A stretch of 45,328 nucleotides of DNA from Bdellovibrio sp. CG22_combo_CG10-13_8_21_14_all_39_27 (GCA_002786715.1 PCTW01000062.1:1-45328); one strand, 5' to 3'. Positions 1 through 45,328 are shown, counted from the stretch's first letter. The notes: generated by a model from the letters alone, not told the origin. Made by a program: numbers and translations.

Positions 1-20
1 GCGTGATACTTTTTTATGGG
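1..20 (-). repeat. REP-like repeat, copy 1
   Basis: The first 20 bases are the exact reverse complement of 731-750 and of 1538-1557. This copy contains the stop codon (TAA, 14-16 on the - strand) of the transposase gene, so with copy 2 it encloses that gene as an inverted pair. It lies at the window edge, so it may extend further left. Confidence 0.85.
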
Positions 21-640
21 TTGTCGCGCAAATCTAATATTTTTCTCTGCCATTGTTTTTCATTTTTACCAGGCTCAAATTCGAATCGCTTTAGACCTCT
101 TTTAATTGAAGAGTTCACGAGTTCTCCAGGTTGCGAATTAAGCCACTCATAATCAATGGGATTTTCGATTCGAATTGATTGACGTGAAATAAGCGGACTT
201 AGTTTTTTTTGATAGAGAGAAGAATATTGATAATCCTCAAAGTAATTTACGAGCCCTGCTCGTAGGGGATTCTGATAAATATAGCGATAGACGTTTCCAT
301 AGTACTGATCTTTTTGAATCAATGACCACTTATAGGGCGCACCAAAAATGCGATTTATCCGGTCCGCTTGATGAGCAATAGATTTGCCCAAGCTTTGATT
401 AAAAAATCGCATAAACTGGTCGAGGTTCGCTTCGGGCGTTTCAAGCAGCATATGATAGTGATTACTCATCAGCACAAAAGCGTGTATGTGAACGTTAAAT
501 TTGGAGCATCCCCATTTAAGATGTTTTTGAAAATAGACCCAAACATCTTCAATCGGAATATAGAACCACTCTTTGTTATTTGAACGTGAAGTGATGTGAT
601 AAGGATATTGATTGGTTCTTATAAGTCGTTTTCTTGACAT
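14..640 (-). CDS. REP-associated tyrosine transposase (RAYT, Y1/IS200-like)
   Basis: A 208-aa single-strand endonuclease of the Y1 (HUH) transposase superfamily. The N-terminal YHITSR strand, the metal-binding HUH triad seen as NHYH within MSNHYHMLLE, and the Tyr-containing YRYIYQNPLRAGLV helix are all present and in the expected order; length is normal for the family. RAYTs are related to IS200/IS605 transposases but are usually single-copy domesticated genes that process REP sequences. Here inverted copies of one 20-bp repeat sit at 1-20 and 731-750. The ATG at 640 is preferred over the ATG at 643 because AAAAAGGAG then lies at a normal distance. The gene looks intact. Confidence 0.9.
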   Translation of the reverse strand: MSRKRLIRTNQYPYHITSRSNNKEWFYIPIEDVWVYFQKHLKWGCSKFNVHIHAFVLMSNHYHMLLETPEANLDQFMRFFNQSLGKSIAHQADRINRIFGAPYKWSLIQKDQYYGNVYRYIYQNPLRAGLVNYFEDYQYSSLYQKKLSPLISRQSIRIENPIDYEWLNSQPGELVNSSIKRGLKRFEFEPGKNEKQWQRKILDLRDNP

Positions 641-730
641 CATAGCTCCTTTTTAGGGGAGTCATCAGCAAGCAAAATGTTATTTAAGATATTTCAAAGT
701 GATGAAATTCCATAAACATCACCGCACACG

Positions 731-750
731 CCCATAAAAAAGTATCACGC
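731..750 (+). repeat. REP-like repeat, copy 2
   Basis: Exact match to 1538-1557 and exact inverse of 1-20. With its neighbours the match to copy 3 extends to 23 bases (730-752 and 1537-1559). It lies about 90 bases upstream of the RAYT start codon and downstream of the next gene. Confidence 0.85.
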
Positions 751-784
751 ACATTTTTCTAGGTAAAAAAGATAAATTTAATTT

Positions 785-1468
785 TCATAACTGGCTCCAA
801 TTCTTAGAAGCTTCAAACTTTTCCATTTCATATTTTTCTAATTCATCAGTTGGAAAAGATTCTTTTTTTATTTTAATTTTTATTTCATTTACATATAACT
901 TTGGAATATCGAACTCGCAATAAGTCTCACCCTCAATATAGTAACCGTAAAAACCAGGAGCCATACCCGTCATACCTGCAAATTTTTCTGAATAACTAGC
1001 AATAGCTATAGAGACAGGCCTTAATGAATTCAAAAATTTTACAAAGTCACTAAATATTGAATTTTTTAAATTTAAATTCACTAAAAAAAAGATGCAATCG
1101 TTGGCTTTTCCGATATTTTCTTTCTCTTTTTTCCACAACTCTTTCGCGTCTAAATCTGTCACACTGAGCTTTATAAATTCAACTTGCGCTTTCCATTTCT
1201 GTTTCAACGCTTTTCTAATGTACTCATCTTGGCCATGATTATTGATCCATATCTCAACATCATCTCGAACACCATCTTGATCACGGTCAACGCCTTCAAC
1301 TTCCGTCCAGTTTATCCATGCATCTTTTGGTCCTGATGGAGCTGGTGGCTCAGGATCACCATCGACAACGCGAGTTGATGTGCCTGATTGATTGCAGGAA
1401 ATGAGAGGCAAAAGGAAGCCTATGAAGCATAAGGTTTTAAATCGCGAAATTAGTGAAGCTCGATCCAT
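785..1468 (-). CDS. Putative lipoprotein with an Asp-rich Ca2+-binding-like motif
   Basis: A 227-aa protein of unknown function. A hydrophobic N-terminus ends in a lipobox LISC, with the lipidated Cys at residue 25. It is followed by a Pro/Gly-rich linker (GDPEPPAPSG) and the acidic motif DRDQDGVRDD, which resembles thrombospondin type-3 or dockerin-like calcium loops. The remaining part is charged and mostly helical with no catalytic motif that I recognise. An AAGG element lies about 8 bases before the ATG. It is isolated between two REP-like repeats (731-750 and 1538-1557), both placed just beyond gene ends. Exported lipoproteins of this kind are common in predatory and deltaproteobacterial lineages. 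Confidence 0.75.
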   Translation of the reverse strand: MDRASLISRFKTLCFIGFLLPLISCNQSGTSTRVVDGDPEPPAPSGPKDAWINWTEVEGVDRDQDGVRDDVEIWINNHGQDEYIRKALKQKWKAQVEFIKLSVTDLDAKELWKKEKENIGKANDCIFFLVNLNLKNSIFSDFVKFLNSLRPVSIAIASYSEKFAGMTGMAPGFYGYYIEGETYCEFDIPKLYVNEIKIKIKKESFPTDELEKYEMEKFEASKNWSQL

Positions 1469-1537
1469 GAAATGGCCTTCTCTAAGGTTGATTGAGTGTC
1501 TTTATTTTACCATGAATAAGGATTATTTTTGCACGTG

Positions 1538-1557
1538 CCCATAAAAAAGTATCACGC
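1538..1557 (+). repeat. REP-like repeat, copy 3
   Basis: Third copy of the 20-base repeat, in the same orientation as copy 2. The extended match (1537-1559) reaches the first base of the stop codon (TAG, 1559-1561 on the - strand) of the large lipoprotein gene. Its left flank carries the palindrome GCACGTGC (1531-1538), and short GTGC/GCAC ends could fold into a hairpin. Confidence 0.8.
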
Positions 1558-1558
1558 A

Positions 1559-3259
1559 CTAATCGAGGGCAGGGACGCAGCCGAAGCGCTTGTCTGGTGG
1601 ACGAACGGTAGAAGTTAAGCCAAAAGTATCGCCGCCTTTTCCGATTGAATCTGGCGCTCTCACAGTATAGAGCTTTTGATCAGCGGTACGAGTCAGCGGA
1701 GTCACTGTATTGGGTGGCCAGTAGAAGTTGATGGTACGAGTGTTCGCCGTAATATCGTCAGGAACCAACTTCACACCATTTTCAATATAGAACCAAATTT
1801 TCTTTAAAATGTTTTCACGAATAATCAAAACGTCTTGTGGCGCAGGCACCACGTTGCCTTGATCATCAGTTAAACTCTCTGGCTCTTTTTCAGAGAGGTA
1901 AATACCTTCGGTATCCACACCCACAGCTTCTTTTAACAGTCTAAAGACGGGATCGTTGCCGTTGTATTGTTCTTGCTTAGGACAGAAGGCGCGACCGGTT
2001 CTACCGTCAATCCAAGGCTGCATAAAGAAGCCCACGTTGGGAGCGGTATCGACTTCGGGGCGATTTGGCCATGAGAAGAGGGAGAAAATATTAATGGTGC
2101 GCGAGATATTGTATTCAACTCGTAAGCGTTCTTCGAGTTGCTCATTGATATCTGGACGCGAGTTTGAGTTTTGATCGACAAAGCGGAGATCGGTTTGATC
2201 CCAAACGGCAAAGTGCGAAGGAATATGCTCGAGGCGAGGATACTCTGGTGAATCAAAGTTTCCGTAGCGATTGATGTCGTGACAAAACAAGAAGGGAAAT
2301 TTATCTGGCCCCATTGCTGGAGGAGTGTTGTCAGCTGGAAAATAATAGTGAAGGCGAGCGGCATTGTTAAAGAAGTTACCGTTCTCATCACTCGAACCTG
2401 CGCGAGTAAAGCAAGTATATTGACCTACAGGCATAATACGGAGTGGTCCCACTGGGACTTCTGAAGTATCAGCTGCTTTCTTACGATAAATTTGAAATGA
2501 TTTAGAGCGAGCGTTCGATCCTGATTGAGATTCAACGATGGTTGCGACATAAGGAGTCTCGTAGGCAAGTGTCGTTACGTTAACACTAAAAGTATTTCCA
2601 CCTGTTGGAATATCATCCATGACGAGGTTCTGAGTCGAAGTGCCATCAAACACTTCTAGCGTACATGAAGGGTTCACTAGATCTTCGCCAGTAAGTGCAG
2701 CTGTACACCAATTTTTGAGGTTGCCTAATTCTTTATTGAGTTCAACATCAGGGCCTAAAGTTACTGAGCCATAAAGCTTCGCAGAGGCATCATTCTTTGA
2801 GGCACATGTTGCGGCACAATCGTTGATGGTGTCTGATTTACCAGCGAGACAAATACAGGCATCTTTCTTTACAAAAATTTGTCCTGTCGGTCTAAGAACG
2901 GGAGCGCCATCGATACAAACAACCGCGGAAGCGTTGATATCAGAAATAATTTTATCTGCTTCTTCTTGAGTGAGTTCTGACAAAGCTTGAACTTCGTCGA
3001 TCACATCTTGCTTTTCTGTTCCAGCAGCAGCGTGTGTGCCCGATGGACAAGCATTGTTGCGATTACTAGTACAAGTGAAGTCGACGGTATTATAAATTGT
3101 GGTACATGCAGTTGGAGCGACTGTGCCACCTAAATTCTCACGAATAATAGGACGGCCTTTACGAGCGGATTCTTCAACGCAAGAAAACGTCAGTAACAGC
3201 GTGGCCAAAATCCATGCTGTCATCTTGAAGTTCTTGTTTTTTAAATTCACTCTTTTCAT
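1559..3259 (-). CDS. Large putative lipoprotein, unknown function
   Basis: A 566-aa secreted lipoprotein. The lipobox LTFSC puts the lipidated Cys near residue 27. The mature N-terminal third is Cys-rich (for example TACTTIYNTVDFTC, CICL, CAATC), suggesting disulphides; the middle has a fibronectin-like or beta-sandwich appearance, and the C-terminal half has no recognisable catalytic motif. I do not recognise the family. A TTG at 3283 would add 8 residues, but the ATG at 3259 has AGGG just upstream and gives a more typical signal peptide, so I prefer it. The stop codon abuts REP-like copy 3. No partner gene is close; the 3' end faces the repeat and the 5' end faces the HU gene divergently. 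Confidence 0.75.
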   Translation of the reverse strand: MKRVNLKNKNFKMTAWILATLLLTFSCVEESARKGRPIIRENLGGTVAPTACTTIYNTVDFTCTSNRNNACPSGTHAAAGTEKQDVIDEVQALSELTQEEADKIISDINASAVVCIDGAPVLRPTGQIFVKKDACICLAGKSDTINDCAATCASKNDASAKLYGSVTLGPDVELNKELGNLKNWCTAALTGEDLVNPSCTLEVFDGTSTQNLVMDDIPTGGNTFSVNVTTLAYETPYVATIVESQSGSNARSKSFQIYRKKAADTSEVPVGPLRIMPVGQYTCFTRAGSSDENGNFFNNAARLHYYFPADNTPPAMGPDKFPFLFCHDINRYGNFDSPEYPRLEHIPSHFAVWDQTDLRFVDQNSNSRPDINEQLEERLRVEYNISRTINIFSLFSWPNRPEVDTAPNVGFFMQPWIDGRTGRAFCPKQEQYNGNDPVFRLLKEAVGVDTEGIYLSEKEPESLTDDQGNVVPAPQDVLIIRENILKKIWFYIENGVKLVPDDITANTRTINFYWPPNTVTPLTRTADQKLYTVRAPDSIGKGGDTFGLTSTVRPPDKRFGCVPALD

Positions 3260-3426
3260 AAACCCTAGGTTCTTGTCGGGCAATTTTTGCCTTTTCTTTA
3301 TTTTTAGAGGCTTTTATCTGCTCTTATTTTAATAGGGTTTGCCCTAATCATGCGGTGAGCCCTGACAGAGGGGGTGAAAACTCATTAAAATTAGATAGTT
3401 AGATATATATTGAGGGATCTTCACAG

Positions 3427-3555
3427 TTGATAAGGCGCCACAAATATGTGCCACGGTTTCATCTCTATAAGGATGCTAACCGCATAGAATCTTGTGAAGA
3501 AGAGCTTAAGTTATGGATAGCACATGCCGAAGAGCATAATGTGACAACCATTTAA
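3427..3555 (+). CDS. Possible 42-aa small protein upstream of HU
   Basis: A TTG-started open frame encoding 42 residues, with GAGGGA about 8 bases before the TTG. The product is charged and ordered-looking (RRHKYVPRF near the start, EEELKLWIAHAEEH near the end), unlike random AT-rich translation. Its TAA is immediately followed by GGAG, the ribosome binding site of the HU gene 11 bases further on, so the two could be one transcript with coupled translation. An in-frame stop lies shortly upstream (about 3400), so there is no longer version. No family recognised. The non-ATG start keeps confidence moderate. Confidence 0.45.
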   Translation: MIRRHKYVPRFHLYKDANRIESCEEELKLWIAHAEEHNVTTI

Positions 3556-3565
3556 GGAGTTAACT

Positions 3566-3871
3566 ATGACAAAGGCAGATTTGATTTCCGCTCTCGAGAA
3601 ACAGGCCAACATTACTCACAAGCAAGCTGAAAGTATCATCAATATCGCATTTGATTCGATGATCAAGGCGCTTTATAACGATGATCGTATAGAAATTCGT
3701 GGTTTCGGCTCATTTGCTAACAGAAACTACAAGGCTTACGAAGGGCGCAACCCAAAAACAGGTAAAATTGTTAAGGTTCCCCCAAAGAAAGTTCCTTTCT
3801 TTAAGGTTGGTAAAGAACTTAAAGAATTGGTGGATGCAGGAAAAGATAAATACGTTATTCGCGAAGCCTAA
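3566..3871 (+). CDS. HU/IHF-family nucleoid DNA-binding protein
   Basis: A 101-aa histone-like protein. It opens with TKADLISALEKQANIT, typical of the alpha1 helix of HU, and carries the conserved GFGSFANR turn, then GRNPKTGK of the beta-ribbon arm, then PPKKVPFFKVGKELKE. The arm motif GRNP(K/Q)TG with the Pro that intercalates into DNA is intact. It binds and bends DNA as a dimer in the nucleoid. AAGGAG lies 6 bases before the ATG, and an intrinsic terminator follows at 3908-3931. It could be an HU or an IHF subunit; sequence alone does not decide. The last residues (VDAGKDKYVIREA) are a slightly extended C-terminus. Confidence 0.93.
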   Translation: MTKADLISALEKQANITHKQAESIINIAFDSMIKALYNDDRIEIRGFGSFANRNYKAYEGRNPKTGKIVKVPPKKVPFFKVGKELKELVDAGKDKYVIREA

Positions 3872-3907
3872 TACTCTTTGTCATAGATAAAAAATATGTT
3901 TTTAATC

Positions 3908-3931
3908 AAGGCCCACTTGCGTGGGCTTTGT
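3908..3931 (+). terminator. Intrinsic terminator after HU gene
   Basis: GCCCAC (3911-3916), a TTGC loop and GTGGGC (3921-3926) form a six-pair GC-rich stem, extended by A-T pairs and followed by TTTGTT. Confidence 0.8.
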
Positions 3932-3939
3932 TATTATGA

Positions 3940-3964
3940 GAGACAATCTTAAAGGAATTGTCTC
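3940..3964 (+). promoter_or_regulatory. Hairpin presenting the ribosome binding site of the adaptor gene
   Basis: GAGACAAT (3940-3947) and ATTGTCTC (3957-3964) are a perfect 8-bp inverted repeat. The 9-base loop holds the AAAGGA Shine-Dalgarno sequence, and the ATG follows the stem immediately (3965). The structure could modulate translation of the exporter operon. The pairing is seen; a regulatory role is inferred. Confidence 0.5.
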
Positions 3965-4744
3965 ATGAAAAACAAAAAAACTATCATCATCTCAATCGTT
4001 ACGATTCTCATTATTTCGGGAATGATCTTTTTTAAAAATTGGAAAACTAATTCGCAATTTGAATTTGTTGAAGTCACAAAGGGACCCATCGTCGAATCAG
4101 TTTATGGTCTAGGTACGATCAAAAGTAAAAGCATCTTCGAACTTAAGCTTGGAGTGAGCACTTCGGTTGAAAAAATTATAGTTGAAGAAGGACAAATGAT
4201 TAAACGAGGAGATGCCATCGTCAAACTCTCATCCATGCCTCTCAAAACGTCACCCATTTCAGGTGTCGTGACTGTGATTAATTATCATCAAGGAGAAGTG
4301 GTTCCGGCCAATACCCCGGTTCTTCGTATCGAAGACCCTAAAGAATTAACCGTTGAAGTTAAGCTCGAACAGCAAGGAGCTCTCAGAGTTAAAAGAGAGG
4401 ATAAGGCCCGTCTGAGTTTTGAATCAGTTAAGGGTGAATCATTCAATGCTCAGATTAATGCCATTTATTCTCGTAATGATGAGTTTATTGTTTCTATTGT
4501 GCCTGAAAAACTTCCCGATAATATTATGCCAGGAATGACTTGTGATGTGGCCTTAATTGTTAATGAGAAAAGCCAAGCGACACTGGTCCCGGTAAAGAGT
4601 ATTCAATCCGGTTTAATGACGGTTAAACGCAACGGTAAGCAAAAGAAAATTAAAGTTGAAATTGGTGCCATGGATCCGAAGTGGGCCGAAGTAGTGGGGG
4701 GAGAGTTGCAAGAAGGCGATCTCGTCATGGTGAGAAAAAAATAA
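3965..4744 (+). CDS. Periplasmic adaptor (HlyD/MacA-type) of an ABC exporter
   Basis: A 259-aa membrane-fusion protein. One N-terminal membrane anchor (residues about 6-22) precedes a biotinyl-lipoyl half motif (VEKIIVEEGQMIKRGDAIVKL), the second lipoyl half (SGVVTVINYHQGEVV) and the beta-barrel domain (LTVEVKLEQQGALRV). The alpha-hairpin between the lipoyl halves is almost absent, so the protein is much shorter than MacA or DevB and probably does not reach TolC by a long coiled coil. Its TAA overlaps the next ATG (TAATG). Gene order adaptor-permease-ATPase matches devBCA/macAB-like exporters. Substrate unknown. Confidence 0.85.
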   Translation: MKNKKTIIISIVTILIISGMIFFKNWKTNSQFEFVEVTKGPIVESVYGLGTIKSKSIFELKLGVSTSVEKIIVEEGQMIKRGDAIVKLSSMPLKTSPISGVVTVINYHQGEVVPANTPVLRIEDPKELTVEVKLEQQGALRVKREDKARLSFESVKGESFNAQINAIYSRNDEFIVSIVPEKLPDNIMPGMTCDVALIVNEKSQATLVPVKSIQSGLMTVKRNGKQKKIKVEIGAMDPKWAEVVGGELQEGDLVMVRKK

Positions 4745-5994
4745 TGTTTTACCTCTCAATACGCCAGTTAATGTCACGCAAACGTCAAACTATTTTGATT
4801 GGTTTGGGTATTACTTTAGGGACTGTCGTTTATATAACGATTGCTGGAATTCAATTGGGCTTTCGAGAATACATGGTGAAAAATCTTCTCGATAATCAAC
4901 CTCATATGCAGATCGATGCTAACGAGCGTGACATCACACTTGATGGTGTTACTCAATCTATGTTTAAAGATTCGGAAAAAGTTATTTGGCAAATTCCTCC
5001 CAGTGGCAAAAGAGAAGATAATTTTATTCTCTATCCCTATTATTGGATTGAGAGATTAAATCAAGATCCACGGGTCAATGGAGTTTCGCGCCAGTTTAGC
5101 GTTTCGGCGATTGCTGTCCGAGGTGGCATTCAACGCACTTTTAGTCTTCAAGGAGTTGATCCTGAACAGCACGTTCGTATCAATACTATTCAAAATGACA
5201 TGGTTGAAGGTGACTTTCTCGCACTCAAAGGTGGAGGTAATCGTCTTGTCGCTGGCACTCAGTTCTTAGAGAGGCTTGGCGCCAAGGTCGGAGAGAATGT
5301 CATGCTCTCCATTGGTAAAGGTCAGCCTGTACCTTTTAAAGTGGTAGGAAGTTTTGATACTGGCAATGATATGGATCGCAGACGAGCATTTTCCAATATC
5401 CAATCAGTCCAACAATTAAATCTCACTCCCGGTCGGATCGGCGAAATCGCTGTCGGCCTTATAGACCCCGATAACGCAGTTGAAATGGCGGCCGAGTATT
5501 CAAGTGGCGCCATGGATGAAGTTCAATCCTGGGTTGACCTAAACCAATCCTTTCTCGATATGTTCACCATTCAAGACGTGATTCGAAATTTTATTATCGG
5601 TTCGATATTAGTTGTGTCTGGAGTTGGGATTTATAATATTTTAACTATTATGATTTCTCAGAAGCGAAAAGAAATCGCTATTCTTCGCAGTGTTGGATAC
5701 AACTCGCACGAAATCGTCGAACTCTTTGTCATTCAAGGATTAATTTTAGGAGTCGCCGGCTCGCTTCTTGGATTGATTATTGGTTACGGAATTTGTTTAT
5801 ATCTTGAAACGATTAAACTCAATATGAAAGGTATGGGAACGAGAAATGCAGGTTTGCTTATTTCTTACGATTATAAAATTTATCTTCAAGCCTTTTCCCT
5901 GGCCTTCTTTTCCGCTCTCATTGCTAGCTATTTGCCGGCAAGAGCTGCGGGGAAATTGACTCCGATTGATATTATTCGCTCGGAGGAATCGTGA
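4744..5994 (+). CDS. ABC transporter permease, FtsX/MacB/LolE type
   Basis: A 416-aa membrane subunit. The topology is the MacB/FtsX one: an N-terminal TM (TILIGLGITLGTVVYITIAG), a periplasmic domain of some 230 residues, then three C-terminal TMs including NFIIGSILVVSGVGIYNI and the coupling region MISQKRKEIAILRSVGYN, the signature of the FtsX superfamily. These permeases work as dimers and drive extrusion of lipids, lipoproteins, peptides or toxins by mechanotransmission. The start at 4744 overlaps the upstream stop by one base; an upstream GTG in frame is less likely. The stop overlaps the ATPase start (GTGA), indicating tight coupling. Confidence 0.9.
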   Translation: MFYLSIRQLMSRKRQTILIGLGITLGTVVYITIAGIQLGFREYMVKNLLDNQPHMQIDANERDITLDGVTQSMFKDSEKVIWQIPPSGKREDNFILYPYYWIERLNQDPRVNGVSRQFSVSAIAVRGGIQRTFSLQGVDPEQHVRINTIQNDMVEGDFLALKGGGNRLVAGTQFLERLGAKVGENVMLSIGKGQPVPFKVVGSFDTGNDMDRRRAFSNIQSVQQLNLTPGRIGEIAVGLIDPDNAVEMAAEYSSGAMDEVQSWVDLNQSFLDMFTIQDVIRNFIIGSILVVSGVGIYNILTIMISQKRKEIAILRSVGYNSHEIVELFVIQGLILGVAGSLLGLIIGYGICLYLETIKLNMKGMGTRNAGLLISYDYKIYLQAFSLAFFSALIASYLPARAAGKLTPIDIIRSEES

Positions 5995-6665
5995 AGATTG
6001 AAGCCCGAAATATTATTAAAACTTTTAAGTCGGGACTTTCTGAAGTCCAAGTTTTAAAGGGCATTGATGTCACGATTCAGTCAGGAGAGTTCATCTCGAT
6101 TGTCGGAAAGTCTGGCTCGGGTAAGAGTACTCTTCTTTATATTTTAAGTACGCTTGATCAACCAACGAGTGGGCAAGTGCTCTTTGATGGAACGGATCCC
6201 TTTGCCTTGAATGAAGATGATCTGCATATGCTTCGCAATCAAAAAATTGGATTTGTTTTTCAATTTCATCACCTTCTTCCTGAGTTAACAGCTTTGGAAA
6301 ATGTTTTACTTCCTCCTCGTAAGCTTAATCAACATTTACAAAAGCAAGATGAGGCTTTGGAGCTTCTTGCTTCTTTTGGACTTGCCGATAAGGCCCATCG
6401 TTTGCCTCGTCATCTCTCTGGTGGAGAACAGCAAAGATGCGCTCTGGCCCGAGCATTAATTATGAAGCCGGCCATTTTGTTTGCCGATGAACCGACCGGG
6501 AATTTAGATTCCGCCAATGGGGAATTGGTCATGGAGTTGTTTGAAAAGGTAAATCGAGAACAAAAAACAACAATCGTTATGGTGACCCACGATCCCGATT
6601 TTAGTAAAAGGGCCGATCGAGAAGTCGTTTTGGTTGATGGGGTCTTGGATACTTCAAGTCTTTAA
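5991..6665 (+). CDS. ABC transporter ATPase, LolD/MacB-type
   Basis: A 224-aa nucleotide-binding subunit for the preceding permease. Walker A is GKSGSGKST, the Q-loop FQFHHLL, the signature LSGGEQQR, Walker B ILFADEP followed by TGNLDS, and the H-loop VMVTHDP. The FxFHHLLPELTALENVLLP stretch is characteristic of the LolD/MacB group. It starts with GTG overlapping the permease TGA (GTGA). Length is normal for LolD. Together with the two upstream genes it makes a complete tripartite exporter without an outer-membrane gene. LolD itself belongs with LolC/E for lipoprotein release, but the presence of a periplasmic adaptor argues for an efflux role instead. Confidence 0.93.
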   Translation: MKIEARNIIKTFKSGLSEVQVLKGIDVTIQSGEFISIVGKSGSGKSTLLYILSTLDQPTSGQVLFDGTDPFALNEDDLHMLRNQKIGFVFQFHHLLPELTALENVLLPPRKLNQHLQKQDEALELLASFGLADKAHRLPRHLSGGEQQRCALARALIMKPAILFADEPTGNLDSANGELVMELFEKVNREQKTTIVMVTHDPDFSKRADREVVLVDGVLDTSSL

Positions 6666-6732
6666 GATGATATTCAATCCGGGTAAATACTGGGCAACTC
6701 GTAGAGCGCTTTGCGTTAACTAGCTCTTTTCG

Positions 6733-6761
6733 TTGACAAATTCTTGGCCTGCTAGCAATAT
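6733..6761 (+). promoter_or_regulatory. Sigma-70-type promoter of tRNA-Cys
   Basis: TTGACA (6733-6738), a 17-base spacer and CAATAT (6756-6761) lie about 30 bases before the tRNA. This predicts a leader of roughly 22 bases. Confidence 0.6.
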
Positions 6762-6789
6762 CTGCAACTGTATTCCATGAACTCTAAAT

Positions 6790-6867
6790 GGTGACGTGCC
6801 AGAGTGGTCCAATGGAACGGTTTGCAAAACCGTAAAGCCGGCGGTTCAAATCCGCCCGTCACCTCCA
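6790..6867 (+). tRNA. tRNA-Cys (anticodon GCA)
   Basis: The acceptor stem GGTGACG pairs with CGTCACC (6857-6863). The anticodon stem ACGGT/ACCGT holds the loop TTGCAAA with anticodon GCA. The T-arm GGCGG-TTCAAAT-CCGCC is regular, and the discriminator T and CCA are encoded (6864-6867). A terminator follows directly. Confidence 0.93.
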
Positions 6868-6875
6868 AAATAAAT

Positions 6876-6908
6876 AAGCCCTGATTGAACGATCAGGGCT
6901 TTTTTTTT
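6876..6908 (+). terminator. Intrinsic terminator after tRNA-Cys
   Basis: AGCCCTGAT and ATCAGGGCT form a nine-pair stem with a short loop (TGAACG), extended by one A-T pair and followed by a run of eight or more T. Confidence 0.92.
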
Positions 6909-7010
6909 ACTATCTATTCAAAACCATTCACTCGAAGAATCAATAAAGTAGCTCCCATGCGCATGTTGAACTCTGTCACTGTCTGTCGCTTACATTCATC
7001 CATTGGCTAA

Positions 7011-7065
7011 ATTTTGGCTTAGTTGTGGCTAACTACACACTTTTCAATTTTTACTAAGCCAAAAT
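7011..7065. repeat. Perfect 13-bp inverted repeat upstream of XRE gene
   Basis: ATTTTGGCTTAGT (7011-7023) and ACTAAGCCAAAAT (7053-7065) are exact inverses separated by 29 bases. Related GGCTA and CTACACA words are scattered through 7005-7120. It could be an operator pair for the XRE protein or a recombination site remnant next to the tRNA; nothing decides between these. Confidence 0.6.
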
Positions 7066-7175
7066 CTGCAATGACTTGAAATTAAAATGTTTTTTCAGCT
7101 ACACACCCTCGCTACACAAGCAGTATTTTTCGTCGTCTCCATATGAATTTCAAGCAAATTACTGAGGTATTTTTT

Positions 7176-7508
7176 ATGAGTAAAAGAAACAAGGAAATTA
7201 AAGTGGGAGCCGAATCACTAACTCTAAAGGAAATGCGAGAGAATGCAGGTCTTTCTGTCAGAAAACTGGCCGACCTGATGGATTTGTCTTTCTCAAGAGT
7301 CCATCAAATGGAATCAGGTCGAGAAAATGTAAATGAGGAGTATGTTCAAAAGTTCTTAAAGGCCACAAATTATTCATGGTCTGAGTGGAATAAAAGGACG
7401 GATGCAGGAAAGTTTAGAGATGAACTAAGAGTAAAATGTCACGAGGCGCTAGACACTATTGAACCTAGCAAACTCGACATCATTTATGAATTTTTAATGG
7501 GGATGTAG
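7176..7508 (+). CDS. Small XRE-family HTH regulator
   Basis: A 110-aa cytoplasmic DNA-binding protein. Residues about 17-65 form a Cro/C1-type helix-turn-helix: LKEMRENAGLSVRKLADLMDLSFSRVHQMESGRENV, with the classic recognition helix SFSRVHQMESG. The C-terminal part is helical (WSEWNKRT, PSKLDIIYEFL) and probably dimerises. The ATG at 7176 has GAGG 8 bases upstream; the ATG at 7143 has none. It stands alone between a tRNA gene and the mercury genes with a 13-bp inverted repeat upstream, so it may be autoregulated or the remnant of an integrated element. Confidence 0.85.
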   Translation: MSKRNKEIKVGAESLTLKEMRENAGLSVRKLADLMDLSFSRVHQMESGRENVNEEYVQKFLKATNYSWSEWNKRTDAGKFRDELRVKCHEALDTIEPSKLDIIYEFLMGM

Positions 7509-7523
7509 GTCATGTGGCTACTG

Positions 7524-7573
7524 TTTAAGGATTTTATAATGCACGTGCTCTAGTCTATACTATTATCCTTAAA
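7524..7573. repeat. 9-bp inverted repeat between XRE gene and merR1
   Basis: TTTAAGGAT (7524-7532) pairs with ATCCTTAAA (7565-7573) across 32 bases that include the palindrome GCACGTGC (7541-7548), the same 8-mer that flanks REP-like copy 3. It might act as a weak terminator; there is no T-run. Confidence 0.35.
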
Positions 7574-7688
7574 ATTTGATCCATATTTGGCCTTTGTTTT
7601 TCATCTTTTCCTTATTTGGGTAGGGACGAGAATTACAAGTCTCTTGTACTGATTTAGATAGAACCTTGGACACTTTTTTGTTACTCAA
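7569..7688 (-). CDS. Possible 39-aa small protein downstream of merR1
   Basis: A TTG-started frame of 39 residues with AAAGGA four bases before the start; the product is basic (for example YPNKEKMKNKGQIW). It begins 20 bases after the merR1 stop and could be translated from the merR1 message. No family recognised; the frame could be chance or a relic of a longer C-terminus. Confidence 0.3.
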   Translation of the reverse strand: MSNKKVSKVLSKSVQETCNSRPYPNKEKMKNKGQIWIKF

Positions 7689-7707
7689 GATTTCCTTTAT
7701 ATACTTT

Positions 7708-8142
7708 TCAAAGAATCTGTCGTTCTAGTTGCCCCCATTTTGCTTCTTGCTGTCCTTCGATTAACTGCTGTGAGGTTTTGTTTTGACGGCAATTTGAAAT
7801 GAGCTTTTTAAGTGTTTTCTCAATACTTTTAAGTTGATTAATTTTTTCTTGGACATCACCAAGTTTTTCACTTGCTCTTTTTAGGACTTGATTACAGCGT
7901 CCCACTGATGGGGCACGCAAATTGATAAACTCTTTTATTTCATCTAGTTTAAAACCAAGTTCTTGGGCACGTTTGATGAATTTAACAGTCTTTACAGCGT
8001 CTTTAGAATAGAGGCGAAATCCTGATGCTTTTTTACTACTTGGCCTTAAAATATTGCGCCGTTCATAATAGCGAAGTGTTTGAATATTTACTCCTGCCAG
8101 TTTTGCTATCTCTCCAATTTGAACAAGTTCTTTTTGTACCAT
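7708..8142 (-). CDS. MerR-family metal-responsive regulator (merR1)
   Basis: A 144-aa dimeric activator. Its N-terminal winged HTH reads IGEIAKLAGVNIQTLRYYERRNILRP, followed by GFRLYSKDAVKTVKFIKRAQELGF and a long dimerisation helix. Comparing with Tn501 MerR, whose Hg-binding residues are Cys82, Cys117 and Cys126, a Cys sits at the first two places (GRCNQV and SNCRQN), but the third is Gln in TSQQLIEG. The metal or its geometry may therefore differ, or a partner supplies a ligand. It is divergent from the thioredoxin-like gene, and both promoters have 20-base spacers with matching dyads. GAGGAT precedes the ATG. Confidence 0.88.
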   Translation of the reverse strand: MVQKELVQIGEIAKLAGVNIQTLRYYERRNILRPSSKKASGFRLYSKDAVKTVKFIKRAQELGFKLDEIKEFINLRAPSVGRCNQVLKRASEKLGDVQEKINQLKSIEKTLKKLISNCRQNKTSQQLIEGQQEAKWGQLERQIL

Positions 8143-8160
8143 TTTATATCCTCACAATTT

Positions 8161-8192
8161 ATTATGCGGTCTATACCTAGGTGTAGAGTCAA
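8161..8192 (-). promoter_or_regulatory. MerR-type promoter/operator for merR1
   Basis: On the - strand: TTGACT (8187-8192), a 20-base spacer and CATAAT (8161-8166). The spacer contains the near-palindrome CTACACCTAGGTATAG (8171-8186 on the - strand). Overlong 19-20-base spacers are the hallmark of MerR-controlled promoters. Confidence 0.7.
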
Positions 8193-8204
8193 GTAGTTTT
8201 ATCA

Positions 8205-8236
8205 TTGACTCGATACTTAGGTATAGGATTTATACT
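8205..8236 (+). promoter_or_regulatory. MerR-type promoter/operator for thioredoxin-like gene
   Basis: TTGACT (8205-8210), a 20-base spacer and TATACT (8231-8236). The spacer holds CGATACTTAGGTATAG (8211-8226), matching 13 of 16 positions of the dyad in the divergent merR1 promoter. Confidence 0.72.
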
Positions 8237-8285
8237 CATGAAACGAAGAAAATAATGAAATTTTCTTAAACGTGAGGATAGAGAT

Positions 8286-8557
8286 ATGACAAAAAGAAAA
8301 ATTGAAGTTTTACGGCTGGTTGTTCTGTTTGTGAACCTACGATGGAGCTTGTAAAAAAATTGGCTTGTGATTCATGTGAAGTTAAGATTTATGATCTTAA
8401 TGCCGGATGTGAGACAAATGAATGCCGTGAAAAGGTCGAAACTTATGGCATAATTCGTGTGCCTGCTGGAGCCGTTGATAGTAAGCTTTTAGAGTGCTGT
8501 CAAAGTGGAAATATAACAGAGGAATCTTTGCGAGCTGCCGGAATTGGAAAGCAGTAG
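8286..8557 (+). pseudogene. Thioredoxin-like protein of the mercury region, frameshifted
   Basis: The ATG at 8286 follows GTGAGGAT at good spacing, but the frame is lost at the TTTT run 8308-8311. Adding one T restores a 90-aa protein beginning MTKRKIEVFTAGCSVCEPTM and running to 8557. It would have a CxxC motif (CSVC) at the usual thioredoxin-fold position, further Cys at CDSC, GCETNEC and ECC, and a cis-Pro-like VPAG. Small proteins of this kind accompany mercury operons and are annotated as thioredoxin or glutaredoxin family. Without correction only an internal ATG at 8342 gives a product, which lacks the CxxC. The lesion may be real or a homopolymer error. Confidence 0.75.
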
Positions 8558-8561
8558 TAAC

Positions 8562-9980
8562 TCAGACGGCACAGCAACTTAAAGACTTAACATCTTTATC
8601 AAAAGTTTGGGCCGCGAGTTTAACCGCCTCACTTAAGGTAAGATAGGGATGTAGTTCTTTTGCAATTTCAGAAATGGGAAGTTGATAACGAATCATTAAA
8701 CTGAGTTCCATTAGCAGTTCGGCCCCTTCTGGGGCTATTATTCTGGCCCCAATGAGTCGATCAGTTCCAGTTTGTCTTAAAAGCTTAATAAACCCTCTGG
8801 TATCTCTCGCTGCGATGGCACGGGGAACATTAGAAAGCTCCAATAGGGAAATATCGTACTCTATGCCTTTCGCTTTTGCTTGGGATTCATTGAGTCCAAT
8901 TCCGGCAATCTGTGGATCAGAAAAAATAACCCATGGAACAACATCGTAGTTTGATGCTCGTGAGTTTCCTGTAAAAGCGTTTTCAGCGGCGAGATTGCCT
9001 TCATAGGCAGCAACATAAACAAGTGCGGGTGTTGCAAGCACATCTCCTGCGGCATATATATTTTCGATGTTTGTTTGGCCAAACTCATTAACCATAATAC
9101 TACCATCAGTATTTGTTTTGACTCTGGCCAATTCAAGGCATAAATTCTTTGTATTGGGCTTTCTTCCTGTTGCAATTAAAATTTTTGAAAAACTCTTTGA
9201 AAATGATTCCTCATCCTTAAAAAGATTCACTAAAACATTGTCACCAGATTTGTTAATCTCCTTAACAGAGGTATGATTTAAAATTTCTATCCCCTCAGTA
9301 CGAAGATAATTCGTCATCCACGCGGAGGCGTCATCGTCCTCTTGGAACAAAATTTCACTTCTTTGAACGATCGTCACTTTAGTTCCTAACCGCGAAAACA
9401 TTTGTGCTATTTCAAGAGCAATATAGCCACCACCGATCACGGCCAGAGTTTCTGGTAGTTCTTGCAACTCAAAAGCTGTTTTACTAGTTAGATATGGAAC
9501 ATTTTCAATTCCGGCAATAGGAGGAATAACGGATTCACTTCCTGTCGAAATGAGTATCTTTTGGACACTAATGATTTGATCCCCCACATTGAGATGGTGT
9601 TGATCACTAAACTTGGCCTCTCCACTTATGAGTTTAATGTTTGGATTTTTATCCAGTACAGACTGATACTTTCCAATTTGAAGACTTTCTACAAGTTGAT
9701 CTTTTTCTTCGACTAATTTCTTAAAATCTACTTTAATCTTCGCAGAGGAAAGTCCCTCGAAGTGAATTTGCTCCGCCTTAAATTTGGCTTCTGCTGCTCG
9801 AATTAATGTCTTAGATGGAACGCAACCAAAATTAACACAAGTTCCTCCAATCGTGCCCTTCTCAATCATGATGATAGACTTTCCAAGCTCGGTTGCTTTT
9901 ATGGCGGCCGCAAAAGCAGCTGAGCCACTGCCAATAATGGCAAAGTCAAAATCATATTGAGGAGATTTACAGCAGTCCAT
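8562..9980 (-). CDS. merA: Mercuric reductase MerA
   Basis: A 472-aa flavoprotein that reduces Hg(II) to Hg(0) with NADPH. It shows the FAD-binding IIGSGSAAFAAA, the redox disulphide GGTCVNFGCVPSK (Cys48 and Cys53), the second dinucleotide fold AVIGGGYIALEIAQ, the FAD-contacting NIYAAGDV, and the C-terminal vicinal Cys pair (Cys469-Cys470) in SLSCCAV that is diagnostic of MerA and absent from lipoamide dehydrogenases. The N-terminal HMA metal-binding domain found in many MerAs is missing, leaving only CC at residues 3-4. The start lies 3 bases after the merP stop. It is the last gene of merTPA. Confidence 0.95.
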   Translation of the reverse strand: MDCCKSPQYDFDFAIIGSGSAAFAAAIKATELGKSIIMIEKGTIGGTCVNFGCVPSKTLIRAAEAKFKAEQIHFEGLSSAKIKVDFKKLVEEKDQLVESLQIGKYQSVLDKNPNIKLISGEAKFSDQHHLNVGDQIISVQKILISTGSESVIPPIAGIENVPYLTSKTAFELQELPETLAVIGGGYIALEIAQMFSRLGTKVTIVQRSEILFQEDDDASAWMTNYLRTEGIEILNHTSVKEINKSGDNVLVNLFKDEESFSKSFSKILIATGRKPNTKNLCLELARVKTNTDGSIMVNEFGQTNIENIYAAGDVLATPALVYVAAYEGNLAAENAFTGNSRASNYDVVPWVIFSDPQIAGIGLNESQAKAKGIEYDISLLELSNVPRAIAARDTRGFIKLLRQTGTDRLIGARIIAPEGAELLMELSLMIRYQLPISEIAKELHPYLTLSEAVKLAAQTFDKDVKSLSCCAV

Positions 9981-9983
9981 GAA

Positions 9984-10271
9984 TCATCCTTTGTTGCATT
10001 GTAGTAGTGTTGCCTTGTATCCAACTGAGTCAATTTTCTTTTTGATTTCATCCGAGTTTGTTTTTGTATCGTTGAATTGCACTTCTGCTTTTTTTTCATC
10101 AAGTGACACTTTTATATCCTCTATACCATCGAGCTTTTTAACGGCAACTTTAGTTGTTATTGTACAAGCCGCACAAGTCATTCCTTCAACCGCAAAACAG
10201 GCCATTTTTGATTCTGCAAAAGCGCCTTGGGCAATAATAGATGCAAATAATGTCAGTAATAAATTTTTCAT
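9984..10271 (-). CDS. merP: Periplasmic mercury-binding protein MerP
   Basis: A 95-aa HMA-fold protein. A signal peptide ends at GAFAES, followed by the metal motif GMTCAAC with two Cys, then KLDGIEDIKVSLDEKKAEVQF and the closing helix. MerP captures Hg(II) in the periplasm and hands it to MerT. A third Cys near the C-terminus (LLQCNKG) is unusual, and one lies just after the signal peptide (MACFAV). It sits between merT and merA, 19 bases after merT. Confidence 0.92.
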   Translation of the reverse strand: MKNLLLTLFASIIAQGAFAESKMACFAVEGMTCAACTITTKVAVKKLDGIEDIKVSLDEKKAEVQFNDTKTNSDEIKKKIDSVGYKATLLQCNKG

Positions 10272-10290
10272 TTTAAATCTCCTCGTTTTT

Positions 10291-10659
10291 TTAAAATATC
10301 CAAGCTACAATATACGGGGAAGCTAAACCTAGTACCGCAATGGCAAATCCTATCCAATAAGCAATGACCATCTTTCGGTACTTTTTGGGATCAGCACAGA
10401 TTGATCCGGGTTCACAAACCTTTCGTTTTTTATAAAGTGTGTACCCAGCAAAACTAAATATGCCAATGACTAGAAAAATAAGTGGAGTTCTAAAGGCATC
10501 GAATTTTGCTAAAGCTGCGGCACCAGATACACCTAAGAGGGTTAGGACAAGTGGCCCGATACAACAAAGGGAAGCTAAAAGCCCTGCCACTGCTCCTGCT
10601 CCGATAAAAGCTCCTGTTCTATTTTCTATTGGTTTTTGATTTTTAATTTTCAACCTCAT
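10291..10659 (-). CDS. merT: Mercuric ion transporter MerT
   Basis: A 122-aa inner-membrane protein with three TM segments. TM1 carries the conserved Cys pair (LASLCCIGPL), and the cytoplasmic loop has the second pair (CEPGSIC), matching MerT, which passes Hg(II) from MerP to MerA. The ATG at 10659 is the likely start; further upstream in-frame codons run into the divergent promoter. It is the first gene of merTPA, driven by a promoter with a 20-base spacer shared with merR2. Confidence 0.92.
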   Translation of the reverse strand: MRLKIKNQKPIENRTGAFIGAGAVAGLLASLCCIGPLVLTLLGVSGAAALAKFDAFRTPLIFLVIGIFSFAGYTLYKKRKVCEPGSICADPKKYRKMVIAYWIGFAIAVLGLASPYIVAWIF

Positions 10660-10674
10660 ATGTCTTCTTGTTCG

Positions 10675-10706
10675 ATTATAAGGTATGTAGTATAGTACCA
10701 AGTCAA
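10675..10706 (-). promoter_or_regulatory. Mercury-responsive promoter/operator of merTPA
   Basis: On the - strand: TTGACT (10701-10706), a 20-base spacer and TATAAT (10675-10680), with the dyad GGTA...TACC in the spacer. On the + strand, TTGTTC (10668-10673) and TATAGT (10691-10696), 17 bases apart, may drive merR2. Confidence 0.75.
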
Positions 10707-10717
10707 GGAGAGATGTG

Positions 10718-11113
10718 ATGAAGACAAAAGATATTACCGACAAAACTGGCATAGATAGAGAAACATTAAGATTTTACGAATCAAAAGGACTCCTGCCAGA
10801 GCTAAAGCGTACAGAATCGGGATATCGCATTTACTCAAATAATACGGTTGATCGTATCAAGTTTATACAGATGGCAAAAGAAGGAGGTTTTACGCTTAAT
10901 GAAATAAAAGAGCTTATTGACTTACAGCAACGTAAAGGTGCATGTAAAACGAGTCGAGACATCGTTAAGATAAAAAAAAATGAAGTCGCTCAAAAGATAA
11001 AAGCCTTGAACAAAATGGACAAAATACTAACTCGATTTATTTCTGAATGTGAGAAAAATGGGGAAGAGGGACTCAAAAAGCCTTGTCATTTTTCATTTGA
11101 TAGTTGCTGTTAA
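10718..11113 (+). CDS. merR: Mercury-responsive regulator MerR (merR2)
   Basis: A 131-aa MerR protein divergent from merT. The HTH reads ITDKTGIDRETLRFYESKGLLP, then SGYRIYSNNTVDRIKFIQMAKEGGFTL. Metal ligands match MerR: Cys in KGACKTS, Cys in SECEKNG and Cys in KKPCHFS, plus a C-terminal CC in FDSCC, so unlike merR1 the Hg triad is complete. It represses and, with Hg(II), activates the merTPA promoter by untwisting its long spacer. AAGGAG lies 7 bases before the ATG at 10718; a GTG three bases earlier is possible. Confidence 0.92.
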   Translation: MKTKDITDKTGIDRETLRFYESKGLLPELKRTESGYRIYSNNTVDRIKFIQMAKEGGFTLNEIKELIDLQQRKGACKTSRDIVKIKKNEVAQKIKALNKMDKILTRFISECEKNGEEGLKKPCHFSFDSCC

Positions 11114-11132
11114 AGCGAAACCGATGGCTTGT

Positions 11133-11531
11133 TCAAACGATTTCTTCCTTTTCGCCTTTTAGAAACCTAAAGACATCGACAAAATCTAAGACAAGGGAGA
11201 CTCCATTGAAGAGAGTAACGACAAGTAGCCAAAGTCTAAAGGCTGAATCTAGAAGCGACCAATTTTTGATTTGGATTAAGCAGAAATACATAAAAGGAAG
11301 CCAGAACAAGATATGACCTAAGCCTAAGAGTCTAACAAACCCGTGTTTAGCATAAATGAATGTCATAATGACCATTGCTCCTATCATGGAAATGAGTGCA
11401 AACTTTCCCTCAAACGTTGTAAAAAAAATGACTCCTCCGACGAAATTAATCATTGAAAGCAGCATGACCCAAATGTTCCAAGGAAAGGGCATGGTGAAAA
11501 TTTTCTTCATAAGCTCGATCATCGTTTTCAT
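11133..11531 (-). CDS. Small integral membrane protein, unknown function
   Basis: A 132-aa protein with about four predicted TM helices (around WVMLLSMINFVGGVIFF, FALISMIGAMVIMTFIYA, LGHILFWLPFMYFCL and FRLWLLVVTLFNGVSLVL). No conserved charged or Cys motifs stand out. It is divergent from the tetR gene and its start lies close to the TetR-like operator, so it may belong to that regulon. AGGAG lies 6 bases before the ATG. It converges on merR2 with a 19-base gap. Confidence 0.75.
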   Translation of the reverse strand: MKTMIELMKKIFTMPFPWNIWVMLLSMINFVGGVIFFTTFEGKFALISMIGAMVIMTFIYAKHGFVRLLGLGHILFWLPFMYFCLIQIKNWSLLDSAFRLWLLVVTLFNGVSLVLDFVDVFRFLKGEKEEIV

Positions 11532-11551
11532 TGAGAGCTCCTAAATATTGG

Positions 11552-11580
11552 TTGATATTTGGACCGATCGGTACTATATT
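11552..11580 (+). promoter_or_regulatory. Promoter and operator of tetR gene
   Basis: TTGATA (11552-11557), a 17-base spacer and TATATT (11575-11580). The spacer contains the perfect palindrome ACCGATCGGT (11563-11572), typical of AcrR/TetR-type operators. Confidence 0.7.
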
Positions 11581-11587
11581 AATTATC

Positions 11588-12175
11588 ATGAGTATTGGAA
11601 GACCACAAGAGTTTAATTATGATGAAGTCCTTGATAGGGCGACTGAAACCTTTTGGATACTTGGCTATGACGGGACCAGTATGGTTGATTTACTAAGCAA
11701 AACGGGACTTTCGAAAAGCAGTTTGTATCAAACCTTTGGCGGCAAAGCTGAACTGTTCCAAAAATGTTTAGAAAATTATACTCGTTTCATGTCAAAGTCT
11801 TTATTGAATGAACTAAAAAAATATGAATCAGGAAAGGATTTTATTGAATATGTATTGATCAGTTCCACAAAAGAAGCAAATTCTAAGACGAAACCTCGAG
11901 GTTGTTTTATAATGAACACGGCCACAGAATTTTCAAAACGAGATTCTGCCATTTTAGGTTATGTCGAAAATGGAATTAGTGAATTTAGAAGAATTTTTAT
12001 CCTTGCTCTTGCAAAGTCTCAAATGAATGGTGAAATTGATAAGCATTTAGATCTCGAAGAAGTATCCTTTTATATAATAAGTGTGATGACTGGCCTAAGG
12101 ACATTGATAAAGGGGGGAATGAAGGAAGCAGAAGCATTAACAACTATAAAGTTGGCAATGACGTGTATTAAGTAA
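11588..12175 (+). CDS. TetR/AcrR-family repressor
   Basis: A 195-aa repressor. The N-terminal HTH reads LDRATETFWILGYDGTSMVDLLSKTGLSKSSLYQTFGGKAELF, a textbook TetR domain. The C-terminal ligand domain has the PRGCFIMNTATEF segment seen in redox- or electrophile-responsive relatives; Cys in RGCF could be a sensor (inference). The ATG lies only 7 bases after the -10 element with no Shine-Dalgarno sequence, so translation may be leaderless. It probably represses itself, the divergent membrane protein and the AhpD-like gene 3' of it. Confidence 0.9.
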   Translation: MSIGRPQEFNYDEVLDRATETFWILGYDGTSMVDLLSKTGLSKSSLYQTFGGKAELFQKCLENYTRFMSKSLLNELKKYESGKDFIEYVLISSTKEANSKTKPRGCFIMNTATEFSKRDSAILGYVENGISEFRRIFILALAKSQMNGEIDKHLDLEEVSFYIISVMTGLRTLIKGGMKEAEALTTIKLAMTCIK

Positions 12176-12193
12176 AAAAAATTAATCAATTAT

Positions 12194-12207
12194 GGACCGT
12201 TTGGTTC
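12194..12207 (+). promoter_or_regulatory. Second TetR-like operator upstream of the AhpD-like gene
   Basis: GGACCGTTTGGTTC matches 11 of 14 positions of GGACCGATCGGTAC (11561-11574) in the tetR promoter. A perfect but orphan Shine-Dalgarno-like AAAGGAGGTG lies at 12227-12236 with no open frame after it. Confidence 0.5.
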
Positions 12208-12329
12208 AAAACATAATGGTAAAATTAAAGGAGGTGGTGGGATTAGTTTTGATAAGTTGAAATAATGAGTGCAGGGTAAAAAGTTCAAATTTTTATAATT
12301 AGTAATACAATAAAGTATTAAGTGGGGTC

Positions 12330-12884
12330 ATGATGAAACATCTAGAAAAAATTTCTAAAAACAACGCAAAAAGTGAATCTTTAGTACTTCTTGAACAAGT
12401 TCAAGAAAAATACTGTTTTATTCCCAATTTAATGAGCACTTTTGCAAATTCGCCAGTGACCTTGAAGGCGTATTTAGCTTTAGCTGACTTGATGGGGAAA
12501 ACTTCGTTTACTTCAGAAGAGCAACAAGCCATTTTACTGGCCACAAGTGTAGAGAATAACTGTGAGTACTGTGTTGCTGCACATTCGATGATTGCTTTAA
12601 AAATGGCCGGAATGAAGAGTGAAACATTAGAGTCAATACTTAAAGGATCAAAAATATCAAATTCAAAAATTGATGCCCTTGTGAAGTTTACCAGAGGGGT
12701 CGTTAAGTCGAGAGGTTTTGTCGATGATTTACTGGTAAAAGAGTTTCTCGCTGCGGGATATGGCCAACAACAAATTCTAGAAGTTGTGCTGGGAGTTGCA
12801 ATGAAAACATTGAGCAACTACACGAATCATTTGGCCGAGACTGAAATAGATGTTCCATTTAAGGAATTTAGCTGGATTAAATAG
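12330..12884 (+). CDS. AhpD-like / carboxymuconolactone decarboxylase family protein
   Basis: A 184-aa all-helical protein of the AhpD superfamily. The core ExxxxxxxxxxxCxxCxxxH is seen as EEQQAILLATSVENNCEYC followed by VAAH, giving a catalytic CxxC and the proton-relay His. Such proteins reduce peroxides through thiol chemistry, though many members are uncharacterised. It follows the tetR gene on the same strand with a 154-base gap that carries a second TetR-like operator, so peroxide or electrophile-inducible expression is likely. Either of two tandem ATGs (12330, 12333) could start it. A bidirectional terminator follows. Confidence 0.88.
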   Translation: MMKHLEKISKNNAKSESLVLLEQVQEKYCFIPNLMSTFANSPVTLKAYLALADLMGKTSFTSEEQQAILLATSVENNCEYCVAAHSMIALKMAGMKSETLESILKGSKISNSKIDALVKFTRGVVKSRGFVDDLLVKEFLAAGYGQQQILEVVLGVAMKTLSNYTNHLAETEIDVPFKEFSWIK

Positions 12885-12891
12885 ACTTTTA

Positions 12892-12924
12892 TAAATGGAG
12901 ATGAAATGACTTTATCTCCATTTA
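12892..12924. terminator. Bidirectional terminator between convergent genes
   Basis: TAAATGGAGAT (12892-12902) and ATCTCCATTTA (12914-12924) form an 11-bp stem with an 11-base loop, with T-rich DNA to the right and A-rich DNA to the left. Confidence 0.8.
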
Positions 12925-12948
12925 TTCATTTTAATTTTTTGTGTGTTA

Positions 12949-13767
12949 TTAAGACTTTTCGTGATCCTGAATTTCGTCATTGATTGTGTAAAAGGGAATA
13001 ATGAGTAACTTAAAAAGCGATATGTATTTAAAGTCTCTGTAGGAGTCGAGACCAATTTTCATTGCAACGTGGCCGTCCTCAGGTTTTTCTTTATAGGTTT
13101 TCAAGAGAAAATCCCAAAACGAAAGGTTAAAACCGAAGTTCTTATTATATTCCTTATCTTTCACTGAATGATGAATTCGATGCATATCTGGTGTTATGAC
13201 TAGAAATCTAAGGACTTTATCGATTGCTGGTGGAATATTGATATTTGAGTGGTTGAACATCGCCATAGAGTTTAAAATGATTTCAAAGAAGAGAATAGAG
13301 TCTGGCGAAGGACCTAAGAGGAGGATGAATAGACTTTTGTAGAGGAAAGAAAAAACGATTTCAATAGTGTGAAATCGATTGCCAGAGCTGACATCTAAAT
13401 CCACATCGATATGATGAATTTTGTGAAATCTCCAGAAAATGGGGAATTTATGAGAGAGAATATGTTGAAAATAAATAAGCAGGTCAAAGATGACCACACT
13501 AAGGATAATTTCAGTCAGATATGAAAGATTTAAAATGTTCAATAGGCCAATTTTATTTCCCCTCAATAATGCAGCAAGAGAAACAAGGCCATAGGGCATA
13601 GAAAGGTGAAGGATTAAGGTATTTAAAAAAGAGAGGCTCAGGTTAGTAAGCCACCTTTTTTTCTTTGGTGCCGTCAACACTCTTTTCGGGATGATCACTT
13701 CGAGAAAGCAAAAGGAAACCAAGAGTATGAAGAAGATTGTTAAACGAAGCTTTAACGAGTCATTCAT
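12949..13767 (-). CDS. Fatty acid hydroxylase / sterol desaturase-family membrane protein
   Basis: A 272-aa non-heme di-iron membrane enzyme. The His clusters of the superfamily are present in order: HILSH, HKIHHID, a further His in FHTIE and FNHSN, and HRIHHSV. At least four TM helices flank them. Such enzymes hydroxylate or desaturate lipids; the substrate here is unknown. The ATG is only 2 bases after the stop of the DUF2063 gene, so it looks like the fourth gene of the bufferin run. That position is normally taken by other accessory genes (DoxX is common), so the linkage is unusual. Confidence 0.88.
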   Translation of the reverse strand: MNDSLKLRLTIFFILLVSFCFLEVIIPKRVLTAPKKKRWLTNLSLSFLNTLILHLSMPYGLVSLAALLRGNKIGLLNILNLSYLTEIILSVVIFDLLIYFQHILSHKFPIFWRFHKIHHIDVDLDVSSGNRFHTIEIVFSFLYKSLFILLLGPSPDSILFFEIILNSMAMFNHSNINIPPAIDKVLRFLVITPDMHRIHHSVKDKEYNKNFGFNLSFWDFLLKTYKEKPEDGHVAMKIGLDSYRDFKYISLFKLLIIPFYTINDEIQDHEKS

Positions 13768-13769
13768 TT

Positions 13770-14540
13770 TTAATAAACTCTTGAGATTATCTTTGTCGTA
13801 ACAATAATGTGAAAAATTTCTAAGAAATCTTGCTGATTTTCAATGTTTGAATCCTCAATGACCGCATCCAATGATAAACCATTTTTAAACTTAGTTAAAA
13901 TATCAAATTGAAACTCAGTAATCTCTTTTGAAAAGAGACTATTCTTGTCTTTGTAGAGAATGACAAACTCTGGATTCTCAAAGTCGAAATGAACGATGTC
14001 TTCTTGCTCCTTTTTTCTTTGATCCCATATTTTATAAACAGCATTTTGAGAACTAAAGAGTTTCACTGCATTTCCAAACTCTAATTTCAGGTGTGGATTT
14101 TCATGAATCTTTAGAAGCTCTGTTAAGGGTACAGAGTCATGTTGCTTCTCATGAAAGAGTTCCTTAAATATCCAATCAAAACGGGCCATATCTTGAATGA
14201 AGGGGATATTGATGGAGTTTTTTAATTCCCCAATAAAATAGGGAAAGGAGTACCCATAGTTTGATAAATTGTATTCGCTAGAATGATGGTTACAGATGTA
14301 CTGTTCACATACTTCAAAAAAAAGTTCATCCCCCATGGAAAACCAAGTGCCTTCGAAAGTTTCACCCAAGGCTTCAGTTAGTCTTGCGATGTAGCCATTT
14401 TGGTGAACCCTCATTGTCTCGACTGAAGATTTTAATTTTCCTGCGGGGATGATATCATCCAGCAACTGTGGAGACTCGATATCTTTGATAATCATTTGAA
14501 CGAATTGATTTTGAAAGTCACTAAACTTATAAATGGCCAT
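13770..14540 (-). CDS. bufC: MNIO partner protein, DUF2063 / BufC-HvfC-like
   Basis: A 256-aa cytoplasmic protein. The N-terminal DUF2063 domain shows FQNQFVQMIIKDI, then SVETMRVHQNGYIARLTEALGETFEGTWFSMGDELFFEVCEQYI, the family pattern (xxRxxIYxxNxxxxLxxALxxxFPxxxxLxG). Partners of this kind recruit the precursor peptide to the MNIO enzyme. The ATG at 14540 lies one base after the MNIO stop and has AAAGAGA upstream; an ATG at 14555 would overlap that gene. Its C-terminal part (residues about 110-256) is less conserved. Confidence 0.85.
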   Translation of the reverse strand: MAIYKFSDFQNQFVQMIIKDIESPQLLDDIIPAGKLKSSVETMRVHQNGYIARLTEALGETFEGTWFSMGDELFFEVCEQYICNHHSSEYNLSNYGYSFPYFIGELKNSINIPFIQDMARFDWIFKELFHEKQHDSVPLTELLKIHENPHLKLEFGNAVKLFSSQNAVYKIWDQRKKEQEDIVHFDFENPEFVILYKDKNSLFSKEITEFQFDILTKFKNGLSLDAVIEDSNIENQQDFLEIFHIIVTTKIISRVY

Positions 14541-14541
14541 A

Positions 14542-15384
14542 TTATCTCTTTTCATTATGATGTTTTTTCCAAATTTCTATCGCTTTAGCGACTTCATTTT
14601 CAACAATCGGAAATTCAGGAACATCTTCATCCCATTCCATCATAAAGGGAATGTGAGGAGCCTTTGCAATATAATGGGAGAAGAGTTCCCATACTTCTGG
14701 ATATACTGGTTTCGAATGTGTATCAAAAAGAAAATCTCCCATATCGGTGAAGCCTGCGAGGTGAATTTGAGCAACGATCCTTTGGGGTATGGAATCAAGG
14801 TAAGTCAGTGGATTAAAATGATGATTGATTGCGCTGACATAAATGTTATTAATATCAAGAAGTAATTTCGCATCGGTTCTCTTAATGACTTCAAGAACAA
14901 AATCCCATTCGAGAAATTCGCTTTGTTTGAAAGTCATATATGTTGAAACATTTTCAACAACGAGAGATCTGCCCAACTTATTTTGGGCATGATCAATATT
15001 ATTAATAACGATTTCAAGAGATTCCTTGGTATAGGGAAAGGGGAGAAGGTCATGAATATTGCTCGGCTTGATTCCTGTCCAGCAAAGGTGGTCTGATACA
15101 ATAAAAGGTTCAATTTCTTCACAGAGAGATCGCAATTTTTGTAAGTAAGTATCACTAGTTCCTGTTGAAGAGAGTAGATTCATTGAAACTCCATGCAGAG
15201 CTATAGGGTAGTCATTTCTTAATTGCTGGAGAATTTGACGTGGTCTCCCCATACTATCCATATAGTTCTCACTGACGGCTTCGAACCACTTGACTTTGAG
15301 TTGCGGTTTATTTTCAAGAAAAGGAAAGTGAGTGGACCTAAGGCCCACTCCTGGTTGACAGATATCTTCATTCAAATGAATCAC
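14542..15384 (-). CDS. bufB: Multinuclear non-heme iron-dependent oxidase (MNIO, DUF692)
   Basis: A 280-aa TIM-barrel enzyme. Family motifs in order: GVGLRSTHFPFL, WFEAVSENYMD, PIALHGVSMNLLSS, IVSDHLCW, LVVENVSTYM, LLLDINNIYVSAINH, QIHLAGF, FDTHSKPV and FMMEWDEDVP; these contain the His/Asp/Glu iron ligands. MNIOs convert Cys in small precursors to thiooxazole or related heterocycles, usually with a DUF2063 partner. The GTG at 15384 overlaps the precursor stop (GTGA) and has AAGAGG upstream, so I prefer it to the ATG at 15423. Confidence 0.9.
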   Translation of the reverse strand: MIHLNEDICQPGVGLRSTHFPFLENKPQLKVKWFEAVSENYMDSMGRPRQILQQLRNDYPIALHGVSMNLLSSTGTSDTYLQKLRSLCEEIEPFIVSDHLCWTGIKPSNIHDLLPFPYTKESLEIVINNIDHAQNKLGRSLVVENVSTYMTFKQSEFLEWDFVLEVIKRTDAKLLLDINNIYVSAINHHFNPLTYLDSIPQRIVAQIHLAGFTDMGDFLFDTHSKPVYPEVWELFSHYIAKAPHIPFMMEWDEDVPEFPIVENEVAKAIEIWKKHHNEKR

Positions 15385-15644
15385 ATCATGGCCTCTTTGA
15401 ATTCTCCACCTTTCTCTAGGCATTCACCTTTTGATAGCTTAACCCAACCTTTGCCTTTGCAAGAGTTTTTGCCCGCGCAGCTATGGCCTTTTCCGCCACA
15501 AGCTCCAGAGCCTTTGCATGAGTTAATGCCATGGCATTCGCCAGCAACGGCCATTTCCGCTGATGTCTTTGCGCTCGTTGAACAGCCTGCGGCCATCATC
15601 ATTCCTGTGAGGGCCAAACCGAGTAGTACTTTTTTGTTTTCCAT
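15381..15644 (-). CDS. bufA: Bufferin-type Cys-rich precursor (BufA2-like), possibly lipidated
   Basis: An 87-aa peptide with an N-terminal signal (MENKKVLLGLALTGMMMAAG) that ends in Cys21, a possible lipobox (AAGC). The mature part has six Cys (37, 43, 49, 56, 62, 75) arranged around two copies of CxGxNSCKG (starting at Cys37 and Cys56) followed by GKGW and KLSKGEC. Bufferins are exported peptides whose Cys are modified by the MNIO enzyme and that bind copper or other metals. It is the first gene of a precursor-MNIO-DUF2063 run with overlapping ends. GGAGGA precedes the ATG. The lipobox would make it a membrane-anchored bufferin (inference). Confidence 0.85.
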   Translation of the reverse strand: MENKKVLLGLALTGMMMAAGCSTSAKTSAEMAVAGECHGINSCKGSGACGGKGHSCAGKNSCKGKGWVKLSKGECLEKGGEFKEAMM

Positions 15645-15676
15645 TTTTCTTCCTCCAATGAAAGAATTATTATTAT

Positions 15677-16270
15677 TTAGTCAACTTTTATTCCTTGGAT
15701 CTCAAGGATAAATGTTACTTCGTTACCAACTGTCAAACCTGCTACTTTCTTCACACCTTTGTTCCATGTTAGTCCAAACTTTGTGCGATCAATTTTTCCT
15801 TTAGCTTCAAAAGCAAGTCTTTGATTTCCCCAAGCATCTTCTGCTCTACCACCCCAGTCTTCGATCTCAAGTGTTATTTTTTGAGTGACCCCTCTGATCG
15901 TGAGATTACCAATAATCTGATGTGGTTTTTTTCCTTTGTATTTAATGTCTAATGACTCAAACGTAATATCTTTAAACTTTTCAACATCAAAAAAATCTGG
16001 AGAACGAAGATGGGTATCGCGATCTGGTTCATTGGTATCTATTGAACTTGCGCTAATTTGAACTTTGAGGTCTGAAAGTTTTCCTGTTTTGTCATCGAAA
16101 TTTCCTGTACCCTCAAATTTATTAAATTTACCGAGAACGTTGGCAAAGGCCAAGTGTCTTATCTTGAAACCTAAATGGGTATGAGATTCATCTAATTTAA
16201 ACTTATCGGCAAAGGCTCCCTGTGAAAGAAGTAAAAAACTTAAGATAAATAATATTTTTGATTTTAACAA
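15677..16270 (-). CDS. YceI-family periplasmic protein
   Basis: A 197-aa secreted protein. A signal peptide ends at GAFAD, followed by the YceI lipocalin-like fold: DESHTHLGFKIRHLAFANVLGKF, TNEPDRDTHLRSPDFFDVEKF, GNLTIRGVTQKITLE and RTKFGLTW. YceI proteins bind amphiphilic isoprenoids such as polyprenyl quinones; the physiological role is open. It starts with TTG, supported by AAGGAGATTACA, and lies 32 bases upstream of the bufferin precursor in the same direction, so it may head that operon. Confidence 0.9.
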   Translation of the reverse strand: MLKSKILFILSFLLLSQGAFADKFKLDESHTHLGFKIRHLAFANVLGKFNKFEGTGNFDDKTGKLSDLKVQISASSIDTNEPDRDTHLRSPDFFDVEKFKDITFESLDIKYKGKKPHQIIGNLTIRGVTQKITLEIEDWGGRAEDAWGNQRLAFEAKGKIDRTKFGLTWNKGVKKVAGLTVGNEVTFILEIQGIKVD

Positions 16271-16341
16271 TGTAATCTCCTTGTTTTATTTCTATTGATG
16301 ATAAGTGCAAGGAGAAAGAATTTGATTACATAATTTTTTTT

Positions 16342-17058
16342 TTAAGTATTGCTGTGCATGATCCAAGGGATATCTTTGTAATCAAATACTCCCGCGAGAG
16401 TTGGTTTTATTATTTGGAAAAAAGGGGATCTGTCAAAATCACTAGGAGTGAAAAAGGAGTGGTGTCTTGTCGTATATTCCTTTCTTCCTTTAATACATTT
16501 TTCTATGGGAAGTATCGGATACTTAATAGACTGAAAGGCTAGGGCGATTATAGATGAGCAGATGACTTTTGTCGGGTCCTGTGAGCCCATTTCTAACATT
16601 TTTCGCTTCCATCGCAAAGGTACAGGGGGAGCTGGGAATAAAAATTTAGCGAGGTCAAAAATGTTCTTGATATCATAAGTTAAGCCTTCTCTGGCCTCGA
16701 TAAAATGAACGATCAATCCCAAATCGCTGTCGGAAATATTGATAGGACGACAGATACGAGTGTGATAATCCTGATATTTTTCGATTTCAGTCTTAATAAC
16801 ACCTAACTTCAAATCAGCTTCTATGATGACGCCATTTCCAATGTAGAGTGCGGCGTGGGACCAATTTGATTGAGTTAAATATTTAATTGCCGAGCTAAAT
16901 TTTTGTTTACCCTCAACTAAGAGTACGTCTCCTGGTTGAAGAGTCTTTATTAATTTGTCTATGTTCACAGTCGCCAGCTCGAATTGATGAGAGCTTGGTC
17001 GTTCTAGGTATGCAATAAGTAAATTGATGACATATTTGGATAAAGATCTTAGCAACAC
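16342..17058 (-). CDS. YiiX/YebB-like permuted NlpC/P60 enzyme
   Basis: A 238-aa papain-like hydrolase of the permuted NlpC/P60 class. The catalytic His is in SNWSHAALYIG with a following acidic EADLKLGV, and the nucleophilic Cys sits later in VICSSIIALAFQ, the circularly permuted order. The GDVLLVEGKQ start of the domain is typical. No Sec signal is evident, although the first 20 residues are somewhat hydrophobic. GTG start with GAGG five bases upstream. Relatives act on lipids or peptide amides. A second permuted NlpC/P60 gene lies at 36680-38137. Confidence 0.75.
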   Translation of the reverse strand: MLLRSLSKYVINLLIAYLERPSSHQFELATVNIDKLIKTLQPGDVLLVEGKQKFSSAIKYLTQSNWSHAALYIGNGVIIEADLKLGVIKTEIEKYQDYHTRICRPINISDSDLGLIVHFIEAREGLTYDIKNIFDLAKFLFPAPPVPLRWKRKMLEMGSQDPTKVICSSIIALAFQSIKYPILPIEKCIKGRKEYTTRHHSFFTPSDFDRSPFFQIIKPTLAGVFDYKDIPWIMHSNT

Positions 17059-17103
17059 GTGCCCTCACTATGTTTTAGCTGATGATCTTTATCATATTTT
17101 TAA

Positions 17104-18033
17104 CTATAGCGATTTACAACATTTTAAAATTTCTTCTACGATCTGACCTGGAGCATCCTCAGTGATGAGGTGTTTTCCTTTTTGAAGGATGAGAATATTT
17201 TCAGGTAGAGTTCCAAGATGAAGACTTATTTTCTTTAGTTGTTTTTCACTTGAAAGAAATTTGTCATGTTTTCCCCAAATAATAGTGCTTGGAATTTGAG
17301 GTCGAGAGCTTAAGTTTTGTTGATAGCGCGGAAGCTCATCTGTCAGTTGTTTAACAGAGAAGTAAAGCGTTTTATAAGTATACGAAGCACCTTGCAAGAG
17401 TGGTGTGACATAACCTTCCAAAAGATCACTTAAATGTTGGGTTTGATCTGGTTTAAACAGCATTGATTTGATGGCCTGAGTATAAAATACTTTTCGTAGG
17501 GGCTTCGTGGTTGCTGTATTTATAAGTAATTTGCTAAATGTGTTCAATCCATGATTCCAACCTTCTTCAAAAAGAAAGGTATCTAGGACAACGAGGTAAT
17601 CGAGATTAAAGTCATTGAACTTTAACATCTCCCATATCACAGGTCCTCCAAAATCATGGACGACTTGAATCCAGTTTTTGAGTTGGAGGTGATCAACAAG
17701 CAACTCGTGCATTACTTTGGCCTGATAGGGCACGAGAAGTTTTGCTTTTTCTTTTATTTTTTGACTCGAGCCCATGCCTAATAAGTCAGGTGCAATAACT
17801 CGAAATCCGTTTTGGGCCAAAAGAGGGATCAATTTTCGATACATCCAAGAGGAAGTCGGAATGCCATGCATGAGGACGATAGGGGTACCTTCTCCGTGGT
17901 CTATATAAGAGATCCTATGTCCTTGAATAGAAGCTCTCTTTTGACTTTTGACAAAGTCAGTATAATTGTCAAAATTTTGTGCTGAAACTTGAAAGGTTAT
18001 GAGCAAGGAGAAGAGAATGAGCATAGATTTCAT
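17104..18033 (-). CDS. Secreted alpha/beta hydrolase with Asp nucleophile (haloalkane dehalogenase-like)
   Basis: A 309-aa protein. The signal peptide (MKSMLILFSLLITFQVSAQ) implies periplasmic or outer location. Oxyanion motif HGIPTSSWMYR, then FRVIAPDLLGMGSS, and the nucleophile elbow VVHDFGGPV with Asp rather than Ser; the catalytic His is in KGKHLITED. The layout matches haloalkane dehalogenases and epoxide hydrolases. But the halide-binding Asn of HGNPTSS is Ile, and the Trp usually following the Asp (HDWG) is Phe, so dehalogenation is doubtful and epoxide hydrolysis or another activity is more likely. GAGGTC precedes the ATG. Confidence 0.8.
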   Translation of the reverse strand: MKSMLILFSLLITFQVSAQNFDNYTDFVKSQKRASIQGHRISYIDHGEGTPIVLMHGIPTSSWMYRKLIPLLAQNGFRVIAPDLLGMGSSQKIKEKAKLLVPYQAKVMHELLVDHLQLKNWIQVVHDFGGPVIWEMLKFNDFNLDYLVVLDTFLFEEGWNHGLNTFSKLLINTATTKPLRKVFYTQAIKSMLFKPDQTQHLSDLLEGYVTPLLQGASYTYKTLYFSVKQLTDELPRYQQNLSSRPQIPSTIIWGKHDKFLSSEKQLKKISLHLGTLPENILILQKGKHLITEDAPGQIVEEILKCCKSL

Positions 18034-18167
18034 AATGACCTCAAATTGTTGATATCAAAATTGAAGCAAGAGAGATGCCATTTGTAGATTCTCAAAACAG
18101 ACTCTTGTCTCTACTAAAGTCTATCAATAGAGAGGAAGTGTTTAAAATTTAATCAAAATTGAGATGA

Positions 18168-18192
18168 ATTACTTAATTTGGAATTAAGTAAT
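18168..18192. promoter_or_regulatory. Perfect 25-bp palindrome upstream of rhodanese gene
   Basis: ATTACTTAATT, a TGG centre and AATTAAGTAAT (18168-18178, 18182-18192) form 11-bp perfect arms. It looks like an operator in the 240-base gap between the divergent hydrolase and rhodanese genes. The regulator is unknown. Confidence 0.6.
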
Positions 18193-18273
18193 ATAACCTA
18201 TTCAATAGTGTCTGGAGGGATAATAGTAGAATTAATGTTTTATTCTCAATTATTGCTTTGAGCATTTTTCTTC

Positions 18274-18774
18274 ATGCACCATTCCGTTGTATCGTCAGCG
18301 GAATCCATAACAGATACAAGCTTTATGAATCCTCTTTTTAAATCTAAAGTGGAGGAACTCACAAAGCATTTTCATTCGAAAAAAATAACCATTCCCGAAT
18401 TTAAAAGAATGAAATCAGAGAAAAAGGATATCGTGATTATCGATGTCAGAGAAGAAGAGGAGTTTAGAGTTTCTCATCTTTTGGGAGCGTTAAATGTGGG
18501 GTACAAAAAATTTGATTTGAGCGACTTTTTGGCAAAAATTCCAAGGACTAAAAAGATTGTTGCCTATTGCTCCGTTGGTTATAGAAGCGGAGAAATTGCG
18601 GATAAACTCAAAAAAGAGGGATATGAAGTCCATAATTTATTGGGGGGTCTGTTTGAATGGATTAATCAAGGTCATGAAGTTTACACAGATGACTTAAAAA
18701 AAATCAAACGAATACATACATACAATAGATCATGGGGACAATGGGTCTCGGCACCCTACGAGAAGATTTATTAA
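18274..18774 (+). CDS. Rhodanese-domain sulfurtransferase, 5' end uncertain
   Basis: A 166-aa protein with one rhodanese domain: IVIIDVREEEEFRVSHLLGALNVG, then the active-site Cys loop YCSVGYRSGEIAD, then GYEVHNLLGGLFEWINQG. It transfers sulphur to thiophilic acceptors, perhaps in the periplasm. The ATG at 18274 lacks a ribosome binding site. In the same frame an ATG at 18235 encodes a hydrophobic stretch broken only by a TGA at 18259-18261; read through it, the start would be a signal peptide ending near VVSSAES. The gene may be missing its export signal or carry a sequence error. Confidence 0.8.
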   Translation: MHHSVVSSAESITDTSFMNPLFKSKVEELTKHFHSKKITIPEFKRMKSEKKDIVIIDVREEEEFRVSHLLGALNVGYKKFDLSDFLAKIPRTKKIVAYCSVGYRSGEIADKLKKEGYEVHNLLGGLFEWINQGHEVYTDDLKKIKRIHTYNRSWGQWVSAPYEKIY

Positions 18775-18810
18775 AAAGGGAAGAATCTTAACTTTGTTAG
18801 GATCGTTCAA

Positions 18811-19050
18811 TTACTTTTTTTTGATAAATTTATCAATGATTGACTCTTCAAGTTGTTTAATTTGATCACAATTCTTGTCGCTTTTTACCGAAAAAATCTT
18901 TTTAAGACTCATAATAAGGGTATTCATTTGTTTGTTGTAATTAGAGCAATGCTTGCAGGCTAAAAGATGCATCTTTAACTCTGTTTTTTGAAGAAAATTA
19001 AGTTTTTCTTCAGATGAAATCAATCGCACAACATCTTTACACCTAAGCAT
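18811..19050 (-). CDS. Zinc-finger anti-sigma factor candidate
   Basis: A 79-aa protein with the zf-HC2/ZAS pattern: Cys in MLRCKDVVRLIS and the HxxxCxxC motif as HLLACKHC (residues about 28-35). ZAS proteins hold ECF sigma factors inactive and often respond to thiol oxidation. No TM segment is present, so it would be cytoplasmic. Its start lies 3 bases after the stop of the sigma gene on the same strand, the normal cognate arrangement. The C-terminal tail is Lys-rich. Confidence 0.8.
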   Translation of the reverse strand: MLRCKDVVRLISSEEKLNFLQKTELKMHLLACKHCSNYNKQMNTLIMSLKKIFSVKSDKNCDQIKQLEESIIDKFIKKK

Positions 19051-19053
19051 GAC

Positions 19054-19647
19054 TTAAACCTCAATTTTTTTTTCGATGCATTCTCTTAAACGATTTTTAG
19101 CACGAAAAAGAAGAACTCCTAAGTTAGTGACAGAAATTTCTAAAGTATTACAAATTTCTTCAGTATCTTCCCCCATAACTTCTTTAAGAGAAAAGGCCAT
19201 TTTCTGGGTTAGAGGAAGTCGTTCTAGGCATTGATTTATAATCTCGATCGTTTGAGCGGCAATCATAAACCTTTCCGGATCTATGACTCCATGTTTCCAT
19301 GAGCCATTATCCGCAAAGCGCTCTTCCATAATGTCATCAATTTGCTCATGCTTGTTAAAGCGTTCTCGTTCTCTCCTGAGTTCTCGTGCTTTGTTATACA
19401 AAATACCGAAGATAAAGGTTCTTATATGAGAATTTGATTTGAAGCCAGGAAGAACATCAAAAAATGTTTCCCATGTATTTTGTACTAATTCACTTGATTC
19501 ATCTGGAGTAAAGCTCATTCCGAGGGAAGCATTGTACAAATGACTTGTATAAGCTTTGACGACAGATTCAATGGCAGAATGTTCTTGATTGACCAGTTTA
19601 TTGATAAACTCCGATTGGCCAAATTGTTGATGAATGTGTGTCGACAT
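19054..19647 (-). CDS. ECF-type RNA polymerase sigma factor
   Basis: A 197-aa ECF sigma factor. Region 2 is recognisable as ESSELVQNTWETFFDVLPGFKSNSHIRTFIFGILYNKARELRR, and region 4 as CLERLPLTQKMAFSLKEVMGEDTEEICNTLEISVTNLGVLLFRAKNRLREC. Length is normal. AAGGAC precedes the ATG. The anti-sigma candidate follows directly. A near-palindrome TGTTTATGTATAAACA (19672-19687) lies at the likely promoter and recurs in front of cheA. Confidence 0.92.
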   Translation of the reverse strand: MSTHIHQQFGQSEFINKLVNQEHSAIESVVKAYTSHLYNASLGMSFTPDESSELVQNTWETFFDVLPGFKSNSHIRTFIFGILYNKARELRRERERFNKHEQIDDIMEERFADNGSWKHGVIDPERFMIAAQTIEIINQCLERLPLTQKMAFSLKEVMGEDTEEICNTLEISVTNLGVLLFRAKNRLRECIEKKIEV

Positions 19648-19671
19648 GATGTAGTCCTTAAAAGAATAAAA

Positions 19672-19687
19672 TGTTTATGTATAAACA
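19672..19687. promoter_or_regulatory. Operator-like palindrome upstream of ECF sigma gene
   Basis: TGTTTATGTATAAACA, palindromic at 14 of 16 positions, about 25 bases before the sigma start codon. It matches the perfect palindrome at 20700-20715 at all but one position. Confidence 0.6.
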
Positions 19688-19725
19688 TAAAATTTATCGT
19701 CACATTCTTCAAGGTTGAAATGACT

Positions 19726-20214
19726 TTAAACTTGGATTTGATTCAATTTATTGATCGCTGATTGAGAGAGCTCTGGAGCGATTTTTATAACGCGTTGAAT
19801 GTGCTCTGGGAAAAAGCTTTCAAACTGCTCTTTTCCCTTGTTAGATAAGTGAATGAGCTTCTTACCACCTCTCTCTTGAGTTGTTACGAGATAGACAAGT
19901 TTGTCAGCGACAAGACGAGTTATAAATGTTGAGACATTTCCTCTTGTGACATGCATCAATTGGGCCAATTCTATCGATGAAATTGGACCGTGAAAATAAA
20001 GATAAAAGAAAATTTGGAAACGAGGGATCGAGCAATTATTTTTTAAAAGCTCAGTTTCTAGGAAACGATAGATTTTCTGGTGGGCATTCATTATGGCCCT
20101 CCATGATTGCACATGGGGGTGATTGAGAAGCTCAAGCATCTGAGCTTCTGTTGCTTTCTCTTTCTTTTTCTTGTTGATTGTAATTTTTAAGCCTTTGATG
20201 ACACTTACTAACAA
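19726..20214 (-). CDS. MarR-family regulator
   Basis: A 162-aa dimeric winged-helix protein. The core reads ISSIELAQLMHVTRGNVSTFITRLVADKLVYLVTTQERGGKKLIHLSNKGKEQF, which is the MarR HTH and wing with the conserved D/ERGGK turn. The TTG at 20214 is the longest start, with the ATG at 20139 as an alternative; neither has a clear ribosome binding site. It lies between the ECF operon and the che genes, divergent from cheY. It is a good candidate to bind the TGTTTATATATAAACA palindrome (inference). Confidence 0.85.
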   Translation of the reverse strand: MLVSVIKGLKITINKKKKEKATEAQMLELLNHPHVQSWRAIMNAHQKIYRFLETELLKNNCSIPRFQIFFYLYFHGPISSIELAQLMHVTRGNVSTFITRLVADKLVYLVTTQERGGKKLIHLSNKGKEQFESFFPEHIQRVIKIAPELSQSAINKLNQIQV

Positions 20215-20269
20215 AGTCTAGCATAGCTGTAGCAATTTTCACTAGATTAATCCCACACAAAGGTGAGTT

Positions 20270-20674
20270 ATGGAAGCATTTGATTTTGATTTAAGAATAT
20301 TGGTCGTTGATGATATGGCCACAATGAGAAAGATTAATACTCAAATTCTCAATAGAATTGGTTTTAAAAATGTTAAAGCAGCAGCGGATGGGAAAGAGGC
20401 TTGGGAAATGATTATCGGAGCATTAGGCTTAGGTTTATCCTTTGGACTGGTTATAACAGATTGGAATATGCCTGTTATGACAGGATTAGACCTCCTTTCT
20501 CAAATTCGAAACGAACCAAGAACTAAAGAATTAAAAGTTCTTATGGTAACTGCAGAAGGTGAGAAAGAAAATATTCTTCTGGCCGTCAAAGCGGGCGTCA
20601 ACAATTATATCGTAAAACCTTTTACTCCTGAAACTCTTAACTTAAAGTTAAAGAAGATATTTGATATAAAGTAA
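20270..20674 (+). CDS. cheY: CheY-type response regulator
   Basis: A 134-aa single REC domain. Acidic pair Asp14/Asp15 (LVVDDMAT), phosphoacceptor Asp64 in VITDWNMPVMTG, Thr in MVTAEGE and the conserved Lys in IVKPF. The TDWNMP motif is the CheY one. It would shuttle phosphoryl groups from the CheA encoded next to a motor or other output. A short insertion (GALGLGLSFG) before beta3 lengthens it slightly. AAAGGTGAG precedes the ATG. It is separated from cheA by 90 bases that contain a 16-bp palindrome, so cheA may have its own promoter. Confidence 0.93.
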   Translation: MEAFDFDLRILVVDDMATMRKINTQILNRIGFKNVKAAADGKEAWEMIIGALGLGLSFGLVITDWNMPVMTGLDLLSQIRNEPRTKELKVLMVTAEGEKENILLAVKAGVNNYIVKPFTPETLNLKLKKIFDIK

Positions 20675-20699
20675 CTAAAGATTATCGCTCTTTCTCTTA

Positions 20700-20715
20700 T
20701 GTTTATATATAAACA
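20700..20715. promoter_or_regulatory. Operator-like perfect palindrome upstream of cheA
   Basis: TGTTTATATATAAACA, a perfect 16-bp palindrome, 50 bases before the cheA start. It differs by one base from the site at 19672-19687. Confidence 0.65.
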
Positions 20716-20757
20716 ATTGTAAATAGGGATATTTCGCATATTTACAAAAGTTCCCTT

Positions 20758-20784
20758 TAAAACGATGAAGAATAAAGCCGATCA
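20758..20784 (+). promoter_or_regulatory. Possible sigma-28 promoter overlapping the cheA start
   Basis: TAAA (20758-20761), 15 bases, then GCCGATCA (20777-20784) fits the flagellar sigma-28 consensus and spacing, with GCCGAT intact. The predicted transcript would begin near 20791, next to the in-frame ATG at 20792. It may be chance. Confidence 0.3.
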
Positions 20785-22528
20785 GATAAGTATGTCAGAA
20801 GAGGATGATTTTTTATTAGAGATTAGAGCTGACTTCATTGCTGAGGCGATTGATATGCTAAGCTCTGCAGAAGAGAGTTTTCTTCTTTTCGAGAGGAATC
20901 CTTTAGATGACTCTTCAATGGCCAATATCTTGAGACTTTTTCACTCTATAAAAGGTGGGTGCAAGGCGGTTGGTTATGATGAACTGGCGCACTTCTCTCA
21001 TTTAGCAGAAGACTTTATGATCTCGATCCGAAAGGGTCAGGTGAGAGTTACTTCGGCAGTCATAGATATTCTCTTAGAAATAAATGATTCGCTTAAAAAT
21101 GCCATTAATTCTCTTCAACAAGGTGGAGAGAGCGAATCGTTTGCCCATCTTGAGATTAAAATGACCGAACTTTCTAATGACCAGGGAGAGAGCAAAAATC
21201 AGTCGCAAGAAAGGATTGACTCAGTAGATGAGAGTGTCATTGACGATGCTACTGCTTTAAAACTTTTGGCCGAGATGGATGAAAACGTTCATCGTCAAAT
21301 AATGACAGAGGAAATTCAATCACCCCTGGTTGCACTGATCAAGGAAGCAAAGACAGTTCAGAAGGTTGTGACGGTGGATGAGTCCATCAAATTATCTTTG
21401 AAAAAAGTTGATCAGCTTGTGAATTCCTTTGGTGAACAAGTTATTAATCAAGCCAAGCTTATTTATCTCTTTGAATCAATGGGTATTGAAAATGAAAAGA
21501 TGAAAAAAGTTTTAAGTGATATAAATAAAAGCATGAATGAACTTCAGGATACTGTGATCCAATTAAGAATGATAAACCTAAAAGGAGTTTTTAATAGACT
21601 TGATCGAGTTGTCAGAGAGACTGAGAAAGCAACTTCCAAGGAAATAGAGTTTATAAAAGAAGGCATAGAGCAGGAGCTTGATAAGACCATTGTGGATGCA
21701 CTTGTTGATCCTCTTACCCATATGGTAAGAAATTCCATCGACCATGGAATTGAAAGCCGAGAAATAAGAGAGATACGAGGGAAACCTGCAAAAGGAAAAG
21801 TACGTATTAAAGGCTATCAAAAAGCTGGTAAGTTTTATTTAGAGCTTGAGGATGATGGGAATGGGCTTGATCATGAAATCATTGCCAAAAAGGCGATAGA
21901 AAAGGGCATTGTTAGAACTTGTGATGGTCTAAGCAAAAAAGATATTTATAATCTCATTTTCGAAAATGGTTTTTCAACTCGTGATCAGGCATCAGATGTG
22001 TCTGGCCGAGGAGTTGGAATGGATGTTGTACGAAAGATGTTTACAGATTTAAAAGGGTCGTGCGAGATTGATTCAGAGTTAGGAGTTGGGACAACATTTA
22101 AAATCGAGCTCCCACTTTCGTTGTCTCTCTTCAATGGTATTGTTATAGAAGAAAATCTGCAAAGTTATGTGATAGCCAATGCCGATTTAGCCGAAATAGT
22201 ATCTTATGATTTGAATAGAAAAATTTACAGTGAAGATGACCAAGAATTTATAAAAATCAACGAAGAAATTATTCCTCTCTCTCGACTATCTCAAGTTTTC
22301 AATGAAAAAAAGGAGAAACCCTTGGTTGCGATATTGGAATCTCAAGGGAAAAAGTATGGTCTTCTCTTTGACGATATTCTAGGACAGGAACGAATTGTGT
22401 TAAAGAAAATAGATCCTCGCTATGAGAAAAGTGGACCCTATTCAGGAGGCGTGATCTTAGGAAATGGTAAGGTTGCTCTCGTGCTAGAAAGAGAAAAACT
22501 TATTAAAAAATTTAAAAAGGTGTCATAG
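20765..22528 (+). CDS. cheA: Chemotaxis histidine kinase CheA
   Basis: A 587-aa CheA. The Hpt domain has the phosphorylated His60 in LFHSIKGGCKAVG; no clear P2 domain follows. Dimerisation and kinase domains show HMVRNSIDHGIE (N-box), DDGNGLDH (G1) and GRGVGMDVV (G2), and a CheW-like P5 domain closes the protein. It phosphorylates CheY and the CheB part of the fusion. Both candidate starts, 20765 and 20792 (MSEEDDF), lack a Shine-Dalgarno sequence. The next gene starts 2 bases after its stop. Confidence 0.93.
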   Translation: MKNKADQISMSEEDDFLLEIRADFIAEAIDMLSSAEESFLLFERNPLDDSSMANILRLFHSIKGGCKAVGYDELAHFSHLAEDFMISIRKGQVRVTSAVIDILLEINDSLKNAINSLQQGGESESFAHLEIKMTELSNDQGESKNQSQERIDSVDESVIDDATALKLLAEMDENVHRQIMTEEIQSPLVALIKEAKTVQKVVTVDESIKLSLKKVDQLVNSFGEQVINQAKLIYLFESMGIENEKMKKVLSDINKSMNELQDTVIQLRMINLKGVFNRLDRVVRETEKATSKEIEFIKEGIEQELDKTIVDALVDPLTHMVRNSIDHGIESREIREIRGKPAKGKVRIKGYQKAGKFYLELEDDGNGLDHEIIAKKAIEKGIVRTCDGLSKKDIYNLIFENGFSTRDQASDVSGRGVGMDVVRKMFTDLKGSCEIDSELGVGTTFKIELPLSLSLFNGIVIEENLQSYVIANADLAEIVSYDLNRKIYSEDDQEFIKINEEIIPLSRLSQVFNEKKEKPLVAILESQGKKYGLLFDDILGQERIVLKKIDPRYEKSGPYSGGVILGNGKVALVLEREKLIKKFKKVS

Positions 22529-22530
22529 AG

Positions 22531-22974
22531 ATGAGAAGATATTTTGTCTTTTGCATTGGTGGTAAAAAATTTGCAATTCCGATGCTCGAAATTGAGGAAG
22601 TTGTTTTACCTCAGGAAATTTCCATTGTGCCCGAGCAAGATAAATATCTCAAAGGAGTTATAAATCTCCGAGGTGAAATTGTAACAGTTGTCGATATTAA
22701 GATTAAACTTGGTTTAGGAGACTCAGAGATTGTAGACAAAAAAACATGCTTTGTTGTTTTTAAAGTAGATGGTCATAAAGTTGCTGTCATCGTGGATGAA
22801 GTTGAAGATGTCGTTCAAATTCAAGAGACGGAGATTAAAGATGTTCGAGACCTTAAAAAAACTAAATTTGTAGAGGGCTTATATCGAACGAATAACGATC
22901 AGTTGCTATTGATTGCAAATTCGCGAAAACTACTTGAAATAGATGTTATCGAAAAATTAAAGAATGCAGCATAA
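22531..22974 (+). CDS. cheW: CheW coupling protein
   Basis: A 147-aa SH3-like coupling protein linking the receptor to CheA. It matches CheW: YFVFCIGGKKFAIPMLEIEEVV, then YLKGVINLRGEIVTVVDIKIKLG, with the conserved NLRG turn, and VAVIVDEVEDVVQI. Length is normal. AAGGTG precedes the ATG, and the gene lies between cheA and the receptor gene with tiny gaps, so it is co-transcribed. Confidence 0.95.
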   Translation: MRRYFVFCIGGKKFAIPMLEIEEVVLPQEISIVPEQDKYLKGVINLRGEIVTVVDIKIKLGLGDSEIVDKKTCFVVFKVDGHKVAVIVDEVEDVVQIQETEIKDVRDLKKTKFVEGLYRTNNDQLLLIANSRKLLEIDVIEKLKNAA

Positions 22975-22985
22975 AGGAATTTCGT

Positions 22986-24581
22986 ATGAAAAAAGTAAAG
23001 ATTTCTCATTATCTTTCAATTCTTGTCACTATTCCCATCTTCATCCTAGTAGGGATGCTCTATTTGGGACAAACAAGTCTTACAGGAGTGGGGTCCTACA
23101 TGGAGAAACTCTATAGAAATCCTTACGCAACAAGTAGTAGCATAAAGGATATCAGAAGTGGAGTATTTGAACTCCAATGTTTAAATTTAGAAGAGAACCA
23201 ATCTTTAAAAAACTCCAGAAAAATTGAGGAAATTAATAAGAATGTTGAAAAATCAATTGAAATTTTAAAGATATCCTATCTCGGGGATCATGAGCACATC
23301 AGTGCTCTCGAAAGTAAATATAAGCTCTGGATCAATAGTCTTTTTGAGAGAAGACCTAGTTCTGTTCAACCTGAGAGATCGAACCCCCTCTATAATAATC
23401 TTTTAGAGGCCGTCGATTCAATTAATATGTACGCCGATACAAAAGGTAAAGAATTTTATTCAAAAGCGAGTCTTTATACGAAGAGAAAGATAGATGTCTT
23501 TCTTTACACCGTAATCTCTTCAATCATCGTACTTGTGCTTGCAAGCATTTTTGTTTCGAGGAGACTTAATCATATTATTTCGGGAATTATGCTAAAGCTG
23601 AAAAAAGGTGGAGTCGTTGTGCTCAATGAAAGCAATGAAATTGCGAAAAGTAGTAAAGCATTGTCAGATGAAACCAATGAAGCAGCGAGCGCATTGCAAG
23701 AGTCAGCGTCATCAATGGAAGAGCTCAGTGCTATGGTAAAGAATAATGTTAATCAAGCACATAAATCTAAAAATCTCTCAGAGGAAATGGAGAAGTCTGC
23801 AAAAGTTGTTTGTGATAAGACATCAGAACTGATCGATTCGATGGGTAAGATTGCTGAGAGTAACCAAGATATAGCAAGTCTTGTCCTCGCGATTGAAGAG
23901 ATTGCGGAGAAGACGAAGATCATTGATGATATCGTTTTTCAAACTAAAATTCTCTCGTTTAATGCATCCGTTGAAGCGGAAAGAGCTGGTGAGTTTGGAC
24001 GTGGTTTCTCGGTTGTCGCTCAAGAGGTAAGCAATCTTGCAAAGACCAGTGGCAGAGCATCTACTGAAATTTCTGAAATTGTAAAAAGCTCTGTTAAAAA
24101 TGCTCAGGTTATATATGAAAACAATAAAATGAGAGTCGAAAAAGGAAGTAGCTTAGTTGATGATACCGCTAGTTTTATTAAAAAAATTGAAGAAGATTCG
24201 GCCAATATTCGACTGAATATTGAACAAATTCTTTCAGCATCACAAGATCAAGCGGCGGGTATTTCGCAAATGAATGAAGCGATTGGACAATTGGATCAGT
24301 CAACTCAATTAAATGCTTCAATGGCGACGCAGTCATCCACTGCTGCACTTGAACTTAATCAACAGGCAATAAATCTTCAGGCGATGGTTGGAGAGTTAGA
24401 GATTTTAGTAAATGGTCATCGCAAAAGCCAAGACACTGATGATCAACGAAGTTTTGCTCAGGAAGGTGGGAAAGTTCTCATCTTACAAGATGGCCATAGC
24501 AAATTAAAAGGTGTTAATGGCACCAAAGATAAGGAGTTTCGGAAAGTCGCCAATGGTGCAAACTCTTGGGAAAAAATTTAA
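22986..24581 (+). CDS. Methyl-accepting chemotaxis protein without HAMP domain
   Basis: A 531-aa receptor. TM1 (about residues 9-28), a helical periplasmic sensor of some 150 residues resembling the four-helix-bundle type, TM2 (about 172-191), then only a short linker to the signalling coiled coil with no HAMP. The hairpin tip is present but atypical: IDDIVFQTKILSFNASVEAERAGEFGRGFSVVAQEVSNLAK, with FQT and NASVEAERAGE where E. coli has FQTNILALNAAVEAARAGE. Candidate methylation Glu/Gln lie in the helices on both sides (for example EAASALQESASSMEEL). AAAGGAATT precedes the ATG; the stop overlaps the next ATG (TAATG). Confidence 0.9.
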   Translation: MKKVKISHYLSILVTIPIFILVGMLYLGQTSLTGVGSYMEKLYRNPYATSSSIKDIRSGVFELQCLNLEENQSLKNSRKIEEINKNVEKSIEILKISYLGDHEHISALESKYKLWINSLFERRPSSVQPERSNPLYNNLLEAVDSINMYADTKGKEFYSKASLYTKRKIDVFLYTVISSIIVLVLASIFVSRRLNHIISGIMLKLKKGGVVVLNESNEIAKSSKALSDETNEAASALQESASSMEELSAMVKNNVNQAHKSKNLSEEMEKSAKVVCDKTSELIDSMGKIAESNQDIASLVLAIEEIAEKTKIIDDIVFQTKILSFNASVEAERAGEFGRGFSVVAQEVSNLAKTSGRASTEISEIVKSSVKNAQVIYENNKMRVEKGSSLVDDTASFIKKIEEDSANIRLNIEQILSASQDQAAGISQMNEAIGQLDQSTQLNASMATQSSTAALELNQQAINLQAMVGELEILVNGHRKSQDTDDQRSFAQEGGKVLILQDGHSKLKGVNGTKDKEFRKVANGANSWEKI

Positions 24582-26452
24582 TGGAGTTGAAATCCAATTC
24601 TGCGTATAAAGACGAAGAATTAAGCAACGAAGATTTTGCTGACTTACAACAGTTCCTGAGAGAATTGACAGGGATTGCCTTTGATAAAAGCAAATTCCAA
24701 TTAATTAATACTCGACTTTGGGCCCATAAGCAAAAACTGAGTTTTGTAAAATGGTGTGACTATGTCGCTTATTTGAAATCTCATAGACAGCTTGTTTCAC
24801 AGGATATCATTAATCTTATAACAACAAACAAGACGGAATTTTTTAGGGAAAAGATTCAATTCTCAATTCTTCAAGATATTATAGCGAGAGAAAAATACGA
24901 AAATCTTCTATTATGGTCGGCAGCATGTTCTAAAGGGCACGAAGTGTACTCTTTAGATATATGTCTTGATAAACTTCGTTCTTCGACATCTCTTAAAAAG
25001 TGGAACATATTAGGAACAGATATCAATTCAGCGGTTTTACAGATTGCTGAGAATGCAATTTATCCCCTTCATGATTTTGATTCAGTTGAGGAATCACTTA
25101 TAAAAGAGTATTTCTTAAAAGGGAGTGATGATAATGAAGGCTTTTATAAATACCGTACTAAAAATTTGGATCATATTAAATTTCGCCATCACCACTTGTT
25201 GCATGGAGATCGTCTTGATTTGAATTTTGATTTCATTCTTTTACGGAATGTACTTATTTATTTTGAGGAATTAGATCGACTTCATATTGTGAAGAAGCTT
25301 CTTCATTCATTGAAAGGAGGTGGCTATCTTTTCTTAGGCCTTTCAGAAGCGATTGAACTCTCTGAAGAGCTCGAGTACCTCGGAAATTCTATATATCGCA
25401 AAAAAAAATCTAATGGGCCAGCATCGACAAGAAAAGGAAAGAAAAAAATTCTAGTGATAGATGATTCGAGTATTATACCTAAAATCGTCGAGAAAATGTT
25501 GAGCGAAGAAGGAGAATCCTATGAATTAGTCGGACATGCTAAAAATACAATAGAAGCTCGCAAAATGATTTTTGAATATGTTCCTGATCTTATCACTTTA
25601 GATATTCAGATGCCCGGTGAGAATGGAGATGAATTTTATAGACAATTTTTAAAGTACAAAAGTATACCAACAATTGTTCTTTCATCTCTGGACAAAGATG
25701 AAGGAGATGTGGTTTTAAAAATGTTGGAAGAAGGTGTTTCTGATTATATTCAAAAACCAAAGAATGCAGAATTTAGTCTTTTTAAAAATGAATTTCTTGC
25801 AAAAATAGCCATTTCTTTAGAGTCGAAGCAACAACGAGTTTCATTACTCAGACGTGAGTCGATCGAGATTAGTGAGAAAATAGCAAGGAATTCACTTATT
25901 GCGATTGGGGCATCTACTGGCGGAACAATGGCCCTTGCCCAATTGTTACCGACTTTTCCGGAGGTATTTCCCCCTACCGTTGTCATCCAGCACATACCTA
26001 GGGATTTTTCATTTGCTTTTGCAGAAAGACTGAACACTCTGTGCACATTTAAAGTAAAGGAGGCTGAAAACGGTGAATTATTGGAGCACTCAACGGTCTA
26101 CATTGCGCCAGGAAATAAGCAATTGAGAATTATACAAGAAAAGGGGGTCTCATACATTGAGATTAATAATGATCCTCCCCTTAACCGACATTCTCCATCG
26201 GTTGATTATTTTTTTAATTCAATAAAGAATTTATCATTTCAAAAAGTAGTAGCTGTTATCCTTACAGGCATGGGGCGAGATGGTGCAAAAGAGATGCTTG
26301 AGCTCAAAAAATTGGGACATAAAACGATAGGGCAATCTGAAGAGAGTTGTGTTGTTTATGGAATGCCGAAAGCGGCTAAGGATTTAGAAGCGGTCGATAT
26401 TGAAGTTTCTCTTTCTCAAATGGGACGTGAAATTTTCAAAACATTCAGATAG
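24581..26452 (+). CDS. CheR-CheB fusion: receptor methyltransferase plus methylesterase
   Basis: A 623-aa fusion. Residues about 15-275 are CheR: TTNKTEFFRE, the SAM-binding WSAACSKGHEVYSLDI, GTDIN and LLRNVLIYF. Residues about 287-405 are a REC domain with VIDDSS and phosphoacceptor Asp341 in LDIQMPG, and residues about 436-623 are the CheB esterase with Ser445 (GASTGG), His471 (IQHIP) and Asp567 (GMGRDG). All catalytic residues are intact. The enzymes oppose each other, and joining them in the order CheR then complete CheB is unusual. The ATG at 24581 overlaps the receptor stop; a TTG at 24566 is less likely. Confidence 0.92.
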   Translation: MELKSNSAYKDEELSNEDFADLQQFLRELTGIAFDKSKFQLINTRLWAHKQKLSFVKWCDYVAYLKSHRQLVSQDIINLITTNKTEFFREKIQFSILQDIIAREKYENLLLWSAACSKGHEVYSLDICLDKLRSSTSLKKWNILGTDINSAVLQIAENAIYPLHDFDSVEESLIKEYFLKGSDDNEGFYKYRTKNLDHIKFRHHHLLHGDRLDLNFDFILLRNVLIYFEELDRLHIVKKLLHSLKGGGYLFLGLSEAIELSEELEYLGNSIYRKKKSNGPASTRKGKKKILVIDDSSIIPKIVEKMLSEEGESYELVGHAKNTIEARKMIFEYVPDLITLDIQMPGENGDEFYRQFLKYKSIPTIVLSSLDKDEGDVVLKMLEEGVSDYIQKPKNAEFSLFKNEFLAKIAISLESKQQRVSLLRRESIEISEKIARNSLIAIGASTGGTMALAQLLPTFPEVFPPTVVIQHIPRDFSFAFAERLNTLCTFKVKEAENGELLEHSTVYIAPGNKQLRIIQEKGVSYIEINNDPPLNRHSPSVDYFFNSIKNLSFQKVVAVILTGMGRDGAKEMLELKKLGHKTIGQSEESCVVYGMPKAAKDLEAVDIEVSLSQMGREIFKTFR

Positions 26453-26489
26453 TAATAATATCAAGTATTTAAATGGAACATATGTTGTA

Positions 26490-26506
26490 ACAAAAGTCCC
26501 CTTTTG
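26490..26506 (+). promoter_or_regulatory. Conserved ACAAAAGTYCCCTTT element before peroxiredoxin gene
   Basis: ACAAAAGTCCCCTTTTG closely matches ACAAAAGTTCCCTTTAA (20744-20760) just before cheA. A palindrome AACATATGTT (26478-26487) lies upstream. Function unknown; possibly a shared promoter element. Confidence 0.35.
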
Positions 26507-26542
26507 TACACTTATCAAAAAATGATGAGGAGAGGTCTTTTA

Positions 26543-27181
26543 ATGAAAAACTTAATTTTAATTGTGATTATCTTATTTGGTCAAAATGTGTTTGGTTCTG
26601 GAATAGAGGATAGAAAAACGCTTTTTCAGGGAGCGACTGAAAGACTCAAGGACAGTGGCATTGAAAAAAAGATTCCTAAACAAGGAGAGAGTTTTCCTAA
26701 TGTGACGATCAAGGGGGTTAGTGTTTCGGATCGATTAAAGCAAGGACCTTTATTGCTCACTGTGTATCGTGGGGGCTGGTGCCCTTATTGTATGGCCCAA
26801 TTAAAGGAAATTGAATCAAGGCTTCAAGACTTTAAGAATAAGAAAGTCCAAGTGCTGGCCATTTCTCCAGAGACTGACAAAGAAGTTTCAAAAACCAAGA
26901 AGAAAAACAACCTCAGCATCGAGCTCGTCTCAGATCTCAACTACCAAGTTTTAAGAAAACTGAATCTGGTGTTTAAAGTAGAGGATAAAGTCCTCACTGA
27001 GTATAATAAAATGGGACTTGATTTGTCTCAAAGTCAGGGGAATAACAATGGCGAGCTTCCTATTCCTGCAACTTTTTTGATTGATCAAAAGGGTATCATT
27101 GTCTATTCCTTTGCAGATGCAGATTACACAAAACGCGCAAAGCTTGAAGATATTTTTTTCCAGATTAAAGAATTAAAATAA
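26543..27181 (+). CDS. Secreted AhpC/TSA-type peroxiredoxin-like protein
   Basis: A 212-aa thioredoxin-fold protein. The signal peptide ends near VFGSG. The active site is WCPYC in RGGWCPYCMAQL, with two Cys as in PrxQ-like or thioredoxin-like relatives, and LPIPATFLIDQKGIIVY forms the cis-Pro strand. It probably detoxifies peroxides or reduces thiols in the periplasm. The ATG at 26543 with GAGGAGAGG upstream is preferred over earlier ATGs at 26504 and 26522. It leads a run of envelope genes: the DUF547 gene follows after 20 bases. Confidence 0.88.
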   Translation: MKNLILIVIILFGQNVFGSGIEDRKTLFQGATERLKDSGIEKKIPKQGESFPNVTIKGVSVSDRLKQGPLLLTVYRGGWCPYCMAQLKEIESRLQDFKNKKVQVLAISPETDKEVSKTKKKNNLSIELVSDLNYQVLRKLNLVFKVEDKVLTEYNKMGLDLSQSQGNNNGELPIPATFLIDQKGIIVYSFADADYTKRAKLEDIFFQIKELK

Positions 27182-27201
27182 TGTAGAGATTGAGAGGATA
27201 T

Positions 27202-27954
27202 ATGAAAAATTGGATTTTATTTTTTATTACATTTTTAACATTCTCCTTCCGTGCAAGTGCGCAATTTGATCAAGATCATTCTTTGCTAAATGAAGTTTTA
27301 AAATTGAATGTCGAAAAAAAGGGACATCAAACCTTTGTCCATTATAAAAAAATAAAGGAAAATCCAACAACGCTGATGTCTTATCTTAAATTGATTGAAG
27401 AGGTTCATCAAAATGATTTTAATAATTTTTCTAAAGCTGAGAAGTTGGCTTTTTGGATCAATTCCTACAACGCTTACACAATAAAACTCATTATTGATCA
27501 TTATCCAATTAAATCTATCAAAGACATCGAATCTGGTCTCTTTCGTCGTGGTCCATGGAAAAAAGAATTTATAAAGTTACTTGGTCGTACATTAAGTCTT
27601 GATGATATTGAACATGGAATTATCAGGAAAGAGTTTGATGAGCCACGAATTCATTTTGCCGTGAACTGCGCATCTATCGGTTGCCCTTCGCTTCTAGGCG
27701 AGGCATTTGTGGCTTCGCGGTTAGAACAGCAGCTGAATGCTTCGGCCCTGAATTTTTTGTCTAATAATGACAAGAATCGAATAGAAGGTCAGGTTATGAA
27801 ACTATCAAAAATTTTCAAATGGTATGGCGATGATTTTGGAAAGAAGTATGGCTCATTTCAAAATTATATTGTGAAAGAACTCAACTTGCCTGCCCGAACC
27901 TATGATATCGAATATAATGAATATGATTGGAATTTAAACGAAGGAAGAAATTAA
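27202..27954 (+). CDS. Secreted DUF547 protein (copy 1)
   Basis: A 250-aa exported protein. The signal peptide ends near ASAQF. DUF547 motifs: KLAFWINSYNAYTIKLI, LSLDDIEHGII, HFAVNCASIGCPSL and SKIFKWYGDDF, closing with YNEYDWNLN. The invariant NCASIGCP holds two Cys. The fold resembles transglutaminase/papain-like enzymes; no activity is established. GAGAGGAT precedes the ATG at 27202. It ends 1 base before the TVP38-flavoprotein gene, so they are translationally coupled. Two more DUF547 members lie at 32471-33373 and 34445-35398. Confidence 0.9.
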   Translation: MKNWILFFITFLTFSFRASAQFDQDHSLLNEVLKLNVEKKGHQTFVHYKKIKENPTTLMSYLKLIEEVHQNDFNNFSKAEKLAFWINSYNAYTIKLIIDHYPIKSIKDIESGLFRRGPWKKEFIKLLGRTLSLDDIEHGIIRKEFDEPRIHFAVNCASIGCPSLLGEAFVASRLEQQLNASALNFLSNNDKNRIEGQVMKLSKIFKWYGDDFGKKYGSFQNYIVKELNLPARTYDIEYNEYDWNLNEGRN

Positions 27955-27955
27955 A

Positions 27956-30097
27956 ATGAAGAAAAGTTATTCTCGAATATTCCTTTTGCTCATGATTGGT
28001 ATTGTTTTTGGGTTAGTTCAAAAGTATCAATTATCTCAATACTTAAGCCTTTCTTATGTGAAGTCCAATCAGGATCTTTTGAATGCTTATTACCAATCTC
28101 ATCGGTTGCAAACGATTATTGTTTTTTTTGGTGTTTACGTTATTGCCGCTGCGCTATCCCTCCCTGGGGCCACTATTTTAACTCTTGCAGGTGGAGCCCT
28201 TTTTGGCCTATTTAAAGGTGTCATTATCGTCTCTTTTGCGAGCACGATCGGTGCGACTCTGGCCTTTTTAAGCGCACGATTGATTCTTAGAGATTTCGTA
28301 CAAGAGAGATTTTCCCAATCTCTTAAAAATATTAATGAGGGAATCGAGAAGGATGGGGCGTTTTATCTTTTTAGTTTGCGATTGATTCCTGCTTTTCCCT
28401 TTTTTGTCGTCAATCTTGTTATGGGTCTTACCAAAATTAAGACTTTGACATTTTACATCATGAGCCAGCTCGGCATGTTGGCCGGAACAGTGGTTTATGT
28501 AAATGCAGGTGTTGAAATTGCTAGAATTTCTAATATCAAGGATATTCTATCCTTAAAGTTAATATTTGCCTTTACTCTTTTAGGAATTTTTCCATTGGTG
28601 GTCAAAATGATAACGAATTATTTGAAACGTAGAGCTCTTTATAAGAATTTTAAACGACCTCGTAAATTTGATTATAATATGGTTGTGATCGGTGGTGGAT
28701 CAGCAGGTTTAGTCACTTCTTATATAAGTTCAGCAGTCAAAGCGAAGGTTGCTTTAATTGAAAAGCATAAAATGGGTGGTGACTGTCTCAATACTGGGTG
28801 TGTTCCGTCAAAAGCTCTCATAAAATCAGCGAAGCTTGCTTATCAAATAAAAAATGCAGAAAAGTATGGCCTTGAAAAAATGGATCCTAAATTTTCATTT
28901 AAAAAAGTAATGGGACGTGTTCAGGACGTGATTAATAAAGTTGAGCCCCATGATTCTATCGAGCGCTATTCTTCACTTGGAGTAGATTGTATCACTGGAG
29001 AAGCGGAGATTCTTTCTCCTTGGGAAGTGAAAGTTAATGGTAAAATTTTGACGACTAAAAATATAACAATTGCAACAGGTGCTCGTCCGTTTGTTCCTCC
29101 TTTGCCTGGTATTGATCGAATTACAATTTTGACTTCGGATAATTTGTGGAAGCTTGAAGAGCTGCCAGAGAGATTGATCGTTCTTGGAGGGGGGCCGATA
29201 GGGTGCGAGATGGCCCAGAGCTTTAATCGTCTTGGTTCAAAAGTTACCCAAGTCGAAATGAACGATCGGATTATGGGAATTGAAGATCCTGAAGTGAGTA
29301 AAATTATCACTGATCGTTTTGTGAAAGAGGGGATTGATGTCAGGGCCAAAACTCGGGCGCTCGAGATTAAAACAGAAGGGAGTCGCAAATTTTTAGTAGT
29401 TGAATTTGAAAACCAAAAGAGTGAAATAGAATTTGATCAAATTTTAGTTGCGGTAGGGAGAGCTGCCAATATAAAAGGTTTTGGCTTAGAAAATCTGGGA
29501 ATTGAAATTCGTCCCAATAAAACCATCAATGCAGATGCTTATCTTCGCACGAATATTCCTAATATCTTTGTTTGTGGTGATGTTACAGGGCCATTTCAGT
29601 TAACTCATACTGCTTCTCATCAAGCTTGGTATTGTGCGGTCAATGCCCTATTTGGAAAATTAAAAAAATTTAAGGTAGATTATTCGGTAATTCCTTGGGC
29701 CACATATTCCGATCCAGAGGTTGCGAGTGTTGGATTGAATGAAACTCGTGCCATGCGAGATGGAATTGCTTATGAGTTGACCACTTACGAGGTCGATGAT
29801 CTCGATCGAGCGATTGCAGACAGTGAAGACCATGGAGTTGTGCGTGTCTTAACCAAGCCTGGCACAGATCAAATTCTCGGAGCCACTATTGTTTCAAATC
29901 ATGCTAGTGATTTGATGCTTGAGTTTGTAGCAGCGATGAAACATGGTTTCGGACTTAATAAAATACTTGGAACAATTCATATCTATCCGACGATGGGAGA
30001 GGCCAATAAGTATCTTGCAGGAAATTGGAAACGAAAGCAGACAAGCGACTATGTTTTTAACTTTTTAAAGCGATTTCACCGCATGATGCGCTCCTAG
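27956..30097 (+). CDS. TVP38/TMEM64 membrane domain fused to a MerA-like FAD disulphide reductase
   Basis: A 713-aa fusion. Residues about 1-225 are a TVP38/TMEM64 (SNARE-associated/DedA-like) membrane domain with LSLPGATILTLAGGALFG, LRLIPAFPFFVVNLVMGLTKI and five or more TM helices. Residues about 238-713 are a class I pyridine nucleotide-disulphide reductase: VVIGGGSAGLVT, GGDCLNTGCVPSK (Cys277 and Cys282), IVLGGGPIGCEMAQ, NIFVCGDV and the C-terminal catalytic-site region GTIHIYPTMGE. The C-terminal Cys pair of MerA is absent, so it probably does not reduce Hg. The likely role is membrane-tethered electron transfer to a thiol or quinone partner. Intact. Confidence 0.9.
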   Translation: MKKSYSRIFLLLMIGIVFGLVQKYQLSQYLSLSYVKSNQDLLNAYYQSHRLQTIIVFFGVYVIAAALSLPGATILTLAGGALFGLFKGVIIVSFASTIGATLAFLSARLILRDFVQERFSQSLKNINEGIEKDGAFYLFSLRLIPAFPFFVVNLVMGLTKIKTLTFYIMSQLGMLAGTVVYVNAGVEIARISNIKDILSLKLIFAFTLLGIFPLVVKMITNYLKRRALYKNFKRPRKFDYNMVVIGGGSAGLVTSYISSAVKAKVALIEKHKMGGDCLNTGCVPSKALIKSAKLAYQIKNAEKYGLEKMDPKFSFKKVMGRVQDVINKVEPHDSIERYSSLGVDCITGEAEILSPWEVKVNGKILTTKNITIATGARPFVPPLPGIDRITILTSDNLWKLEELPERLIVLGGGPIGCEMAQSFNRLGSKVTQVEMNDRIMGIEDPEVSKIITDRFVKEGIDVRAKTRALEIKTEGSRKFLVVEFENQKSEIEFDQILVAVGRAANIKGFGLENLGIEIRPNKTINADAYLRTNIPNIFVCGDVTGPFQLTHTASHQAWYCAVNALFGKLKKFKVDYSVIPWATYSDPEVASVGLNETRAMRDGIAYELTTYEVDDLDRAIADSEDHGVVRVLTKPGTDQILGATIVSNHASDLMLEFVAAMKHGFGLNKILGTIHIYPTMGEANKYLAGNWKRKQTSDYVFNFLKRFHRMMRS

Positions 30098-30106
30098 GAG
30101 ATTATT

Positions 30107-30568
30107 TTGTTAACTAAGATGGGCAAACAAATTGGCTTAAGTGTGATTCTATTAATCCTGCTCATAGAGACATTCCTTCTTGTTAGTTCCTATAAGAGTA
30201 GAAAGGGACAATTGGTCGATTTAAAAATAGCTTTAGAAAAAGATGTTTTTGTAAAAACAGGCCATGATTTCCATCAGATGCATCCAGGCATACTTGATGA
30301 CCAGCATATTGAGCAAATAATGAGTGGTTTCACCAGAAATGTGATCATCATTTCTTTAGTCATTGCCCTAATCACTTCAATAGGGACGATGGCCGTTTTT
30401 CATTTTTATGTGGGTAGGCATATCATTAGACTCGCTAGACTTAATACCATGAACAGAGGAATTCAAATTGCTCGTTGGAAAAAATTAGAAGATGTGCCCG
30501 ACAATGAAGTGGGGAGTTTGATCCTCGAGAGAGAAGCTTTAATCGAGCGGATCTGGGACCATCGGTAA
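30107..30568 (+). CDS. Kinase-less membrane sensor with HAMP-like domain
   Basis: A 153-aa protein: TM1 (about residues 9-26), a short periplasmic domain with KTGHDFHQMHPGILDDQHI, TM2 (about 76-99) and a HAMP-like helix pair (RLARLNTMNRG to LEREALIERI). The sensor resembles the N-terminus of the histidine kinase at 39011-40189, which has KTGKHFDELHPGILDNNDI at the same place. It ends before any kinase domain. A TTG start at 30107 with AGGAG 7 bases upstream is better supported than the ATG at 30119. It lies 9 bases after the fusion gene. Confidence 0.72.
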   Translation: MLTKMGKQIGLSVILLILLIETFLLVSSYKSRKGQLVDLKIALEKDVFVKTGHDFHQMHPGILDDQHIEQIMSGFTRNVIIISLVIALITSIGTMAVFHFYVGRHIIRLARLNTMNRGIQIARWKKLEDVPDNEVGSLILEREALIERIWDHR

Positions 30569-30684
30569 AAAATCTTGAAGCTGTGAACTCATTGTCAGCT
30601 TAATTTCCAATTTAGAATGTAAGTTCTTTTAATTAGTAGTCGTTTGTTGTACTTAACAAACGAGTATGAGAAGAGAGGTTGCCA

Positions 30685-31158
30685 ATGGAAAACGACATTT
30701 TTAAAGAAATTCAAAGCGCAAGAGGTAAAGTCGCTAACATACATCGAGTTTTTGAAAACCTTCCTCCTATGGTTGAAGGTCATTTCTATTTCTATAAAAA
30801 AATAATGCTCGACCAGGATTTACCCTTATCTCGACAAATGAGAGAATACTTAGCGGTATGGACAAGTCAGGCCAATGAGTGTTCTTATTGCATCAAACAT
30901 CACCAAGCTGCTCTTAAATTACATTATGCGGATCATTTAGATGAGAACAAAATGGAATTTTTTCAATCTTTGGTAAAAACGATAACAATTGAACCTCACA
31001 AGGCATCCTTGTTTAAGTATAAGGCTTTAGAATATGGAATTAGTGCTGCTGAATATTCGCACGCTGTAGCTATTATTGCTTATTTTAATATGGCCAATCG
31101 ATTGGTTTTTGCAATGGATACAGAGTTAGAAGAAGACTATGTAAAATCATGCCACTGA
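30685..31158 (+). CDS. AhpD-like / carboxymuconolactone decarboxylase family protein (second copy)
   Basis: A 157-aa helical protein with an AhpD-type site: LAVWTSQANECSYCIKHHQAAL, containing CxxC and a His three residues after it. It resembles the peroxidase-related subgroup. GAGAGG lies 5 bases before the ATG at 30685, which is preferred to a TTG at 30679. Its 3' end overlaps the glycosyltransferase gene by 10 bases. A second AhpD-like gene lies at 12330-12884, under a TetR-type operator. Confidence 0.85.
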   Translation: MENDIFKEIQSARGKVANIHRVFENLPPMVEGHFYFYKKIMLDQDLPLSRQMREYLAVWTSQANECSYCIKHHQAALKLHYADHLDENKMEFFQSLVKTITIEPHKASLFKYKALEYGISAAEYSHAVAIIAYFNMANRLVFAMDTELEEDYVKSCH

Positions 31159-31838
31159 AATCTTTTAAAATAGCAATTCCGCTATTAAATGAAGCTGAAT
31201 CACTTGTCGCTTCGTTACCATCCTTATCACAAGAATTAAAAAAACAAATTATTTTTATAGATAACGGCAGTATAGATGAAACCCATGAGTTACTGGAAAA
31301 ACATGATTGTTTTTATCTTGCTGAAAAACAAAAAGGCTACGGCTCGGCCTGCTATAAAGTCCAAGAATATGCTCTCCAAAATGAGATCAATTATCTTCTT
31401 TACTGCGATATAGAGGATTTGAGTCATCTGACCTGTATCATTCATAAATTCACTGATAGTAACTTTGAAAATTATGACTTTGTCTATACTAGAAGAATTA
31501 AGTATCGGGGAGCCTTTCATGCATACCTAGGAACTCAACTTATAGTTCATTTATCAAAATGGATGTTTGATAGGAATCTTCCTAGCGATTTAGGACCCGT
31601 GAGAATGGTTAAGGTTAAGTCTTTGGCTTCACTAAATATGGAAGATCGCTATTTTGGATGGACCCTTGAAATGCAGCTGCGATCTTTCAAGCATAAAATG
31701 TCTTTTAAAGAGATTGAAATCGATCATAGTATTCGAATTTACGGTCAGTCAAAAATATCAGGAAGCGCCCGTGGAAGAATCAAAGCGGCATACTATTTGA
31801 TTAAAGTTCTCTGTAAAAATTCCTCTTTTTTTTCTTAA
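31149..31838 (+). CDS. Family 2 glycosyltransferase
   Basis: A 229-aa GT-A enzyme. Nucleotide-sugar binding: IAIPLLNEAESLVASLP and IFIDNGSIDETHELL, then the metal-binding region YCDIEDLSH. C-terminal residues (SDLGPVRMVKVKSL, GWTLEMQLRSFKHKMSFKEIEI) match GT2 enzymes of the dolichyl-phosphate mannose synthase kind. No TM segment, so it is cytoplasmic or peripheral. It overlaps the preceding gene by 10 bases. GT2 genes occur in arsenosugar-type clusters, so it could supply a sugar step there (inference). Confidence 0.85.
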   Translation: MPLKSFKIAIPLLNEAESLVASLPSLSQELKKQIIFIDNGSIDETHELLEKHDCFYLAEKQKGYGSACYKVQEYALQNEINYLLYCDIEDLSHLTCIIHKFTDSNFENYDFVYTRRIKYRGAFHAYLGTQLIVHLSKWMFDRNLPSDLGPVRMVKVKSLASLNMEDRYFGWTLEMQLRSFKHKMSFKEIEIDHSIRIYGQSKISGSARGRIKAAYYLIKVLCKNSSFFS

Positions 31839-31853
31839 TTGTGAGTTAAGAAA
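31831..31853 (+). terminator. Hairpin at the glycosyltransferase stop codon
   Basis: TTTCTTAA (31831-31838) and TTAAGAAA (31846-31853) form an AT-rich 8-bp stem with a 7-base loop. The first arm contains the TAA stop of the gene. It could be a weak terminator; there is no long T-run. Confidence 0.35.
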
Positions 31854-31921
31854 TATAAACTTTATCTTATTAAGAACACGTATTAAATGTGATGCACAAT
31901 GAATCAATTTGGAGGTTACCA

Positions 31922-32404
31922 ATGAAAAATCAAATTTTAGCTTTTTTAAGTGTTATTGTGTTCCTTTTTTCGTCTAATGTTTTTGCCCAAAGAAACGTTT
32001 CAGAATGGAATTTGGATGCAAGTAAAGTAGCCATTTCAGGATATGATCCTGTCGCTTATTTTCCAGAGGGTGGCGGTCTCGCAAAGATTGGACAAGCTGA
32101 GCTTGAACTTCAGCATGAAGGTGTCCTCTATCGATTTTCCTCTCAAGAGAATCTTCAACTCTTTTTATCTAATCCAGAAAAGTATGAAGCAACTTATGGC
32201 GGTTGGTGTGCTACAGCAATGGCCATGGGACAAAAACTAGTTATCAACCCTGAGCGCTTTGTCGTCACAGGGAATAGATTGTTTCTCTTTTCCTTTTTAA
32301 ATGGGAATGACGCAAGAATGATGTGGCAACAAGATAGTGCTAAACTTGAAAGAAGAGCAGATTTTAATTGGAAAAAAGTGAGCGGAGAAGAAATTCGTAG
32401 ATAG
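31922..32404 (+). CDS. Secreted YHS-domain protein
   Basis: A 160-aa exported protein. Signal peptide ending near VFAQRN, then a YHS-type domain: AISGYDPVAYFPEGG and LYRFSSQENLQLFLSNPEKYEATYGGWCATAMAMG. YHS domains are small, often metal-binding modules found beside copper and other metal genes. One Cys (GGWCATAM) is conserved in relatives that carry GGYCA. GGAGGTTACC precedes the ATG at 31922. It is flanked by a hairpin upstream and a terminator downstream, so it may be its own transcription unit. Confidence 0.85.
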   Translation: MKNQILAFLSVIVFLFSSNVFAQRNVSEWNLDASKVAISGYDPVAYFPEGGGLAKIGQAELELQHEGVLYRFSSQENLQLFLSNPEKYEATYGGWCATAMAMGQKLVINPERFVVTGNRLFLFSFLNGNDARMMWQQDSAKLERRADFNWKKVSGEEIRR

Positions 32405-32431
32405 ATTCAATGACACACATACGAGTTTCCC

Positions 32432-32461
32432 GAAGGCCGAAATAAATTCGGCCTTCCTTTT
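32432..32461 (+). terminator. Terminator after YHS gene
   Basis: GAAGGCCGAA (32432-32441) and TTCGGCCTTC (32447-32456) form a perfect 10-bp stem with a 5-base loop, followed by CTTTTG. Confidence 0.75.
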
Positions 32462-32470
32462 GAGGTTCTT

Positions 32471-33373
32471 ATGAAAAAACTATTGCTTTTAGCCTTTTGC
32501 TTAACTTTAAATTCTTGTCTAGAGATCGATAAAGATCAGGATCAGATTTTCTCGTATAATGATCCCTTTTATCTTGGTATTAATGATTTGTTGGCCAATT
32601 GCGCCTCGGATTCTCAAAATTCCATGACAAATTGGACAAAATCTTATGATGAACTTCTTAAAGATTATCGCTTAAGTTCTTTCAAAATTGATTTCGAAGG
32701 AATCGCAAACACTAATAGCACCTGTCGTTTAATAAAAACATTTGAAAAAGTAGAACTAAAATCATTCAAAGAATTTTACGCTGAGAATTCGACTGCGATG
32801 CTAGTCAATATCTACAACGTTTTAATGTTGGACATTGTCTCTCGAAACTTGAATCAAACTTTAGAGGATGGCAAACCTGATTTACCTGAAAATCATTCAC
32901 CTCTAAATATTTATAATAAAGGATTAGGCCTCTTTCGTGAAGTAAAATGGCCAATTTTCAATCGATACATGAGCCTAGATCAAGTTGAACAACTTATCAG
33001 TTCTGACCAGCGCTATATTAGCGGTCTTCTTCTCTTTCGTGCGATGAAGGGTTTTAATCCTTTGCCAGAGAAATCATTTACTCATCAAACTTTACTTAGT
33101 TTTTATCAAGAAAGTTTGAACAAATATGTAAATCAAGAAATTTTCTATGATGATTCAGATGAGCAATATATAGCTTATGCTCCTGGAAATTTGCAATTTA
33201 TATCCAACGACACTTTTTCTGCACAGAAATTATTGAGACAGCTCATTTATAAAAATTTAGATGTTGGAGAGTGGGGTGAGATTTTGAGGGCTGAAGATAT
33301 TCTTCATCACGGTGAAGGTAATTATAAATGGAGCATCAAATTTAATCCCGTCAACTGGCAATTGGCAAAATAG
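32471..33373 (+). CDS. Degenerate DUF547-like lipoprotein (copy 2)
   Basis: A 300-aa lipoprotein; the lipobox LNSC places the lipidated Cys at residue 16. It keeps parts of the DUF547 pattern (AMLVNIYNVLMLDIV, MSLDQVEQLI, FNPVNWQLAK) but lacks the HFAVNCASIGCP motif; at that place it reads GLLLFRAMKGFNPLPEKSF. It is therefore a diverged, probably non-catalytic member next to two more typical copies. GAGG precedes the ATG. Together with the following beta-barrel and DUF547 genes it looks co-transcribed. Confidence 0.68.
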   Translation: MKKLLLLAFCLTLNSCLEIDKDQDQIFSYNDPFYLGINDLLANCASDSQNSMTNWTKSYDELLKDYRLSSFKIDFEGIANTNSTCRLIKTFEKVELKSFKEFYAENSTAMLVNIYNVLMLDIVSRNLNQTLEDGKPDLPENHSPLNIYNKGLGLFREVKWPIFNRYMSLDQVEQLISSDQRYISGLLLFRAMKGFNPLPEKSFTHQTLLSFYQESLNKYVNQEIFYDDSDEQYIAYAPGNLQFISNDTFSAQKLLRQLIYKNLDVGEWGEILRAEDILHHGEGNYKWSIKFNPVNWQLAK

Positions 33374-33378
33374 GAACT

Positions 33379-34485
33379 ATGAAATTATTAACACTTTTTT
33401 CTGTGATCTATCTTTTGACTTCCGTTGATTCTTTTGCAAGCCTAAAATTTAATTTAGGCCAAGGTTATAGTAACAATATTTCAAAGAATAAAACCGAACA
33501 TCTTAAAGGCCAATTTTTAGATTCAGATTTATCAGTTGATACAAAAATTCAACCTATTAATACGATAGCAACATTTTCGTTCATTAATAGACATTATAAG
33601 GATGAAGTATATGCTGACAACTTTGATTCATCAGTTTTCTCATTTGATACAATCTCAGATTTTCTTTTGAAGCAAAACACTATTTTCATTGGGGGAATAC
33701 ATGGAGAGCGTTTTGATGGACGAGGAATTGATTTTGATAACAACTCAGTTTTAGGCAGGGACGAACTTTATAGTATTTATGCAATAAATGGTGGAATTAC
33801 TCAAACTCATAAGTATGAGAAGATTGATCTTCTTTTTGGTTTTGATCTTGAATTGGGATATAAACGATTTGATACTTTATCTAATGATGAGAACGGTAAT
33901 CTTTTTAGAGATGATCAAGATGGATTTACACAGAAAGTATGGGCCTTGATAAAGAATCGAAAAGGTGATGATGTTAAAGTGACCGCTTTTCATTCGAAAA
34001 CGGCTTTCCATGAACGCCGCTCTCGATTTACAGAAGGAACACTTGATAACTCAAGAAGGAATCCTTTTCAAGAACTCGAAATCTGGAAAGTTTCTATTCA
34101 ATATGAAAAGAAATTTGATTTTTTTGATCTTCAATTCATAGGTGAGTCCGATATTCAAGATGATCTCATTTTTGGCGCTCTTGATAGTAAACAAAATTCA
34201 CTTGCTCTTAGTTTTACATTTGATTTTTTTGATTTGCTTATTTTGAGACCTTCCATGAGTTTTTCAAATAGAAAATTTCAAACATTTGTGGCCGATCTTA
34301 TCAACAACCCAAGTGCAACAGAGAAAAGAAAAGACCGCTCCTTTGTCCAATCTGTGAATTTTGAAGTGCCTTATAAGAATCTACGATTTACGATCAATCT
34401 TCAGAATACTAAGAATGATTCAAACTATCAGTTAGAGGGATATCATGAACACTCATTTGGATTTGGCCTTGGGATACATTTTTAG
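33379..34485 (+). CDS. Outer-membrane beta-barrel protein, unknown function
   Basis: A 368-aa protein. A signal peptide ends near SFASLK, followed by many alternating amphipathic strands (for example FSFDTISDFLL, LFGFDLELGYKRF, FKVSIQ-like blocks) and a C-terminal HSFGFGLGIHF, whose final Phe is the usual BAM recognition residue. The interior is rich in Asp, Phe and Lys. I do not recognise the family. It starts 5 bases after the degenerate DUF547 gene and overlaps the next DUF547 gene by 41 bases. Confidence 0.72.
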   Translation: MKLLTLFSVIYLLTSVDSFASLKFNLGQGYSNNISKNKTEHLKGQFLDSDLSVDTKIQPINTIATFSFINRHYKDEVYADNFDSSVFSFDTISDFLLKQNTIFIGGIHGERFDGRGIDFDNNSVLGRDELYSIYAINGGITQTHKYEKIDLLFGFDLELGYKRFDTLSNDENGNLFRDDQDGFTQKVWALIKNRKGDDVKVTAFHSKTAFHERRSRFTEGTLDNSRRNPFQELEIWKVSIQYEKKFDFFDLQFIGESDIQDDLIFGALDSKQNSLALSFTFDFFDLLILRPSMSFSNRKFQTFVADLINNPSATEKRKDRSFVQSVNFEVPYKNLRFTINLQNTKNDSNYQLEGYHEHSFGFGLGIHF

Positions 34486-35398
34486 ATGTTTTATTATAAG
34501 TACTCTATTCATTTCAACTTTATTTGCATCAGGGAATACTGCTGGAGGAGGAGGCAAAAGTTCTGTTCAAGCAAATGACGGATCACTTTCTATTGATTTT
34601 AAAACCACAGCAATCAAAGATTCTAAAATCAAAGAATTTACTGAAAATTTGAATAACCAATTAAATTATGAAGAGTTTGATTTTTTTTTGAAAGATGCAG
34701 TTCATTGGAATACGATGATGAACGCTACTAGAGTAGATTATCGTAAATTAAATGTAAGCAATTTTAAAAACTATACAGATAAACTTTTAAATCTTTCCAA
34801 GACCCAAGTGGATCAATTACCTCTCAATGAACAGAAAGCATTTTATATCAATCTTTACAATTCTCTTACCTTGTTATTGGTTGTCAGAAATTATCCCATC
34901 GAATCAATTAAGGAATTAGGCAGTGGTTTTCCCTTGTATCAATCGCCTTGGAAAAAACGTTTTTTCTATCTTTTTGGTCAATTTTCTTCTTTGGATAAAG
35001 TTGAGCATGAATTGGTAAGAGGGAATCCAAAGCTTATTGATCCTCTTCTTCATTTTGCTTTTAATTGCGCCTCTATTGGTTGTCCAGCATTGCTCGATAA
35101 GGCCTTTACTGGTCAAAACATTGAAGAGCAATTGAAGCTAGCAACAAATTCATTTTTATCTGATAGGAGTAGAAATTTTTTCAAGGGAGACACCCTCTAT
35201 GTTTCAAGTATTTTCAAATGGTATGAATCAGATTTCACTTCTGATTTTAGAAAAATTAATGGATTAAAAGATTTTTTCAAGCGTTATGCTTCCTCACTTG
35301 CTGATGGCAATCAGATCATAGTGAATACTCTTAAATCGGGAAATTTTAGGATTGAGTTCTTGCCCTATAATTGGGCACTTAACGACAAATTTCAATGA
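34445..35398 (+). CDS. Secreted DUF547 protein (copy 3)
   Basis: A 317-aa exported protein. A signal-like N-terminus is followed by a Gly-rich GNTAGGGGK stretch. DUF547 motifs are complete: KAFYINLYNSLTLLLV, SSLDKVEHELV, HFAFNCASIGCPAL, SSIFKWYESDF and LPYNWALN. The start at 34445 has GAGGG upstream, so the 41-base overlap with the barrel gene looks genuine. The stop overlaps the next ATG (ATGA). It resembles copy 1 (27202-27954) and differs from copy 2 by keeping the NCASIGCP motif. Confidence 0.88.
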   Translation: MNTHLDLALGYIFRCFIISTLFISTLFASGNTAGGGGKSSVQANDGSLSIDFKTTAIKDSKIKEFTENLNNQLNYEEFDFFLKDAVHWNTMMNATRVDYRKLNVSNFKNYTDKLLNLSKTQVDQLPLNEQKAFYINLYNSLTLLLVVRNYPIESIKELGSGFPLYQSPWKKRFFYLFGQFSSLDKVEHELVRGNPKLIDPLLHFAFNCASIGCPALLDKAFTGQNIEEQLKLATNSFLSDRSRNFFKGDTLYVSSIFKWYESDFTSDFRKINGLKDFFKRYASSLADGNQIIVNTLKSGNFRIEFLPYNWALNDKFQ

Positions 35399-36582
35399 CA
35401 TTCTTAATTTGTAGTTTATTGGTTTTACTCTGTTCTCATCTACCAGAGACAAATGTTATTCTGATTATATTTGCAATGTACGGAAGCCTTAGCTTGGTGT
35501 TCTTATCTTCCAGTTTTTTTAAAGTTGAAAAGGACTCATTTTTTTCGTTGATTTCTTTTCTTCCCTTATTAATTAGTATACCAATTCTTGAAAATGACTT
35601 TAATCGCTATTTCATCGAGGCCTATTATTTTTTGAAGGGTATTGATATTTATAATATCAGACCTAGTGATTATTTCACTTATAAAGCAGAGTTCCTCCTC
35701 TTCTATAAAAATTTTGGTTTTCCTGAAGTTCCTTCAATTTACGGTCCTATGACCCATCTTTTTCACGGTTTTTTCGTCTCTTTTTTTCCTAGTGAGTGGA
35801 TTCTTTATGGATTAAAATTTTTTTACTGGTTAATCCTTTTGTTCTTTCTTAGACGAGTCAAATTGATCTCCACACTGTTTGTCTTTTTTCTTTGGAGCGA
35901 GTTTGTTAATTCCGTTCATATTGATGCATTAGTCGTCTTCTTTTTTGTCTTAGGAATTCATTTCGCAAACAGCAAACAAATTGCAATTTCGGCATTACTC
36001 TTTCTCCTCTCAAGTTTGATGAAAGCAACTGTTTTGCTCTTTATTCCGTTTGTCGTAGTAGCCTATTTCAATTTAAAGAAAGTAAGCACTTACTTATTTC
36101 TTCTGCTGTTAACGATACTTGCTTACTTTTATTTCAATCTTGATTCAGTCAGTGTCTTTTTGTCAGATTGGATATGGAATCCTGGATTTATAAAATTTAT
36201 CTCATTAGAATACAGGCATGTTGGATTTGCGTTTGTTGGGATTGTTTTCCTTTTTTTTATCTTTCAAAGTCAGCAGTTTAAGCGTGAGAATTTAAATCTT
36301 ATCCTTGGACTTGTATCTCTTGCTCATTTGCTGTTGTCTTTTACAGTGAACGCTTGGTATCTCATTTATCCACTCATTTTTTTCAATATGAGTGGGAGAA
36401 AAGGGGCAATGGGTACTATTCTTTTAGCTTGGCCACTCTGTTATGCTCCTTGGTCAAGTCAACAAGATTTTGTAAAGATGAGCAATGTCCTTTTCCATCT
36501 GATGGGGTGGAGTGTTTTTTTCTATGAGTCATTCATTTCACTTAATTTAAAATTAAGCAAGATGAATGACTCAACTGGCTGA
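35395..36582 (+). CDS. Polytopic membrane protein, possible GT-C glycosyltransferase
   Basis: A 395-aa protein with about ten TM helices. The first periplasmic loop contains LENDFNRYFIEAYYFLKGIDIYN, close to the GT-C/GT87-like pattern with a catalytic acidic residue, Arg-Tyr and a later GxNPY-like turn. Such enzymes use polyprenyl-phosphate sugars on the periplasmic face. No other motif supports a specific substrate. It starts in overlap with the DUF547 copy 3 stop. A strong hairpin covers its 3' end (36526-36572). Confidence 0.65.
   Translation: MTFLICSLLVLLCSHLPETNVILIIFAMYGSLSLVFLSSSFFKVEKDSFFSLISFLPLLISIPILENDFNRYFIEAYYFLKGIDIYNIRPSDYFTYKAEFLLFYKNFGFPEVPSIYGPMTHLFHGFFVSFFPSEWILYGLKFFYWLILLFFLRRVKLISTLFVFFLWSEFVNSVHIDALVVFFFVLGIHFANSKQIAISALLFLLSSLMKATVLLFIPFVVVAYFNLKKVSTYLFLLLLTILAYFYFNLDSVSVFLSDWIWNPGFIKFISLEYRHVGFAFVGIVFLFFIFQSQQFKRENLNLILGLVSLAHLLLSFTVNAWYLIYPLIFFNMSGRKGAMGTILLAWPLCYAPWSSQQDFVKMSNVLFHLMGWSVFFYESFISLNLKLSKMNDSTG
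36526..36572 (+). terminator. Large stem-loop over the 3' end of the GT-C-like gene
   Basis: GAGTCATTCAT (36526-36536) pairs perfectly with ATGAATGACTC (36562-36572), and the loop holds a second hairpin CTTAATT/AATTAAG (36541-36557). It lies inside the coding region, ending 10 bases before its last base. T-rich DNA follows at about 36590. Confidence 0.5.
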
Positions 36583-36679
36583 TATCATTTGAATTTTTTG
36601 ATTGTAAAAAGTAACGGCAGTCTGTTTATTTGAGCTCAATTTATCTATGATCTGTTTATCAATAAAATGAGGTGTTGAA

Positions 36680-38137
36680 ATGAAATTGTTAATCTTAATA
36701 ATAGGCTTACTCAGTTTAAATATTCATGCTTTTGAAGTTGATAGGCAAGTTCATATCGTTTCGCAAAAACTTCCTGAAATTTTAAAGTCGATAGATTCAA
36801 GTGATTTTGATGATACTACTTTAAGAACTATAGAATCCTACTCTCTCACATTGCTGACATCCATTAATAAATTAAAAAGTCAAACTTCATATCAAGAGCG
36901 ACCTTTAAGCGGAGCTGAGCTTCTAGAGCTCCATACCTTAATGAATTGTTTTACCAAGTTAACATCTACAATCTCAATGCGAATCGACGAGTTCGCTGCG
37001 AATCAAGATTATTCTTTTCATTTTGTTCAGGCCAATGTTGTTCTTGGCATTCTTAGCTATCGATTGGTTAATGAGTTGGTTGGCTCTCAAAAGATTGTGA
37101 ATGTTCTTAGTTATTCTGATCGATCTTTTGATCTCAAAAAGCGTGAGTTATTCGCTCTCTTAAAGGTGTTAAGCTCAAGATCTTTTAAAGAGAAAACTTT
37201 GAAAAAAATGCAGGGGCTTAGTTCAAGTGAAATTGAATTAGTTAAAAGCACTCAATATTTTAGTCAAGCTTTTGATTTCCAAAAAGATTCATATAATGAG
37301 CTTCGTTCTTTAATTTTTAAGAATAAGATTTTTAAAGCGAAGAGGTTTGCTCTTCATCACTTGAGTGGAGCTTTCGGTAATACCTCTGGTTCAATTCGTT
37401 GGCGCAAGGGATATCTCTTTAAAAATGAATCGATTATTCGAAAGATAGAATCAGAATTGAAGCCTTTAGATATCATTACTGAAAAAACGGCCTTCGCTCT
37501 CACTGATAAGTTTATTCCAGGACATTTTGGTCATAATGCTATTTGGTTAGGAACTAAAGACCAATTGATTGAAATTGGCATTTGGAATCATCCAGTGATC
37601 TCTCCCTTCCAAAATGAAATTGAGCAAGGATTTAGTATCATTGAAACGGACAGAACTGGAACTCATCTCAAGAAGTTATCAGATTTCATGAATGTTGATG
37701 AATTTGCAGCATTAAGGATTAGTCATTTAGGGGATGATCTTAGTCATTATTACAAGATTGCTTTATCTCAACTCGGCAAGAAATATGACTTCAATTTTGA
37801 TGTTGAGTCAACTGATAGGTTAGTTTGCTCAGAACTTCTCTATCAAACTTTTGCTCATATTATTTGGCCGACAGAAAAATATTTAGGTCGATTTACCATC
37901 TCTCCCGATAACGTTGTTTCTCTTTCACTCTTTAATCAGTCTCCACTCAGTCTTGTTAATTACATCGCAGGCGATAAGCAAGGTGAAATTCATTATAAAG
38001 GCATAAAAGAGCTAGCGGAGGATATAGACTTTAACGAAGACCACAATTATTTAAACCCTCAACGACAGATTGATTATGTGACTCTTCTCAATATTGATCA
38101 TGGGAATCACTTTTACAAGTTATCATGGTTTAAGTAA
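36680..38137 (+). CDS. Secreted YiiX-like permuted NlpC/P60 protein with large N-terminal domain
   Basis: A 485-aa exported protein. Signal peptide (MKLLILIIGLLSLNIHAF), an uncharacterised helical domain of about 220 residues, then a permuted NlpC/P60 domain from about residue 260: LDIITEKTAFALTDKF, catalytic His in GHFGHNAIWLG, and the later nucleophile Cys in RLVCSELLYQTF. That order matches the protein at 16342-17058 but the two differ in length and export. Likely a peptidoglycan, peptide or lipid amidase of the envelope. GAGGTG precedes the ATG. The last bases overlap the convergent LysR gene by 8. Confidence 0.78.
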   Translation: MKLLILIIGLLSLNIHAFEVDRQVHIVSQKLPEILKSIDSSDFDDTTLRTIESYSLTLLTSINKLKSQTSYQERPLSGAELLELHTLMNCFTKLTSTISMRIDEFAANQDYSFHFVQANVVLGILSYRLVNELVGSQKIVNVLSYSDRSFDLKKRELFALLKVLSSRSFKEKTLKKMQGLSSSEIELVKSTQYFSQAFDFQKDSYNELRSLIFKNKIFKAKRFALHHLSGAFGNTSGSIRWRKGYLFKNESIIRKIESELKPLDIITEKTAFALTDKFIPGHFGHNAIWLGTKDQLIEIGIWNHPVISPFQNEIEQGFSIIETDRTGTHLKKLSDFMNVDEFAALRISHLGDDLSHYYKIALSQLGKKYDFNFDVESTDRLVCSELLYQTFAHIIWPTEKYLGRFTISPDNVVSLSLFNQSPLSLVNYIAGDKQGEIHYKGIKELAEDIDFNEDHNYLNPQRQIDYVTLLNIDHGNHFYKLSWFK

Positions 38138-39014
38138 AATTGATTAATTCCTCTGATATTTTGAGAGTGAGATCTTTTGAAAAGTCTTTTCTCACGATTA
38201 AACATAGCTGATGATTAGACTTACTCGAGTCCCATTTTTCAGAAAATTCAGACGAAACATCCTTTAACTCACTATTTTCTTGTCCTATTTCATCTGGCAA
38301 AATAGCAACGATTTTCTGATTGAGACATAGGGCGAGAAGGACTTCGAAACTATCAGTTTGAATATCGAATCCTTTGGAACTCAATTGATTATCCTTTAGG
38401 GTTTTCATCACAAAAGAGGCGCGTCCATCAGAAGAGGAACTTAAACAGCCTATCGGAAAGTTCTTGTAATCTGGGGAAGGAATTTGGTTGGAAATATACA
38501 TTGCCAATCGATTTACACGAATCTTGTAAATATCAAAATTTTCAGATTCTCTCGGTTCTATGACCATGGCCATATCCAAATGACCGAGGTTAACCAAAGT
38601 AGTAAGTTCGTAACTCCTCCCAATTTTCAGTTCAATGTTTAATTCCGGGTTATATTTTTTAATGGTCGAAAAAACCGTTGGCATATATCGAATGGCGATG
38701 CTGTCGTAAGCTCCAATTCTTATCTTGTCAAATAAATTTCCATGATTCTTTACTGATTCAAGTTGCTCTATCTGAATCAGTATCTTCTCTAATCCATCGA
38801 GTAGATTTTTTCCTGCATTGGTAAGAAAAATACCTTTTTTGTCCCGTACAATTAAAGTAGATTCGACATGTTTCTCAAGGGCTTTGATGGCTTGAGTTAA
38901 AGCGGAGGGAGTAATTCCTAACAATGACGAAGCAAGTTTCAAATCTCCAGTCTCTGCAACTTTTCGCAAAAAATTTATTTTCGTTAAATTGGAGAAAAGG
39001 TCAATTTTATTCAC
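38130..39014 (-). CDS. LysR-family transcriptional regulator
   Basis: A 294-aa protein. N-terminal HTH: FLRKVAETGDLKLASSLLGITPSALTQAIKALEKHVESTLIVRDKKGIFLTNAGKNLL, followed by a periplasmic-binding-protein-like effector domain (IRIGAYDSIAIRYMPTVFSTIKKY). Length is normal. Its ATG overlaps the stop of the histidine kinase by 4 bases (ATGA), so both are translated from one message, an unusual pairing since LysR proteins normally respond to small molecules and kinases to response regulators. Its 3' end overlaps the convergent gene. Confidence 0.92.
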   Translation of the reverse strand: MNKIDLFSNLTKINFLRKVAETGDLKLASSLLGITPSALTQAIKALEKHVESTLIVRDKKGIFLTNAGKNLLDGLEKILIQIEQLESVKNHGNLFDKIRIGAYDSIAIRYMPTVFSTIKKYNPELNIELKIGRSYELTTLVNLGHLDMAMVIEPRESENFDIYKIRVNRLAMYISNQIPSPDYKNFPIGCLSSSSDGRASFVMKTLKDNQLSSKGFDIQTDSFEVLLALCLNQKIVAILPDEIGQENSELKDVSSEFSEKWDSSKSNHQLCLIVRKDFSKDLTLKISEELINFT

Positions 39015-40189
39015 GTTATATCCGCCTTGAAATGAATTGAGAAATGCGTTCCGTGATCGAGTTGGCTTTGTACTGCAATTGTTGCTTCATGCTTACTAAG
39101 AATTTGCTTAACGCTTGATAGGCCTAAACCCGTTCCTTTTCCTATTGGTTTGGTGGTGTAAAATGCTTGAAAAATGGAAGCAAGTGTTTCGTCATTCATA
39201 CCGATCCCTGAGTCCTCAATATCTATCGTGTATCCTTTTTCATCTCGACTTGCTCGAATCTCTATCATCTTCATTGGTGTGTTTTCTACAGCATCCAATG
39301 CATTACTAAGCAGATTTGTGAATACCTGTTGCAGAGCAATGGGGTCTCCCATGATTGTCATGTCAGTTATTCCTGAGATTTTGATGATATATCCGGTTTT
39401 ATCAATCTTTGAAGAAACAAAGCCTACTGAATCTCGAATGACATTGGCGAGACTGATCTTTTGTTTAACAAATTTACTCTGTCTCGAGTATTGACCCATC
39501 CGGTCTATTAAGCTTTTCATTTTAAGCATGGATTTTTCCATCTTTTCTGACTTTTCACTTGCTACGATTTTCTGATATTGCATTTGTTGAAGATGTAAAT
39601 CAAGACTAGTAAGAGGATTTTTGATATCATGCAAGATTGATGCGGTCATTTCTCCAATGGCACTCATTTTTGCAGATTGAATAATTTGTTCTTCGAGTTT
39701 CTTAACTTCATCTTCAATATTATTTTGATAGGCGATTATTTTTTGAATCATGAGATTTCTTGAAATGATGAGCTCTGAGATTTCGTTGAGAGGTGAGTTG
39801 TCTATTACTATTAAGTCCTTTGTATCTAACTTCTCATCAATATGCCGATTAGATTGAATAATTTGATTTATTCTTTTCCCTGCCAACAATCGAAAAACAT
39901 AAAGAACACCTATCGATGTAACAATAGAGATCAACAACACAAGAAAGAAAATATTTCGAGAGAAGAGTTGAAGACGCTTCTTTATGTCATTATTATCGAG
40001 TATTCCAGGGTGTAGCTCGTCAAAGTGCTTTCCAGTTTTGGTAACTATGTCTTCTTCAAGAACTCTATGAATTTCCCTTAATTCTTTTTCTTTTCCGATA
40101 TAGCTATAAATAAAGACAACACCTTCTATCGCAAAAATAAAAAGGGACACAAAAATGGCAAGTTGCTTTGAAAGCTTCGAAATTACCAT
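39011..40189 (-). CDS. Sensor histidine kinase with HPGILD-type periplasmic domain
   Basis: A 392-aa kinase: TM1, a periplasmic domain with KTGKHFDELHPGILDNNDI, TM2 (around FFLVLLISIVTSIGVLYVF), a HAMP-like linker, the H-box EMTASILHDIKNPLTS with the phosphorylated His, the N-box NLLSNALDAVEN, DSGIGM and GKGTGLGLSS. The sensor is shared with the kinase-less protein at 30107-30568. No response regulator lies next to it; LysR follows in the same message. A small secreted protein gene overlaps its start by 7 bases. Confidence 0.92.
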   Translation of the reverse strand: MVISKLSKQLAIFVSLFIFAIEGVVFIYSYIGKEKELREIHRVLEEDIVTKTGKHFDELHPGILDNNDIKKRLQLFSRNIFFLVLLISIVTSIGVLYVFRLLAGKRINQIIQSNRHIDEKLDTKDLIVIDNSPLNEISELIISRNLMIQKIIAYQNNIEDEVKKLEEQIIQSAKMSAIGEMTASILHDIKNPLTSLDLHLQQMQYQKIVASEKSEKMEKSMLKMKSLIDRMGQYSRQSKFVKQKISLANVIRDSVGFVSSKIDKTGYIIKISGITDMTIMGDPIALQQVFTNLLSNALDAVENTPMKMIEIRASRDEKGYTIDIEDSGIGMNDETLASIFQAFYTTKPIGKGTGLGLSSVKQILSKHEATIAVQSQLDHGTHFSIHFKADIT

Positions 40190-40563
40190 TTATTTTCACC
40201 CGTAATTTCATAATAATGGGTATCTATACCTGCAAATCGTTCTTTGCGTATTTTGATTTTAATATTTCGCTTGGATTCGCTATAATTATTAATTCCTTCT
40301 ACAAAATATTGGAGTTGAATTTCAGATTCAAATGTACCAGTGAAATAAAAATCTTTATCCGATGCTTTGATTTCATGTATTGAAATTTGTTTTCGAGGAA
40401 GAGAATTCAAAACCGCTTCAATTTCTTTGGATGTTTTAATGACAGGAATATGGGGTCGCACAATTGAGATCGGCGGACTTGTTGTATAGTTTTGGCGCCC
40501 ACTTGCAAAAATGGGATTATCTGTGATCAAAATCAAAAATAAAATCTCTATTTTAAATAACAT
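40183..40563 (-). CDS. Small secreted protein, unknown function
   Basis: A 126-aa exported protein with a signal peptide ending near FASGRQ. The mature part contains SPPISIVRPHIPVIK, then a small alpha/beta region (SKEIEAVLNSL, YFTGTFESEIQLQYFVEGI, IKIKIRKERFAG). No family recognised. It overlaps the kinase gene by 7 bases and could be an accessory periplasmic protein of that sensor (inference). Confidence 0.7.
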   Translation of the reverse strand: MLFKIEILFLILITDNPIFASGRQNYTTSPPISIVRPHIPVIKTSKEIEAVLNSLPRKQISIHEIKASDKDFYFTGTFESEIQLQYFVEGINNYSESKRNIKIKIRKERFAGIDTHYYEITGENKW

Positions 40564-40669
40564 AATAACTCTTGAATATATGTGTAGTTTTGTAGCCGGA
40601 AATTACAACTAATAACGTCAGCTTCGTAATTCTGATAGCTTGCAAGGAAAAAACGAACATAGATTGAAA

Positions 40670-41707
40670 TTAGCAACAAGCTCCAGGGGCTGAATCACCA
40701 GTCATTGTTGGTGTCGGTCCGCAATCAAAGAGGCCATAATGGTGAGTCATATCGCCATGGATTGTGAAGTATTCACCGTAGCGTGATTGAGAGAGCATAT
40801 TGGCGGTGTTTCCGCAAACTGCCATCGGTTTGTTTTTTTCAAACAGATGATGATCATCAAGAATAAAGAATTGCTCAGAATCTTTGATGCCGCCTTTGTA
40901 AATCGCCATCTGACCAAAGTCTTCACAACGATCTTCCAAATCCATTTTAAAAGCGCGAACTGTAATGGAATAGAATTCCATCATGCCGGCCATTTTTTCG
41001 ATTTCAGGATTAAAGAGGGTGATTCGTGAATTATTCATCATACGATAGTCTGCGCAACCCATTTTGTTCATCATGCGACGGAAATCTTCGGTGTACATAG
41101 CACCACCGAGACATTCTCCCAACATCACATGATCTTCGGCCAAATGCTTGGGCATTCTGCGATTAGAGAAGACGTCAGAGAAATAAAGCTCTCCCCCTGG
41201 TTTGAGCACTCTAAAAATTTCAGAGAAGACGCGCTCCTTGCTTGGCGAGAGGTTGATCACGCAATTTGAAACCACGAGATCTATTGAGTTGGTTTTAATG
41301 CCCACTTCTTCTAGGTCTTCGATATAGCCTTTGATGAATTCAACATTCGGTTTCGAGTGGCCAAATTTTTGAGTGTGGTAGTCGAGATGTTTTTTGGCGA
41401 CAGCAATTTGCTCATCAGTCATATCAACACCAATGACTTTACCATTGGGTCCAACCAATTTAGAGAGGATAAAAGCATCGCGACCGGAGCCACTTCCAAG
41501 ATCGAGAACTATTTTTCCTTCAAGGGCGAATGGGAGAGGAGAACCACAGCCATAGAACTTATCTTTTACTTCTTCATGAACTTCACTCAAGATTGAACGC
41601 AAGTGAAGAGGCATGCTCTCAGCGGTACAACAAGCACTGGTTTTTAAGTCTTTTGTCGATTGAAGAACTTTTCCGTAATACTCTTTTACACTTTCTAAAC
41701 CTTTCAT
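40670..41707 (-). CDS. arsM: Arsenite S-adenosylmethionine methyltransferase ArsM-like
   Basis: A 345-aa methyltransferase. The SAM site is VLDLGSGSGRDAF. Four Cys positions fit ArsM: Cys26/27 (SACCTAES), Cys54 (YGCGSPLP), Cys149 (SNCVINLS) and Cys199 (GECLGGA); these bind As(III) and carry out reduction during methylation. A C-terminal extension ends in Cys-Cys (GACC). The ATG at 41707 with AGGAG upstream is preferred to the longer frame from 41785. It follows ArsS on the same strand with a 23-base gap, the gene pair that makes arsenosugar precursors. Confidence 0.92.
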   Translation of the reverse strand: MKGLESVKEYYGKVLQSTKDLKTSACCTAESMPLHLRSILSEVHEEVKDKFYGCGSPLPFALEGKIVLDLGSGSGRDAFILSKLVGPNGKVIGVDMTDEQIAVAKKHLDYHTQKFGHSKPNVEFIKGYIEDLEEVGIKTNSIDLVVSNCVINLSPSKERVFSEIFRVLKPGGELYFSDVFSNRRMPKHLAEDHVMLGECLGGAMYTEDFRRMMNKMGCADYRMMNNSRITLFNPEIEKMAGMMEFYSITVRAFKMDLEDRCEDFGQMAIYKGGIKDSEQFFILDDHHLFEKNKPMAVCGNTANMLSQSRYGEYFTIHGDMTHHYGLFDCGPTPTMTGDSAPGACC

Positions 41708-41730
41708 ATTGGCTCCTTTTATTTTTAATT

Positions 41731-42684
41731 TTATGAGAGTGCTCCACCACACGAGCTTCCTGCACCAGCGGTGCAAGAGAAGCAATGCTTGGCGAAGGCG
41801 ATTTTGTTCTGATTAAAATGATTAAAATCTTGAATATCCCACAAGGTCGTTTTTTCGAAATTTAAGGGCATCTCGAGCATTTGATTAAAGTCACAATCAT
41901 AGATTTGACCATCGTATCCAATGGAGACGAGATTCCTGCACATAATCCCTTCGGCGGCATGGGGATTAAAGTTGTTAAGAAGAAGTTCCATATAGGTCTC
42001 AAGCTTTTGACTGCGCTCAAGATCATAAAGAAAACGCTTAATTGGCATATTGGTAATAGTGAAGAGCTGATTAAAATCGATATCAAACAATTCTTTTAAT
42101 TCTTTTTTATAATCCGCTTCAAGCTTGGCCTGGGCCGGAGGCAGGAACGCGCCGCCTGGATTATAAACCAAATCAAGCTTGAGCCCCGTACCCTCTTTGC
42201 CGTAGCCGAGATCATTTAAGATTTTTAAAGCTTCAATACTTTTATCAAAGACACCGCGTCCTCTTTGCTTCTCGACATTTTCTCTCGAGTAACAAGGAAG
42301 CGAGGCCACGATTTGCACTTGATGGTCTTTCATAAAGGTAGCGAGATTTTCTTGACCAGGTTCAAAAAGAATAGTCAGGTTGCAACGATCAATCACTTGC
42401 TTATTGAGCTTTCTTGCTTCTTTAACAATCATCTGGAAGTGAGGATTAAGCTCAGGTGCGCCGCCGGTGAGATCAACCGTATGAATGGAAGGAGTTGTCT
42501 TTAAGAGATCAACGATTCTTATCGCCGTTTTCTCTTCCATATTTTCAGTGCGAGTGGGTCCTGCTTCGACATGGCAATGATTACAGGCCAAATTACATTT
42601 GCGGCCAATATTGATTTGTAAGATCTCAGTTTGATTTCTGGTCAGTTTGACTTTGTTATCAATCAATACTTTTTCAAAGTTCAT
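41731..42684 (-). CDS. arsS: Radical SAM arsenosugar-biosynthesis enzyme ArsS
   Basis: A 317-aa radical SAM enzyme. The [4Fe-4S] cluster Cys are Cys30, Cys34 and Cys37 (KCNLACNHC), and the C-terminal Cys-rich part ends CFSCTAGAGSSCGG, the rSAM/Cys-rich (ArsS) signature. It transfers the 5'-deoxyadenosyl group to dimethylarsenic on the path to arsenosugars. Every one of these Cys is encoded by a Cys codon. The ATG overlaps the PiT stop (ATGA), and ArsM follows, giving PiT-ArsS-ArsM on one message. Confidence 0.92.
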   Translation of the reverse strand: MNFEKVLIDNKVKLTRNQTEILQINIGRKCNLACNHCHVEAGPTRTENMEEKTAIRIVDLLKTTPSIHTVDLTGGAPELNPHFQMIVKEARKLNKQVIDRCNLTILFEPGQENLATFMKDHQVQIVASLPCYSRENVEKQRGRGVFDKSIEALKILNDLGYGKEGTGLKLDLVYNPGGAFLPPAQAKLEADYKKELKELFDIDFNQLFTITNMPIKRFLYDLERSQKLETYMELLLNNFNPHAAEGIMCRNLVSIGYDGQIYDCDFNQMLEMPLNFEKTTLWDIQDFNHFNQNKIAFAKHCFSCTAGAGSSCGGALS

Positions 42685-43828
42685 GAAATTCTCCCATTAA
42701 AGAGATTGAAGAATAGAAGTCCCAGGAGTGCTGCCACAGGTAAAGTAATGACCCACGATAGAAAAATTTTTAAAATGGAATTCCAATGGGCCGTTTTGTT
42801 AACAGCACCGATTCCAAAAAGAGCTCCACAAGAAACATGAGTGGTCGAAACGGGGAGTCCTAAGCGTGAAGCTCCTAAAACGATGACACTTGTGACGAGA
42901 TTGGCCGAAAGAGCTTGGCCATCATTCATTGAGGTAATTTGATGGGACATCGTTTCAGCTACTTTGCGGGCCATCAGTATTCCCCCTATGGCCATGGCAA
43001 TACCAATGGTCGCGACTGTGAAACTTCTTTTGATAAGGAATGGCTTATGAGCAAAAGAGCGGCAATTTTTGGAGCATCATTTAAGCCTCTGGCAAAACTC
43101 ACCAAGCCTGAGCTTAAGAAGTGAACAGCATCGATGAGATTTTTTGCATTGATGCCAAAAAAATGTCCTTGATATTGTTCTTTGCAACTCATCTGAGTAC
43201 CCACTTGAAGCATGGGAAAAGAAGGAGAAGAGATAACGGCATTGACTTGTGTTCCTGCGGTTAATTCTGGTTCAACCGAAATCACTTGATTGCCAATACA
43301 AAGACAAGACTCTCTCGTGATCTTTGATTTTTTTCTGATGAAACTAAAGAGAGGATAAAGCAAGCTCGCCCCTATGATCGCCATAATAGGACTTATTAAA
43401 AGGGGGGCAAGAAATGATGAATAGAGTTTGCTCAAGTCCATGCCCATTGGAGAGGCAATGTAGCCAACTCCTAGTAGGGCTCCAGTTAAAGCATGTGTTG
43501 TGGAGATTGGAAATCCTAAGATCGTTGCAAGTAAAACCGTAATGGCCGCTGCCAAGGCAATAGAAACTCCAAATGAGCTCATTTGGATGACTTCGGTTGG
43601 AACTAATCCTTTTCCAGAAAAACTATGCATGAGTTTTTCGGCAAAAAAGGTCGCCGCGATGGCCCCTAACAAAGTCGTAAGAGTCGCCCAAGCAAGCGCC
43701 TTTTTATAACTGAGGGTCTCACTTCCGTATAATGTAGCGACACCTTTAAAGTTGTCGTTGGCTCCATTGGTAAAGGCCAGAAAGATTCCTGGAATCATTA
43801 AAAGGATAATTATTAGAGAGCTACTCAT
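42681..43828 (-). pseudogene. PiT-family phosphate transporter, frameshifted
   Basis: The N-terminal half (from the ATG at 43828, with GGAG upstream) has the PiT signature FTNGANDNFKGVATLYG and GFPISTTHALTGALLG, plus a second conserved SFARGLNDAPKIAALL. The C-terminal half, in another frame, begins TVATIGIAMAIGGILMARKVA and has GLPVSTTHVSCGALFG. The frames cross near 43031-43040; restoring one base gives a complete H+- or Na+-coupled phosphate transporter. Phosphate carriers also pass arsenate, which suits the arsS/arsM neighbours. The lesion may be real or a sequencing error. Confidence 0.85.
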
Positions 43829-43849
43829 GTTTACGACTCCTGTGATCAT

Positions 43850-44282
43850 TTTTTATGAGTGATGTTTAGTTCTTAAATATTACATTTAATTAGCACTTAT
43901 ACTTTTGAATCAGACAATCCCGAACTATTTTGTTTAAGTGACTTAATTTATGTGGACATGCTTTAAAGGCATAATAGCACTTAGATTATTTTCTATTGAA
44001 ATTGAAAAGAGTGATTTGGAGACTCCTCCTAAATAAAGTTGAAGTTTGGAAAAAAAATTGCCGAAATTCTATTAAATTCAACGTTTTAATTTGAAACATC
44101 ATAATGACATCGTAGTTGGTCGTTTTTGGAGCAGTCTTTGCGATATATGGACTTGTCTTTTTAAAATGGTGAATTTTTCATTAACTACAAATTTTTGTGT
44201 TATTCGGAAGATTTTACTTTTTCAACTCATCGCTAGCTTCAGATAATCTTGAACCAATTTTTAATGAGATAAAATAGAAAAA
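43850..44282. other. Intergenic region without a recognisable gene
   Basis: About 430 AT-rich bases between the PiT gene start and the secreted Gly-rich protein gene. I see no open frame with a ribosome binding site, no strong terminator and no repeat. It presumably holds the promoter of the PiT-ArsS-ArsM operon, reading leftwards. Confidence 0.5.
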
Positions 44283-44606
44283 CTAACCGCCTGCTCCAGT
44301 TCCGCCGCCGCTTTCAACTCTCATGAACTCTTTCATAAGACTGTCGATTTTAGAATCTGATTCATTCTGTGATTTTCTTGGGTTATTCAACTGATCGAGA
44401 TCGATTGAAGTGCCATCTTTGAATTGAATAAATTCAGCTTCATTTAAAAGCTTCTTTATCAATTTTCTTTTCAACTCTGTTGCGCGAATATTTGATTTAG
44501 TGAGGATACTAGTATCGAGCTTATCAAAATTAACGACCTCAACTGCAAACACAGTTGAACATATTGAGAAAAAGAGTAGAAATGTGGCCAAAATTTTTGT
44601 TGTCAT
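44283..44606 (-). CDS. Small secreted protein with Gly-rich tail
   Basis: A 107-aa exported protein. Signal peptide ending near VFAVEV, a charged helical mid-region (IRATELKRKLIKKLLNEAEFIQF) and a C-terminal SGGGTGAGG. No family recognised. Its ATG overlaps the stop of the HTH regulator gene by 4 bases, so the two are co-translated and the regulator may control or need it. Confidence 0.7.
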   Translation of the reverse strand: MTTKILATFLLFFSICSTVFAVEVVNFDKLDTSILTKSNIRATELKRKLIKKLLNEAEFIQFKDGTSIDLDQLNNPRKSQNESDSKIDSLMKEFMRVESGGGTGAGG

Positions 44607-45328
44607 TGGTTCAAGTCCTCTTCGTGGATATCTTCAAGATATCTATCAAAAATCATTCCGAAAAGCACTCTCTTATTCCCCGCATATTTAGAACTATTTG
44701 ATTTCTCATCAAATTTCGCGAACAAAGCTCGTAAGTCTTCTCTAAATTCTCGGACAAATGTCAAATTGACGCTATTGGTCTGGAGGCTGATCCAATTTTC
44801 TTCTTTTTCTGCATTGGCAATATTATAAAGTCCATATCCGATTCCGAGCTGTTTATAGGCGGACTTGATATCTCCTCCGGCCTTTTCAGCGACTCCTTTT
44901 ATCAGGCCACTTTCTTCAATCACAATTCCAAGCTCTAAAAGATACTCAAGCTTATCTTCGCCATCTTTTCCCCAGCGATAAAGAATTTCTTTTCGACTGA
45001 TGTGAGAAACGCTAAATGCCGCCCAAAGAATTTTACTAAAGTCTTTGTTTGCAATGAGATCATCAAATTTTTCTGGCATCATATTGAAATCGAATAAATG
45101 TGAAAATCTACGACTTAATTCTTGTGCCTCATTTGGATCAGCAGTTTTTGTCTCTTTTACAAGCTCTTCTAGATTTTTTGGGCCATCAAGTCGCTTGCTA
45201 ATCTCAAGGGCCTTCTTAACGCTAAGGTTTTTGAGAATTCCTTTTTTGATTTCTCTAATCGTCGTATAGCTAGAATTAGTTTTGTCTGCAATATCTTGTA
45301 GGGATAAAGAATCGCCGAAGCGTTCTTC
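44603..45328 (-). CDS. HTH regulator, 5' end beyond the window
   Basis: An open frame of 242 codons running from the window edge to the TGA at 44603. The visible N-terminus has an XRE-like HTH: FGDSLSLQDIADKTNSSYT followed by TIREIKKGIL and a helical block LSVKKALEISKRLDG. The rest (from about residue 80) is a mixed, mostly helical domain (ILWAAFSVSHISRKEILYRWG, LEYLLELGIVIEESG) without a motif I recognise; the architecture recalls Bdellovibrionota HTH proteins paired with small secreted proteins. The start codon is not in the window. Confidence 0.7.
   Translation of the reverse strand, partial: EERFGDSLSLQDIADKTNSSYTTIREIKKGILKNLSVKKALEISKRLDGPKNLEELVKETKTADPNEAQELSRRFSHLFDFNMMPEKFDDLIANKDFSKILWAAFSVSHISRKEILYRWGKDGEDKLEYLLELGIVIEESGLIKGVAEKAGGDIKSAYKQLGIGYGLYNIANAEKEENWISLQTNSVNLTFVREFREDLRALFAKFDEKSNSSKYAGNKRVLFGMIFDRYLEDIHEEDLNQ

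Follow-up and report, generated by a model that had tools for sequence, protein, structure and literature searches.

The locus described here raises the question whether a bufferin operon encodes a new, lipid-linked metallophore system. A first-pass annotation of the window, i.e., the whole stretch of 45,328 nucleotides analyzed, had proposed such a system from two features: a precursor signal ending in a Cys that could belong to a lipobox, and a fatty-acid hydroxylase gene at the end of the unit. The host of the operon is a member of the Bacteriovoracaceae.

Organization of the operon and family membership

The unit comprises five genes, all on the minus strand between positions 12949 and 16270, in the transcription order YceI, BufA2 precursor, MNIO (BufB), DUF2063 (BufC) and fatty-acid hydroxylase (Table 1). 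YceI is separated by 32 nt from the precursor, whose start codon, ATG at 15644, is preceded by the ribosome-binding site GGAGGA. If MNIO starts at its ATG, it shares 43 nt with the precursor; an alternative GTG start at 15384 would leave a 4-nt GTGA overlap with the TGA stop of the precursor. DUF2063 and MNIO overlap by 14 nt, and the hydroxylase starts 2 nt past the DUF2063 stop. These coordinates agree with the gene arrangement first described, i.e., precursor, MNIO and DUF2063 genes that overlap or nearly touch, a hydroxylase 2 bases behind them and YceI just upstream. The precursor gene has a G+C content of 49% compared with 34–38% in its neighbours, which fits a peptide rich in Gly, Cys and Ala.

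Table 1. Features of the bufferin unit and its flank, in window coordinates
Feature	Position	Strand	Basis
YceI-family periplasmic lipocalin-like protein, signal peptide, first gene of unit	15677..16270	-	PF04264
Buf2 (BufA2) precursor, 87 aa, lipobox MAAG-C21, six core Cys	15381..15644	-	NF050166
Predicted lipoprotein signal peptide including lipobox Cys21	15582..15644	-	lipobox by rule; Cys retained in divergent relatives
MNIO enzyme BufB	14542..15423	-	NF050167; PF05114
DUF2063 partner BufC (PME-type 1)	13770..14555	-	PF09836
Fatty-acid-hydroxylase/sterol-desaturase superfamily membrane protein	12949..13767	-	PF04116; three His motifs
15-pair hairpin between convergent CMD and hydroxylase genes	12891..12925	.	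terminator-like on + strand
CMD/AhpD-like protein, CEYCVAAH motif, convergent neighbour	12330..12884	+	PF02627
TetR-family regulator beside CMD	11531..12175	+	PF00440/PF16925

The precursor scored 62.3 bits against the BufA2 model NF050166 (NCBI curated cut-off 60); its core Cys are C37, C43, C49, C56, C62 and C75, and C21 is extra to these. MNIO reached 323.4 bits with NF050167, for which the NCBI curated bufferin maturase cut-off is 310, and in its alignment numerous His, Asp, Glu and Asn residues are invariant. For the DUF2063 protein we obtained 50.3 bits against PF09836 (cut-off 27.2) and no match in a PDB search. YceI matched PF04264 with 146.4 bits (E=1.1e-42, cut-off 23.7) and has the PDB relatives 1wub, 7bwl and 1y0g. 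BufA2 and BufB above their curated cut-offs, a PF09836 partner and the bufA-bufB-bufC order support the assignment as a Buf2 bufferin operon. In other loci, MNIO and DUF2063 form a single ORF (L159, L161-L165, L167, L171, L176, L178, L188, L209); these apparent fusions are mostly from Omnitrophota and also from Turneriella.

Flanking genes and the likely metal

A TetR-CMD pair converges on the unit, and the hairpin in between lacks a T run on the minus strand. In this region 9 terminator-like sites were found versus 3.2 expected, and a promoter scan was uninformative, with 20 sites versus 15.1 expected. TetR-CMD pairs also stand beside the YceI-Buf2 clusters of L108 and L101, and further off in L225; the CMD/AhpD-like neighbour is possibly linked to the operon in function. 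Near the operon of the nearest relative, a CMD gene directly precedes YceI (L025, 6608-7219), and a TetR-CMD pair is found further along the contig of this relative (L225, 9015-10276).

No copper-responsive regulator was identified at the locus. Instead, a mer-like cluster at 8562-11113, 1.8 kb from the bufferin unit, encodes a flavoprotein reductase, HMA/MerP-type and MerT-type proteins and a divergent MerR-type regulator. The operon might hence respond to another metal, e.g., mercury, rather than to copper, and MerC-bufferin fusions are indeed known (PMC12452194). Characterized products of MNIOs that depend on PME1 bind copper, however (PMC12452194, PMC13097082), which makes this alternative quite unlikely, and we retain copper as the probable metal.

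Lipobox of the Buf2 precursor

The signal peptide, MENKKVLLGLALTGMMMAAG-C21, satisfies the PROSITE-type lipobox rule, in line with the lipobox suspected at first. Of the Buf2 precursors gathered from the phylum and in a scan of other genomes, 134 are distinct, and 40 of these have a lipobox Cys. The sample is biased to relatives of the window, so that these 30% are not a family-wide estimate; Cys residues ahead of the core seldom occur at other positions. The lipobox state switches at least 11 times on the MNIO tree, and one supported clade of 43, to which the window belongs, often has the lipobox. L025 and L118, the nearest relatives, retain the Cys, with a linker behind it that differs in sequence and length. 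Retention of an extra Cys at the end of the signal peptide in divergent homologues argues that Cys21 is more than chance.

Signal peptidase I might also act on this signal, as AAG at positions -3 to -1 before Cys21 suits this enzyme as well. Cleavage before or near Cys21 would then yield a soluble periplasmic bufferin with an additional free or metal-binding thiol. Such a product would resemble most Buf2 precursors outside the lipobox set, which have no such Cys and look ordinarily secreted, and in one paralogue pair (L030) Tyr replaces the Cys in one copy. At position -3, several homologous sites, e.g., LMISC, TLASC and LMMASC, nevertheless carry Met or Leu. Signal peptidase II accepts these residues there, signal peptidase I does not, and the Cys persists where the rest of the linker drifts. 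We therefore consider a soluble product unlikely.

Lipidation is in turn likely, as judged from the recurrent lipobox Cys, the drifting linker and two features of the host genome: it encodes homologues of lgt (PF01790) and lspA (PF01252), both above cut-off, and its second Buf2 precursor (contig C34, locus L033 5299-8148) has the lipobox LASC. In that second cluster an opposite-strand gene separates the precursor from MNIO.

Several loci contain more than one precursor. L030 (6082-8949) encodes two, with LLGGC and LLGGY, respectively, at the lipobox position, and thus provides a natural anchoring pair. In L101, L108, L179 and L217, tandem Buf2 precursors, one with and one without lipobox, precede a single MNIO. 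The Buf2 precursors of L090-L095, L098 and L100, all from one genus, are without lipobox, and no MNIO was detected in the flanks examined.

Lipoprotein predictions cover about 16% of Buf2 precursors (PMC12452194). For sister families, lipidation of MNIO products was established by experiment with triacylated DybA and NedA, and lipoprotein signals were also described in a subset of bufferins (PMC12636315). As far as we searched the literature, it contains no experimental demonstration of a lipidated Buf2. Since lipidation is already predicted for Buf2 and shown for sister families, lipid anchoring of Buf2 is an expected variant and not new. Of the first-pass annotation, the lipidated precursor thus stands as likely, whereas its description as a departure from the norm does not, and the claim that a lipid-linked metallophore system would be new falls with the known DybA and NedA and with the hydroxylase, for which we found no recurrence (see below). 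Our data suggest that lipid anchoring of Buf2 is common and selectively kept in Bacteriovoracaceae and several other lineages.

The fatty-acid hydroxylase

The hydroxylase matched PF04116 with 91.3 bits (cut-off 31), and all three His motifs are kept (HILSH, HKIHH, HRIHH). With the curated OlsE model NF052566 it scored 87.6 bits, far below the cut-off of 475, and we rejected an identity as OlsE. A PDB search gave no match. Relatives of the protein occur in 182 of 291 genomes of the phylum.

Intact motifs and a start 2 nt past the bufC stop, by which the gene is probably co-translated, would suit a dedicated pathway for a lipid-linked metallophore, with the hydroxylase as the enzyme that tailors the lipid to which the bufferin is anchored. 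The gene order does not recur, though. Among 68 Buf2 stretches of the phylum and 80 loci from other genomes, no hydroxylase directly follows DUF2063; some of these stretches end before the next gene, and 87 loci have room on the DUF2063-downstream side. The hydroxylase family is likewise absent from the 25 commonest Pfam families in a tally of downstream genes. From the opposite direction, none of the 29 best hydroxylase homologues outside the host genome has an MNIO beside it, within flanks of at most about 1.5 kb. In L144 and L193 a hydroxylase lies some 2.5-3.3 kb off on the opposite strand, and in the nearest relative of the operon (G005) it is about 11 kb away on the same contig. L108, from another family, has the layout TetR, CMD, DUF2063, MNIO, BufA, YceI without a hydroxylase. 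Moreover, contig C36 of the host genome carries a paralogue that groups with the hydroxylase of the window as its sister (support 99). Our literature search gave no paper that joins a sterol desaturase with MNIO and RiPP.

A tailored anchor lipid is thus very improbable, and we rejected the hydroxylase as a conserved tailoring enzyme, given the missing linkage to MNIO or DUF2063 in the other loci examined and the paralogue as sister. The survey of hydroxylase recurrence that the first-pass annotation had suggested hence turned out negative in the other bufferin loci examined, an outcome that this annotation had itself listed as refuting, and its view of the hydroxylase as a system component is not upheld. 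The gene is probably co-transcribed with the operon, yet probably no conserved part of the system. From the lack of recurrence and the paralogue in the same genome, the simplest reading is probably that of a lineage-specific passenger riding on the operon, which may have a role within this single lineage. With this, the hydroxylase drops off the list of likely metallophore-tailoring enzymes.

YceI as a recurrent partner

After the novelty of lipidation and hydroxylase has failed, the YceI linkage is the remaining point of interest. We sampled 64 genes that directly precede BufA2, and 22 of them encode YceI, compared with a background of about 113 matches in 39 genomes of about 3 Mb, i.e., one gene in about a thousand. 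Records with this linkage come from Bdellovibrionota, Omnitrophota, Elusimicrobia, Spirochaetia, Binatia and Deltaproteobacteria, and on the MNIO tree the upstream-YceI state changes at least 13 times. L025, the sister on this tree (support 96), has the order yceI-bufA-bufB-bufC, there without hydroxylase, and its YceI, BufA and MNIO share 72-80% identity with those of the window.

YceI linkage is independent of lipidation: a lipobox is present in 10 of 33 precursors with YceI and in 21 of 70 without, in a comparison that leaves out precursors with other Cys. Since the lipobox is equally frequent in both sets, we rejected, as a general rule, that YceI carries the lipidated peptide. Among the neighbours scanned there was no cytochrome b561 (LcoA) partner.

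YceI is absent from the bufferin landscape paper, and no paper in the searched literature joins YceI with DUF692 or DUF2063. The founding bufferin paper (10.1073/pnas.2408304121) was outside the scope of this search, and the novelty of the YceI-bufferin linkage is therefore provisional.

Proposed function

We propose to read yceI-bufA2-bufB-bufC as the operon of a Buf2-type bufferin (captophorin). Its precursor, predicted to be a lipoprotein, would act as a lipid-anchored copper buffer with YceI as partner; we assign this reading a probability of about 0.72. MNIO-DUF2063 pairs modify Cys, and their products act in the periplasm (PMC12452194, PMC13097082). By analogy with the family, MNIO and DUF2063 would act on the precursor in the cytoplasm and oxidize core Cys, probably to copper-binding 5-thiooxazoles. 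The modified peptide would then be exported by Sec, Lgt would add diacylglycerol to Cys21, and LspA would cut before this residue. Anchored in this way, it would stay at a membrane, probably the outer membrane in view of the Ser after Cys21, and may buffer copper, the presumed metal, at the lipid surface.

For YceI, the function of BcnA among YceI lipocalins (PMC9113575) serves as a guide. Copper contributes to the peroxidation of envelope lipids, and YceI may restrain this process by means of a bound quinone or isoprenoid antioxidant. It is from BcnA and the TetR/AhpD-like CMD neighbours that we infer a joint role of bufferin and YceI; the two could also be linked for a reason other than peroxidation. 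The hydroxylase gene would have arisen by a lineage-specific duplication and come to lie at the 3' end of the operon, and the enzyme more likely acts on general membrane lipids than on the metallophore.

More tentatively, YceI-Buf2 loci, sometimes with TetR and AhpD-like CMD genes, might form a distinct and widespread class of bufferin islands, seen here outside Pseudomonadota. They would unite copper buffering, lipid-anchored in some lineages, with quenching of lipid peroxyl radicals by YceI. We regard this generalization as speculative and rather doubtful at present. If true, YceI-Buf2 islands would be a combined defence against copper-driven lipid peroxidation, and the linkage leads to the testable proposal that bufferins and YceI lipocalins jointly counter metal-driven lipid damage.

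Comparison with known systems

The hydroxylase belongs to the same superfamily as OlsE-type lipid hydroxylases and shares their His motifs, but remains below the curated OlsE cut-off. DoxX is a common, non-obligatory member of bufferin clusters, and about 9 of the 52 downstream genes that we sampled encode it. In the cluster of the window no DoxX was found; here the gene after bufC is the fatty-acid hydroxylase. Like Buf2 bufferins, or captophorins, the unit has a precursor above the curated cut-off with six core Cys and a Sec signal, and the bufA-bufB-bufC order. It differs from them by yceI in front, the lack of doxX behind and the hydroxylase at the end, and it shares the lipobox with the fraction of the family predicted to be lipoproteins.

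With the DAG-RiPPs DybA and NedA (PMC12636315) the precursor has in common that it is an MNIO substrate with a lipoprotein signal, as also predicted there for a bufferin subset; its signal peptide closes with a lipobox Cys, and the host has lgt and lspA homologues. In contrast, DybA is chryseobasin-like and NedA an oxazolin, whereas the peptide of the window is a Buf2. YceI, finally, shares family and periplasmic signal with the BcnA/YceI lipocalins (PMC9113575) and differs from them in its linkage to bufferin genes.
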